DNA of 64,000 nt from Pseudomonas fulva (GTDB taxonomy: Bacteria; Pseudomonadota; Gammaproteobacteria; Pseudomonadales; Pseudomonadaceae): NCBI RefSeq assembly GCF_023517795.1, contig NZ_CP082928.1, positions 5,146,001 through 5,210,000 on the forward strand, written 5' to 3'. The first letter of the stretch is position 1. Every line of letters starts with the position of its first letter. Positions 1 through 64,000 of this stretch are shown one piece after another. Both the position numbers and the translations under genes were made by a program. The notes beneath the pieces are model-generated. The model worked only from the letters and a program-made list of their open reading frames with translations. It ran no database searches and was not told where the DNA came from.

Positions 1-1
1 C

Positions 2-340
2 ATGATCGACCGGTTGCAGAGCGGCACCCGCGAGGCGGTCAATGCCATGCGCCAGTCGAGTGACGCCGGCGAGATCACCAGCGAGCAGGCCAACAAGGCT
101 GGCGCCTCGCTGGATGCCATCGCCGGGTTGATCGGCACCATCAACGCCATGAACGCACAGATCGCCAGCGCGGCCGAGGAGCAGACCGCGGTGGCCGAAG
201 AGATCAACCGCAGCGTGCACCAGATTGCCGGCGCGGTGGACAGCGTCGCCGAGGAAACCCGCCAGGGTGCCCAGACCGCACGCAGCCTGGCGCAGCTCGG
301 TCAGGGACTGGAAAGCCTGGTGCGCCAGTTCCGCATCTGA
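2..340 (+). CDS. Methyl-accepting chemotaxis protein, C-terminal fragment (cut by window start)
   Basis: The reading frame is already open at the window edge, so the true start lies outside and only the last 112 or so residues are visible. They are helical and heptad-like, with the pattern EEQTAVAEEINRSVHQIA followed by AEETRQGAQ. This is typical of the distal half of the MCP cytoplasmic signalling bundle, including the methylation helix. The gene ends in LVRQFRI, a common end for Pseudomonas MCPs without a CheR-tethering pentapeptide. Such proteins relay ligand binding through CheW to the kinase CheA. The sensor domain is not in the window, so the ligand cannot be inferred. Confidence 0.9.
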   Translation: MIDRLQSGTREAVNAMRQSSDAGEITSEQANKAGASLDAIAGLIGTINAMNAQIASAAEEQTAVAEEINRSVHQIAGAVDSVAEETRQGAQTARSLAQLGQGLESLVRQFRI

Positions 341-435
341 GCTGTCGAGGCGAGCAGGGACGCTGGCCTGAATAAGAGTGCACTTTGTCGGCGGCAGGGG
401 AGACTAACGGGCATATCCCCTCCTGTGATCCGGCC

Positions 436-1500
436 ATGCAGACAACGTCCCTCGAAAAGAAAACCTTCATCCTCCTGCTCGTCCTGGTGACGATCGCCTT
501 TATCTGGATCCTGCTGCCGTTCTACGGGGCGGTGTTCTGGGCAGTGGCGCTGGCCGTGGTGTTCGCGCCCCTGCAACGGCGCATGGCGCGGCGCCTGGGC
601 GGACGCGGCAACCTGTCGGCGCTGATGACATTGGTCGTTTGCCTGCTGGTGGCGATTCTGCCGGTGATCTTCATCACCTCGGCGATAGTCGCCGAGGGCA
701 CCAGCATCTACCAGCGCATCGACTCCGGTGAGCTGGACGTCGGGGCCTACGTGACCAGCACCAAGCAAATGCTGCCGCCGTTCCTGCAGCAGCAGATCGA
801 CCGTATCGGCGTGGGCAACATGGACGATCTGCAGGAACGCATCACCAGCGGCGCCGCTGCCGGTAGCCAGTACCTGGCGACCAAGGTGTTCGCCATCGGC
901 CAGGGCACCTTCGAGTTCGTGGTCAGCTTCTTCATCATGCTGTACCTGCTGTTCTTCCTGCTGCGCGATGGCCAGGAGCTGGTGCGTGACATCCGCATGG
1001 CGGTGCCGCTGGGCGACAACACCAAGCGCCGCCTGCAGATCAAGTTCACCCGCGTGGTGCGCGCCACGGTGAAAGGCAACATCGTGGTGGCAGCGGTGCA
1101 GGGTGCTCTCGGTGGCTTGATCTTCTGGGTGCTGGGCATCCCCAGCCCGCTGCTGTGGGGCGTGCTGATGGCTTTTCTGTCGCTGTTGCCAGCGGCGGGT
1201 GCCGGCATCGTCTGGGCGCCCGTAGCGGTCTACCTGCTGCTCAGTGGCGATATCTGGCAGGGTGTGGTGTTGACTCTGTTCGGGGTATTGGTGATCGGCC
1301 TGGTGGATAACATCCTGCGCCCGATCCTGGTCGGCAAGGACACCCGCATGCCCGATTACCTGATCCTGATTTCCACCCTCGGCGGCATGGCCTTGTTCGG
1401 TCTCAACGGCTTCGTGCTGGGCCCGCTGATCGCCGCACTGTTCGTCGCCAGCTGGAACCTGTTCGCAGCCGGCAAGAAGACCGTCAGGCTGCCCGAGTAA
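436..1500 (+). CDS. AI-2E family transporter (PerM/TqsA-like membrane protein)
   Basis: A 354-residue integral inner-membrane protein. A hydrophobic hairpin at residues 10-45 is followed by a hydrophilic loop and then a run of membrane segments towards the C-terminus. The motifs GIPSPLLWGVLMAFLSLLP and DNILRPILVGKDTRMP are characteristic of the AI-2E transporter family. Some members export autoinducer-2 and others are sodium/proton antiporters, so the substrate is not assignable. I chose ATG 436 because the membrane protein proper begins MQTTSLEKK. A TTG at 385 would add 17 residues without family-like sequence. The gene is monocistronic and followed by a hairpin terminator. Confidence 0.85.
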   Translation: MQTTSLEKKTFILLLVLVTIAFIWILLPFYGAVFWAVALAVVFAPLQRRMARRLGGRGNLSALMTLVVCLLVAILPVIFITSAIVAEGTSIYQRIDSGELDVGAYVTSTKQMLPPFLQQQIDRIGVGNMDDLQERITSGAAAGSQYLATKVFAIGQGTFEFVVSFFIMLYLLFFLLRDGQELVRDIRMAVPLGDNTKRRLQIKFTRVVRATVKGNIVVAAVQGALGGLIFWVLGIPSPLLWGVLMAFLSLLPAAGAGIVWAPVAVYLLLSGDIWQGVVLTLFGVLVIGLVDNILRPILVGKDTRMPDYLILISTLGGMALFGLNGFVLGPLIAALFVASWNLFAAGKKTVRLPE

Positions 1501-1516
1501 TCACTCGCTTCGCCCC

Positions 1517-1545
1517 AAACGGCTGCCCTGTGCAGCCGTTTTTCG
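1517..1545 (+). terminator. Rho-independent terminator of the AI-2E family gene
   Basis: A 10-bp stem (AAACGGCTGC / GCAGCCGTTT) with a 5-nt loop ends in a short T run. It begins 16 bp after the stop codon. Its stem sequence is almost the same as that of the nuo terminator at 1741-1768. Confidence 0.8.
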
Positions 1546-1570
1546 TTATCACGCACAGCCGTAAACCCGC

Positions 1571-1600
1571 GTAGCCTGGGTAGAGCGAAGCGAAACCCGG
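1571..1600. repeat. Short intergenic repeat, TAGCC-GGG...CCCGG type
   Basis: GTAGCCTGGGT and AACCCGG flank GCGAAGCG as an imperfect inverted repeat. A second copy of the same architecture lies downstream of cysG at 42724-42755. I know this as a dispersed intergenic repeat type in Pseudomonas genomes; no protein is encoded. Confidence 0.55.
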
Positions 1601-1733
1601 AGTCTGAGCCCTGCGACTTTTCTTGACCCATCCTGCGAATCGCTTTGCTCAGCAACAGGCTACGAAAAGCGGACGCCGTAGCCCAAGTCCAGGTATGACA
1701 GCCGCTCGATCTGGCATAGGCAAAGCGTGAGGC

Positions 1734-1768
1734 ACAAACAAAAACGGCTGCCCTGAGGCAGCCGTTTT
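1734..1768 (-). terminator. Rho-independent terminator of the nuo operon
   Basis: Perfect 12-bp stem (AAAACGGCTGCC / GGCAGCCGTTTT) with a 4-nt loop at 1741-1768. Read on the minus strand it follows nuoN by 18 bp and continues into a T-rich tract. Confidence 0.85.
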
Positions 1769-1786
1769 TTCATGACGCGACTCGGA

Positions 1787-3289
1787 TCAGAGCGCGGTAG
1801 TGGCCAGACCGGCCTGCTGGACCAGATCCAGCAGCGGCTGCGGGTACACGCCGAGCACGAAGGCCAGGGCCGCCACCAGCATCAACATGATGCCGCCGGC
1901 ACGTTGGCCCCAGTTGAACGGTGCATCGTGACGCTGCAGGTTCGGCTCGTTGAGGAACAGGGTGACCATCACGCGCAGGTAGTAGAACACCGCGATGGCG
2001 CTACCCAGGATCAGCGCACCGATCAGCCACCACAGCTGCGCCTGCACACCGGCAGCGATCACGTAGAACTTGCCGATGAAGCCTGCAGTGAGCGGAATAC
2101 CGGCCAGCGACAGCATCATCACGGTCAGCACCGCGGTCAGGTACGGACGGCGCCAGAACAGGCCGCGGTACTCGTACAGCGCATCGGCGTCACGGCCGTT
2201 GTAGGGCGTGGACATCAGGGTGATCACGCCAAACGCGCCCAGGCTGGTCAGCACGTAGGTGGCCATGTACACGCCGATGGCTTCCACGGCCAGACCCTTG
2301 CTGGCGATCAGCGCCACCAGCAGGTATCCGAAGTGGGCGATGGACGAATAGCCGAGCAGACGCTTGAGGTTGTTCTGCACCAGGGCCAGCAGGTTGCCGA
2401 ACAGGATCGAGGCGATGGCGATGACCGTCAGCAGGTCGTTCAGCCAGCCGCCAGCGGTGGCCGGGGAGAGCTGATACAGGCGCAGCAGCACGGCGAATAC
2501 CGCGACCTTGCTGGCGGTGGCCAGGAACGCTGCCACTGGCGCCGGAGCGCCTTCGTAGACGTCCGGCGTCCACAGGTGGAACGGCACCATGGACAGCTTG
2601 AACGCCAGGCCGATGAGCATCATGCCGATACCGATCTGCACCAGCTGGCTGCCGCTGGCACCGGCCAGGCTGGCACCGATCTGGGCGAAGCTCAGGCTGC
2701 CGGCGTCGGCATACAGCAGTGCCATGCCGAACAGCAGGAAGGCGCTGCCGGCGGCCGACAGCACCATATACTTGATACCGGCTTCCAGCGAACGCTTGTT
2801 GAAGTAGGCGTAGGCGATCATCCCGTAGGTGGGTACCGAGAGCAGCTCCAGGCCGATGAACAGGCCGGCCAGGTGTTCGGTGCTGACCAGCACCAGGCCG
2901 CCGGCCGCGGAGAGCAGCAGCAGCAGGTACATCTCTTCGCGGTTGCGCGGGTAGCCCTTGGTCTGCCCGTCACTGACCGTCGCCTCGCCCAGGTAGGCGT
3001 GGGTCAGGGTCACGCAGGCCAGGGTGGCGATCAGCACCAGCGCCATGTAGTAGCAGGCGAAGGTGTCGATCTGCATCAGCGGGGTGACCTGCAGCGGGGT
3101 GACGCCGAGGGTCGGCAGCAGCGACAGCAGGGCAGCGTTGAGGCCGATCACCGAGAGCACGAAGGTCATCGCGTGGCTGCGCTTCCAGGCGATGGCCAGC
3201 ATGACCACCACTACCGTGGCGCAGGTGACCAGCAGCGGCAGCAGGGCGATCAGGTGTTGGGTGGTGAATTGCACAGCATGATGTTCCAT
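1787..3289 (-). CDS. nuoN: NADH-quinone oxidoreductase subunit N
   Basis: One of the three antiporter-like membrane subunits of respiratory complex I. It carries protons across the inner membrane in the hydrophobic arm. The 500-residue product is almost wholly hydrophobic, consistent with about 14 transmembrane helices. It carries the family motif [14 protein letters not shown] with the following ATASK lysine segment in mid-protein. The start is ATG 3289, preceded by AAGGG; an upstream in-frame start would read into nuoM without a family-like sequence. It is the last gene of the operon, 13 bp after nuoM, and is followed by the operon terminator. Confidence 0.97.
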
Positions 3290-3302
3290 AGATTTTGAAC
3301 CC

Positions 3303-4832
3303 TTACCGGCCCGAAGCGAGTTGATCGAGGGCGCCACTGAACCACTGCTGCACGCCTTGCATACTGGCGGCAGAGGTGTCGAGCACCGGCTGCGGGTAAA
3401 CACCGAGCAGGATCAGCAGCACCGCCAGGCACAGCACCATGCTCAGTTCACGAAATTGCAGGCCCGGCAGCGGGCTGTCGTTCTTCACCGGGCCGAAGTG
3501 GGCGCGGTGGATCATGATCAGCGAGTAGACGGAGCCGAGTACCAGGCCGGTGGCAGCGATCACCGTGACCCACGGCGCGGCCGGGAAGCTGCCGATCAGG
3601 ATCAGAAACTCGCCGACGAAGTTGCCGGTGCCCGGCAGGCCCAGTGCGGCGGCGGCGAAGAACAGGCTGAGCGCCGGCAGCCAGGACATGCGCGCCCAGA
3701 TGCCGCCCATTTCGCGCATGTCGCGGGTGTGCAGGCGTTCGTACAGCTGGCCGCAGAGGATGAACAGCGCCGCGGCCGACAGGCCATGGGCCATCATCTG
3801 CACCACCGCGCCCTGCAGGGCGATCTGGCTGCCCGAGTAGATGGCGATCAGCACGAAGCCCATGTGCGACACGCTGGAGTAGGCCACCAGGCGCTTGATG
3901 TCGGTCTGGGCGAAGGACAGCAATGCGCCGTAGATGATCGCGAACACGCCGAGGTACATGGCGATCGGCGCGAATTCCGCCGAGGCATTGGGGAACAGCG
4001 GCAGCGCGAAACGCAGCAGGCCGTAGGCCGCGGTTTTCAGCAGGATACCGGCCAGATCCACCGAGCCTGCGGTGGGCGCCTGGGCGTGGGCGTCGGGCAG
4101 CCAGGAGTGCAGGGGCACCACCGGGAACTTGACCGCGAAGGCGATGAAGAAGCCCAGCATCAGCAGGTATTCGGTGCCTTCGGACAGCTCGGTCTTGAGC
4201 AGGTCGGCATAGTTGAAGGTGAACACGCCGGTCTGGTTGAAGTGCACGAACACCAGGCCAAGGATCGCCACCAGCATCACCAGGCCGCTGGCCTGGGTGA
4301 AGATGAAGAACTTGGTAGCCGCGTTGATGCGGCTCTTGCCAGGGCTGCCGCTATGACCCCAGAGCGCGATGAGGAAATACATCGGCACCAGCATCATTTC
4401 CCAGAAGAAGAAGAACAGGAACAGGTCGATGGCCAGGAACACGCCGACCACGCCGCCGAGGATCCACATCAGGTTGAGGTGGAAGAAGCCGACACGGTTC
4501 TGGATCTCTTTCCACGAGCAGAGCACCGACAGCACACCGAGCAGGCCGGTGAGGGTGACCATCAGTACCGACAGGCCATCCATCGCCAGATGGATGCTGA
4601 TGCCGAAGCGCTCGATCCAGCGCACCTGGAATTCGTGGGCCCAGCGTGGCTCGGCGCCCGGCGCAGGCGCCAGGCTGAAGTCGCCGGTGCCCCACAGCCA
4701 CAGGCCGAGGCCGAACAGCAGGGACATGGTCAGCAGCGCGATCCAGCGCGGCAGGGTTCCGCCGAAGCGCTCCGCCTGCCAGCACAACAGGCCGCCGATA
4801 AAGGGGATCAGGATTAGCCAAGGCAGAATCAT
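3303..4832 (-). CDS. nuoM: NADH-quinone oxidoreductase subunit M
   Basis: Antiporter-like proton-pumping subunit of complex I, 509 residues, the usual length for Pseudomonas. The motif [18 protein letters not shown] marks the discontinuous helix region. The glutamate in [14 protein letters not shown] is the conserved TM5 Glu required for proton transfer in the family. It lies between nuoL (41 bp) and nuoN (13 bp) in the same transcript. Confidence 0.97.
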
Positions 4833-4873
4833 GACGGGCGAGTTTCCTTAGAAAAAGTATTCGGGATCATCGG

Positions 4874-6721
4874 TCAGGCCAGCAGCACGGCAGCGAGCAC
4901 CAGCACGGCGCCCCCGGCGATGGAGATGGCGTACCAGCGCAGATGCCCGGTTTCGCTGCGGCTCAATACGCCATGACCACCACGCGCCAGGCGCGGGACG
5001 ATGCCGATGGCACCGTCGATCGGATCACGGGCGAGCACGCGGCACAGGAACAGGTACGGCTGCACGAAAATCTTGTCGTAAAGCCAGTCGAAGCCCCAGG
5101 CGGCGAACCACCAGGCCGACAGGAAACGTCCCGGCGCGCTGCCCGCGACGGTATTTACGAAACTGCGCTTGCCGAGGAACAGCAGGGCCGCCAGCAGGAT
5201 GCCCGCCAGGGCGATGCAGCCCGAGACGATTTCCAGGCTGTGCTTGGCATCGCCACCGGCGTGCCCGGCGCTCTCTGGCAGCACGCCAGCCAGCGGCGGG
5301 GTGATCCAGGCGCCGATGAAGGTCGACAGCACGATCAGCACCATCAGCGGCAGGTTGTGGGCGATGCCGTGACCGGCATGGGCCTCGGTCTTGGCTTCGC
5401 CGTGGAAGGCGATGAAGATCAGCCGGAAGGTGTAGATCGAGGTCATGAAGGCGCCCAGCAGGCCGGCATAGAGCAGGCCGGAATGACCGCTGGCGAAGGC
5501 CTCCCAGAGGATCTCGTCCTTGGAGTAGAAACCCACGGTGATCAGTGGCAGCGCCGCCAGGGCCGAGCCACCGACGATGAAGCTGGCGTAGGCCAATGGC
5601 AGCTTCTTCCACAGGCCGCCCATCTTGAAGATGTTCTGCTCGTGGTGGCAGGCGTGGATCACCGAGCCGGAGGCGAGGAACAGCAGGGCCTTGAAGAAGG
5701 CGTGGGTCATCAGGTGGAAGATCGCCGCGTCCCAGGCACCGACGCCCAGGGCCAGGAACATGTAGCCGATCTGGCTCATGGTCGAGTAGGCGAGGATACG
5801 CTTGATGTCGGTCTGCACCAGGGCAGCGAAGCCCGCCAGCACCAGGGTCACGCCACCGACGATGCCGACCAGTTCGAGAATCTCCGGGGTCAGCAGGAAC
5901 AGGCCGTTGGTACGGGCGATCAGGTAGACGCCCGCGGTGACCATGGTGGCGGCGTGGATCAGCGCCGAAACCGGGGTCGGGCCGGCCATGGCGTCGGCCA
6001 GCCAGGTCTGCAGCGGCAGCTGGGCGGACTTGCCGACCGCACCGCCGAGCAGCATCAGGGTCGCCAGCCACAGCCAGGTATCACCGGCCGCGTATTTCTG
6101 CGGGGCCAGCACCATCAGTTCCTGGATATTCAGGGTGCCGAGGTTGAGGAACAGCAGGAACAGGCCGATCATCAGGAATACGTCGCCGATGCGGGTGACG
6201 ATGAAGGCCTTCAGTGCCGCGTTACCGTTGGGCACGTGCTTGTAGTAGAAGCCGATCAGCAGGTACGAGCATAGGCCCACGCCTTCCCACCCGAAGAACA
6301 GGGTCATCAGGTTGTCGCCCAGTACCAGCAGCAGCATGCTGAAGATGAACAGATTGGTGTAGGAGAGGAAGCGCGAGTAACCCTCTTCACCGCGCATGTA
6401 CCAGCTGGCGAACATGTGGATCAGGAAGCCCACGCCGGTGACCACACCGAGCATGGTCAGCGACAGGCCATCCAGGTACAGGGTGAAGCTCGGCGCCAGG
6501 CCGTCGACGCTCATCCACTGCCACAGGGTCTGGGTGTACACGCCGCCTTGCGGTGGCGCGACGTTGAACTGCCACATGATCCAGGCGGTGGTCAGGGCCG
6601 ACAGGCCGACCGAGCCGACACCGACGACGGCGGCAGCGCCTTCGCTCAGGCGGCCCCGGGAGAAGGCCAGGATGAACCAGCCGATCAGTGGGAACAGGAG
6701 GGTCAGGAATAGGAGGTTCAT
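4874..6721 (-). CDS. nuoL: NADH-quinone oxidoreductase subunit L
   Basis: The distal proton-pumping subunit of complex I, 615 residues. The antiporter core carries [17 protein letters not shown]. The C-terminal part, after about residue 500, carries the long amphipathic lateral helix and last membrane helix that tie NuoL to NuoM and NuoN. Its ATG overlaps the nuoK stop by 4 bp, suggesting coupled translation. Confidence 0.97.
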
Positions 6722-7026
6722 CCGCGCATCTCGCTGGCTGCGTCGATATCGAGGGTGTGGAAGCGGCGATACAGCTGCAGCAGGATCGCCAGGCCGATGC
6801 TCGCTTCGGCGGCGGCCAGGGCGATCACCAGAATGAACATGATCTGCCCGTCAGCCTGGGCCCAGCGCGCGCCGGCCACGACGAAGGCCAGCGCGGCGGC
6901 GTTCATCATCACTTCCAGGCTCATCAGCACGAACAGGATGTTGCGGCGCACCATTAGGCCGACCAGGCCGAGGCTGAACAGCACGCCGGCCAGCGCCAGG
7001 CCGTGCTCCATTGGAATACCATTCAT
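6718..7026 (-). CDS. nuoK: NADH-quinone oxidoreductase subunit K
   Basis: Small three-helix membrane subunit of complex I, 102 residues. Two buried glutamates, E38 in LMSLEVMMN and E74 in AAAEASIGL, correspond to the conserved E36 and E72 of E. coli NuoK that form part of the proton path. The gene overlaps nuoJ upstream and nuoL downstream by 4 bp each. Confidence 0.97.
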
Positions 7027-7532
7027 GGCGTAGCATCCTTGATGTCGTTACGGCCCAGGTGATAGGCGGCCACCAGTGCCGCCAGCAGCAGCATGGAGGC
7101 CAGCTCGACGGCCAGCAGGTACGGGCCGAACAGGTGCACACCGACGGCCTTGGCATCGACCGTGGTATGGCCGATGGTGGCGCCGCTCGGTACCGCGAAC
7201 AGCACGTACAGCAGCTGCCCCAGCAACACGGCGGAAAGCAGCGCCGGGCCGATCCAGATGCCCGGCGTCAGCCAGGTGCGTTCCTGCTGTACCGAGGCCG
7301 GGCCCAGGTTGAGCATCATCACCACGAACACGAACAGCACCATGATGGCGCCGGCGTAGACGATGATTTCCAGGGCGCCGGCGAACGGCGCGCCGAGGCT
7401 GAAGAACACCATGGACACGGCCAGCAGCGAGATGATCAGGTAGAGCAGGGCGTGCACCGGGTTCTTGCCGGTGATCACGCCCAGGGTCGAGGCAACCGCG
7501 ACCCCGGCGGAGAAATAGAAGGCGAATTCCAT
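7023..7532 (-). CDS. nuoJ: NADH-quinone oxidoreductase subunit J
   Basis: Membrane subunit of complex I, 169 residues with five predicted helices. The segment [20 protein letters not shown] is the signature TM3 region that undergoes the pi-bulge transition during coupling. The start is ATG 7532, whose A is the last base of the nuoI TAA stop (TAATG). The frame is also open further upstream, but that part is only the out-of-frame shadow of nuoI. Confidence 0.96.
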
Positions 7533-8080
7533 TATGGCAACAACCCCTTGACGTTGATCGGCTCGGCTTCGTCCTGCGCGGCGCCTTTCGGCTTGCCGGC
7601 GATGGCCATGCCGGCCACGCGGTAGAAGTTGTAGTCCGGGTTCTTGCCGGGGCCGGAGATCAGCAGGTCTTCCTTCTCGTACACCAGATCCTGACGTTTG
7701 AACTCGCCCATTTCGAAATCCGGGGTGAGCTGGATCGCGGTGGTCGGGCAGGCTTCCTCGCACAGGCCGCAGAAGATGCAGCGCGAGAAGTTGATGCGGA
7801 AGAAGTCCGGGTACCAGCGACCGTCTTCGGTTTCCGCCTTCTGCAGCGAGATGCAGCCCACCGGGCAGGCCACGGCGCACAGGTTGCAGGCCACGCAGCG
7901 CTCTTCGCCATCGGGGTCGCGGGTCAGCACGATGCGGCCGCGGTAGCGTGGCGGCAGGTAGACCTGCTCTTCGGGGTATTGCAGGGTGTCGCGCTTGCGA
8001 AAGCCATGGCCGAAGACCATGACCAGGCTGCGCAATTGGGTCGCGGTACCGACCAGTACGTCCCAAATATATTTGAACAT
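7532..8080 (-). CDS. nuoI: NADH-quinone oxidoreductase subunit I
   Basis: Peripheral-arm subunit of complex I carrying two [4Fe-4S] clusters (N6a and N6b), which pass electrons towards NuoB. Two complete C-x2-C-x2-C-x3-C motifs are visible at residues 62-72 and 101-111. Length is 182 residues. ATG 8080 is preferred over GTG 8083 because AAGGAG lies 6 nt from the ATG and only 3 nt from the GTG. Confidence 0.97.
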
Positions 8081-8090
8081 CACTCGCTCC

Positions 8091-9083
8091 TTACTGGGCC
8101 GTGGCCAGCACGACGGCGCCGGTCACCAGCAGGTTGATCAGGGTCAGCGGCAGGCAGAACTTCCAGCTGAAGGCCATGACTTGGTCATACCGCGGGCGCG
8201 GAATCGAGGCGCGCAGCAGGATGAAGATCATGATGAAGAAGCAGGTCTTGATCGCGAACCAGAAGAACGGGATCTGCGGCAGGATGCCGAACGGACCATG
8301 CCAGCCACCGAAGAACAGGGTTACCAACAGCGCGGAAATGGTCACGATGCCGATGTATTCACCGACGAAAAACATGCCCCATTTCATGCCGGCGTATTCG
8401 ATGTGGTAACCGTCGGCCAGCTCCTGCTCCGCTTCCGGCTGGTCGAAGGGGTGACGGTGGGTCACGGCCACGCCGGCGATGAAGAAGGTACAGAAACCGA
8501 AGAACTGCGGAATGATGAACCACAGGTGCTCGGCCTGGTAATCGACGATATCGCGCATGTTGAACGAGCCGACCTGGGCGACGATGCCCATCAGCGCCAG
8601 GGCCAGGAACACCTCGTAGGAAACGGTCTGGGCCGAGGCACGCAGGCTGCCGAGCAGGGCGAACTTGTTGTTGCTCGACCAGCCGGCGAACAGCACGGCA
8701 TACACCGACAGACCGGCCATGGCGAAGAAGAACAGGATACCGATGTTCAGGTCCGCCACACCCCAGTTGGGGGTGATGGGGATTATCGCGAAGGCCACCA
8801 GCATGGCGCCCATGCCGACGATCGGCGCCAGGGTGAAGATCATCTTGTCGGCGAACGGCGGCGTCCAGTCTTCCTTGAAGAACATCTTCAGCATGTCCGC
8901 AGCGATCTGGAACATGCCGAACGGACCGACCCGGTTGGGGCCGTAGCGATCCTGCCACCAGCCGAGCAGACGGCGCTCGACGAAGCTCAGCAGCGCCCCG
9001 CACACCACCACGGCGAGCAGGATGACGATGGCCTTGAGCACTTCCTGGATGATGTCGAGCAACGCGGGAGTCAACCAGCTCAT
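8091..9083 (-). CDS. nuoH: NADH-quinone oxidoreductase subunit H
   Basis: Membrane subunit of complex I that forms most of the quinone-access chamber beside NuoB and NuoD; 330 residues with about eight helices. The family signature [18 protein letters not shown] occupies the first cytoplasmic loop near residue 40. The acidic loop around [17 protein letters not shown] lines the quinone site. Its ATG overlaps the end of nuoG by 4 bp. Confidence 0.97.
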
Positions 9084-11809
9084 TGTGCGGCCTCCCCGAT
9101 ACCGGTGACGGGCGCGCCAGCGAAGGCCGCCGGAATGCCGCCCAGGCCGACCGGCAGGCCGACCAGGCCGATGCCCAGTTCTTCGCTGACCCGCAGCGGC
9201 AGGCGCAGGCTCTGGCCGTTGACGCTCAGTTGCAGCAGGGCGCCATCATTGACGCCGAGGCGGTCGGCTTCATCCTTGGCCAGCGCTACGTAGGCGTCGG
9301 GCGTGCGTTCGGCAATCGGCGCGGCGCGCGAGGACATTTCCTCGCTGCCGAACAGATGATGCAGCGGCACGGCCTGCCAGGTGCCCTGGGCCGGGTTGAA
9401 GGCCGTTGGTGCGCTGAACCAGCCCAGGCTCGCGCCCTTGGCTTCGATCAGGCGCACGCCGGGGTCGCCGGCACGCAGATGGCCGCCGACTTCGTCCTGG
9501 AACTTGTTCCAGGCTTGCGGCGAGTTCCAGCCTGGGGACCAGGCGAACGGAATCTGCTGGCGATCTTCCTGGCTGCCCGAATAGCCCTCCATGGAGAAGG
9601 CGAAGGCGCTGTCCTTGTCCTGGGGCTGACGGGGCTCGTGCACGCTGATGTTGGCGCGCATGGCGGTGCGGCCGCTGTAGCGGTGCGGCTCGCGAGCCAA
9701 CTTGAGGCCCTTGATGCGGAACGAGGCGCCTGGCGCGGCGTCGCGGATACCGGCCAGCTGGGCGTTGCTCGCGGCGCAAGCGGCGGTGACCTGATCCAGT
9801 TGAGTCCAGTCGACGACACGGTTGTGCAGCGTGCTGTGCAGCGCGTGCAGCCACCGCCAGCCTTCGCGCACCAGGATGTTGGCGTCGTAGTAGGAAGGGT
9901 CGTAGACCTGGAAGAAACGCTGGGCGCGGCCCTCCTGGCTGACCAGGGTGCCGTCGCCTTCGGCGAAGCTGGCGGCCGGCAGCAGCAGGTGCGCCTTGGC
10001 GGTGGTGGCGGTGCTCTGGTGATCGGCGACGATCACCACCTTGGCGGCGGCCAGGGCCGCGTCCACACGGGCGGCATCGGCGCGGTGATAGAGATCGTTC
10101 TCCAGTACTACCAGAGCGTCTGCCTGACCGCAGGTCAGCGCTTCGAGGGCGTCATCCAGGCTGTTGCCGGCGAACTGCTCGCCCATCAGCAGGGCCATGC
10201 CCATGCTGTTGGCTTCCGGCACCACCAGGCTGATGGAGCCGTTCTTCTCGCGGTTCTTCAGGGCGCTGGCGATGTTCGCGGCGGCTTCGATCAGCGCGCG
10301 ATTGCCCAGCGAGGCGCCGGAAACGATCAGCGGGCGCTTGGCGTTCAGCAGCGCTTCGGCGATGCGTTGCACCAGTTCGCCGGCTTCGGCTTCCAGGCCT
10401 TCGACGGCCGGGGCGCTCGGGTCGATGGCGTGGGCCACGGCGAAGCCGATGCGCGCCAGGTCATCGGGCGCGGCGTGTACGCACTGCTCGGCGACATCGT
10501 CGAGGCGGGTGGCGGTGACGCTGGCGATGAACAGCGGGTTGAGCGCGTGCTGGGCGACGTTCTGCACGGCGGCCATGTGCCAGTCCTGGATCTTCGCGCC
10601 GGCGGCGATCTCGGTGGCCTTGCCCTTGACCGACTGGCGCAGGGCCAGGGCGACGCGGGCGGCGGTCTGGGTCAGGTCTTCACCGAGCACGAACACCGCG
10701 TCGTGGCTCTCGATGTCGCGCAGGGTCGGCACCGGCAGCGGGCCGTTCTGCAGCACGTCGCGGATCAGGCGGATGTTGGCCTGCTCGGCCGCGGCGATAC
10801 CGGAGTAGAAGTTGCCTTCGCCGACCAGTTCGCGCAGGGCGAAGTTGCCCTCCAGGCTGGCACGTGGGGAACCGATACCGATCACCTTGCGACCCTTGAG
10901 CAGGGCGGCAGCCTGGTCCAGCGCGGCGTCCAGGCCCATCTTCATCTTGCTGAGCATCATCAGCGGCTGACGCGGACGGTCCTCGCGGTTGACGTAGCCA
11001 TAGCCGAAGCGGCCACGGTCGCAGAGGAAATACTGGTTCACCGAGCCGTTGAAGCGGTTCTCGATGCGGCGCACTTCGCCGTAGCGCTCACCCGGGCTGG
11101 TGTTGCAGCCGCTGGAGCAGCCATGGCAGATGCTCGGGGCGAACTGCATGTCCCACTTGCGGTTGTAGCGCTCGGAGTGGGTCTTGTCGGTGAACACACC
11201 GGTCGGGCAGACCTCGACCAGGTTGCCGGAGAACTCGCTTTCCAGGGTGCCGTCTTCCACCCGGCCGAAGTACACGTTGTCGTGGGCACCGTAGACGCCC
11301 AGGTCGGTGCCGCCGGCGTAATCCTTGTAGTAGCGCACGCAGCGGTAGCAGGCGATGCAGCGGTTCATCTCATGGGCGATGAAGGGGCCGAGTTCCTGGT
11401 TCTGGTGGGTGCGCTTGCTGAACCGATAGCGACGGGCGTTGTGGCCGGTCATCACCGTCATGTCCTGCAGGTGGCAATGGCCGCCTTCCTCGCAGACCGG
11501 GCAGTCATGGGGGTGGTTGGTCATCAGCCACTCGACGACGCTCTTGCGGAAGGCCACGGCCTCTTCGTCGTCGATGGAGATCCAGCTGTTGTCGGTGGCC
11601 GGCGTCATGCAGGACATGACCAGGCGGCCGCGCTTGTCGTTTTCGTCGGTGTACTGCTTCACCGCGCACTGGCGGCAGGCGCCAACGCTGCCGAGCGCCG
11701 GGTGCCAGCAGAAGTAGGGGATGTCGAGACCAAGGGACAGACAGGCCTGCAGCAGGTTGTCCGCACCATCGACTTCGAGATCTTTGCCGTCTACGTGGAT
11801 AGTGGCCAT
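9080..11809 (-). CDS. nuoG: NADH-quinone oxidoreductase subunit G
   Basis: The large iron-sulphur subunit of the complex I peripheral arm, 909 residues. The N-terminal [2Fe-2S] ferredoxin domain has C34, C45, C48 and C67. Next comes the HxxxC-type cluster (H99, C103, C106, C112), then a four-cysteine site at C151, C154, C157 and C201. A further set at C228, C231, C235 and C263 fits the off-path N7 cluster present only in some bacteria. The remainder is a molybdopterin-oxidoreductase-like domain without catalytic function in complex I. It follows the largest gap in the operon, 108 bp containing a hairpin. Confidence 0.97.
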
Positions 11810-11875
11810 TTTTCTTCAGTCTTCGTTTGCCCACCGTGAGGTGGACGGGCTAAGGGAATTCTCTTCAACGACCTG

Positions 11876-11910
11876 GGCCGGACGGCGCCATCGCGCCCAC
11901 TCGTCCGGCC
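11876..11910 (-). other. Intercistronic hairpin between nuoF and nuoG
   Basis: A perfect 9-bp inverted repeat, GGCCGGACG and CGTCCGGCC, separated by 17 nt, lies in the only sizeable gap of the operon (11810-11917). A second small hairpin (CCACC-GTGA-GGTGG, 11831-11844) follows before nuoG. There is no T tract, so it is not a Rho-independent terminator. It may act in mRNA stability or processing, which is inference. Confidence 0.5.
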
Positions 11911-11917
11911 AGCGGGC

Positions 11918-13279
11918 CTATACCGCGTGTGCCGCTACCGGCGGCTGTGGCGCAATGGCGCCCACGCCGGCTTCGAACTCTTCACGGAAATACTTGATCG
12001 CGCTGCCCAATGGCTCCACGGCGCCCGGTGCGTGAGCACAGAAGGTCTTGCCGGGGCCGAGGAAGTTGACCAGGCCGAGCAGGGTGTCGATGTCCTCGCG
12101 GGTGCCCTGCTTGCGCTCCAGGGCACGGAGGATCTTCACGCTCCACGGCAGGCCGTCACGGCACGGCGTGCACCAGCCGCAGGATTCGCGGGCGAAGAAC
12201 TCCTCCATGTTGCGCAGCAGCGACACCATGTTCACCGTGTTGTCGATGGCCAGGGCCAGGCCGGTGCCCATGCGGGTGCCGACCTTGGCGATGCCGGCGG
12301 CGTACATGGACGCCTCGAGGTGCTCGGGCAGCAGGAAGCCGGTGCCGGCACCGCCGGGCTGCCAGGCCTTGAGGGTGTAGCCGTCGCGCATGCCGCCGGC
12401 GTAGTCCTCGAACAGCTCGCGGGCGCTGATACCGAACGGCAGCTCCCAGATACCCGGCGTCTTGACCTTGCCGGAGAAGCCCATCAGCTTGGTGCCGTGG
12501 TCTTCGCTGCCTTCGCGGGCCAGGGACTTGTACCAGTCCACGCCGTTGGCGACGATGGCCGGCACGTTGCACAGGGTCTCGACGTTGTTGACGCAGGTCG
12601 GCTTGCCCCACACGCCCACCGCAGCGGGGAAGGGTGGCTTGGCACGCGGGTTGGCGCGACGGCCTTCCAGGGAGTTGATCAGTGCGGTTTCTTCACCGCA
12701 GATGTAACGCCCGGCACCGGTGTGCACGAACAGCTCGAAATCGAAACCGCTGCCCAGGATGTTCTTGCCGAGCAGGCCGGCGGCCTTGGCTTCCTCGATG
12801 GCGCGGTTGAGGTTGGCGGCGGCGTCGACGTATTCGCCACGCAGGAAGATGTAACCGCGGTAGGCCTTCAGGGCCCGGGCGCTGATCAGCATGCCTTCCA
12901 CCAGCAGGTGCGGCAGCTGTTCCATCAGCATGCGGTCCTTCCAGGTATTGGGCTCCATCTCGTCCGCGTTGCACAGCAGGTAGCGGATGTTCAGCGACTC
13001 GTCGTTGGGCATCAGGCCCCACTTCACGCCGGTGGGGAAGCCTGCACCACCGCGGCCCTTGAGGCCGGAATCCTTGACCGTCTGCACGATGTCGGCCTGG
13101 GCCATCTCGGCCAGGGCCTTGCGGGCGGCGGCATAACCGTTCTTCTGCTGGTACTCGTCGAGCCATACGGGCTGGGCGTCGTCGCGCAGGCGCCAGGTCA
13201 GCGGATGGGTCTCTTCGCTGCGGGCGATACGGTTGGCCGGGCCGAAGGAGGTCAGCAGGTTGGAGCTGCGGCTGATCAT
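11918..13279 (-). CDS. nuoF: NADH-quinone oxidoreductase subunit F (NADH-binding)
   Basis: Binds NADH and FMN at the tip of complex I and carries the N3 [4Fe-4S] cluster; 453 residues. The nucleotide-binding glycine-rich segment [13 protein letters not shown] is at about residue 75. The N3 ligands are C367, C370 and C373 in [12 protein letters not shown], plus C414. ATG 13279 overlaps the nuoE stop as ATGA. In-frame sequence upstream is shadow of nuoE. Confidence 0.97.
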
Positions 13280-13767
13280 TGGAAGTTCTCCAGCAGTTGC
13301 GCCACGCCTTCGGGCTGCACGTCGCCGAAGGTTTCGTCGTCGATCATCATCGCCGGCGCCTTGTCGCAGTTGCCCAGGCAGCACACCGGCAGCAGGGTGA
13401 AGCGGCCGTCGGCGGTGGTCTGCCCAGGCACGATGCCCAGCTCGGCCTTGATGCTGCCCAGCACGTTCTCGTGGCCACCGATGAAGCAGGTCATGCTGTC
13501 GCACACGCGGATGATGTGGCGGCCGACCGGCTGGCGGAAGATCTGGCTGTAGAAAGTGGCCACGCCTTCGACGTCGCTGGCCGGGATGCCGAGAATCGCG
13601 CCGATGGCGTCGGCGGCGCCGTCCGGCACCCAGCCACGCTCCTTCTGCACGATCTTCAGGGCTTCGATGGACGCCGCGCGCGGGTCCTCGTAGTGGTGCA
13701 TCTCGTGCTCGATGGCCGAGCGCTCGGTTTCACTGAGGGCGAAACGGTCGGTCTGAATCATGTTCAT
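13276..13767 (-). CDS. nuoE: NADH-quinone oxidoreductase subunit E
   Basis: Thioredoxin-like subunit of complex I with the N1a [2Fe-2S] cluster. Ligand cysteines are at C89, C94, C130 and C134 (VCDSMTC and CCLGNC). Length is 163 residues. The start ATG 13767 is preceded by GAGGAG at 6 nt; a second ATG two codons in is less well placed. Confidence 0.97.
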
Positions 13768-13777
13768 GGTGTTCTCC

Positions 13778-15577
<1,800 letters not shown>

Positions 15578-15617
15578 TCAACGGTGAGAGTGAGCCCAGT
15601 TAATAAGTAAGCAGGAC

Positions 15618-16295
15618 TCAGACTTCGTCAGGGGAACGCAGGTTGGTAACCGCAATACGCTGCTCGCGGCGCTGTTCTTTCTGGGAAGGCATCTCGGCGC
15701 GGTAAACGCCTTGATCGCCAACGACCCAGGACAGCGGGCGGCGCTCCTGACCGATGGATTCCTGCAGCAGCATCAGGCCTTGCAGGAACGCCTCGGGACG
15801 GGGCGGGCAACCGGGAATGTAGACGTCGACGGGAAGGAACTTGTCGACCCCCTGAACGACCGAGTAGATGTCGTACATGCCGCCGGAATTGGCGCACGAG
15901 CCCATGGAAATGACCCACTTGGGTTCGAGCATCTGTTCATAGAGACGCTGGATGACCGGCGCCATCTTGATGAAACAGGTGCCGGCGATGACCATGAAGT
16001 CGGCCTGGCGCGGGGAGGCTCGGATCACCTCGGCACCGAAGCGCGCGACGTCGTGCGGCGCGGTGAAGGCGGTGGTCATTTCCACGTAGCAGCAGGACAG
16101 CCCGAAGTTGTACGGCCACAGGGAGTTCTTGCGACCCCAATTCACCGCGCCGCTGAGAACATCCGAGAGTTTCCCCATGTAGATGTTCTTGTGCACTTCA
16201 TCTTCTAGCTGTTGGTCGGTAACGACCTCCCGCTTGCCGATCGGGTATTGCTCGTTGGGAGCATCCGGATCGATCCGAGTGAGTTTGTATTGCAT
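15618..16295 (-). CDS. nuoB: NADH-quinone oxidoreductase subunit B
   Basis: Carries cluster N2, the last [4Fe-4S] centre, which reduces quinone. The four ligands are visible as C68 and C69 (tandem, GLSCCYVEM), C134 (MGSCANSGG) and C163 (PGCPPRPE). Length is 225 residues from ATG 16295, with GAGG 8 nt upstream. A TTG two codons earlier is a weaker choice. nuoA ends 10 bp upstream. Confidence 0.97.
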
Positions 16296-16305
16296 CGCCA
16301 AAGCC

Positions 16306-16719
16306 TCATTGTTTCAGCTTCGCCTGCCGAGCCTTACGACTCTCGGGTGCCCAATCCAGCGCACCGATACGCCAAAGGTAGACAAGACCTGCCAACAGAA
16401 TGTTTATGAAAATGGCTGCTTCGATAAAGCCGGCCCAGCCGCTTTCGCGAACGGAGACGGCCCAGGCGAAGAGAAAGAGGGCTTCGACGTCGAAGATCAC
16501 GAAGAGCATCGCGACCAGATAGAATTTGGCGGACAGGCGCAGGCGTGCGCTGCCGGTGGGAAGCATGCCCGATTCGAAGGGCTCGTTCTTGCTGCGCCCC
16601 CAGGCTTTGCTGCCCAGCAGGCTGGAGACACCCATCATGAAGGCACAGAGGCCAACGACGCCCAGCAGAAAAACGGCCAACGCCCAGTTGTGGGACAGGG
16701 AACTGCTTGCTTCCAGCAT
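16306..16719 (-). CDS. nuoA: NADH-quinone oxidoreductase subunit A
   Basis: First gene of the complex I operon, encoding a 137-residue membrane subunit with three helices. The conserved loop [23 protein letters not shown] connects TM1 and TM2 near the quinone channel; [13 protein letters not shown] carries the conserved acidic residues of TM2. The start ATG 16719 is preceded by GAGGAG. The AT-rich region upstream must hold the operon promoter. Confidence 0.96.
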
Positions 16720-17070
16720 GCCGGGGCTCCTCAGGCAAGGAACGGCTTAACGCACGATTTAAAATTATGGCAAGGCATTAAGTGCCTTGAATCAATTCGC
16801 ATAATGTTATGCCTGTATTGGGTGTAAGTAAATTTTTCCGCACAAAAAAATAATAAAACGTCGCATGCCTGCAATCAGCCAGTATCCAGAAAGCCACGCA
16901 AATCAAGGTGCTATAAAAACAAGGCGGAAACTTCGCGGATGCGCGCAAGTTGCATGTAGTGCAAAAATAAAGTCGCTTCAATAAGAATATATATCATTTG
17001 AGAATTTATTCTCTTGCCGCACCTCGATGGCTCTGCTCGTAATAAGCGCAGCAGTGAGCCAGTACTTCTT
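16720..17070 (-). promoter_or_regulatory. Upstream region of the nuo operon (about 350 bp, no gene)
   Basis: This is one of the most AT-rich stretches of the window, with A and T runs around 16750-16860 and 16960-17010. It lies directly upstream of nuoA and so should contain its promoter(s) and regulator sites. I could not place -35/-10 boxes with confidence. A minus-strand frame of 67 codons here (16778-16981) has no coding character. Confidence 0.5.
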
Positions 17071-17078
17071 ACTTGCAA

Positions 17079-17106
17079 TAAAAAGCCCCGGCATCGCTGC
17101 CGGGGC
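17079..17106 (-). terminator. Rho-independent terminator of aceA
   Basis: Stem GCCCCGGCA / TGCCGGGGC (9 bp, loop TCGC) at 17085-17106, followed on the minus strand by a TTTTTATT tract. It sits 35 bp past the aceA stop. Confidence 0.88.
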
Positions 17107-17141
17107 CAGGGCTCGAAGTTGCGCCGGGCGACGCGTGATTC

Positions 17142-18737
17142 TCAATGAAACTGATTCATGGTGTTGTCCTTGCCGCCGGCCTTCAGGGCCGCCTCACCGG
17201 CGAAGTACTCCTTGTGGTTGTCGCCGATGTCCGAGCCCGCCATGTTCTGGTGCTTGACGCAGGCGATGCCCTGACGGATTTCCTGGCGCTGCACGCCCTT
17301 GACGTAGGCGAGCATGCCCTGGTCGGCGAAGTAGCCCTTGGCCAGGTTGTCGGTGGACAGCGCAGCGGTGTGGTAGGTCGGCAGCGTGATCAGGTGATGG
17401 AAGATGCCGGCATGGGCCGAGCCGTCGCGCTGGAAGGTGCGGATCTTCTCGTCGGCGACCTGGGCCAGTTCGGTTTCGTCGTACTCGGCGCTCATCAACT
17501 TGGCGCGGTCGTAGGCCGACACGTCCTTGCCCTCGGCCTGGAACGCATCGAACACCTGCTGGCGGAAGCTCAGGGTCCAGTTGAACGACGGGCTGTTGTT
17601 GTAGACCAGCTTGGCGTTGGGGATCACTTCGCGAACACGATCGACCATGGCCTTGATCTGGCCGACATGGGGCTTCTCGGTTTCGATCCAGATCATGTCC
17701 GCGCCGTTCTGCAGCGAGGTGATGCTGTCCAGCACGCAGCGATCCTCGCCAGTGCCCTTGCGGAACTGGAACAGGTTGGAGGCCAGGCGCTTGGGTCGCA
17801 GCAGCTTGCCTTCGCGGTTGATCACCACGTCGCCATTGTTCAGTTCGGCCGGGCTGATTTCCTCACAATCCAGGAAGGAGTTGTACTGGTCGCCCAGGTC
17901 GCCCGGCTCGCTGGTCACGGCGATCTGCTTGGTCAGGCCGGCGCCCAGGGAGTCGGTACGGGCGACGATCACGCCATCGTCCACACCCAGTTCGAGAAAG
18001 GCGTAGCGCACCGCGTTGATCTTGGCGAGGAAGTCGGCATGGGGCACGGTGACCTTGCCGTCCTGGTGGCCGCATTGCTTCTCGTCGGAGACCTGGTTCT
18101 CGATCTGAATGCAGCAGGCGCCGGCTTCGATCATCTTCTTGGCCAGCAGGTAGGTGGCCTCGGGGTTGCCGAAGCCCGCGTCGATGTCGGCAATGATCGG
18201 CACCACGTGGGTTTCGAAATTGTCGATCTGCGCCTGGATTTCGCTCTGCTTGGCGCGATCGCCCGACTCGCGGGCCGCGTCTAGGGCGCTGAACAGCAGG
18301 TCCAGCTCGCGGGCATCGGCCTGGCGCAGGAAGGTGTACAGCTCTTCGATCAGTGCGGCGACCGCGGTCTTCTCGTGCATCGACTGGTCCGGCAGGGGGC
18401 CGAAGTCGGAACGCAGCGCGGCGATCATCCAACCGGACAGGTACAGGTAGCGCTTGTTGGTGGTCTTCAGGTGCTTCTTGATGGAAATCAGTTTCTGCTG
18501 GCCGATGAAACCATGCCAGCAGCCCAGCGACTGGGTGTAGACAGAAGAGTCGGCGTCGTACTCGGCCATGTCCTTGCGCATGATGGCCGCGGTGTACCTG
18601 GCTACATCCAGGCCGGTCCTGAAGCGGTTCTGGGCGCGCATACGAGCGACGGATTCCGGGTTGATAGCGCTCCAGCTGCTGCCAGCGGCTTCTTTCAGGG
18701 CGGTAACGGCTTTGATGTCGTTTTCGTAAGCTGACAT
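17142..18737 (-). CDS. aceA: Isocitrate lyase
   Basis: Cleaves isocitrate to glyoxylate and succinate in the glyoxylate shunt, allowing growth on acetate and fatty acids. The 531-residue length is that of the long Pseudomonas-type enzyme. The catalytic loop KQCGHQDGKV, with the active-site cysteine at residue 222, is intact. The IIADIDAGFGNPEATY segment supplies metal-binding acidic residues. The start is ATG 18737 with GAAGGA upstream. It is monocistronic with its own terminator. With idh at 26-28 kb the window holds both enzymes of the isocitrate branch point. Confidence 0.97.
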   Translation of the reverse strand: MSAYENDIKAVTALKEAAGSSWSAINPESVARMRAQNRFRTGLDVARYTAAIMRKDMAEYDADSSVYTQSLGCWHGFIGQQKLISIKKHLKTTNKRYLYLSGWMIAALRSDFGPLPDQSMHEKTAVAALIEELYTFLRQADARELDLLFSALDAARESGDRAKQSEIQAQIDNFETHVVPIIADIDAGFGNPEATYLLAKKMIEAGACCIQIENQVSDEKQCGHQDGKVTVPHADFLAKINAVRYAFLELGVDDGVIVARTDSLGAGLTKQIAVTSEPGDLGDQYNSFLDCEEISPAELNNGDVVINREGKLLRPKRLASNLFQFRKGTGEDRCVLDSITSLQNGADMIWIETEKPHVGQIKAMVDRVREVIPNAKLVYNNSPSFNWTLSFRQQVFDAFQAEGKDVSAYDRAKLMSAEYDETELAQVADEKIRTFQRDGSAHAGIFHHLITLPTYHTAALSTDNLAKGYFADQGMLAYVKGVQRQEIRQGIACVKHQNMAGSDIGDNHKEYFAGEAALKAGGKDNTMNQFH

Positions 18738-19204
18738 GGTCAATCCTTCAAGTATGTGTTGGGGCGAACACCGAGCGTGCGCACAGGCGCAGGGCACGGC
18801 GCGAGCTCACCGCAGACGTTGAGGGGAAACCGGAAGGAGGAGGGCTTGTGGCGGGATGGACGAAGCGTATCGTGTGCTCGCTGCCGGGTAGGCGAGCGGT
18901 GGTGCGTGCAGGCCCGTGGACGCCCTTGGCACCGTGCAACTCGATACGTGAAACGCTTCCCCGTCCCTCAGGACAACCTCGTTCCAGTCGCCATCTCGTC
19001 GAACTGCCTTGTGGGCTTAACAACACGAATCGATCCCTGCGGTAAGCGGGAACGATTCGGAGGCTCCGTTTCCGGAACCCCTGATTAGCGGGAGCGAGGC
19101 CATCATGCGACCGACGAAAATGTTCGTCAATCGTTTTTGTAGTGTTTTTTAAGGAGTACTACATAAGTCTTAGATCGACCATATGGTCACGTTTTACGGG
19201 GCTT
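18738..19204. other. 467-bp intergenic region upstream of aceA
   Basis: It should hold the aceA promoter on the minus strand. Visible structure on the plus strand is a small hairpin GACGAA-AATG-TTCGTC (19113-19128) followed by AATCGTTTTTG, and an inverted repeat TGTAGT...ACTACA (19138-19163). I see no protein-coding frame with normal codon use and no recognised RNA family. Confidence 0.4.
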
Positions 19205-20023
19205 TCAGTCGATCACCTCGACCTTCACGCGCATGCTCATGTCGTCGCGCCCTTCGGTCGAGTAGCGGCGCAGGATGCCACTGCGGTCGGCCTGGCTCTG
19301 CTCGCTGCTGCCGCCGATGGTGATCCACTCGCCGAGCCGACCGCTGACCCGGGTGTCGGCTTGCTGGATGTCGATCACGCCGGGCTGCTGCTGGCTGACC
19401 CGGTCACGGTTGCTGCTGATGTCCAGGTGCACGATCTCGCCGGCCAGGCTGGCGGTGACGTAGAAGCCCTGGGTGACGTTGCGGTACTCGGTGTTGTTGT
19501 ACACCTGGCCGTAAGGACCGCGGCTGCTGGTGGTCACCGGTACGCTCTGGCCGACCTGGATCAGCGCCGGGTAACCCTCGCTGGTCTGCACCTGCTGGGT
19601 GCCGCCGCCGCGGCTGTCGGTACTGCGGCGAATGATGCGCGCCTGGTCACGACCGGCCACTTCGCCACGGCCGATCTCCACGCGGCCATTGCCGGCACTG
19701 ATGCTGCCGTCCACGCCGTAGCCGCGGTCGTCGCGGTAGGTCGATTCACTGGTGTCGACGCTGATCAGCAGGCGTCGCGGCTGGGTGTCGAGCTGGCCGA
19801 GCAGGGCGCGCACCTCCTCGATCTTCGCCGGTGGCGCATTGACGATCAGTTGGTTGCCATAGGCGCTCACCCGCCCGTCGTTACCGAGCGCCGATTGCAC
19901 CACGGGCAGCAGCTCGTCTGCGGTGCGGAAGTTGAGCGGGATGACTTCGGTCGCCGCGCTGGCCAGGAGGCTGAAGGCGAGCAAGGCGGCACCCATCACG
20001 CATCGTGTCATGGCGTTCGTCAT
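19205..20023 (-). CDS. Secretin N-terminal-domain-like exported protein
   Basis: A 272-residue protein with a cleavable-type signal peptide (MTNAMTRCVMGAALLAFSLL then ASA-A). It then has a secretin N1-type domain: TEVIPLNFRTADELLPVVQS, GNQLIVNAPPAKIEEV and LLGQLDTQPRRLLISV match the short domain that repeats in GspD/PilQ/NolW proteins. No C-terminal gate domain is present, so it cannot form a secretin channel itself. The rest is Gly/Ser/Arg-rich and beta-strand-like. Its start overlaps the stop of the next upstream gene by 4 bp. Role unknown. Confidence 0.75.
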   Translation of the reverse strand: MTNAMTRCVMGAALLAFSLLASAATEVIPLNFRTADELLPVVQSALGNDGRVSAYGNQLIVNAPPAKIEEVRALLGQLDTQPRRLLISVDTSESTYRDDRGYGVDGSISAGNGRVEIGRGEVAGRDQARIIRRSTDSRGGGTQQVQTSEGYPALIQVGQSVPVTTSSRGPYGQVYNNTEYRNVTQGFYVTASLAGEIVHLDISSNRDRVSQQQPGVIDIQQADTRVSGRLGEWITIGGSSEQSQADRSGILRRYSTEGRDDMSMRVKVEVID

Positions 20024-20634
20024 AGCAAGAAGCTCCGCAAATCAGGGTCGAGAATGCTGGTGTCCCAGGTCTGGTCGAACTGGTGCTGCAACTGGCGGAC
20101 GCGGGCCGGATCCTGGTACTTGGCGTAACCGGCGAACTGGTCGGTTTCCGGGCGCATCAACAGGCCCTGATCGTCAGCGAGTAGGAAGGCGCCGTCGGGC
20201 GCCGGATAATCCGGGTGACAGCGGCGAATATGCAGGTGACTGGGCCGTTTGCGCGACAGCGCGATGAGCCGATGCCCGTCACGGACCGCCCGACTGCTGT
20301 CGCACACCAGAATACGCAGGCTGCTGTGACGATGGCGCAGCAGGAAATCGCTGCAGGCCTTGTAGACGCTGCCGTGATGGTAAAGCCAGGGGTCGAGATC
20401 GGGGCTGTAGAGGCACAGGGTGCGCCTGGCCTGCTGCATCATCGCCAGGGCGTGGCTACGGGCCTGATCGGGCAGGCTGAAGCGCTGCAGGGCCTGCTCG
20501 CTGCCGAGTGCGAAGGGCGCCGGTTCCCAGGCGGCCGGTTGCGGCAGGGGGTTGTCCGGGTTGTGCAGGGTAAAACGCCCAGGCGATTCGAACTCGATGG
20601 GCTCGAGATCGGCGGGCGTGTGTTCGTCGTTCAT
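20020..20634 (-). CDS. Conserved hypothetical protein (DUF7931-like)
   Basis: A 204-residue soluble protein with no signal peptide. The middle reads RRTLCLYSPDLDPWLYHH and SSLRILVCDSSRAVRDGHRL, a layout reminiscent of phospholipase D-like folds, but I see no HKD motif and so assign no activity. It is conserved in Pseudomonas at this place, between a GNAT gene and the secretin-domain gene. ATG 20634 is chosen because AGAGG lies 6 nt upstream; an earlier in-frame start would overlap the acetyltransferase gene. Translationally coupled (ATGA) to the downstream gene. Confidence 0.7.
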   Translation of the reverse strand: MNDEHTPADLEPIEFESPGRFTLHNPDNPLPQPAAWEPAPFALGSEQALQRFSLPDQARSHALAMMQQARRTLCLYSPDLDPWLYHHGSVYKACSDFLLRHRHSSLRILVCDSSRAVRDGHRLIALSRKRPSHLHIRRCHPDYPAPDGAFLLADDQGLLMRPETDQFAGYAKYQDPARVRQLQHQFDQTWDTSILDPDLRSFLL

Positions 20635-20672
20635 GCTGACCTCTGTGGCACCGGTGCGTGCCACAGCTGACA

Positions 20673-21098
20673 TCAGCTGCTGCTGCGCACCATGTCGACG
20701 TGAGGGATACCGGCTTCCAGGTATTCCTCGCTCACTACAGTGAAGCCCAGCTTTTCATAGAACGGCGTCGCCTGCACCTGGGCGCTGAGCATTTGCTGGC
20801 TCAGGCCACGTTTTTCCGCCTCGGCGATCACCGCCAACAGCAGTGCTTCGCCGACTTTCAAGCCGCGCCAGTCCTTGAGCACCGACACCCGGCCGATCTG
20901 GCCGTCGGCGAGCAGGCGTGCCGTACCGATCGGGTAGTCGCCTTCGCAGGCGAGAAAATGCACGGCATCACTGTCTTCGGCGTCCCATTCCAGTTCAGGC
21001 GGCACGGCCTGTTCAGCCACGAAAACCGTTTCGCGGATGCGACGCAGCTCCTCGTAATCCCTGTGCCAGTCGGCGATGCGTACGTGCAGGTCATTCAT
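20673..21098 (-). CDS. GNAT family N-acetyltransferase
   Basis: A 141-residue ElaA/PhnO-size acetyltransferase. The acetyl-CoA loop is seen as GRVSVLKDWRGLKVGEALL, and the C-terminal strand as QVQATPFYEKLGFTVVSEEY, both standard GNAT elements. The FVAEQAVPPELEWD start resembles YjgM/ElaA-like members. The substrate is unknown. ATG 21098 overlaps the roxA end by 8 bp (ATGAATGA), so the two are probably co-translated. Confidence 0.85.
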   Translation of the reverse strand: MNDLHVRIADWHRDYEELRRIRETVFVAEQAVPPELEWDAEDSDAVHFLACEGDYPIGTARLLADGQIGRVSVLKDWRGLKVGEALLLAVIAEAEKRGLSQQMLSAQVQATPFYEKLGFTVVSEEYLEAGIPHVDMVRSSS

Positions 21099-22260
21099 CG
21101 GCAGCAAACTCCAGGCTTCCCTGCTTGGCCAGTTCGAGCACCAGCTCGCGGGCCTCGTCGTTGCCCAGCCATGGGCCCAGGTTTTCCAGGTGCAGGGCGT
21201 CGGCCGAGCAGATCAGCTTGAGCAGCTCGCGCAGGCTGGCGGACACCAGGCGGCTCTGGCCGCTGGCGAACAGCACCAGGCCATCGCCGACTTCCGACCA
21301 GGCCAGGCGCGCGCTGGGGTTGCGGACCAGGATGGCGCCATCCTCGAGCTGATCGAGGAAGCCGTCCTCGTCGATCTCGATGCCGGCGATCAGTTCCGGG
21401 TACTTGGGCTCGGTCATGAACTGGCCGAACCAGGTCATCAGCAGGCGCTCGTCGCTCATGTGCTCGGCGAGCAGCGCCTTGAGGCGCTCCAGGGCATCGC
21501 GCTGGATCTCGTTGGGGTCGCTGGCCGGCGCGGTGCCGGCGTCGCTGTAGCGCGTTTCGTCCGGCAGGAACTGGCCAAGGAAATCAGTGAAATGGGTCAG
21601 TACTTCGGCCGCGCTGGGTGCGCGGAAACCCACGGAATAAGTCATGCAATCGTCCTCGGCGGTACCACAGTGGGCCAGGAGCGGCGGCAGATAGAGCATA
21701 TCGCCGGGCTCGAGCACCCATTCTTCAGTTTGATCGAATTGAGCCAGGATCTTCATGTCCAGATCCGGCAGCAGCGGGCTCTGGGCGTCGCACATCTGGC
21801 CGATCTGCCAGCGGCGGCGGCCATGGGCCTGCAGCAGAAACACGTCGTAGTTGTCGAAGTGCGGGCCAACACCGCCACCCGGTGTGGCGAAGCTGATCAT
21901 CACGTCGTCGATGCGCCACTTGGGCAGGAACTTGAACTGCTCCAGCAGCTCGGCGACGTCGGGCACGAACTGGTCGACGGCCTGCACCAGCAGGGTCCAG
22001 TCACGTTCCGGCAGCTCGGCGAAGGCATCCTCGGCGAAGGGGCCGCGGCGAACTTCCCAGGGCGTCTCGCCGTGCTCGAGCACCAGGCGCGACTCGACTT
22101 CTTCCTCGAGGGCCAGGCCGGCCAGCTCGTCGGGAGAAATCGGACTCTCGAAGTCGGCGATGGCCTGGCGCACCAGCAAGGGCTTCTTCTGCCAGTAGTC
22201 GCGCAGGAACTCGCGTGCGCTCAGGCCACCCAATAGCTGAAGAGGAGCATCAGGATTCAT
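21091..22260 (-). CDS. roxA: 50S ribosomal protein uL16 3-hydroxylase (cupin, Fe/2-oxoglutarate oxygenase)
   Basis: A 389-residue JmjC-type oxygenase matching YcfD/RoxA, which hydroxylates an arginine of ribosomal protein uL16. The iron ligands are H134 and D136 in GPHFDNYDV, and H197 in LPPLLAHCG; their spacing fits E. coli YcfD (H125, D127, H187). The C-terminal part, after about residue 270, is the dimerisation and winged-helix region. It is transcribed with the GNAT gene below it and lies just downstream of purB. Confidence 0.92.
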   Translation of the reverse strand: MNPDAPLQLLGGLSAREFLRDYWQKKPLLVRQAIADFESPISPDELAGLALEEEVESRLVLEHGETPWEVRRGPFAEDAFAELPERDWTLLVQAVDQFVPDVAELLEQFKFLPKWRIDDVMISFATPGGGVGPHFDNYDVFLLQAHGRRRWQIGQMCDAQSPLLPDLDMKILAQFDQTEEWVLEPGDMLYLPPLLAHCGTAEDDCMTYSVGFRAPSAAEVLTHFTDFLGQFLPDETRYSDAGTAPASDPNEIQRDALERLKALLAEHMSDERLLMTWFGQFMTEPKYPELIAGIEIDEDGFLDQLEDGAILVRNPSARLAWSEVGDGLVLFASGQSRLVSASLRELLKLICSADALHLENLGPWLGNDEARELVLELAKQGSLEFAADE

Positions 22261-22293
22261 CTGTAAGTCCTTGATATTTATTGAAGCGTATAA

Positions 22294-22320
22294 AAAGAAA
22301 CGCCCGGCTTCAGCCGGGCG
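22294..22320 (-). terminator. Terminator hairpin overlapping the purB/roxA gap
   Basis: Stem CGCCCGGC / GCCGGGCG with loop TTCA (22301-22320), followed on the minus strand by TTTCTTTTTAT. It ends purB transcription 20 bp after the stop. Some read-through into roxA is possible. Confidence 0.85.
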
Positions 22321-22340
22321 TCCTTGGGGCCGAAGGCCGT

Positions 22341-23753
<1,413 letters not shown>

Positions 23754-23771
23754 TCATACACGACGGCGCTC

Positions 23772-23793
23772 GCTGCAGGCTGCAAGCTGCAGG
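23772..23793. repeat. GCTGCA-type short repeat between hflD and purB
   Basis: GCTGCA occurs three times in 22 bp with palindromic character. Strings of this kind are scattered in Pseudomonas intergenic DNA; it is too short and single to be an array. Confidence 0.4.
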
Positions 23794-23886
23794 TAAAAGC
23801 GATTGATGGACAGGCGCTTTAAACTAAAAAACCTTTTAAACCATCTAGTTGCGGTGAAAACCTAATCTGAAGCCTGAAGACCGCCC

Positions 23887-24507
23887 TTAGCCACGCAGCA
23901 TCGGGTAAAGCTCGCGCAGCAACTTGCGGCGACTGAATACCAGCTGCCAGCGATGGCCGCCCAGTTGGCGCCAGAGGCGCGCCGAGCGAATCCCGGCGAG
24001 CAGCAGGCCGCGAATCTTCGAGGCGTTGGCCGGTTGCTGCAGGAAGCGGCTGTCGCCCTGTACCTGGATGCGTTGCTTGAAGGTGCTGATGGTGTCCTGG
24101 TAAAGCGCGCCGCACGAGGAAATGACATTCTCGTGGCCGATGCCGAAGTGATCGGCCTGGCTCTGGATCTGATCCAGGCGATTGCCCATCAACTGCAGCA
24201 GGTCGCCGCGCTTGTCGAGTTGGCGTTCCAGGCCGAGCAGGGCAAGGGCATAACGCAATGGCTCGCGCTGCAGGCTGGTGGGGTCGCGCTCCAGAGCGCT
24301 GACCAGAGCGCGATAGCCGTCGCGCAGATTGAGGTCATCGCCGCCATAGACATCCAGGGTGCCGTTGGCATCGCGCACCAGCAGGCTGCCGATCAGGCAG
24401 GTCACTTCGCTTTCGCCGGCCTGGCCGGTCTTGGCGATCTTGTCGACCATTACCGCGGCCTGAAATACCGCGCCCAGAGCGATCAGCTGTTCTTGAATGG
24501 GATTCAT
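23887..24507 (-). CDS. hflD: High frequency lysogenization protein HflD homologue
   Basis: A 206-residue alpha-helical peripheral membrane protein. E. coli HflD binds phage lambda CII and favours lysogeny. Its normal role, near MnmA and PurB, is unclear. [18 protein letters not shown], the RDGYRALV region and the C-terminal [16 protein letters not shown] segment match the family. It starts inside the mnmA stop (ATGA), so the two are co-translated. Confidence 0.92.
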
Positions 24508-25619
24508 CGCGGGGCGCCCTCGCTCCAGGGCTCGGCGCTTTCGATCACGCTGCCGCCGAGACAGATATCGCCGTCGTAGAACACCACGGACTGGCCCGGC
24601 GTGACGGCGCGTTGCGGTTGCTCGAAGGTGGCACGATAACCCTCGGCCGTGCGCTCCAGGGTGCAAGCCTGATCGGCCTGGCGGTAGCGCACCTTGGCGG
24701 TCAGCTGCCGCGGCACGTCGAGCGCCACCGGGTTGACCCAATAGATCTGCGAGGCGAGCAGGGCGCGGGAGAACAGCCACGGGTGCTCGTTGCCCTGGCC
24801 GACCACCAGCACATTGCGGGCCAGGTCCTTGTGCAGCACGTACCAGGGCTCGTCACCGGCATCCTTGAGGCCGCCGATACCCAGGCCCTGGCGCTGACCG
24901 ATGGTGTGATACATCAGGCCGTGATGCTTGCCGATCACCTCGCCCTCGGTGGTTTCGATGGTGCCGGGCTGCGCCGGCAGGTACTGCTTGAGGAAATCGC
25001 TGAAACGCCGCTCGCCAATGAAGCAGATGCCGGTGGAATCCTTCTTCTTGGCGGTGGCCAGCTCGTATTTCTCGGCGATCGCCCGCACCTCGGGCTTTTC
25101 CAGTTCACCGACCGGGAACAGGGTCCTGGCGATCTGCTCGCCGCCCACGGCGTGCAGGAAGTAGCTCTGGTCCTTGTTGGCATCCAGGCCCTTGAGCAGT
25201 TCGCTGCGGCCGTCGACATCGCGGCGGCGCACGTAGTGGCCGGTGGCGATCAGGTCGGCGCCGAGCATCAGGGCGTAGTCGAGGAACGCCTTGAACTTGA
25301 TCTCACGGTTGCAGAGGATGTCCGGGTTGGGCGTGCGGCCGGCCTTGTACTCGGCCAGGAAGTGCTCGAACACGTTGTCCCAGTACTCGGCGGCGAAGTT
25401 GGCGGTGTGCAGCTTGATGCCGATGCGGTCGCACACGGCCTGGGCGTCGGCCAGGTCGTCCATGGCGGTGCAGTATTCGGTGCCGTCGTCTTCGTCCCAG
25501 TTCTTCATGAACAGGCCTTCGACCTGGTAGCCGGCTTCGAGCAGCAGCAGGGCCGAGACGGAGGAGTCGACACCGCCGGACATGCCGACGATGACGCGCT
25601 GGGTGGCTGGATCTTGCAT
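24504..25619 (-). CDS. mnmA: tRNA-specific 2-thiouridylase MnmA
   Basis: Adds sulphur to U34 of tRNA-Lys, -Glu and -Gln. The PP-loop SGGVDSS is near residue 14. The catalytic cysteine pair is visible as the C of [10 protein letters not shown] and the C of [11 protein letters not shown]. The product is 371 residues from ATG 25619. A TTG 8 codons upstream (25643) is possible but has no better ribosome site. It leads the mnmA-hflD pair. Confidence 0.96.
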
Positions 25620-25702
25620 GGTCGGGATCAATACGGGCTTCAAAGGGACGGGATTCTAACAGGATGCGCGGCGGGTTTCAGTCTGGCGCGCATGGGCGGC
25701 AT

Positions 25703-26149
25703 TCACATCAGGTCGTGGATGAGGCCGAGGGGGAAGCGGGCGCCGGCCAGGTAGTCGTCCAGGCAGCGCAGCACCAGTTCGCTGCGCAGGCGATCACGCG
25801 CGGCCAGCAGTTCGTCGTAGGTGAGCCAGCGGATGCCGCTGATGTCGCGGTCCAGCTCGCGCTCGGGGTGGTGCTGCAGCAGCTCGGCGACGAAGCAGAT
25901 GCGCTGGTAGGTCACGCCGTTGCTCGGCGCGGTGTACAGGTAGATGCCGGTAACTCCGGTCAGTTCGACGTCGCAGCCGGTTTCCTCGAGCGTTTCGCGC
26001 ACGGCGGCCTGCGGCAGGCTTTCCCTGGGTTCCAGATGGCCGGCGGGCTGATTGAGCACCAGGCGCCCACCCTTGAGTTCCTCGACGAACAGAAAGCGCC
26101 CCTCGTGCTCGACGATGGTGGCGACGGTAACGTGTGCATGCCAGGTCAT
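25703..26149 (-). CDS. Nudix hydrolase (NudJ-like)
   Basis: A 148-residue Nudix protein. The Nudix box is complete: GHLEPRESLPQAAVRETLEE then TG, giving G-x5-E-x7-REUxEExGU for Mg-dependent cleavage of a nucleoside diphosphate derivative. The family nearest in size and position is NudJ, which acts on thiamine pyrophosphate and nucleoside di/triphosphates. ATG 26149 is preceded by AAGGAG. It is next to mnmA, a common pairing. Confidence 0.88.
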   Translation of the reverse strand: MTWHAHVTVATIVEHEGRFLFVEELKGGRLVLNQPAGHLEPRESLPQAAVRETLEETGCDVELTGVTGIYLYTAPSNGVTYQRICFVAELLQHHPERELDRDISGIRWLTYDELLAARDRLRSELVLRCLDDYLAGARFPLGLIHDLM

Positions 26150-26176
26150 GCTGACTCCTTTATCGAGAACTGAAAA

Positions 26177-26207
26177 CGACAACCCCGGCGCAAGGCCGGG
26201 GTTGTCG
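26177..26207 (-). terminator. Rho-independent terminator of idh
   Basis: A perfect 13-bp stem (CGACAACCCCGGC / GCCGGGGTTGTCG) with a 5-nt loop, 23 bp past the idh stop, followed on the minus strand by TTTTCAG. Confidence 0.88.
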
Positions 26208-26230
26208 GTGCCGCTAGATCAACGTTTCGC

Positions 26231-28798
<2,568 letters not shown>

Positions 28799-28827
28799 GC
28801 AAAAAAAACCGGCCACGGGGGCCGGTT
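28799..28827 (-). terminator. Rho-independent terminator of cspD
   Basis: Stem AACCGGCC / GGCCGGTT with loop ACGGG (28807-28827), then eight T residues on the minus strand, 18 bp past the cspD stop. Confidence 0.9.
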
Positions 28828-28844
28828 GCCTAGCAGGTGAAAGG

Positions 28845-29111
28845 TCAGGCGCCAACGGCGGACGCCCGTGCCGGGCTGGCTGCTGGAGCAGGTGCATCCT
28901 GGACGGCCTGAGCGGCACTGATATTCACGGCGTGGAGACCCTTGGGGCCTTGAATGATATCGAAACTGACGGCTTGGCCGGCCTTCAGGGTTTTGTAGCC
29001 ATCCATCTGGATGGCCGAGTAATGGGCGAACAGGTCCTCATCTCGGCCGTCGGCGAGGATGAATCCGTAGCCCTTGGCGTTGTTGAACCACTTGACCTTA
29101 CCACTTAGCAT
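28845..29111 (-). CDS. cspD: Cold shock domain protein CspD
   Basis: An 88-residue single-stranded nucleic acid-binding protein. The RNP1-type motif KGYGFI and the second motif DLFAHYSAI of the cold shock domain occupy residues 1-67. An Ala/Pro-rich tail follows. CspD in E. coli is a stationary-phase inhibitor of replication, not cold induced. The gene is divergent from clpS, the usual arrangement, with a shared 221-bp promoter region. ATG 29111 is the family start. Confidence 0.93.
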
Positions 29112-29332
29112 GCTGATATCCCTCTGCAAGGAACCCCACTGCTGGAGTATCATCCACATTAGATCCAGCGTTCACGGGAATTCCCCAGTGAACGCAAGCC
29201 CTTTCACCCCGTAGGGGTATCCTTTGGTTGTAACACCCTTTTGCCGATAGTCAAGGCATCGCACGAAACGACGATAAACGGGTCTGATTTTTGCGGCCCG
29301 CTCCATTCACCTCCACGAACCTTTTATCCAGC

Positions 29333-29695
29333 ATGCATGCAAGTAGCCAGATTCGACTAACATTCAATCAGGATCGACCCGCACCGCATGAGGACGACTC
29401 ATCAGGCCTGGCCGTCGAGGAGTCCAAGCCGGCATTGCAGGCGCCTCCTCTCTACAAGGTGGTCTTGTTCAATGATGACTACACCCCCATGGATTTCGTG
29501 GTCGAGATACTTGAGACCTTCTTCAACCTCAATCGCGAGGTGGCAACCAGGATCATGTTGACCGTGCATACCGAAGGTCGCGCCGTGTGCGGGCTCTATA
29601 CCCGCGACATCGCCGAGACCAAGGCCACGCAGGTCAATCAATACGCGCGGGAAAGCCAGCATCCATTACTCTGTGAAATCGAGAAGGACGGTTAA
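29333..29695 (+). CDS. clpS: ATP-dependent Clp protease adaptor ClpS
   Basis: Recognises N-degrons (N-terminal Leu, Phe, Tyr, Trp) and hands them to ClpAP. The 120-residue protein has the core motif [17 protein letters not shown], holding the degron-binding pocket residues (N-D-D and the following M). [10 protein letters not shown] and the C-terminal [11 protein letters not shown] complete the fold. The start ATG 29333 gives the family N-terminus [14 protein letters not shown]. It lies 29 bp before clpA and forms an operon with it. Confidence 0.95.
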
Positions 29696-29724
29696 CGCCG
29701 GCCGCTTGGGCATGAGGTGAAGCT

Positions 29725-31995
29725 ATGTTAAATCGAGAGCTCGAAGTCACCCTCAACCTTGCCTTCAAGGAGGCACGCGCAAAGCGTCATGAATTCATGA
29801 CCGTGGAGCACCTCCTGCTGGCTCTTCTGGACAACGAAGCGGCAGCCAGCGTGCTGCGCGCCTGTGGGGCCAGCCTGGACAAGCTGCGCAGTGACCTGCA
29901 GGAATTCATCGACTCCACCACGCCGCTGATCCCCCAGCATGACGAAGAGCGTGAAACCCAGCCGACGCTGGGCTTCCAGCGTGTGCTGCAGCGCGCGGTA
30001 TTCCACGTGCAGAGCTCCGGCAAGCGCGAAGTCACCGGGGCCAATGTGCTGGTGGCGATCTTCAGCGAGCAGGAAAGCCAGGCGGTGTTCCTGCTCAAGC
30101 AGCAGAGCGTGGCCCGTATCGACGTGGTCAACTTCATCGCCCACGGCATCTCCAAGGTGCCCGGGCAGGGCGCGTCCCCTGAGTCCGACCCGGAAATGCA
30201 GGACGAGGAGGGCGGCGAGTCCTCTTCCTCGAGCAATCCACTGGACGCCTACGCCAGCAACCTGAACGAGATGGCCCGCCAGGGGCGCATCGATCCACTG
30301 GTCGGCCGCGAGCACGAAGTCGAGCGCGTCGCGCAGATCCTCGCCCGGCGGCGCAAGAACAACCCGCTGCTGGTCGGTGAAGCCGGCGTCGGCAAGACCG
30401 CCATCGCCGAAGGCCTGGCCAAGCGCATCGTCGACAACCAGGTGCCCGACCTGCTGGCCGACAGCGTGGTCTATTCCCTGGATCTCGGTGCGCTGCTGGC
30501 CGGCACCAAGTACCGTGGTGATTTCGAGAAGCGCCTCAAGGCGCTGCTCACCGAGCTGCGCAAGCGCCCGCAGGCCATCCTGTTCATCGACGAGATCCAC
30601 ACCATTATCGGTGCGGGTGCGGCCTCGGGTGGCGTGATGGATGCCTCCAACCTGCTCAAGCCGGCGCTGTCGTCCGGTGAGATCCGCTGCATCGGCTCCA
30701 CCACCTTCCAGGAATTCCGCGGCATCTTCGAGAAGGATCGTGCCCTGGCGCGTCGCTTCCAGAAAGTCGATGTGGTGGAGCCATCGGTGGAAGACACCAT
30801 CGGCATCCTCAAGGGCCTCAAGGGGCGCTTCGAGCAGCACCACGACATCGAGTACAGCGACGAAGCGCTGCGCGCAGCCGCCGAGCTGGCCTCGCGCTAC
30901 ATCAATGACCGTCACATGCCCGACAAGGCCATCGACGTGATCGACGAGGCGGGCGCCTTCCAGCGCCTGCAGCCCGAGGACAAGCGCGTCAAGCGTATCG
31001 ACGTGCCCCAGGTCGAGGACATCGTCGCCAAGATCGCACGGATTCCGCCAAAGCACGTCAGCAGCTCCGACAAGGAACTGCTGCGCAACCTGGAACGCGA
31101 CCTGAAGCTGACCGTGTTCGGTCAGGACGCCGCCATCGACTCGCTGGCCACCGCCATCAAGCTGTCGCGCGCCGGCCTGAAAGCACCGGACAAGCCGGTC
31201 GGCTCGTTCCTGTTCGCAGGCCCTACCGGCGTCGGCAAGACCGAGGCGGCTCGCCAGCTCTCCAAGGCGCTGGGCGTGGAACTGGTGCGCTTCGACATGT
31301 CCGAGTACATGGAGAGGCACACCGTATCGCGCCTGATCGGCGCGCCACCCGGCTACGTCGGCTTCGACCAGGGCGGCCTGCTGACCGAGGCGATCACCAA
31401 GCAGCCCCATTGCGTACTGCTGCTCGACGAGATCGAGAAGGCGCACCCGGAAGTCTTCAACCTGCTGTTGCAGGTCATGGACCACGGCACCCTGACCGAC
31501 AACAACGGGCGCAAGGCGGACTTCCGTAACGTGATCCTGATCATGACCACCAACGCCGGCGCGGAAACCGCCTCGCGGGCGTCGATCGGCTTCAGCTACC
31601 AGGATCACTCGTCCGACGCCATGGAAGTGATCAAGAAGAGCTTCACGCCGGAGTTCCGCAACCGTCTGGATACCATCATCCAGTTTGGTCGCCTCAGTCA
31701 CGACACCATCAAGAGCATCGTCGACAAGTTTCTCATCGAGCTGCAGGCGCAGCTCGAGGACAAGCGCGTCATGCTCGAGGTCAGCAACGCTGCGCGTGAC
31801 TGGCTGGCCGAACAGGGTTACGACGTTCAGATGGGCGCACGGCCGATGGCGCGCCTTATCCAGGATCGCATCAAGCGACCGCTGGCGGAGGAGATCCTCT
31901 TCGGCGAACTCTCCGAGCACGGCGGCACGGTGCATGTGAATCTCGAAAACGGCGAACTGACGTTCGAGTTCGAGACCACCGCGGAGATGGCCTGA
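29725..31995 (+). CDS. clpA: ATP-dependent Clp protease ATP-binding subunit ClpA
   Basis: Hexameric AAA+ unfoldase that feeds proteins, including ClpS cargo, into ClpP. The 756-residue protein has a Clp N-terminal repeat domain (1-140), then AAA module 1 with Walker [10 protein letters not shown] near residue 218. AAA module 2 follows with GPTGVGKTE near residue 499 and Walker [15 protein letters not shown]. An Asp/Glu/Ser-rich linker at about 155-170 separates the N domain. Its partner clpP is not in this window. Confidence 0.97.
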
Positions 31996-32041
31996 GGTAC
32001 GGCGGGGTGCTTATCGCGCCCCGCACTGCCTATGGCGACAA

Positions 32042-32083
32042 GCCAATAAAAAGCCCGACATGAGTGCCGGGCTTTTTATTGGC
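32042..32083. terminator. Bidirectional terminator between clpA and infA
   Basis: A 16-bp perfect stem, GCCAATAAAAAGCCCG paired with its complement at 32068-32083, holds A-rich and T-rich flanks inside the arms. It can therefore end transcription of clpA (plus) and infA (minus). Confidence 0.92.
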
Positions 32084-32120
32084 CGCTGGGAGCAGAGCAG
32101 TGAATCGTGCTCCTGCTCCG

Positions 32121-32339
32121 TTAGCGGGCGCGATAGGTGATGCGACCCTTGCTCAGGTCGTACGGGGTCAGCTCTACGCGAACCTTGTCACCCGTCAGAA
32201 TGCGGATGTAATTCTTGCGCATCTTTCCGGAGATGTGCGCGGTAACGACGTGCCCATTTTCCAACTCCACGCGAAACATGGTGTTGGGCAGGGTGTCGAC
32301 GACAGTGCCTTCCATTTCGAAGCTGTCTTCTTTCGACAT
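32121..32339 (-). CDS. infA: Translation initiation factor IF-1
   Basis: A 72-residue OB-fold protein that binds the ribosomal A site during initiation. [19 protein letters not shown], the internal [24 protein letters not shown] core and the ending GRITYRAR identify it. ATG 32339 is the family start. Its place between clpA and the aminoacyl-transferase genes is conserved in gammaproteobacteria. Confidence 0.97.
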
Positions 32340-32481
32340 GCAGTAAAGCCCTCGGTATCCAGAGAATGGCCCGGCGCAACTGGCCCCAGGCAAAAGCGGC
32401 AAGCATTGTGCCTGAAAACCAGGGTTGACGCCAAGGGGCTACCTCTGTTTCGGCAGCGAAAGGCCAGGAAAATCGTCGCTT

Positions 32482-33189
32482 TCAGGTCAGGGCGACCCAG
32501 CGCTGATTGACGAACAGCTCGATGGGGCGGTACTGGGTCTTGTAGTTCATCTTTCTGCAGTTCTTGATCCAGTAGCCAAGATATACGGCGTGCAGGTCAA
32601 GGCGCAGCGCTTCGCCGATCTGCCAGAGGATCGCGTAGCGACCCAGGCTGCGCCGCTCCTCATCCGGGTCGTAGAAGGTGTAGACCGCCGACAGGCCGTT
32701 GGGCAGCACGTCGGTCACGGCAATGGCGAGCAGCCGGCCCTGCTCGCGGAACTCGAAGAAACAGGAGAAGGGCAGGTCACGCACCAGAAAGGTCGAGAAC
32801 TGCTCACGGCTTGGTGGATACATGTCGCCGTCGGCATGGCGCTGCTCGATATAGCGCGCATACAGTTGATAATATTCTTCGTTGAATGAAGGGCTTACCG
32901 GCTTTACTTCAAGTGATTCATTACGTTTTAGGATGCGTCGCTGCTGTCGATTGGGGGCGAAGCGGGCAGCCGGAATTCGCGCCGGCACGCAGGCTGTGCA
33001 GCGCTGACAATGCGGGCGATAGAGGTGATCGCCGCTACGCCGGAAACCCAGCTCGGAGAGCTCGGCGTACATCTCCACGTCCATCGGCTGGCTGGGATCG
33101 AGAAACAGCGTAGTGGCCTGTTCCTCGAGCAGATAGCTGCAGGGATGTGGCTGCGTGGCGTAGAACTTCAGGCGAGCCAGCTCAGTCAT
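32482..33189 (-). CDS. bpt: Aspartate/glutamate leucyltransferase (arginyl-tRNA-protein transferase family)
   Basis: Transfers Leu from Leu-tRNA to N-terminal Asp or Glu, creating a ClpS-readable N-degron. The 235-residue protein has the ATE N-terminal cysteine cluster HPCSYL plus [13 protein letters not shown], and a C-terminal domain with [16 protein letters not shown] and [17 protein letters not shown]. The bacterial Bpt clade uses Leu rather than Arg. That assignment comes from family knowledge, not from a residue seen here. It lies 66 bp upstream of the next minus-strand gene after aat. Confidence 0.93.
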
Positions 33190-33255
33190 GATCGACTCCC
33201 AGGAATGGCCTCGAATCAGTGTATGCCAGCGCCGAGCTGCGGGCCAGGGCGCCTG

Positions 33256-33948
33256 TCACCGTTCGCCAGCGGCGCGCCAGTCGGCCGGGCTGGGCTGATC
33301 CAGAAAGCGCGCCAGGTAATCGGCGAACGCCTGGCGGCTGATGGCGCGGGCGCCGAGGCTGTGCAGGTGCTGGGTCGGCATCTGGCAGTCGATCAGCTCG
33401 AACTGCCACGCCTCGAGTCGCTCGACCAGGCTGACGAAGCCGACCTTGGAGGCATTGTCGGCCCGGCTGAACATCGATTCGCCAAAGAACAGCCTGCCCA
33501 TGGCCAGCCCATACAGCCCGCCGACCAGTTGCTGGTCCTGCCAGACTTCCACACTGTGAGCCACGCCGCGCTCATGCAGGTCGATATAGGCCTGCTGCAT
33601 GGGTGTGGTGATCCAGGTGCCGTCGGCGTAGTCGCGAGGCGCCGCGCAGGCGCGGATGACCTCGGCGAAGGCGCGGTCGAAGGTCACCTGAAAATGCCCC
33701 TGGCGGAGGACCTTGCGCAGGCTGCGCGACACGTGCAGCTCGCTGGGAAACAGCACGGTGCGCGGATCCGGTGACCACCACAGCAGCGGCTGGCCATCCT
33801 GGTACCAGGGGAAGCAGCCATGCCGATAGGCGGCGATCAGCCGCTCGGCGCGCAGGTCGCCGCCCGCGGCCAAGAGGCCGTTGGGTTCGCGCAGCGCCTT
33901 GTCGAGCGGCGGAAAGGTCAGGGAGTCGCGTTGCAACCAGGTAAGCAT
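33256..33948 (-). CDS. aat: Leucyl/phenylalanyl-tRNA--protein transferase
   Basis: Adds Leu or Phe to proteins with N-terminal Arg or Lys, the second route into the bacterial N-degron pathway. The 230-residue protein has the family segments [38 protein letters not shown] and [17 protein letters not shown]. It stands with bpt and close to clpS/clpA, so the full N-degron machinery except ClpP is within 5 kb. Confidence 0.95.
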
Positions 33949-33995
33949 GGGCGAGACCGCAGCGGGGGAGGGCGGGCGTTACCCCGCCCGGAGCC

Positions 33996-34955
<960 letters not shown>

Positions 34956-35161
34956 TCATAAGCCTTTGTCACAAAAGAGAATGCATGCTCAAATTGAGCC
35001 GCACGGACGAATAGTGGCCGCTATGCTACACCGAAGCACGGGACGAGCGGGAGCCAGCCGGGTGATCGGTTCCCCAATGCACCGGCGGCATGCCGTACAA
35101 TGGCGGCGTTTCGTCCTCCACCGATCATTCGGCGCGCTAGCAGCGCAGGAACAGATGCGTT

Positions 35162-37570
35162 TTGAAGAACTCTAGCTCTACAGCACCGGCGCCGGCCTGG
35201 CGCCAGCAATTGCCATATCGCCTCAAAGAGGGCGCCCTGATCGCTCTTGGGGCGTTGTGTCTCTACGTGTGGATGGCGCTGCTCACCTATGACCCGGCCG
35301 ATCCGGGCTGGACGCACACCAGCAACGTCGAGCAGGTGCACAATGCCGCCGGGCGGGCCGGTGCCTGGTTCGCCGACGTGCTGTTCATGGCCCTCGGTTA
35401 TTTCGCCTACCTGTTTCCGCTGCTGCTGGGCATCAAGGCCCTGCAGGTGTTCCGGGCCCGCCACGAGCCCTGGCACTGGAGCGGCTGGCTGTTCTCCTGG
35501 CGGCTGATCGGCCTGGTGTTCCTGGTGCTGTCCGGTGCGGCGCTGGCCTACATCCATTTCCAGAGCAGCGCCAACATGCCGGCCTCGGCCGGTGGCGCGC
35601 TGGGCGAGAGCCTCGGGCAACTGACCGTCGCGGCGCTCAACGTGCAGGGCAGCACGCTGCTGTTCATCGCCCTGTTCCTGTTCGGCCTGACCGTGTTCAC
35701 CGACCTGTCCTGGTTCAAGGTCATGGACCTGACCGGCAAGATCACCCTCGACCTGCTGGAGCTGGTGCAGAGCGTGGTCAATCGCTGGTGGAGTTCGCGC
35801 CAGGATCGCAAGCAACTGGTCGCCCAGCTGCGTGAAGTGGACGAGCGCGTGCATGACGTCGCCGCCCCGGTGGTCAAGGACCGCCGCGAGCAGGCCAAGG
35901 TCAAGGAACGCCTGATCGAGCGCGAAGAGTCGCTCAACAAGCACATGAGCGAACGCGAGAGCCGCCCGGCACCGGTGATATCCGCCCCGGTGGCGCCCAA
36001 GGCACCGGAGCCGAGCAAGCGCGTGCAGAAGGAAAAGCAGGTGCCGCTGTTCGTCGACAGCGCCGTGGAAGGCACCTTGCCGCCCATTTCGCTGCTCGAC
36101 CCGGCCGAAGCCAAGAAGGTCGAGTACTCGCCCGAGTCCCTGGCTGGCGTCGGCCACCTGCTGGAAATCAAACTCAAGGAATTCGGCGTCGAGGTCACGG
36201 TGGACTCGATCCACCCGGGCCCGGTGATCACCCGCTACGAAATCCAGCCGGCCGCCGGCGTCAAGGTCAGCCGCATCGCCAACCTGGCCAAGGACCTGGC
36301 CCGCTCCCTGGCGGTGACCAGCGTGCGCGTCGTGGAAGTGATTCCCGGCAAGACCACCGTGGGCATCGAAATTCCCAACGAGAATCGCCAGATCGTGCGT
36401 TTCTCCGAAGTGCTGTCCACCCCGGAGTACGATGACGCCAAGTCGCCGGTCGCCCTGGCCCTGGGCCATGACATCGGCGGCAAGCCGGTGATCACCGACC
36501 TGGCGAAGATGCCCCACCTGCTGGTGGCCGGTACCACCGGCTCCGGTAAGTCGGTGGGCGTCAACGCGATGATCCTGTCGATCCTGTTCAAGTCGAGCCC
36601 GGAAGATGCGCGGCTGATCATGATCGACCCGAAGATGCTCGAGCTGTCGATCTACGAAGGCATTCCGCACCTCTTGTGCCCGGTGGTCACCGACATGAAG
36701 GAGGCGGCCAACGCCCTGCGCTGGAGCGTGGCGGAGATGGAGCGCCGCTACAAGCTGATGTCGAAGATGGGCGTGCGCAACCTGGCGGGCTTCAACCGCA
36801 AGGTCAAGGACGCCATCGAGGCCGGCGAGCCGCTCGCCGACCCGCTGTATCGTCGCGAGAGCATGGAAGACGAAGCGCCGCTGCTCAAGCCGCTGCCGAC
36901 CATCGTGGTGGTGGTCGACGAATTCGCCGACATGATGATGATCGTCGGCAAGAAGGTCGAGGAACTGATCGCCCGTATCGCCCAGAAGGCGCGGGCCGCC
37001 GGCATCCACCTAATTCTCGCCACCCAGCGCCCCTCGGTGGACGTGATCACCGGCCTGATCAAGGCCAACATCCCGACCCGTATGGCCTTCCAGGTATCGA
37101 GCAAGATCGACTCGCGCACCATCATCGACCAGGGCGGCGCCGAACAGCTGCTCGGCCACGGTGACATGCTCTACATGCCGCCGGGCACCAGCCTGCCGAT
37201 CCGCGTGCATGGCGCCTTCGTGTCCGACGATGAAGTGCACCGCGTGGTCGAGGCCTGGAAGCTGCGTGGCGCCCCCGATTACAACGAAGACATTCTCGCC
37301 GGCTCGGAAGAGGGCGGCGGCGGTGGCTTCGACGGCGGCAGCGGCGGTGAGGGTGGTGAAGACAGCGAAAGTGATCCTTTGTACGACGAAGCGGTCAACT
37401 TCGTACTGGAAAGCCGCCGCGCCTCCATCTCCTCGGTGCAGCGCAAGCTGAAGATCGGCTACAACCGCGCTGCCCGGATGATCGAAGCCATGGAAATGGC
37501 CGGCGTCGTGACACCGATGAACACCAACGGCTCGCGCGAGGTCATCGCACCCGGGCAGAACCGCGATTAA
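35162..37570 (+). CDS. ftsK: DNA translocase FtsK
   Basis: Septum-anchored DNA pump that clears the chromosome from the division site and activates XerD at dif. The 802-residue protein has four N-terminal membrane segments (about residues 20-195), then a short charged linker. The RecA-like motor has Walker A GTTGSGKS near residue 457 and Walker [14 protein letters not shown]. The C-terminal winged-helix gamma domain, after a Gly-rich spacer, starts near [20 protein letters not shown] and binds KOPS. The likely start is TTG 35162, giving MKNSS; no ATG fits the family N-terminus. A 6-codon frame overlaps this start. Confidence 0.95.
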
Positions 37571-37587
37571 TCTGACAGAGGATCCCC

Positions 37588-38214
37588 ATGCGCCTGATTC
37601 GCCTGATGCTGCTCGCCGTTCTCACCACGGCCAGCCTGTTCGCCCACGCTGACGACGAGGCGGCGGTCAAACGCCTGACCGAGCTGCTCAACCAGGCGCA
37701 GACCATCACCGCACGCTTTTCCCAGCTGTCCCTCGATGGCAGCGGCACCCAGCTACAGGAAACCGCTGGCGAGCTGGCCCTCAAGCGCCCCGGCCTGTTC
37801 CGCTGGCACACCGACGAGCCGATGGAGCAGTTGCTGGTTTCCGATGGCAAGCAGGTGTGGCTGTACGACCCTGATCTGGAGCAGGTGACCATCCAGTCCC
37901 TCGACCAGCGCCTGACCCACACCCCGGCGCTGCTGTTGTCCGGCGACGTGTCGCAGATCCGCGAAAACTTCGAGATCACCTTCAAGGAAGGCGGCAGCGT
38001 GGTGGACTTCATTCTCAAGCCGAAGTCCAAGGACACCCTGTTCGACAGCCTGCGCCTGTCCTTTCGCAACGGCGTGCTCAACGACATGCAGCTGATCGAC
38101 AGCATCGGCCAGCGCACCAATATCCTGTTCATGAGCGTGAAGATGAACCAGCCTCTGGATGACAAGCAGTTCAGCTTCGACATCCCCGAGGGTGCGGACG
38201 TCATTCAAGAGTAG
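37588..38214 (+). CDS. lolA: Outer membrane lipoprotein carrier protein LolA
   Basis: Periplasmic chaperone that takes lipoproteins from LolCDE to LolB. The 208-residue precursor has a signal peptide ([23 protein letters not shown]) and the LolA core with [32 protein letters not shown] and the ending [12 protein letters not shown]. It follows ftsK by 17 bp in one transcript with rarA, crcB and serS. Confidence 0.96.
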
Positions 38215-38221
38215 GTAAGCC

Positions 38222-39543
38222 GTGGATCTGTTTCGCAGCGCGCCCGTCGCCCAGCCCCTGGCCGCCCGTTTGCGGGCGACCACCCTGGACGAATACGTCG
38301 GTCAGGAGCACCTGCTGGCCCGCGGCAAACCGCTGCGCGAAGCGCTGGAGCAGGGCGCCCTGCACTCGATGATCTTCTGGGGCCCGCCCGGGGTCGGCAA
38401 GACCACCCTGGCCCGCCTGCTGGCCCAGGTCACCGATGCGCATTTCGAGACCATTTCCGCGGTGTTGTCCGGCGTCAAGGAAATCCGCCAGGCCGTCGAG
38501 ATGGCCCAGCAGCATGCGGCGCAGTATGGCCGCCGTACGATCCTGTTCGTCGACGAAGTGCATCGCTTCAACAAGTCCCAGCAGGACGCCTTTCTGCCCT
38601 ATGTCGAGGACGGCACGCTGATCTTCATCGGCGCGACCACCGAAAACCCATCCTTCGAACTCAACAATGCCTTGCTGTCCCGCGCCCGGGTCTACGTGCT
38701 CAAGAGCCTCGACGACGCCGCACTGCGCAAGCTGGTCGAGCGCGCCCTGAACGAGCCCAAGGGGCTGGGCGAGCGGCGCCTGACGCTGCCGGAAGAAAGC
38801 TTCGAGATCCTCAAGAATGCGGCCGACGGTGACGGCCGGCGCTTTCTCAACTTCCTGGAAAACGCCGCCGACCTGGCCGATGACGGTGGCGAGATCAGCA
38901 CCGAACTGTTGCTCGACCTGCTCGGCGATACGCGGCGGCGTTTCGACAAGGGTGGCGAGGCCTTCTACGACCAGATTTCCGCGCTGCACAAGTCGATTCG
39001 CGGCTCCAGCCCGGATGGTGCGCTGTACTGGTTCGCGCGCATGCTCGATGGTGGCTGCGACCCGCTGTACATCGCGCGCCGCGTGGTGCGCATGGCCAGC
39101 GAGGATATCGGCAACGCCGACCCGCGGGCCCTGACCCTGTGCCTTAACGCCTGGGACGTGCAGGAGCGCCTGGGCAGCCCGGAAGGCGAACTGGCGGTGG
39201 CCCAGGCCATCGTCTACCTGGCCTGCGCGCCGAAGAGCAATGCCGTGTACATGGCCTTCAAGGCCGCCAAGCGCGACGTCGCCGAGAATGGCTCGCGAGA
39301 GGTGCCGCTGCACCTGCGCAACGCGCCCACCAAGCTGATGAAGGAGCTCGGTTACGGCGACGAATACCGCTACGCCCATGACGAGCCCGATGCCTACGCG
39401 GCCGGCGAGGACTACTTTCCCGAGGACCTCGAACCGCGGCGCTACTACGAGCCGGTGCCGCGCGGCCTGGAACTGAAGATTCGCGACAAGCTAGCCCACC
39501 TGGCCAACCAGGATGCCAACAGCCCCAGGCAACGGAGAAAGTC

Positions 39544-39547
<4 letters not shown>
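38222..39547 (+). CDS. rarA: Replication-associated recombination protein A (MgsA/WRNIP1 family)
   Basis: AAA+ ATPase acting at stalled replication forks. The 441-residue protein has Walker [10 protein letters not shown] at about residue 54, Walker [20 protein letters not shown], and the sensor segment [13 protein letters not shown]-terminal tetramerisation domain contains [18 protein letters not shown]. The start codon is GTG at 38222, 7 bp after lolA; the N-terminus [18 protein letters not shown] fits the family. Confidence 0.95.
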
Positions 39548-41212
<1,665 letters not shown>

Positions 41213-41251
41213 GCCGCTGCACCGCGCGTGGTGCAGCACCAGTGTTGAATC

Positions 41252-41280
41252 AGGCCCCGTATCAGGGGCCTCTCTATTTC
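41252..41280 (+). terminator. Terminator-like hairpin after serS
   Basis: Stem AGGCCCC / GGGGCCT with loop GTATCA, followed by CTCTATTTC. A second hairpin (GCTGCACC...GGTGCAGC, 41216-41237) precedes it. The T tract is poor, so partial read-through into cysG is likely. Confidence 0.6.
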
Positions 41281-41317
41281 ATACGTCGCCGATCGGGTGA
41301 CTGAGACGGGCCTCGCT

Positions 41318-42715
41318 ATGGACTTCCTTCCCCTGTTCCACAAATTGCAGAACCGCCGCGTGCTGGTGGTGGGCGGTGGCGAAATCGCCTTGCGCAAGGC
41401 ACGGCTGCTGGCCGATGCCGGCGGTACGCTGCGGGTGGTGTCGCCCGACGTGGGCAGCGAACTGCGTGAACTGGTCGAGCAGGGGGCAGGGGAGCTGCTG
41501 CTGCGTGGCTATGAGGCAGACGATCTGCAGGGTGTGTCGCTGGTCATCGCCGCGACCGACGACGTGCCGCTCAATGCGCAGATCTCCGAGCAGGCCCAGG
41601 CCCTCGGTATTCCGGTCAACGTGGTGGACGCGCCGGCGCTGTGCAGCGTGATCTTCCCGGCCATCGTCGACCGCTCGCCGCTGATCGTCGCGGTCAGCAG
41701 CGGCGGCGATGCCCCGGTGCTGGCGCGCCTGATCCGCGCCAAGATCGAGACCTGGATCCCGGCAACCTATGGCCAGCTGGCCGGGTTGGCGAAAATTTTC
41801 CGTGCCCAGGTCAAGAGCCTGTTCCCGGACGTGCAGCAGCGCCGCGTGTTCTGGGAGGACGTGTTCCAGGGGCCGGTCGCCGAGAGCGCCTTCGCCGGCA
41901 AGCTCGGCGAAGCCCGCCGCCTGCTCGAAGACAAGATCAACGGCGCGGCTCCCCAGGCGCTGGGCGAGGTGTACCTGGTCGGTGCCGGCCCCGGCGACCC
42001 CGACCTGCTGACCTTTCGCGCGTTGCGCCTGATGCAGCAGGCCGACGTGGTGCTTTACGACCGCCTGGTCGCCCCGGCCATCGTCGAGCTGTGCCGGCGT
42101 GACGCCGAGCGCATCTATGTCGGCAAGCGCCGCGCCGATCACGCCGTGCCCCAGGAGCAGATCAACCAGCGACTGATCGACCTGGCCAAGGCCGGCAAGC
42201 GCGTGTTGCGCCTCAAGGGCGGTGACCCGTTCATCTTCGGTCGTGGCGGCGAAGAGATCGAGCAACTGGCGGCCCATGGCATTCCCTTCCAGGTGGTGCC
42301 GGGCATCACCGCGGCCAGCGGCTGTTCGGCCTATGCCGGCATACCCCTGACGCACCGCGACCACGCCCAGTCGGTACGCTTCGTCACCGGCCACCTGAAG
42401 GACGGCAGCGCCGATCTACCGTGGCAGGAGCTGGTGGCCTCGAGCCAGACGCTGGTGTTCTACATGGGCCTGGTCGGCCTGCCGACCATCTGCCAGCAGT
42501 TGGTCGCCCACGGGCGTGCCGCCAGCACCCCGGCGGCGCTGGTGCAGCAGGGCACCACGAGCAATCAGCGGGTATTCACCGGTACCCTGGCCAACCTGCC
42601 GGACCTGGTAGCGCGCCATGAGGTGCATGCCCCGACGCTGGTGATCGTCGGCGAAGTGGTCTTGCTACGCGAGAAGCTGGCCTGGTTCGAAGGGGCTCAG
42701 CACGCGCCCAACTAG
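41318..42715 (+). CDS. cysG: Siroheme synthase (uroporphyrinogen methyltransferase / precorrin-2 dehydrogenase / ferrochelatase)
   Basis: A three-activity enzyme that makes siroheme for sulphite and nitrite reductases. In the 465-residue protein the N-terminal CysG(B) Rossmann domain carries [20 protein letters not shown] for precorrin-2 oxidation and iron insertion. The C-terminal methyltransferase starts near residue 220 with [18 protein letters not shown] and has [17 protein letters not shown] for SAM binding. ATG 41318 gives the family N-terminus [16 protein letters not shown]; a GTG seven codons earlier is less likely. Confidence 0.96.
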
Positions 42716-42723
42716 TGGTGTTC

Positions 42724-42755
42724 GTAGCCCGGCGTTGGGCGCAGCGATACCCGGG
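42724..42755. repeat. Short intergenic repeat, TAGCCCGG...CCGGG type (second copy)
   Basis: GTAGCCCGGCGTTGGGCGCA... runs into GCGATACCCGGG, the same plan as the copy at 1571-1600 (GTAGCCTGGGT...AACCCGG). It starts 9 bp after the cysG stop. Confidence 0.55.
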
Positions 42756-42805
42756 AGCGGCTGCTGCGGATGGCGCTTCGAACAGCCTGGGACTGGAAGC
42801 GACTA

Positions 42806-42844
42806 AAACCAAAGAGGCCCGCGTTATGCGGGCCTCTTTGGTTT
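42806..42844. terminator. Strong bidirectional terminator between cysG and the TRAP gene
   Basis: A perfect 17-bp stem with a 5-nt loop (GTTAT). Left arm 42806-42822 begins AAACCAAAGAGG and right arm 42828-42844 ends CCTCTTTGGTTT. It serves the plus-strand cysG and the minus-strand TRAP gene. Confidence 0.9.
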
Positions 42845-42851
42845 GCAGCAC

Positions 42852-43883
<1,032 letters not shown>

Positions 43884-44023
43884 TTAGGTCGGACGCCGGT
43901 TGGCAGTAGCGCCCGTGGGAATCGCTTAGGATTGTAGGCGAAGTCTACTGCAATCATGGCGCCATATATGTGACAGCCGTCTAGCTGCGCCACCTGGCGC
44001 GGCAAAATGCCAGCCTGCCGGGC

Positions 44024-45310
44024 TCAGCTGCCGCGTGCGTTCTTGGCGGCGATCCACTGGGACATGTACTGGGTGCTCTTGTGCTGGTGGTGACGCAGCA
44101 TGGCACCGACGAAGTTCAGCTGGCGATGCTGCTCGCGCGTCTCCAGTAACTGCTCCAGCCTGGTGAGCAGTTCGGCGCCGAGCCGCGGGCGATCGAAGCG
44201 CTGCTGCAGCAGCGGCGCGCTGTGGCTGCGCGCTTGCGACCACGCCGCCGGGTCTTCATGCAGCTGCACAGCCGCCTCGGCAAAGGCCTGGGCGTCGTCG
44301 CTCACGTGCCCCGGCCAGGGCAGTTCGCCGTGCATGCCCTCGCTGCCGATGGAGGTGGTCACGCTGGGCGTGCCGCAGGCCATGGCATCGGCCAATTTAC
44401 CCTTGATGCCGGCGCCGAAGCGCAGGGGCGCCAGGCACACGCGGGCCTGGGCCATCACCCGGTGGGCGTCGTCCACCCAGCCCAGCACATGAAAGCCCTG
44501 TATGGGGTTGTGCAGCGCCGTGGCCTTGGGCGGCGGGTAGGCGCCGTAGACATGCAGCTGGGCGTGCGGCAGCTGCGCGCGAATCAACGGCCACAGGGCG
44601 TGCTTGAGCCACAGCACGGCGTCCCAGTTGGGCGCATGGCGGAAGTTGCCGATGCTCAGGAAATGCGCGCGCTCGGCGAAGGGCAGGTCGACCAGCGCCG
44701 GCGGGATCAACATCAGCGCGCAGTCATGCAGCAGGCTCGCCGGCACGCCGAATTGCGCCTGCAGCAGTTGCATCTCGAACGCGGAAATCATCAGCGTCAG
44801 GTCGCTGCGGTAGATCGACGCCACCTCGCGCTGGGCCATGTCACCGCCGGCCATAGTCGCATACAGCTGCTGCGCGGATGCCTGCACCGGCCCCACCTGC
44901 TGGCGCTGGGTTTCGTTGGCGCAGGCCTGCTGGCAGGCCTTGAGCAAGCCGTGGCGGGCATCGCGCAGGCAGTGCAGGTCACTGGTATCGAGCACCCGCA
45001 GGGCCGCTGGCCAGGCCCGCTCGACCCGCCAGCCAAACTGCTCCTCGGTGAAGAAGCGGTCGAACAGCACCAGGTCCGGCTGCAGGGCCGCGACATAGCC
45101 ATCGAAACTGTCGCAGTTCAGGGCGACGGCCACTTCCTCGATGTCGAGTTCGGCCAGGTCGGCACGGTGGGTCGACAGTGCCGCGGCGCTGGCGAAGGTG
45201 ACCTGCCAGCCCTGGCCGCGAAACACCCCGAGCAGTTCCAGCATGCGGCTGCCAGCCGCGGACGAACGCGGCTCCGGCCACACGTAGCCGATTACCAGTA
45301 CCTTGCGCAT
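44024..45310 (-). CDS. Glycosyltransferase, group 1 (GT-B fold, GT4-like)
   Basis: A 428-residue predicted cytoplasmic glycosyltransferase. The N-terminal Rossmann half starts MRKVLVIGYVWPEPRSSAAG, a typical acceptor-side loop. The donor half has FLSIGNFRHAPNWDAV, LHVYGAYPPP and GAGIKGKLADAMACGTP, matching the nucleotide-sugar site of Glyco_trans_1_4 members. It lies 6 bp after dsbB on the same strand, apart from any polysaccharide cluster. Donor and acceptor are not predictable. Confidence 0.82.
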   Translation of the reverse strand: MRKVLVIGYVWPEPRSSAAGSRMLELLGVFRGQGWQVTFASAAALSTHRADLAELDIEEVAVALNCDSFDGYVAALQPDLVLFDRFFTEEQFGWRVERAWPAALRVLDTSDLHCLRDARHGLLKACQQACANETQRQQVGPVQASAQQLYATMAGGDMAQREVASIYRSDLTLMISAFEMQLLQAQFGVPASLLHDCALMLIPPALVDLPFAERAHFLSIGNFRHAPNWDAVLWLKHALWPLIRAQLPHAQLHVYGAYPPPKATALHNPIQGFHVLGWVDDAHRVMAQARVCLAPLRFGAGIKGKLADAMACGTPSVTTSIGSEGMHGELPWPGHVSDDAQAFAEAAVQLHEDPAAWSQARSHSAPLLQQRFDRPRLGAELLTRLEQLLETREQHRQLNFVGAMLRHHQHKSTQYMSQWIAAKNARGS

Positions 45311-45316
45311 AGGGGC

Positions 45317-45814
45317 TCAGCGTGTGCCGCGAATGCTGCGCCACAGGGTGACCAGCACCAGCACGAACAAGGCGGCAATGCTGGCCAGCGTCCACACGGT
45401 GAAGGGCAGGCCGAGAATCTTGTAGTCGTTCATGCCGCACACGCCGCCGCTCATGAACACCGCCGGCCAATATTCGTGCAACGGCAACTGCTGGTAGTAG
45501 AACGGGAAGGGCGAGCAACTGGTGCTTTCCATGATGCCCAGTTCGATCAGGGTGACATGGGCGTTGTCGATCAGCGCCATACCGCTGGCGGCCAGCAACA
45601 GCGGCCACAGCAGCACCGCCAGCCAGGTCTGCCGGGCTGCCGAGGCGGCGCTCAGCAGCAGGGCGATGGCGGCAGTCAGGCACAGCCACAGGCGGATCTG
45701 CACGCATAGGGTGCAGGGCTCCCAGCCGAACACATGCTGGGCAATCAGGGCGCCGGCGAGCATCAGGGCGCTGGCCAGGGCGATCAGCAGCAACAGCGGG
45801 GCGGGGCGGGACAT
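45317..45814 (-). CDS. dsbB: Disulfide bond formation protein B
   Basis: Inner-membrane protein that reoxidises periplasmic DsbA and passes electrons to quinone. The 165-residue protein has four hydrophobic helices, the first periplasmic cysteine pair C34-TL-C37 and the second pair C100 and C126. The spacing of the second pair (26 residues) equals that of C104/C130 in E. coli DsbB. A dsbA partner is not adjacent. Pseudomonas genomes usually carry two DsbB-type genes (dsbB and dsbH), and I cannot say which this is. Confidence 0.9.
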   Translation of the reverse strand: MSRPAPLLLLIALASALMLAGALIAQHVFGWEPCTLCVQIRLWLCLTAAIALLLSAASAARQTWLAVLLWPLLLAASGMALIDNAHVTLIELGIMESTSCSPFPFYYQQLPLHEYWPAVFMSGGVCGMNDYKILGLPFTVWTLASIAALFVLVLVTLWRSIRGTR

Positions 45815-45961
45815 GCAACTCTCCAGGTGAGAAGGCCTACGGCAACAAGGTGCCGTTTGTACCGGAAGGCGGCCTGCCGGGCAATCGAGGATTCCGATGC
45901 GAACCATCATTTTTCGAGTGCAGGCATGGCGCTCGCGGCGGGGGCCTTGCGCAAGCCGGCC

Positions 45962-46009
45962 GTGGGAACGGGCCATGCCCGTGACGTCGCGCGCATGGCG
46001 CGCTCCCAC
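45962..46009. repeat. REP-like palindromic element
   Basis: GTGGGAACGGGCCATGCCCG is followed after GTGACGTC by a right half ending GCGCGCTCCCAC. The outer GTGGGA/TCCCAC arms enclose two small hairpins, CGGGC-CAT-GCCCG and GCGCGC-ATG-GCGCGC. This is the plan of extragenic palindromes dispersed in Pseudomonas genomes. It sits in the gap between oprN and dsbB. Confidence 0.75.
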
Positions 46010-46025
46010 AAGGGCAGTACTTCGT

Positions 46026-46062
46026 AAAAAAAATCCCCACGCAGAGGGGCATCTGCATGGGG
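46026..46062 (-). terminator. Rho-independent terminator of mexEF-oprN
   Basis: Minus-strand stem CCCCATGCAG / CTGCGTGGGG with one G-T type mismatch and a GC-rich loop, then ATTTTTTTTA. It is 40 bp past the oprN stop. Confidence 0.85.
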
Positions 46063-46102
46063 CAACAAGGGCCGACAAAGCGGCCGGGAGGGAAAGGGAT
46101 AC

Positions 46103-47515
46103 TCAGGACGCCGGCTGCCAGCCGCCGCCCAGTGCCTTGTAGATGGCGACGATGCCCTGGTAAAGCTCGACCTCGGCCTGGGCCTGGCTGTCTTCGGCGG
46201 CCAAACGCTCACGCTCGGCGTCGAGCAGCACCAGGAAATCCGCACTGCCTTCACGGTATTGCAGCGCGGCCTGGGCCGCGGCGGCGCGGCTGGCCTCCGA
46301 CTGGCGTACCAGTGACAACAGACGTTGCTGGCGTTTGCCGTAATCGCTGAAGGCGTTTTCCGACTCTTCCAGGGCCAGCAATACCTGCTGCTCGTAGCTG
46401 GCCAGGGCGCCGTCGGCATCCGCCTCGGCGCCGCGCAGACGGGCACGGACGCTGCCCAGGTCGAACGCCGCCCAACTGATGGTCGGTGCCACGCCCCAGG
46501 CGCGCGCCGCCGAGGAGCCGAGTTGCGAACCACGCCCGGCGGTAAAGCCGAGGAAGCCGGACAGGCTGACCCGCGGGAACAGGTCCGCGGTGGCCACGCC
46601 AACCTGGGCAGTGGCGGCTGCCAGCTCCCGCTCGGCAGCACGCACGTCCGGCCGGCGGCGTAGCAGCTCGCCCGGATCACCGATCGGCAGGGCCTTGGCG
46701 ATGGCCGGCAGCGGCCGTGGCGACAGGTCCACGCTCAGCGCATCAGGGCGCTGGCCGAGCAGGGTGGCGATGCGGTTGCGCGCCCGCACCTGCTGCGCCT
46801 GGAGCTGCGGCAGCGTGGCTTCGGTGGCCGCCAGGCGGGCGTCGGAACGCAGCACGTCCAGCTCGCTGCCCATGCCGACCTCACGGCGACGCTCGATGAT
46901 GTCCCGCGACGATTGCTGGTTCTCCAGGTCGGAACGGGCGATGCTTTCGCGCAACTGGGCGCCGCGCAAGGTGCCATAAGCGTCGACCAGTTCGGCTATC
47001 AGGCTGACCTGCAGCTGCTGGTAGTCGGCCTGGGCCACCTCTATCTGCGCTTCACTGGCTTCCAGCTGCCGCTGGATGCGCCCGAACAGGTCGAGCTCCC
47101 AGGCCATGTCCAGGCCCAGGTCATAGCGCTCGGCGTTGACCCGCTGCTCGGTCACGCCGGGCTGCTGGGCCTTGCCGATCTCGCTGCTGGCCCGGCTGGT
47201 CACGGTGGGAAGGCGGTCGTTGGCCATGTCGTCAAGAATCGAGCGGGCGGCGCGCAGACGGGCGTAGGCCACGCGCAATTCACGGTTGTCCTGCAGCGAC
47301 TGCTCGACCAACTGGTTGAGCGTCGGGTCGTCGAACTGCTGCCACCACTGCGCTTCGAAGTGGGCAGTGTCGTAGCTGCCCCGGGCCGCTGGCGCGGACA
47401 CCCCGTTGGCGTCCTGTGGCGCCCTGTAATCCGGGCCGACCGCGCAGGCGCTGATGGCCAGCGCCAGGGCGGGGATCAGCAGCCCACGGGGCAGATGAGT
47501 GATCATCGAATTCAT
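46103..47515 (-). CDS. oprN: Multidrug efflux outer membrane lipoprotein OprN
   Basis: TolC-like trimeric outer-membrane channel of the MexEF pump. The 470-residue precursor has a lipoprotein signal, with the lipobox ending in C24 (LAISAC-AVGPDYR). It has the two-fold outer membrane efflux repeat, each half with long helices, and the typical LRRRPDVRAAERELAAATAQ near residue 290. ATG 47515 overlaps the mexF stop as ATGA, so channel and pump are co-translated. Confidence 0.93.
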   Translation of the reverse strand: MNSMITHLPRGLLIPALALAISACAVGPDYRAPQDANGVSAPAARGSYDTAHFEAQWWQQFDDPTLNQLVEQSLQDNRELRVAYARLRAARSILDDMANDRLPTVTSRASSEIGKAQQPGVTEQRVNAERYDLGLDMAWELDLFGRIQRQLEASEAQIEVAQADYQQLQVSLIAELVDAYGTLRGAQLRESIARSDLENQQSSRDIIERRREVGMGSELDVLRSDARLAATEATLPQLQAQQVRARNRIATLLGQRPDALSVDLSPRPLPAIAKALPIGDPGELLRRRPDVRAAERELAAATAQVGVATADLFPRVSLSGFLGFTAGRGSQLGSSAARAWGVAPTISWAAFDLGSVRARLRGAEADADGALASYEQQVLLALEESENAFSDYGKRQQRLLSLVRQSEASRAAAAQAALQYREGSADFLVLLDAERERLAAEDSQAQAEVELYQGIVAIYKALGGGWQPAS

Positions 47516-50500
47516 GCCTGGGCCTCCTGCAGACGAGCCTGTTGTTTGCGCGCCTCGCGTTTTTCCACGAAGGCGCGGATCAGCACATAGAAAACTGGGG
47601 TGAGCAGCAGGCCGAAGAAGGTCACGCCGAGCATGCCGCTGAATACCGCGACGCCCATCGCATGACGCATTTCCGCACCGGCGCCGCTGGACAGCACCAG
47701 CGGCACCACACCCATGATGAAGGCGAAGCTGGTCATCAGGATCGGCCGCAAGCGCAGGCGGCAGGCTTCCAGCACCGCGGCGACGCGATCCAGGCCATGT
47801 TCCTGCTGTTCCTTGGCGAACTCGACGATCAGGATGGCGTTCTTGCACGCCAGGCCCACCAGGACGATCAGGCCGATCTGGGTGAAGATGTTGTTGTCGC
47901 CACCGGACAGGATCACCCCGGTGATGGCCGACAGCAGCACCGTCGGCACGATCAGGATCACCGCCAGCGGCAGGCTCCAGCTCTCGTATTGAGCGGCCAG
48001 CACCAGGAAGGCCAGCAGCACGCAGAGCGGGAACACGAACAGTGCGGTATTGCCGGCGAGGATCTGCTGGTAGGTCAGCTCGGTCCACTCGTAGCTCATG
48101 CCGTTGGGCAGTTCTTCCCTGAGCAGCTTGGCCATCGCCGCTTCGGCCTGGCCGGAGCTGTAGCCGGGGGCTGCCGCGCCGTTGATCTCGGCGGTGATGA
48201 AGCCGTTGTAGTGCATCACCCGGTCGGGGCCGGAGGTGTCGCTGACCTTGACGAAGGTCGACAGCGGAATCATCTCGCCCCGGTTGTTGCGCACCTTCAG
48301 CTGGCCGATCTGCTCGGCGTCCAGGCGGAAGCGCTGGTCGGCCTGCACGTTGACCTGGTAGGTACGGCCAAAGCGGTTGAAGTCGTTGGCGTACAGCGAG
48401 CCGAGGTAGACCTGCATGGTGTCGAAGATGTCATCGATGGCCACGCCATGGGTCTTGGCCTTCTCGCGGTCGAGGTTGGCTTCCACCTGGGGCACGTTGA
48501 CCTGATAGCTGGTGAACAGCCCGGCCAGCTCCGGTACGTTCTGGCTCTTGGCGATGATGTTCTGGGTCTGCCTGTACAGCTCCTCGTAACCCAGGCTGCC
48601 GCGATCCTGCAGCTGCACGCGGAAGCCGCCGATGGTGCCCAGGCCCATCACCGGTGGTGGCGGGAAGATGGCGATGTAGGCTTCCTGGATGCTGGCGAAC
48701 TGGCCGTTGAGGTCCGCGGCGATGGCGTTGGCGCTCAGCGACGCGTCCTTGCGCTGATCGAAGTCCTTCAGGGTGACGAACACGATGCCGCTGTTCGGGC
48801 TGTTGGTGAAACCGTTGATCGACAGGCCCGGGAAGGCCACGGTGTTCTCCACGCCGGGGTGCTTGGCGGCGATGTCCGACATTCGCTTGATCACCGCTTC
48901 GCTGCGGTCCAGGCTGGCGGCGTCCGGCAGCTGGGCGAAGGCCACCAGGTACTGCTTGTCCTGGGGCGGCACGAAGCCGGTGGGCGTGCTGGAAAAGCCC
49001 AGGTAGGTCAGCCCCATGAGGCCGGCGTAGAGGATCAGCGCGATGCCGCTGCCGCGCACCACCCGGCGCACGGTGCCGACGTAGCCATGGCTGGCCCGTT
49101 CGAACACGCGGTTGAAGGGGTTGAACAGCCAGCGGCCGAACAGCCGGTCGAGGACCACCGAGAAACGGTCCTTGGGCTCGTGATGGCCTTTGAGCAATAC
49201 GGCGGCCAGGGCCGGCGACAGGGTCAGCGAGTTGAACGCCGAGATCACCGTGGAGATGGCGATGGTCAGCGCGAACTGCTGGTAGAACTGCCCGGTGAGG
49301 CCGGAGATGAAGGCGGTCGGCACGAACACGGCGCACAGCACCAAGGCGGTGGCGACGATCGGCCCGGTGACTTCCTTCATGGCCTGGCGGGTCGCCTCCA
49401 GCGGCGTCTTGCCGAGGCCGATGTTGCGTTCGACGTTCTCCACCACGACGATGGCGTCATCCACCACGATACCGATGGCCAACACCAGCCCGAACAGTGA
49501 CAGGGCGTTGAGCGAGAAGCCGAACATGTGCATGACCGCGAAAGTGCCGATCAGCGACACCGGCACGGCGGCCAGGGGGATGATCGAGGCGCGCCAGGTC
49601 TGCAGGAACAGGATCACCACCAGCACCACCAGCACGATGGCTTCGAGCAGGGTGTGCACCACCGCTTCGATGGAGCCGCGCACGAAGATGGTCGGGTCGT
49701 AGACGATTTCGTAATCCACGCCCTGGGGGAAGCTCTGCTTCAGTTCGGCCATGCGCTCGCGCACCGCATCGGAAATGGCGATGGCGTTGGAGCCCGGGCG
49801 CTGGAAGATCGGCATGGCCACGGCGGGTTTGTTGTTGAGCAGCGAACGCAGGGCGTATTGCTTGGAGCCCAGTTCGATGCGGGCGATGTCCTTGAGGCGG
49901 GTGATCTCGCCGTTCTCGCCGGCGCGCACCACGATGTTCTCGAACTCTTCCTCGCTGACCAGACGGCCCTGAGTATTGATCGACAGCTGGAAGCTGTTGT
50001 CGCTGGCCGCCGGTGGTGCGCCCAGGGAGCCGGCCGCCACCTGGCGGTTCTGCTCGCGGATGGCATTGACCACGTCGGTGGCGGTGAGCCCGCGGGAGGC
50101 GACCTTGTCCGGGTCCAGCCACACGCGCATCGAGTAGTCGCCGAGGCCGAACAGCTGCACGTCGCCGACGCCATCGAGGCGAGCCAGCTCGTCCTTGATG
50201 TTCAGCGAGGCGTAGTTGGACAGGTAGAGCATGTCGTAGGCGTCGTTGGGCGAGGTCAGGTGCACGACCATGGTCATGTCCGACGAGGCCTTGTCCACCG
50301 TCACGCCAAGGCGCTGCACTTCGGTGGGCAGCGTCGGCATGGTGCGGGTGACGCGGTTCTGCACCTGCACCTGGGCAGTATCCAGGTTGGTGCCCAGGGC
50401 GAAGGTGATGGTCAGCGTCATGCGCCCGTCGTTGGTCGCCTGGGACGACATGTAGAGCATGCCCTCGACGCCGACGATGGCCTGCTCCAACGGCGAGGCG

Positions 50501-50688
50501 ACGGTTTCGCCGATCACCTTGGGGTTGGCACCGGGAAAGTCGGCACGTACCACCACGGTGGGCGGCACCACTTCCGGGTATTCGCTGATCGGCAGCTGGA
50601 ACAGCGAGATGGCGCCGCCGATCAGGATGATCAGCGACAGCACGGCGGCGAAGATCGGCCGCTGGATGAAGAACTGCGAGAAGTTCAT
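47512..50688 (-). CDS. mexF: RND multidrug efflux pump, inner membrane subunit MexF
   Basis: A proton-driven RND transporter of 1058 residues. The N-terminus MNFSQFFIQRPIFAAVLSLI and SLFQLPISEYPEVVPPTVVV match MexF closely. Twelve membrane helices are arranged 1+5+1+5 around two large periplasmic loops. The proton relay Asp pair is in LAIGIVVDDAIVVVENVER, near residue 408. P. aeruginosa MexEF-OprN exports chloramphenicol, fluoroquinolones, trimethoprim and quorum-sensing precursors; substrates here are inferred from that. The ATG start at 50688 is preceded by a weak ribosome site. Confidence 0.95.
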   Translation of the reverse strand: MNFSQFFIQRPIFAAVLSLIILIGGAISLFQLPISEYPEVVPPTVVVRADFPGANPKVIGETVASPLEQAIVGVEGMLYMSSQATNDGRMTLTITFALGTNLDTAQVQVQNRVTRTMPTLPTEVQRLGVTVDKASSDMTMVVHLTSPNDAYDMLYLSNYASLNIKDELARLDGVGDVQLFGLGDYSMRVWLDPDKVASRGLTATDVVNAIREQNRQVAAGSLGAPPAASDNSFQLSINTQGRLVSEEEFENIVVRAGENGEITRLKDIARIELGSKQYALRSLLNNKPAVAMPIFQRPGSNAIAISDAVRERMAELKQSFPQGVDYEIVYDPTIFVRGSIEAVVHTLLEAIVLVVLVVILFLQTWRASIIPLAAVPVSLIGTFAVMHMFGFSLNALSLFGLVLAIGIVVDDAIVVVENVERNIGLGKTPLEATRQAMKEVTGPIVATALVLCAVFVPTAFISGLTGQFYQQFALTIAISTVISAFNSLTLSPALAAVLLKGHHEPKDRFSVVLDRLFGRWLFNPFNRVFERASHGYVGTVRRVVRGSGIALILYAGLMGLTYLGFSSTPTGFVPPQDKQYLVAFAQLPDAASLDRSEAVIKRMSDIAAKHPGVENTVAFPGLSINGFTNSPNSGIVFVTLKDFDQRKDASLSANAIAADLNGQFASIQEAYIAIFPPPPVMGLGTIGGFRVQLQDRGSLGYEELYRQTQNIIAKSQNVPELAGLFTSYQVNVPQVEANLDREKAKTHGVAIDDIFDTMQVYLGSLYANDFNRFGRTYQVNVQADQRFRLDAEQIGQLKVRNNRGEMIPLSTFVKVSDTSGPDRVMHYNGFITAEINGAAAPGYSSGQAEAAMAKLLREELPNGMSYEWTELTYQQILAGNTALFVFPLCVLLAFLVLAAQYESWSLPLAVILIVPTVLLSAITGVILSGGDNNIFTQIGLIVLVGLACKNAILIVEFAKEQQEHGLDRVAAVLEACRLRLRPILMTSFAFIMGVVPLVLSSGAGAEMRHAMGVAVFSGMLGVTFFGLLLTPVFYVLIRAFVEKREARKQQARLQEAQA

Positions 50689-50788
50689 CGTTAGAGTCCT
50701 TTTGATGCGGGCACAGCCCAGCCTGCCCACGCCATGGGCGGCGCGAGCAGGTTCTCGGGTAGGAAGGGGGAGAGGGCGAGGCCCGCTG

Positions 50789-52012
50789 TTACTTGAGGCT
50801 GACCTTCAGCGGTTCGTCATTGTTGCGCGCCGAGGCCACGGCCTTGCGCTGCTTTTCCAGCGTCGCCAGGGTCTTCTCGTCGGCCATCGGCACGGCTTGC
50901 GGGTCCACGGTACTGCCCGGAATGGCACGCTGCAGACCGTTGACCACCACGCGGTCGCCCTTGGCCAGGCCACTGCGTACGATGCGCAAGCCCTCCAGCT
51001 TGGGCCCCAGCTCCACCGAGCGGTAGGCCACGGTGTTGTTGTCACCGAGCACCAGCACGAACTTCTTGCCCAGGTCGGTGCCGACGGCGACGTCCTGGAT
51101 CAGCATGGCGTCGTAGGTGTCGCTACCCACCAGCTTCAGGCGCGCATACAGGCCCGGGGTGAACTGGCCGTCACGGTTGTCGAACACCGCGCGGCCGCGG
51201 ATGGTGCCGGTGCGCGGGTTGACCTGGTTGTCGAGAAAGTCCAGCTGGCCCAGGTGCGGGTTGCCTTCCTCATTGGACAGGCCCAGGTACACCGGGCTCT
51301 TGCCACGGCTGTCGTGGCCGGCCTTGCGAGCCAGCTCGGTGTACTTGAGGAAGGCGCGCTCGTCGGCGTCGAAGTAGGCGTACACCTTGTCGGTGGACAC
51401 CAGCGAGGTGAGCAGCGATTCGCTGGCGGTCACCAGGTTGCCGGCGGTGACTTCGGCACGGCTGACGCGGCCATCGATGGGCGCGGTCACGCGGGTGAAA
51501 CTGAGGTTCAGGCGAGCGTTGTCGAGTTCGGCCTGAATGCCGGCCACGGCGGCCTGGGCCTCCTGGGCCGCACTCTTGCGTGCATCGGCCAGTTCGGTGG
51601 AAATCGCATTGCCTTCCCGCAGGCGCTCGCCACGCTGGGCTTCGCTGCTGGCGCGAACCTGATTGGAGCGGGCTTGCTGCAGCTGCGCTTCCAGGCGTTT
51701 GACTTCGGCCTGGAAAGGGCGCGGGTCGATCTGGAACAGCAGGTCGCCTTTCTTAACCAGTGCCCCTTCGGTAAAGCTCACCTTGTCGATGAAGCCGGAA
51801 ACCCGGGGGCGGATCTGCACCGATTCCGGCGCTTCGAGGCGGCCGGTGAACTCGTCCCATTCGTTGAGGGGCTGTTCGATGACTTCGGCCACGCTGACCT
51901 TGGGGGTAGGCATCTGCTGTGCGGTTTCCTGGCTCTTGCCACAGGCAGCCAGTACGAGGGCTGCGGTAAGGGCCAGGGGAAATTGCCAGAGCCTTGGGTT
52001 GGACTGTTCCAT
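50789..52012 (-). CDS. mexE: RND efflux periplasmic adaptor MexE
   Basis: Membrane fusion protein that links MexF to OprN. The 407-residue precursor is a lipoprotein (signal ending LVLAAC, C24). It then has barrel-sandwich (biotinyl-lipoyl) halves around EGALVKKGDLLFQIDPRPFQ and RVTAPIDGRVSRAEVTAGNL, an alpha hairpin between them (residues 100-165), and beta-barrel and membrane-proximal domains. ATG 52012 fits the family start MEQSNPRLWQ. It is 180 bp downstream of mexT on the same strand, with a palindrome in the gap. First gene of the pump operon. Confidence 0.94.
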   Translation of the reverse strand: MEQSNPRLWQFPLALTAALVLAACGKSQETAQQMPTPKVSVAEVIEQPLNEWDEFTGRLEAPESVQIRPRVSGFIDKVSFTEGALVKKGDLLFQIDPRPFQAEVKRLEAQLQQARSNQVRASSEAQRGERLREGNAISTELADARKSAAQEAQAAVAGIQAELDNARLNLSFTRVTAPIDGRVSRAEVTAGNLVTASESLLTSLVSTDKVYAYFDADERAFLKYTELARKAGHDSRGKSPVYLGLSNEEGNPHLGQLDFLDNQVNPRTGTIRGRAVFDNRDGQFTPGLYARLKLVGSDTYDAMLIQDVAVGTDLGKKFVLVLGDNNTVAYRSVELGPKLEGLRIVRSGLAKGDRVVVNGLQRAIPGSTVDPQAVPMADEKTLATLEKQRKAVASARNNDEPLKVSLK

Positions 52013-52101
52013 GATTGCGATCCGCCAAGAGGAGAGGGAGGTGATGGAGGCGGAGTCTGGTCGCTGCAACATCCGGGCACGAATCGAATGCCACGAAAAT
52101 A

Positions 52102-52125
52102 AATATCATCACGAATGATGATATT
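52102..52125. promoter_or_regulatory. Candidate MexT (LysR) operator upstream of mexE
   Basis: A perfect inverted repeat, AATATCATCA-CGAA-TGATGATATT, lies 89 bp upstream of the mexE start. It contains the nod-box core ATC-N9-GAT in two registers. MexT is known to act at nod boxes upstream of mexE. The match to the longer MexT consensus is incomplete, so the assignment rests on position and the core. Confidence 0.65.
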
Positions 52126-52192
52126 ACCCGTTGGAATATAAATAGAAAGCTACCTATCTATTTAATCTAGATGGCCAAGCTGGTTCCAGGCG

Positions 52193-53110
52193 CTATTCCA
52201 GGCTGTCGGGATCACCGAAGAACATCTGGATGCGCGAGCGCAGCCAGCGTTCGGCCGGGTCGTTGTCCTGGGCGCCACGCCAGGCCATGGACATCTCGAA
52301 GCTGTCGCTTTCGAAGGGCAGGTCTTCGGCGCGCAGGCCGCCGGCGGCGGTGAGCGCGGCGGCGGTGTAGTCGGGCACCACGGCGATCAGGTCGGTACCG
52401 GCCAGCAGGGTGCCCAGGCCGTTGAACTGCGGCACGGCGAGCACCACCTTGCGGGTGCGCTCGAAGCGCGCCAACTGATCATCGATGAAGCCGTTGAGGT
52501 CGCCGGCGAACGACACCATGGCGTGGGGGCGAGCGCAGTATTCGTCGAGGCTCAACTTGCCAGGTATCGAATCGGCACGCAGCAGCTTCGGCTTGCTGCG
52601 CCGCAGCGTCTTGCGCTTGGCGTTGGCCGGCAGCTCCTCGGTGTAGCTCACGCCTACGGAAATTTCCCCGGAGGCGAGCAGGTTGGGCATCAGCAGGTAG
52701 TTGGCACGGCGCACCACCAGCACCACGTTGGGCGCCTCGGAGCGCAGGCGCCGCAGCAGCGCCGGAAGCAGCGCGAACTCGACGTCGTCCGACAGGCCGA
52801 CCCGGAATACCGCGGTGCTGGTGGCCGGGTCGAACTCCGAGGCGCGGCTGACCGCGGTGGAGATCGAATCCAGCGCCGGCGACAGCAGGGCGAAGATTTC
52901 CTGGGCCCTGGCGGTGGGCTCCATGCTGCGGCCGGTGCGCACGAACAGGGGGTCGTCGAACAGGTTGCGCAGGCGCGACAATGCCGCACTGATCGCCGGC
53001 TGGCCAAGGAACAGTTTCTCTGCCGCACGGGTCACGCTGCGTTCGTGCATCAGCGTTTCGAACACGATCAGCAGGTTGAGATCGAGACGGCGCAGGTCGT
53101 TGCGGTTCAT
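52193..53110 (-). CDS. mexT: LysR family transcriptional activator MexT
   Basis: Activates mexEF-oprN and mexS in P. aeruginosa in response to electrophilic/redox stress. The 305-residue protein has the LysR N-terminal helix-turn-helix (RSVTRAAEKLFLGQPAISAA, about residues 22-41) and a LysR substrate domain. The motifs LSDDVEFALLPALLRRLRSE and FNGLGTLLAGTDLIAVVPDY match MexT. ATG 53110 gives MNRNDLRRLDLNLLIVFETL. The frame is intact with no sign of the 8-bp duplication seen in some P. aeruginosa strains, so it should be functional. Confidence 0.93.
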   Translation of the reverse strand: MNRNDLRRLDLNLLIVFETLMHERSVTRAAEKLFLGQPAISAALSRLRNLFDDPLFVRTGRSMEPTARAQEIFALLSPALDSISTAVSRASEFDPATSTAVFRVGLSDDVEFALLPALLRRLRSEAPNVVLVVRRANYLLMPNLLASGEISVGVSYTEELPANAKRKTLRRSKPKLLRADSIPGKLSLDEYCARPHAMVSFAGDLNGFIDDQLARFERTRKVVLAVPQFNGLGTLLAGTDLIAVVPDYTAAALTAAGGLRAEDLPFESDSFEMSMAWRGAQDNDPAERWLRSRIQMFFGDPDSLE

Positions 53111-53242
53111 CCGGGTTCCAAATGTGCGGGCTTGCCAGAGCGGGACGCTAGTGAGAGCCTTGTCCGCCAATAGTACGAGCACTTGAGCGCATTGGGAAAG
53201 ACACCGGTAACATTGGCATATCCACACGTTCCGCCGGCCTAT

Positions 53243-53266
53243 ATCACTGCCAGGCATGACGACTAT
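53243..53266. promoter_or_regulatory. Candidate MexT box in the mexT-mexS gap
   Basis: ATCA-N5-AGGCAT-N4-ACTAT is present. The published MexT consensus I recall is ATCA-N5-GTCGAT-N4-ACYAT, so both outer blocks match exactly and the centre matches at 3 of 6 (including the final AT). It lies 87 bp upstream of the mexS ATG, where MexT is known to act in P. aeruginosa. Confidence 0.6.
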
Positions 53267-53352
53267 TAGTCGTGTCGGGTGGTGTGCACCCAGGTCTGCA
53301 GATAAAGTCGAATCCAGTGAATGACCCAATCCGCGATCAGTTGAGGTTGACG

Positions 53353-54369
53353 ATGTCCCGCATGATCCGTTTCCACAAGTTCGGCGACGCCAGCGTATTG
53401 CAGTGCGAAGAAATGCCGACACCCACTCCGAATGCCGGGGAGGTGCTGGTACGTGTCCAGGCGCTCGGCGTCAGCTGGGGTGACGTGCTGTGGCGCCAGA
53501 ACCTGGCGTCCGAAGAAGCCAAATTACCTTCCGGGGTCGGCTCCGAGCTGGCCGGTATCGTAGAAGCCGTGGGCGAGGGTGTCGACGACCTTGCGGTCGG
53601 CACGCCGGTAGCCGCGTTCCCGGCCAATACGCCCAACCGTTACCCGACCTGGGGGGACATGGTGGTGGTGCCGCGCTATGCGCTGACCCGCTACCCCGAC
53701 GTGCTCAGCCCGGTCGAGGCGAGCATCCACTACACCGGCCTGCTGTTCGCCTATTTCGCGATGGTCGACCTGGCCAAGCTCAAGGCCGGCCAGCACGTGC
53801 TGATCACCGAGGCCTGCCATTGCCTGGCGCCGCAGTCGGTGCAACTGGCCAAGGCGCTGGGTGCCAAGGTCATCGTTTCGACCAGCGTGCCGGGCAGCCG
53901 CGAGTTCCTGCGCGAGCTGGGCGCCGACAAGATCATCTTCACCGAGGAGCAGGATCTGGTTCTCGAGGTCGAGCGTTACACCGAGGGCAAGGGCGCCGAG
54001 GTGATCCTCGACCACTGCGCCGGCCAGCAGCTCAAGCTGCTCGGTGACGTCGCCGCCACCCGCGGCAAGCTGATCCTCTACGGCCTCAACGGTGGCAACG
54101 ACACCGCGTTCCCGGCCTGTGCCGCGTTCAAGAAACACCTGCAGTTCTTCCGTCATTGCGTGCTGGACTTCACCGGGCACTCGGAACTGGGCATCGAGCA
54201 GGATCACGCCGCCGTGCAGCGCGCCCTGGATCACATCAACATGCTCACCGCCGATGGCCTGCTCAAGCCGCGGATCGACAAGACCTTCGCTTTCGAGGAG
54301 TTCGCCGAGTCGCATCGCTACATGGAAGCCTGCCCCGAGCGTGGACGCGTCGCCCTGACGCTGGAGTGA
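53353..54369 (+). CDS. mexS: MexS-like zinc-independent quinone oxidoreductase (MDR superfamily)
   Basis: A 338-residue NAD(P)H-dependent oxidoreductase of the medium-chain dehydrogenase family. It has the segments GEVLVRVQALGVSWGDVLWRQ, GSELAGIVEAVGEGVDDLAV and the nucleotide-binding domain near QSVQLAKALGAKVIVSTS. Zinc ligands of the alcohol dehydrogenase type are not evident. In P. aeruginosa loss of MexS activates MexT and the pump, probably by build-up of a toxic metabolite. ATG 53353 is preceded by TGAGG. It is divergent from mexT, as in that species. Confidence 0.9.
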   Translation: MSRMIRFHKFGDASVLQCEEMPTPTPNAGEVLVRVQALGVSWGDVLWRQNLASEEAKLPSGVGSELAGIVEAVGEGVDDLAVGTPVAAFPANTPNRYPTWGDMVVVPRYALTRYPDVLSPVEASIHYTGLLFAYFAMVDLAKLKAGQHVLITEACHCLAPQSVQLAKALGAKVIVSTSVPGSREFLRELGADKIIFTEEQDLVLEVERYTEGKGAEVILDHCAGQQLKLLGDVAATRGKLILYGLNGGNDTAFPACAAFKKHLQFFRHCVLDFTGHSELGIEQDHAAVQRALDHINMLTADGLLKPRIDKTFAFEEFAESHRYMEACPERGRVALTLE

Positions 54370-54387
54370 TCCGCCCCAGAACGAAAG

Positions 54388-54414
54388 AAGCCCGGCACTG
54401 ACCGGGCTTTTTTC
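54388..54414. terminator. Terminator between convergent mexS and gntR
   Basis: Stem AAGCCCGG / CCGGGCTT with a 6-nt loop and a TTTTT tail on the plus strand. An outer inverted repeat (CGCCCCAGA near 54372 and TCTGGGGCG near 54413) extends the structure, which could also serve gntR on the minus strand. Confidence 0.85.
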
Positions 54415-54479
54415 TGGGGCGATACATCCTTGTATCAGGCCTCGAGCATCGCCGAGATGTATTGCCGTTTGATGACCTG

Positions 54480-55505
54480 CTAGCTGCTTTCCCGCACCCG
54501 CAACTCGAAGCCCAGGTCGATGCTGGATGCAGCAGGGCGACCATCGAGCATTTTCAGCAGCAGGTTGGCGGCTTCGCGACCGACCTCGGTGCGCGGCGTA
54601 TGGATCGATGACAGCCGCGGCACGGTGTGCGCAGAAGCCGGCAGGTCGTTGAAACCGACCATCGCCACGCGTCCCGGCACAGCCATGTCGCAGCGTTGCG
54701 CCTCGAAAAGCGCGCCCTGGGCCAGGTCGTCGTTGCAGAAGAAGATGCCGTCGACATCCGGGTGGCGCTGCATCAGCTCGCGAAACAGCTGGCAGCCCAG
54801 GCCGATGGACGAGGGCAGGGGGTGCAACAGCTCCAGGGTCGGGTCGTAGACACCCGCGGCCTGCAGGGCACGGCGAAAGCCTTCGCCACGCTGCATCACC
54901 CGTGGGTCCAGCTGGGCCGCCACATAGGCGAGCCGCTTGCGACCTTGCTGCAACAGGTGCCTGGCCGCGGCTTCACCCGCCGCCTGCTGGGAAAAGCCGA
55001 CGCTGGCGATACCCGGCGCATCGCTCAATTCCATCATGTGCACGCAGGGAATGCGGCTGGCGCCGAGCAGGTGTCGCGTGCCTTCGGTGCGGTCGAAACC
55101 GGTCAGCAGCATGCCCATGGGCCGGTACGGCAGGTAGTTGCGCACCAGTCGCTCTTCCTCGTCGCGGCAATAGTGGTAATCGCCGATCAATACCTCGATA
55201 CCGCGTGGGCGCATCACTTCGTGAATGGCCTCCAGCGGCTCGATGAACAGCTGGTTGGAGAGCGACGGAATCAGCACCACGACCGAGGTGCCACGCGCCG
55301 ACGCCAGGGTTCGCGCCGCCGGGTTGCCCACATAACCCAGCTCATCGGCGGCCTTGCGCACCCGTTCGGCGAGATCGGCACCCACCGTGGCCACGCCGCG
55401 CAGCGCCCGCGAGGCGGTGATGGTCGATACCCCGGCACGTTCGGCGACCTGCGCCAGGGTCGGCATGCCAAGGGTGCGGGAACTGCTGTGCGTCGGGGAT
55501 TTCAT
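54480..55505 (-). CDS. gntR: LacI family transcriptional repressor GntR (gluconate)
   Basis: Represses gluconate uptake and phosphorylation genes; gluconate or its 6-phosphate releases it. The 341-residue protein has a LacI-type helix-turn-helix and hinge helix at residues 14-70 (TLAQVAERAGVSTITASRAL and NPAARTLASARGT), then a periplasmic-binding-like effector domain with GVSFCNDDLAQGA-like IFFCNDDLAQGALFEAQR. It is divergent from gntK, and a TAGCGCT operator lies 35 bp upstream of its start, which suggests autoregulation. Confidence 0.92.
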   Translation of the reverse strand: MKSPTHSSSRTLGMPTLAQVAERAGVSTITASRALRGVATVGADLAERVRKAADELGYVGNPAARTLASARGTSVVVLIPSLSNQLFIEPLEAIHEVMRPRGIEVLIGDYHYCRDEEERLVRNYLPYRPMGMLLTGFDRTEGTRHLLGASRIPCVHMMELSDAPGIASVGFSQQAAGEAAARHLLQQGRKRLAYVAAQLDPRVMQRGEGFRRALQAAGVYDPTLELLHPLPSSIGLGCQLFRELMQRHPDVDGIFFCNDDLAQGALFEAQRCDMAVPGRVAMVGFNDLPASAHTVPRLSSIHTPRTEVGREAANLLLKMLDGRPAASSIDLGFELRVRESS

Positions 55506-55539
55506 CGCCAGGGGTTGTCATCGGCCAGAGTTGATGGTT

Positions 55540-55554
55540 AAGGTAGCGCTGTCT
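55540..55554. promoter_or_regulatory. GntR operator, gntR-proximal
   Basis: AAGGTAGCGCTGTCT matches the AAG-N-TAGCGCT core that I recall for Pseudomonas GntR. It is centred 42 bp upstream of the gntR start. Its centre is exactly 126 bp from that of the second site. Confidence 0.75.
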
Positions 55555-55665
55555 CAAGGGCTTGGCAATCGAGCGCGATGCGCTGGCAGCCTCTGAGCAG
55601 CAGGAACCGGCGTATAACAGTTACAACATTTGAAGCCGCTGTCTCGCGTATTGCTATATCCGCCA

Positions 55666-55680
55666 AAGATAGCGCTGTCT
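55666..55680. promoter_or_regulatory. GntR operator, gntK-proximal
   Basis: AAGATAGCGCTGTCT differs from the gntR-proximal site at one position. It ends 17 bp before the gntK ATG, where bound repressor would block initiation or translation start clearance. Confidence 0.75.
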
Positions 55681-55697
55681 TCTGCTGGAGTTGCACG

Positions 55698-56222
55698 ATG
55701 AGCAAACCGATAACCGCAGTGGTCGTCATGGGCGTATCCGGATGTGGCAAAAGCTGCGTCGGCGAATCGATCGCCAACCATGTCGGCGGTTACCTGATCG
55801 AAGGTGACCAGTTTCATCCGCCCGCCAATATCGAGAAGATGAGCGCGGGAATTCCCCTCGATGACGATGACCGTGCCGACTGGCTGACGCGCCTGGGTCG
55901 GGAACTGATCAGCGCACTCGAGGCCCACCCCCATCCCGTATTGACCTGCTCGTCGCTCAAGCGCAAGTACCGCGACCGGCTGCGCGAGGCCGTGCCCGGC
56001 CTGGGCTTCGTGTTTCTCGAATTGTCCCGTGAGGAGGCCGCCCAGCGCGTCGGCAATCGCCCGGGGCACTTCATGCCCGCCAGCCTGATCGACAGCCAGT
56101 TCGCCACTCTGGAACCGCCCCATGGCGAGCCCTCGACCCTGGCGCTGGATGCCACGCAACCCATCGATACCCTTGGCCGCAAGGCCGCTGACTGGTGGCG
56201 GGCTTCCAGCGACGACCGCTGA
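55698..56222 (+). CDS. gntK: Gluconokinase
   Basis: Phosphorylates gluconate to 6-phosphogluconate, feeding the Entner-Doudoroff pathway. The 174-residue P-loop kinase has Walker A GVSGCGKS at residues 12-19, then EGDQFHPPANIEKMSAGIPL and the LTCSSLKRKYRD arginine segment, all usual for bacterial GntK. GGAG lies 7 nt upstream of the ATG. It is the first gene after the operators and is probably co-transcribed with gntP. Confidence 0.95.
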   Translation: MSKPITAVVVMGVSGCGKSCVGESIANHVGGYLIEGDQFHPPANIEKMSAGIPLDDDDRADWLTRLGRELISALEAHPHPVLTCSSLKRKYRDRLREAVPGLGFVFLELSREEAAQRVGNRPGHFMPASLIDSQFATLEPPHGEPSTLALDATQPIDTLGRKAADWWRASSDDR

Positions 56223-56267
56223 CCGTGCACCCATGCATCTCCCATAACAAAGACAAGTGGAGGCGAC

Positions 56268-56354
56268 ATGAATACCGAACATCAGGCTGAGCTGTACCGC
56301 ACACCCCTTGATCACCTGACTGCAGCTGTAGAGGAGGGCGCTCACCATGAATGA
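56268..56354 (+). CDS. Small ORF between gntK and gntP (28 codons), translationally coupled to gntP
   Basis: Starts ATG 56268 with a strong GTGGAGG site 4 nt upstream and ends 8 bp inside gntP (overlap ATGAATGA). It begins MNTEHQAELY and ends EEGAHHE. It is hydrophilic and has no membrane segment. The GAGGAGG ribosome site of gntP lies within its 3' end, so its translation would open that site. No family recognised; it could be a leader peptide rather than a protein. Confidence 0.5.
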   Translation: MNTEHQAELYRTPLDHLTAAVEEGAHHE

Positions 56355-57723
56355 AGTGACCACCACCCTCGGCGCCGGGCCACTGCTGTCCATCGCCGCC
56401 GGCGCCGTTCTGCTGCTGTTGCTGATGATCATCCGCTTCCGCCTGCATGCGTTCCTGGCGCTGGTGCTGGTGAGTATCTTCACGGCTCTGGCGACGCAGA
56501 TTCCCTTCGACAAGATCGTGCCGACACTGCTCGGCGGCTTCGGCACCACCCTCGCAGCAGTAGCCTTGCTGGTCGGCCTTGGCGCGATGATCGGCCGCCT
56601 GCTGGAAATCACCGGCGGCGCCCAGGTGCTGGCCGACACGCTGATCAACAAGTTCGGTGAACACCGGGCGCCATTCGCGCTGGGCGTAGCCTCGCTGCTG
56701 TTCGGCTTTCCGATCTTCTTCGATGCCGGCCTGATCGTGATGCTGCCGATCATCTTCAGCGTGGCCAAGCGCTTCGGCGGCTCGACCCTCAAGTATGCGC
56801 TGCCTGCCGCCGGCGCCTTCGCCGCGATGCACGCCCTGGTGCCGCCGCATCCGGGGCCGGTGGCCGCGGCAGAACTGCTGGGCGCCAACATCGGTCTGCT
56901 GGTCATCGTCGGTACCGTCATCGCGCTGCCAACCTGGTATTTCGGCGCCTATCTGTTCGGCCTGTGGGCCGGCAAACGCTATGACCTGAAACTGCCGGCC
57001 AGCTTTCTGACCGACGTGCCGCGCGATAACAGCGTGACGCCGCCGGCCTTTTCACTGGTGATGACCATTCTGCTGATGCCATTGCTGCTGATCTTTCTGG
57101 ACACCGGCCTCAACACCCTGACGGTCATGGGCGCGGTGGATGGCGGCAGCAGCTGGGTGCAGTTCCTGCGCATGCTCGGCAAAACGCCGGTGGCGCTGCT
57201 GATCACCGTGCTGTTCGCCTTGATCGCCTTCAGCGGCCGGCACAGTCGCCAGCATCTGGAAAAGGTCTGCGAAGGCGCGCTCGGGCCGATCTGCTCGATC
57301 ATTCTGGTCACCGGGGCAGGGGGCATGTTCGGTGGTGTGCTGCGCACCAGTGGTATCGGTGATGCCCTGGCCGATACCCTGTCGGACACCGGCATGCCGG
57401 TAATCCTCGCTGCCTTCGTGATCTCCGCGGCGCTGCGCGTCGCCCAGGGCTCGGCTACCGTGGCCTTGACCACCACAGCCGCGCTGGTGGCACCAATGGT
57501 CGCCGCCACGCCGGGGCTCAGCGAGTTCGACCTGTGCTTTATCGTGGTGGCCATCGCCGGTGGCGCGACGGTGCTGTCCCATGTCAACGACTCGGGCTTC
57601 TGGCTGGTCAGCCGCTTCCTGGAAATGGACGAGAAGACCACGCTGAAAACCTGGACGGTGATGGAGACGTTGCTGGGTGGTATCGCGTTCATTCTGGCCG
57701 TTATCGGTAGCCTGATCCTGTAG
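56347..57723 (+). CDS. gntP: Gluconate permease, GntP family
   Basis: Gluconate:proton symporter, 458 residues with 12-14 predicted membrane helices. The family motif PPHPGPVAAAELLGANIG is at about residue 167, and ALRVAQGSATVALTTTAALV is in the second half. The C-terminal SHVNDSGFWLVSRFLEM is highly conserved in GntP/GntT. It follows gntK and the small ORF. A 11-bp hairpin without a T tract (57733-57759) sits 10 bp past the stop. Confidence 0.95.
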   Translation: MNEVTTTLGAGPLLSIAAGAVLLLLLMIIRFRLHAFLALVLVSIFTALATQIPFDKIVPTLLGGFGTTLAAVALLVGLGAMIGRLLEITGGAQVLADTLINKFGEHRAPFALGVASLLFGFPIFFDAGLIVMLPIIFSVAKRFGGSTLKYALPAAGAFAAMHALVPPHPGPVAAAELLGANIGLLVIVGTVIALPTWYFGAYLFGLWAGKRYDLKLPASFLTDVPRDNSVTPPAFSLVMTILLMPLLLIFLDTGLNTLTVMGAVDGGSSWVQFLRMLGKTPVALLITVLFALIAFSGRHSRQHLEKVCEGALGPICSIILVTGAGGMFGGVLRTSGIGDALADTLSDTGMPVILAAFVISAALRVAQGSATVALTTTAALVAPMVAATPGLSEFDLCFIVVAIAGGATVLSHVNDSGFWLVSRFLEMDEKTTLKTWTVMETLLGGIAFILAVIGSLIL

Positions 57724-57732
57724 CGTGAAAGG

Positions 57733-57759
57733 CCGATGCCGTCATGGCGACGGCATCGG
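57733..57759. other. Hairpin after gntP
   Basis: Perfect 11-bp stem CCGATGCCGTC / GACGGCATCGG with a 5-nt loop. It lacks a T tract on either strand, so it may stabilise the gntP mRNA end rather than terminate. Confidence 0.5.
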
Positions 57760-58112
57760 TGCGGGATTACACACCGTTCCAGATCTGGAACAACCCGGCA
57801 GCTTGCTATGCGGCGCCCTGGAACGTGTTCATCTGGTGCCGTACGCAGCGCCAGATCCTGGCGAACGACCCACGATATTTCTCAGGCACAACGCGAGCTG
57901 AAAGCAGGACGCCAGCCGCGGCATCTTCGACAGCCATATCTGCAAAGCCGTCCAAGCACCGTGCGCATGCCCATGGCGAGCATCTTTCGCAAATTAGAGT
58001 GTTCGGCATCAGCAGCGGCCACTTTGAAGGGACTGACGATTACGTAGTGAGTTTTGCAGCGGATGATTACAAGAACCTGGCAGGAGAACGGCTGGCATCG
58101 TTCAGTACATAA
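57744..58112 (+). CDS. Uncharacterised ORF abutting dif (122 aa), doubtful or degenerate
   Basis: I do not recognise this frame. The first 45 codons (RDYTPFQIWNNPAACYAAPW and on) have normal GC-rich third positions. From the CCACGATATTTCTCA point on, third positions become mixed, with rare codons such as AGA, ATA and CGA. The end reads VFGISSGHFEGTDDYVVSFA. The frame begins within the gntP hairpin, has no ribosome site, and its TAA takes the first base of dif. It may be a relic or chimera of older genes, or a chance frame. Confidence 0.3.
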   Translation: MATASVRDYTPFQIWNNPAACYAAPWNVFIWCRTQRQILANDPRYFSGTTRAESRTPAAASSTAISAKPSKHRAHAHGEHLSQIRVFGISSGHFEGTDDYVVSFAADDYKNLAGERLASFST

Positions 58113-58139
58113 CTTCGCATAATGTATATTATGTTAAAT
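58112..58139 (+). other. dif: Chromosome dimer resolution site dif
   Basis: The 28-bp site is seen as XerC arm ACTTCGCATAA, centre TGTATA and XerD arm TTATGTTAAAT. From memory of the E. coli dif, 25 of 28 positions are the same and all three differences are in the outer XerC arm. The recombinases XerC and XerD act here, after FtsK activation, to resolve chromosome dimers at the terminus. It lies in a gene-poor, relatively AT-rich stretch. Confidence 0.93.
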
Positions 58140-58311
58140 TGCATATACGAAGCTGCCAGCCGCTAGATCAACCTGTGCCCCGTTTGCCTCAAACCTCGAC
58201 GACGATGGCACGCTGAGTCGCCTGGCATTTCTCCTCGCTCAATCTTCTATCCATAGCAATCTTATCAGCCATGAACAGCGCTGCCCGTTCTTGGGAAGAT
58301 TTCGCGCCGGA
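58140..58311. other. Gene-poor stretch right of dif
   Basis: It holds the right arm TGCCAGCCG (58154-58162) of an inverted repeat around dif, and a minus-strand 21-codon frame (58189-58254). That frame ends RAIVVEV and shares 20 of 21 bases at 58192-58212 with the Rnk domain coding region of the next gene (around 58575-58596). No complete gene is visible. Confidence 0.5.
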
Positions 58312-59220
58312 TTACAGGTGATAATCACCCGCCGCCTCCGGCTGGTAAAGCACCTTCCTGATCTCGATCTGCCGCGTGCGACCCGCTATGCGCCAGTTGA
58401 TGGCATCCCCCTCCTGATAACCCAGGATCGCGGCGCCGAGGTCGGAACACACCGAATGCTTGCCAGCGCTGTGGTCGGCGTCTTCGGGATAAACCAGGGC
58501 CACTTCGAACGCTTCGTCGTCCAGCTGCACCAGGGCCCTGGAGTTCATGGTGACGACATTGCTGGGCACCTGATCCGCCTCGACGACGATGGCGCGCTCG
58601 AGCTCATGTTCGAGTTGGACGACTGGGCCTTCCTCCAGCGCGATCAGGCTGTCGAGCTTGGCCTTGTCCATTTCGGTGATGTAGATCCCAGGTGCATCGC
58701 GGAACGCATCTTCGCGCAGCAGCTGCAGGTAGCGCCCGGCCGTCATGGCCCATAACGTCATGGTCGGCGTTTCGCTCTCGAGTCTGAAGCCGCTGCGTTC
58801 AAAGGCTTTCTGCGAGCGCTGGTTGTCCGGATGGATCTTGGCGATCAGCGTCTTGGCCCGCATGTCGAGGAAAGCCAGTTTCATGCTTTCGCGGATCGTA
58901 CGGGTGCCCAGGTTCTGCCCCCACTTGTCGCTGTCGCCGATGGCCAGGACGATTTCGCACGCCGAGCCGGTCTTGATCAGACGCACGAAGCCAACCGGAT
59001 CGTCATGCCGGTCGTAGGCCATGAAGAATCGGCCGCCCTGGTTGAACAGATGGGTCAGAATCGGCAACTGAGTCCGATCGATGGCGTGTTCGATGGAGCG
59101 GGAAACATCACGCGAATCGCTCAGGTAGCAGGTAACGCGCTCATCTTCCAACCAGTCCATCAGCTTCAGCGCATGTGCCCGGGTAATTTCAGGGCACAGC
59201 GAAATGAAAGGCTTGTTCAT
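58312..59220 (-). CDS. Bifunctional GNAT N-acetyltransferase / Rnk-type (GreA/GreB C-terminal) protein
   Basis: A 302-residue fusion. Residues 1-165 are a RimJ/RimL-like GNAT domain (PISLCPEITRAHALKLMDWL-like start, LGTRTIRESMKLAFLDMRAK, NQRSQKAFERSGFRLESETP). Residues about 175-302 match the regulator of nucleoside diphosphate kinase (Rnk), with an N-terminal coiled arm (ITEMDKAKLDSLIALEEG) and a GreA/GreB-type C-terminal domain (LVYPEDADHSAGKHSVCSDL, AILGYQEGDAINW). Rnk-like proteins bind RNA polymerase or Ndk. The acetyl target is unknown. ATG 59220 is preferred; GTG 59229 is three codons earlier. Confidence 0.85.
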   Translation of the reverse strand: MNKPFISLCPEITRAHALKLMDWLEDERVTCYLSDSRDVSRSIEHAIDRTQLPILTHLFNQGGRFFMAYDRHDDPVGFVRLIKTGSACEIVLAIGDSDKWGQNLGTRTIRESMKLAFLDMRAKTLIAKIHPDNQRSQKAFERSGFRLESETPTMTLWAMTAGRYLQLLREDAFRDAPGIYITEMDKAKLDSLIALEEGPVVQLEHELERAIVVEADQVPSNVVTMNSRALVQLDDEAFEVALVYPEDADHSAGKHSVCSDLGAAILGYQEGDAINWRIAGRTRQIEIRKVLYQPEAAGDYHL

Positions 59221-59467
59221 CTTCACCACACATATTTGAAGGATGAAAGCCCTTCATGGCTATGGCCATGACGGTTCTTTCGGCAACCGGCAAGTCTAAT
59301 ACATCGGGCGCGTGATTCCGACCCGCTTGAACATGGTTGGCTGTTACTCGGCAGGTCGGCGCCCTCTCCCGCCTTAGACAGCTGCGCAATTTCTACATAC
59401 CGTTCACGCAAGCCGGGCCGAATAAAGCACCTGGCGATGAGCAAGGCTCACCACCAGGCGGCGCGCC

Positions 59468-60229
59468 TCAAAGCACGCTGGCCAGGAACTCGCGCAGCCG
59501 TGGATGCTGCGGGTTGTCCAGCAAGGCGCGGGCATCGCCCGCCTCCACCACCTTGCCGTTGTCCATGAACACGAGGTTGTCCGCCACCTCGCGGGCAAAG
59601 CCGATTTCATGGGTGACCACCACCATGGTGATGCCCGAGTGCGCCAACTGCTTCATTACCTGGAGCACTTCGCCCACCAGCTCGGGGTCCAGTGCCGAGG
59701 TCGGCTCGTCGAACAGCATCACCTCGGGTTGCATGGCCAGTGCCCGGGCGATCGCCACGCGCTGCTGCTGGCCGCCGGACAGCTCCCGTGGCCAGGCCTG
59801 CGCACGGTGCGCCAGACCGACCTGGTCAAGCAGCTGCATGGCCCGCGCCTCCACCTCGGCGCGTTTCTGGCCGAGGATGCGGATCGGTGCATCGGCGATG
59901 TTCTGCAGCACCGTGCGGTGCGGGAACAGGTTGAACTGCTGGAACACCATGCCGATGCGCTGACGCTGCCGGGCGACGGCCTTCTCCGGCAGTTCGTAGA
60001 GCGCCTGGCCCTTGCGGCAATAACCGATCAGCGTGTCGCCGACGTGAATGGTGCCGCCGTCGAGTTTTTCCAGGTGGTTGATGCAGCGCAGCAGTGTCGA
60101 CTTGCCCGAACCGGACGGCCCGAGAATCACCGTCACCGAGCCGGCGGCGATGTCCAGGTCGATGCCGTGCAGCACCGTATTGCCGGAAAACTGCTTGTGC
60201 ACGCCATGCAGGCGGATGGGCTCGCTCAT
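59468..60229 (-). CDS. Amino acid ABC transporter, ATP-binding protein
   Basis: The 253-residue nucleotide-binding subunit of a polar amino acid (PAAT/His-Glu type) importer. Walker A GPSGSGKST (37-45), Q-loop VFQQFNLFPH, signature LSGGQQQRVAIARAL, Walker B VMLFDEPTSALDPE and switch VTHE are all present. ATG 60229 overlaps the permease stop (ATGA). A possible hairpin (CCTGG-N3-TGAGC-AAG-GCTCA-N3-CCAGG, 59430-59458) past its end has a TTTATT tail on the minus strand. Confidence 0.93.
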   Translation of the reverse strand: MSEPIRLHGVHKQFSGNTVLHGIDLDIAAGSVTVILGPSGSGKSTLLRCINHLEKLDGGTIHVGDTLIGYCRKGQALYELPEKAVARQRQRIGMVFQQFNLFPHRTVLQNIADAPIRILGQKRAEVEARAMQLLDQVGLAHRAQAWPRELSGGQQQRVAIARALAMQPEVMLFDEPTSALDPELVGEVLQVMKQLAHSGITMVVVTHEIGFAREVADNLVFMDNGKVVEAGDARALLDNPQHPRLREFLASVL

Positions 60230-61128
60230 GACGCGGACTCCTGCGTGCCTTTGTTGCGGCGCAGCCAGCTGCCCCGCGCCGGGCCATTGCCGCGGCTGAA
60301 CCACACTTCGATGTAATGCTGGAGCACCGACAGCACCGAGGTCATCACCAAGTACCAGAGGGTGGCGACCAGCAGCAGCGGAATCACCTCATAGGTGCGC
60401 TGGTAGATGATCTGCGCCGAATAGAGCACATCCTGCAGGGCGATCACCGACACCACCGCGGTGGTTTTCAGTTGGCCGATCACCTCGTTGCCGGCCGGCG
60501 GCAGGATGGTGCGCATGGCCTGGGGCAGCACGGTCTGGCGGAAGATCTGCCCGGGCCGATAGCCCAGGGCCTTGGCGGCTTCGAGCTGGCCCTGTCCGAC
60601 GCTCTGGATGCCGGCGCGAATGATTTCCGCCGCGTACGCGGACTGGTGAATCACCAGGGCCAGCACCGCCGCGCTGAACGGGCTGATGATCTCGTTGGTT
60701 TCCGCGCTCCACAACTCGCCCACCAGCGGCAGGCTCAGCGACAGCTGCGGGTACAGCGCCGCGATGTTGTACCAGAGAAACAGCTGCACCAACATCGGCA
60801 CGGCGCGGAAGAACCAGGTGTAGGCCCAGCTGACGCTGACCAGCACCGGGTTGGACGACAGCCGCATCAGGGCCAGCAGCGTACCGCCGGCAAAGCCGAA
60901 CACCACCGAGATGACCGTCAGTTCGATGGTCATCAGCACGCCGGCGAGGATCGACTCCTCCGTCAGGTTCTGCGCCACCACGTCCCATTCGAAACGTGGG
61001 TTGTTGACCATCGAGGTGGCCACCAGCGACAGCAGCAACAGCACGATCAGGGCGCTGAACCAGCGCCCCCAGTGACGGTGCTTGACGATGCGCAGCCCGG
61101 CGATGTCGTCGTCAGGCCGTTGGCTCAT
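60226..61128 (-). CDS. Amino acid ABC transporter, permease
   Basis: A 300-residue inner-membrane subunit of the HisM/HisQ family. An N-terminal membrane anchor (about residues 25-42) is followed by the permease core with LAGVLMTIELTVISVVFGF, AWTYTWFFRAVP-like YTWFFRAVPMLVQLFLWY and the EAA loop EAAKALGYRPGQIF that contacts the ATPase. Only one permease gene is present, so it may homodimerise. It overlaps both neighbours by 4 bp. Confidence 0.92.
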   Translation of the reverse strand: MSQRPDDDIAGLRIVKHRHWGRWFSALIVLLLLSLVATSMVNNPRFEWDVVAQNLTEESILAGVLMTIELTVISVVFGFAGGTLLALMRLSSNPVLVSVSWAYTWFFRAVPMLVQLFLWYNIAALYPQLSLSLPLVGELWSAETNEIISPFSAAVLALVIHQSAYAAEIIRAGIQSVGQGQLEAAKALGYRPGQIFRQTVLPQAMRTILPPAGNEVIGQLKTTAVVSVIALQDVLYSAQIIYQRTYEVIPLLLVATLWYLVMTSVLSVLQHYIEVWFSRGNGPARGSWLRRNKGTQESAS

Positions 61129-62021
61129 TTGAGGTTTTCTGCGTTGAGGCCGGCGGATTCGACGGCGCCGAAGCCGATTTCCCACTTGTCGAGGATCTGC
61201 TGGTAGGTGCCGTCCTTGATCAGCGAGTTCAGCGCTGCCTGGATCGGTTTGCCCAGCGGCGAGTCCTTGGCCAGGGCGATGGACACGATGGTGTCCTCGA
61301 TGGTGATCTCGCCGGCCAGTTTCAGCGCCTTCACCTGGCTGGCCTGGTAGCGCAGGCCTTCGTAGGGGCCGAAGAACATCGGCACGCGGCCGCTGATCAC
61401 CGCCTGTACGCCGGCCGGGCGATCCGGGAAGATCGGCACCTTGATGGCCGGCTTGCCATCGGCCACGCAGGCCTCGCTGGCCTGTTGCAGGCGCGTGACC
61501 TGGGAGGTGCCGGCGCCGGCGCCGACGGTCTGGCCGCACAGCTCGGCAAAGCTGTTGAACGGGCCTTTGTCGGAATCCGCGCGGCCGACCAGGGCCAGCT
61601 TGGAGGCGTTGTAGTAGCCGACGAAGTCGACCTGCTCCAGGCGCTTGGCATTGGCGTCGATATTGGAGATCGCCGCGTCGTAACGCCCGGATTTCAAGCC
61701 CGGAATGATGTTGTCGAAGCCGCCGGTGTCGCGCAGATCCAGCCTGACGCCCAGGCGATCGGCGACCGCGCTGATGATGTCGATCTCGCGCCCGGCCAGG
61801 GTCTTGTTGTCGGCCTGGTAGAAGGTGGTCGGCGGGGTGTTCGGGTTGGTACCGGCGATGATGCTGCCACGTTTCTTGATCGCCTCCGGCAGGCTGTCAT
61901 GCAGCGCGGCATCGGCCTCGGGCTTGGCGGTGGCGTTGAAGGGCACGCCCTTGTCGGCGGCAATGGCGCCGGTCAGGGGCAACAGCGCGAAGGCGGCAGC
62001 GGTCAGTGCAGAACGTTTCAT
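61125..62021 (-). CDS. Amino acid ABC transporter, substrate-binding protein
   Basis: The 298-residue periplasmic receptor of the importer, SBP family 3. It has a signal peptide MKRSALTAAAFALLPLTGAI (cleavage after AIA) and GREIDIISAVADRLGVRLDL, DAAISNIDANAKRLEQVDFV as the ligand-cleft segments. The start is 4 nt from the monooxygenase gene upstream on the same strand. The substrate is not clear; pairing with an FMN monooxygenase suggests an organosulphur or modified amino acid. Confidence 0.9.
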   Translation of the reverse strand: MKRSALTAAAFALLPLTGAIAADKGVPFNATAKPEADAALHDSLPEAIKKRGSIIAGTNPNTPPTTFYQADNKTLAGREIDIISAVADRLGVRLDLRDTGGFDNIIPGLKSGRYDAAISNIDANAKRLEQVDFVGYYNASKLALVGRADSDKGPFNSFAELCGQTVGAGAGTSQVTRLQQASEACVADGKPAIKVPIFPDRPAGVQAVISGRVPMFFGPYEGLRYQASQVKALKLAGEITIEDTIVSIALAKDSPLGKPIQAALNSLIKDGTYQQILDKWEIGFGAVESAGLNAENLK

Positions 62022-62024
62022 GGG

Positions 62025-63374
62025 TCATTCCTTCTCGGTTGCCAGTGGGGCAACGGCGGCAAAGTTTTCGTCGACAGGAGGCAGGCCGAGGTTTTCCCGC
62101 AGCGTGCTGAATTGGTAATCGGTGCGGAACAGGCCGCGGCGCTGCAGCTCGGGAATCACCAGCTCGACGAACAGCTCCAGCTGGTCGGGCAGCACCGCCG
62201 GCATGATGTTGAAACCATCGGCGCCGCCCTGCTCCAGCCAGTGCTGGAAGTCATCGGCGATATCCTCGGCGGTGCCGACCACAACGCGGTGACCGCGCGA
62301 GCCGGCAGCCACCGCCGCCAGTTGGCGCAGGGTGAGGTTCTCGCGGGCGGCCAGCTCGGTAAGCAGCTTGACGCGGCTCTGGCTGCCTTCGGTGGCGGGG
62401 ATTTCCGGCACCGGGCCGTCCAGCGGATAGGCGGTCATGTCCACGCCGAAACGCGCCGACAGCTGCTCGATGCCGTTGTCGATGTCCACCAGTTCGTTGA
62501 GCTGGTTCCAGACTGCCTGGGCCTCTTCACGGGTACGGCCGACGATGGGCATCACACCGGGCAGGATCAGCAGGTGGTCGGGCTGGCGACCGGCGTCACG
62601 CACGAACTGCTTCTGGCTCTGGTAGAAGGCCTGGCCCTCCTCCAGCGACGACGCTGCGGTGAACACCACTTCGGCGGTTTGCGCGGCCAACTGCTGGCCT
62701 GCCGGCGACGAACCCGCCTCGATGATCACCGGGCGGCCCTGGGGTGAACGGGCGATGTTCAGCGGGCCTTGCACCTGGAAGTGCTTGCCCTTGTGGTTGG
62801 CCGCATGGATCTTGCTTTCATCGGAGTAACGGCCGGTGTCCTTCTCGCGGACGATGGCGCCCTCTTCCCAGCCATCCCACAGCTTGAAGGCCACATCGAG
62901 AAACTCCCGGGCCATTTCGTAGCGGTCGGCGTGGGACGGCAGGTCTTCACGGCTGAAGTTGCGCGCCGCGTCGAGGGAGAACGAGGTGACCACGTTCCAG
63001 GCGCCGCGGCCACGGCTGATGTGGTCCACCGAACAGAGCGCGCGCGCCAGGTGGAACGGCTCGTCGAAGGTGGTGGACGCGGTGGCGGCCAGGCCGATGT
63101 GTTGGGTCTGCACGGCCAGGGCCGAGAGCAGCGTCAGCGGTTCCAGGCGCGATAGGGTCGACGGCAAACGATGCACGCTGGTAGCCAGGGCGTCGCCGAC
63201 GAAGAACATGTCGAACTTGCCCTCTTCCGCCTTCCTGGCGATCCAGGTGAACCAGTCGATATCGGTGGGCGAGCCTTTCGCGCCCTCGGCACGCCAGCCG
63301 CCCACGTGGTGCCCCAGCGCCTGCACGAACAGGCCGAGGCGCAATTGACGGGGTGAAGCAGGTTGCACGGACAT
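62025..63374 (-). CDS. LLM class flavin-dependent oxidoreductase (NtaA/DszA/SnaA family)
   Basis: A 449-residue two-component FMNH2-dependent monooxygenase. Family segments are LRLGLFVQALGHHVGGWR at the start, WITWIARKAEEGKFDMFFVGD-like KAEEGKFDMFFVGDALA, the flavin-binding GLAATASTTFDEPFHLAR, HISRGRGAWNVVTSF and PVIIEAGSSPAGQQLAAQTA. Such enzymes oxidise chelators, sulphones or sulphur amino acid derivatives with a separate flavin reductase, which is not in this window. Its position before the ABC genes suggests it acts on the imported compound. Confidence 0.9.
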   Translation of the reverse strand: MSVQPASPRQLRLGLFVQALGHHVGGWRAEGAKGSPTDIDWFTWIARKAEEGKFDMFFVGDALATSVHRLPSTLSRLEPLTLLSALAVQTQHIGLAATASTTFDEPFHLARALCSVDHISRGRGAWNVVTSFSLDAARNFSREDLPSHADRYEMAREFLDVAFKLWDGWEEGAIVREKDTGRYSDESKIHAANHKGKHFQVQGPLNIARSPQGRPVIIEAGSSPAGQQLAAQTAEVVFTAASSLEEGQAFYQSQKQFVRDAGRQPDHLLILPGVMPIVGRTREEAQAVWNQLNELVDIDNGIEQLSARFGVDMTAYPLDGPVPEIPATEGSQSRVKLLTELAARENLTLRQLAAVAAGSRGHRVVVGTAEDIADDFQHWLEQGGADGFNIMPAVLPDQLELFVELVIPELQRRGLFRTDYQFSTLRENLGLPPVDENFAAVAPLATEKE

Positions 63375-63383
63375 AACGAATCC

Positions 63384-64000
63384 TTACTGACAGCTAATGA
63401 GTGAAGCCAGACGATGCAGCGCGGCATCGTCAGCGAGTTGCAGATCCGCGCTGATCGCGGCCAGCCGCGCCTCGGGCAGGGATCGAAGGTTGTTGCGCAG
63501 CTTGGCCAGCACATCGGTGGGCACGGCGGCGGTTTCCAGGCGCGTCACGCAGTGGCTGTGGGAGGTGCCATCGGCCATGAACAGGGTGACGCGGTGAAAG
63601 CGCCGGTCCGGATCCAGCTCATCGGCCGGCGCACTGGGGTCCGGTACCCGGCGTACCCGGGCGGCCAGCGCGGCGATCCGGATATCGACCGCTTCTTCGC
63701 CGTAACGCTCGAGGGAAATGGCGCCGTTGAGCAGCCCATCGGCGATCACGTATTCGAGGCTGAAGCGCGCCTGCACGCCATTGACCGGGGCAGTGATATT
63801 GGGTGCGGTGTCGGCGCCCGGCGGGAAGCTCACCTCGATATGCTGCACGGCGTCCAGGTCGGCACCCAGCCGCTCGCGCAGCACGAAGGCCGCTTCCGCG
63901 GCGCTATGGGTACCGCCGCAGGTTGGGTAACGCTTGAATTCCAGGCCGGGCGAGATGATTCGCCAGGGTGCGCCCCACCCGGCCAGCAGATCATCAGGGC
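63384..64000 (-). CDS. MmgE/PrpD family protein, C-terminal part (5' end outside window)
   Basis: The frame is open from 63384 to the window edge, so about 205 C-terminal residues are visible. KRYPTCGGTHSA near the upstream end is the conserved motif of the MmgE/PrpD superfamily (2-methylcitrate dehydratase, aconitate decarboxylase, iminodisuccinate epimerase). The second part is the helical domain, ending LASLISCQ. It lies 9 bp before the monooxygenase gene and is presumably first or upstream in the same operon. The reaction is not evident from the fragment. Confidence 0.88.
   Translation of the reverse strand, partial: PDDLLAGWGAPWRIISPGLEFKRYPTCGGTHSAAEAAFVLRERLGADLDAVQHIEVSFPPGADTAPNITAPVNGVQARFSLEYVIADGLLNGAISLERYGEEAVDIRIAALAARVRRVPDPSAPADELDPDRRFHRVTLFMADGTSHSHCVTRLETAAVPTDVLAKLRNNLRSLPEARLAAISADLQLADDAALHRLASLISCQ

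Follow-up and report, generated by a model that had tools for sequence, protein, structure and literature searches.

A single dif site on a Pseudomonas chromosome

The 28 bp at positions 58112-58139 (plus strand) of the DNA analyzed here, a 64,000-nucleotide stretch of the Pseudomonas fulva chromosome (bases 5,146,001-5,210,000, hereafter the window), are almost certainly the only dif site of this chromosome, and thereby the predicted site at which XerC and XerD resolve chromosome dimers. The assignment is strongly supported because the site is present in a single copy, lies where KOPS polarity and GC skew switch, is accompanied by genes for XerC, XerD and FtsK-gamma, and is matched by sites in most genomes of the genus. 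The dif site itself is ordinary: it is a textbook site in a new genome.

The site reads ACTTCGCATAA TGTATA TTATGTTAAAT in the window sequence. An XerC-binding arm (58112-58122), delimited according to the arm definition in the available part of PMC2731167 and with binding as a prediction, a central hexanucleotide (58123-58128) and an XerD-binding arm (58129-58139) follow each other on the plus strand in an 11 + 6 + 11 bp layout. The XerD arm is conserved, and columns 18-27 of the alignment are nearly invariant among 110 loci of the genus. A previous reading based on the sequence only had already proposed a dif site with this exact order and spacing of arms and centre, and both the sequence and shuffling bore this out: no match to the 28-mer with up to three mismatches was obtained in 100 dinucleotide shuffles, and no rival was found in the window. 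The site is intergenic, being located between gntP and a GNAT-Rnk gene, and its G+C content is low (G or C at 6 of the 28 positions, versus about 64% for the window).

Compared with the dif site of E. coli (one chromosome), 25 of the 28 bases are the same. The three differences that had been noted beforehand are indeed there, but they fall on XerC-arm positions 1, 2 and 4 and are therefore nearly, though not exactly, the outer bases of this arm. The likeness to the dif site of P. aeruginosa PAO1 is closer, with 26 of 28 bases the same, an identical centre and XerD arm, and differences at XerC-arm positions 1 and 2; this site is also located near the GC-skew maximum (PMC2731167, in the text available).

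The earlier expectation of one chromosomal copy was confirmed by screening the whole genome, a single contig of 5,437,136 bases, for the 24-base core CGCATAATGTATATTATGTTAAAT. When up to three mismatches were allowed, one copy was detected, and the reversed control pattern gave no match in this genome. The dif core was also matched, again at three mismatches or fewer, in 178 of the 199 genomes of the genus that were surveyed. A single match was obtained in 177 of these and two matches in the other one, in which the second is located on another contig; the remaining 21 genomes gave no match at this threshold.

Next to copy number, the chromosomal context places the site at a switch of polarity. 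The ratio of forward to reverse KOPS (GGGNAGGG) is 33:0 in the 200 kb to the left of dif and 4:29 in the 200 kb to its right. In the 400 kb around dif, cumulative GC skew reaches its maximum 13 kb to the right of the site, so that the change of sign anticipated near 58.1 kb does occur within about that distance; this falls inside the interquartile range of 2.1-21.4 kb given in the accessible part of PMC2731167. Twenty further 20-kb samples fit the two-arm pattern expected from dnaA, with exceptions: the skew is weakly positive at 350 kb and about zero at 2.29 Mb, and five of the twenty samples have a single opposed KOPS.

The genome encodes XerC, XerD and FtsK-gamma, all with scores above the curated cut-offs. 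The ftsK reading frame, listed with 802 aa, occupies positions 35162-37570 on the plus strand and contains the FtsK_gamma domain at 37367-37549 (PF09397 match at G000:C1:5183367-5183549, E 3e-27). The gene lies 20.5 kb to the left of dif, the site where its product would act. According to established Xer biology, FtsK, likely steered by KOPS, would bring the two dif copies of a dimeric chromosome together at the division septum, and XerC and XerD would then recombine them to give chromosome monomers before the cell divides; the site would be bound and synapsed, FtsK-gamma would activate XerD, and strands would be exchanged.

A different origin of the site has to be weighed, namely that it was left behind as an attachment site by a phage or another element integrating through the host XerCD, and is not the chromosome's own dif. 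Dif-like sites are present in elements of this kind, with positions 58112-58146 being matched by Acinetobacter phage M02 (91.4% over 35 bases), and the DNA beside dif turns over in relatives (see below). However, the site is single-copy and placed at the KOPS and skew switch, most genomes of the genus have the same core, and scanning the surrounding 400 kb with a weight matrix did not reveal a second dif-like site, not even a degenerate one within 200 kb on either side. We therefore consider a scar extremely improbable, and an element bounded by two dif-like sites was likewise rejected, as no second site was found in these 400 kb or, at three mismatches, in the genome.

dif and the end of replication

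The sequence-only reading had also placed the replication terminus inside the window, which goes too far. The dnaA gene is located at 2,245,269, and the opposite point of the chromosome at about 4,963,837, which is 240 kb to the left of dif and 182 kb outside the window. The window thus crosses the dimer-resolution and segregation terminus, and not demonstrably the replication terminus; it is in the former sense that the site fixes the window on the chromosome map.

For P. aeruginosa PAO1-UW, the available text of PMC6199493 places the end of replication opposite oriC, at a distance from dif, and the switch of GC skew and KOPS at dif itself. A GC-skew test thus locates dif, which need not be the point where the forks meet. 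It could still be that in P. fulva the forks meet in the dif region as well, given that GC skew and KOPS switch at dif and that the two replication arms from dnaA to dif, 2.96 and 2.48 Mb long, are only mildly unequal. We regard this as improbable, considering the PAO1-UW case, the distance between the window and the point opposite dnaA, and the lack of a match to the Tus family. E. coli has both Tus and MatP, whereas searches of the P. fulva genome for the Tus (Ter) and MatP families gave no match; both searches recovered the E. coli control. The site fixes the segregation terminus of this chromosome, and a common shortcut is corrected: dif, or the GC-skew switch, need not be the place where replication ends.

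Conserved boxes flank the 28-bp site

To the outside of the 28-mer, the loci of the genus contain a further conserved pattern. A total of 126 loci, originating from 124 of the 178 matching genomes, were placed in an ungapped register; two loci were entered twice, and dereplication left 110 loci at under 60% flank identity. In these 110 loci, dif is flanked by mirror-image boxes with the outward consensus N-A-Y-R-T-A-T-T from either edge. Column information is up to 0.97 bits at positions 30-36 on the right and up to 1.13 bits at positions -6 to -4 on the left, and the far-flank columns have a mean of 0.03 bits and a maximum of 0.17. In the inverted register, the two box profiles agreed best at zero shift (1.32, versus 0.68 for the next-best shift and a null maximum of 0.20). 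The best value in the direct register, 0.81, is also above the null, and part of the signal is therefore simple purine-pyrimidine alternation.

At the dif site of P. fulva, the left box (positions -7 to -1; 58104-58110) reads ATGTACT in the outward direction, with one misfit to the genus consensus AYRTATT. The right box (positions 30-36; 58141-58147), assigned on conservation, persistence and window score, reads GCATATA against the same consensus. Jointly, the two boxes are in the 0.07% tail of the window background; some places in the window outscore them, so that dif cannot be recognized by the boxes alone.

The conservation is not accounted for by common descent of the flanks, because the boxes persist where the flanks are unrelated. 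Among pairs of loci whose outer flanks are at most 30% identical (4945 pairs on the right and 5071 on the left), column agreement was up to 63% in the right box and 70% in the left box. Bootstrapping of all non-identical pairs resulted in mean identities of 0.49 for the right box and 0.48 for the left box, compared with 0.26 for the background.

The boxes are less pronounced in other gammaproteobacteria, but the idea that they are exclusive to Pseudomonas was rejected. The loci outside the genus comprised 97 from other gammaproteobacteria; 99 had been tried, two of which were left out because their flanks were short. When up to one mismatch was allowed, the left core ATAY was present in 83 of the 110 genus loci and 29 of these 97 (background 6.6%), and the right core RTRT in 101 and 47, respectively (background 12.4%). 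When scored leave-one-out, the top 1% of the window background is reached by 101 of the 110 loci of the genus and by 27 of the 97 others; the flanks of the E. coli dif also fit the boxes, and the box score of the one site analyzed is in the 0.07% tail. Moreover, a pattern specifying both boxes exactly, and with them the dif variant, was found at 69 loci, 27 of which lie outside the genus: besides 42 from Pseudomonas, there are 11 from Alteromonas, 4 each from Marinobacter and Marinobacterium, and 8 others. In Salinimonas chungwhensis (locus L294), partial GCATAATACTTA units are present directly to the left of dif, and their sequence is similar to that of the inner XerC arm combined with the left box.

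Because they are conserved where the neighbouring DNA is not, we infer from these alignments that the boxes may be outer contact points for the recombinase synapse or for a partner protein. Alternatively, the boxes could be due to a general requirement for flexible or AT-rich DNA next to dif and not be contact sites: their AT content exceeds that of the genome, purines and pyrimidines alternate in them, and other gammaproteobacteria have a loose AT preference at the same place. That explanation appears somewhat unlikely, since the pattern depends on the position and is mirror-symmetric, and position 32 is a G in 78 of the 110 genus loci. The boxes are likely to be part of the working site, which we regard as a modest new lead. 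Should they be functional, dif would have to be defined as longer than 28 bp. In the accessible portions of the respective papers, the site is described as having 28 (PMC2731167) or 29 (PMC9765430) bases, without a fixed neighbourhood. No account of the boxes was found in the literature covered, including the available parts of PMC2731167, PMC5357621, PMC9765430, PMC6199493 and PMC6053426; many subscription papers are outside this coverage, and the boxes may have been reported there.

An accessory element on the XerC side in relatives

Many loci of the genus contain additional conserved bases on the XerC side, TTGAAAT-like near -40 to -34 and GCCC near -20 to -17, mostly at a fixed distance. 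This fainter accessory element, which is described here as a sequence element only, is in the 1% tail at 61 of the 110 genus loci and at 2 of the 97 loci of other gammaproteobacteria (leave-one-out score). It is absent at the dif site of P. fulva, where the corresponding bases are in the 18.7% tail of the background. For the DNA upstream of dif in relatives, a hairpin having TGAAATCTG as its loop was considered and discarded, because stems of at least 5 were found in only 8 of the 41 loci having the A-rich core. The plasmid Xer sites cer and psi are composed of a core Xer site and further conserved DNA on the XerC side. Many Pseudomonas dif loci are similar to them in having conserved DNA on that side, whereas the dif site studied here does not have the upstream element.

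Tentatively, these observations could be combined as follows. The Pseudomonas dif would be a composite site of about 44 bp, consisting of the core and the two boxes, often with the accessory element (about -42 to -14), and bound by a candidate partner of XerCD-FtsK; foreign DNA, with candidate defence genes among it, would also be acquired repeatedly at dif, which would form its exact junction. We put this forward as a possible picture that we would not yet favour.

Turnover of the DNA beside dif

When the 300 bases on each side of dif were compared by BLAST for the 126 genus loci, 271 pairs were related on the left and 246 on the right, but only 26 on both sides, two of which are the loci entered twice. 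Closely related genomes can differ sharply from dif onward. In three close relatives having left flanks that are about 97% identical, the common chromosome resumes about 110, 1855 and 7075 bases past dif. The intervening stretches to the right of dif in these relatives have a G+C content of 52-53%, versus 61% beyond them, and do not contain a second dif-like site. An FRG-domain gene in one of the stretches matches the candidate defence family PDC-S15, and four other proteins encoded there gave nothing firm, with one weak match to ZacB. Low-G+C DNA of this kind is located immediately to the right of dif in loci L271 and L273, and the FRG-domain PDC-S15 candidate defence gene is part of it.

The left side changes too, as genomes G209 and G142 have a common right flank but different left DNA next to dif. 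The left flanks of loci L020 and L123 are unrelated, and their right flanks are 99.6% identical from about 30 bases off dif.

Integrative elements with two dif sites were considered as the cause of the turnover and are unproven there. In 17 right-side stretches (sixteen of 20 kb and one of 1.6 kb) and 3 left-side stretches, the score of a second site never exceeded 2 bits, compared with 32 or more for true sites. The turnover may result from Xer integration followed by loss of the second site, or from ordinary gain of DNA near the terminus. The available text of PMC9765430 describes a comparable situation for the dif site of Legionella, which is used by the mobile element LME-1: it is likewise a short conserved site near the GC-skew maximum with a changing neighbourhood, but it differs in its sequence and in being served by a single recombinase, XerL.

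Immediate surroundings of the site

The last base of an open reading frame of 122 aa without a Pfam match (57744-58112) coincides with the first base of dif; this frame may have arisen by chance or may be what is left of a decayed gene. A 9-nt inverted repeat is present around dif (CGGCTGGCA at 58089-58097 and TGCCAGCCG at 58154-58162). A hairpin enclosing dif was not retained, as the strand fold is not unusual (z -1.48), with an equal or better fold in 15 of 200 shuffles. No Rfam match at the gathering threshold indicates an RNA gene at dif, the sole match in the window being the SrbA small RNA (RF02872) located elsewhere, at 18858-19085 (185 bits).

The GNAT-Rnk gene to the right of dif is a single frame (58312-59229) in which a GNAT acetyltransferase domain is fused to Rnk_N and GreA/GreB C-terminal domains. 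A piece of this gene recurs in the spacer between the gene and dif, forming a 21-base direct repeat (58194-58214 and 58578-58598) that is 95% identical. The GNAT-Rnk/GreA-GreB gene also adjoins dif in the relative L078.
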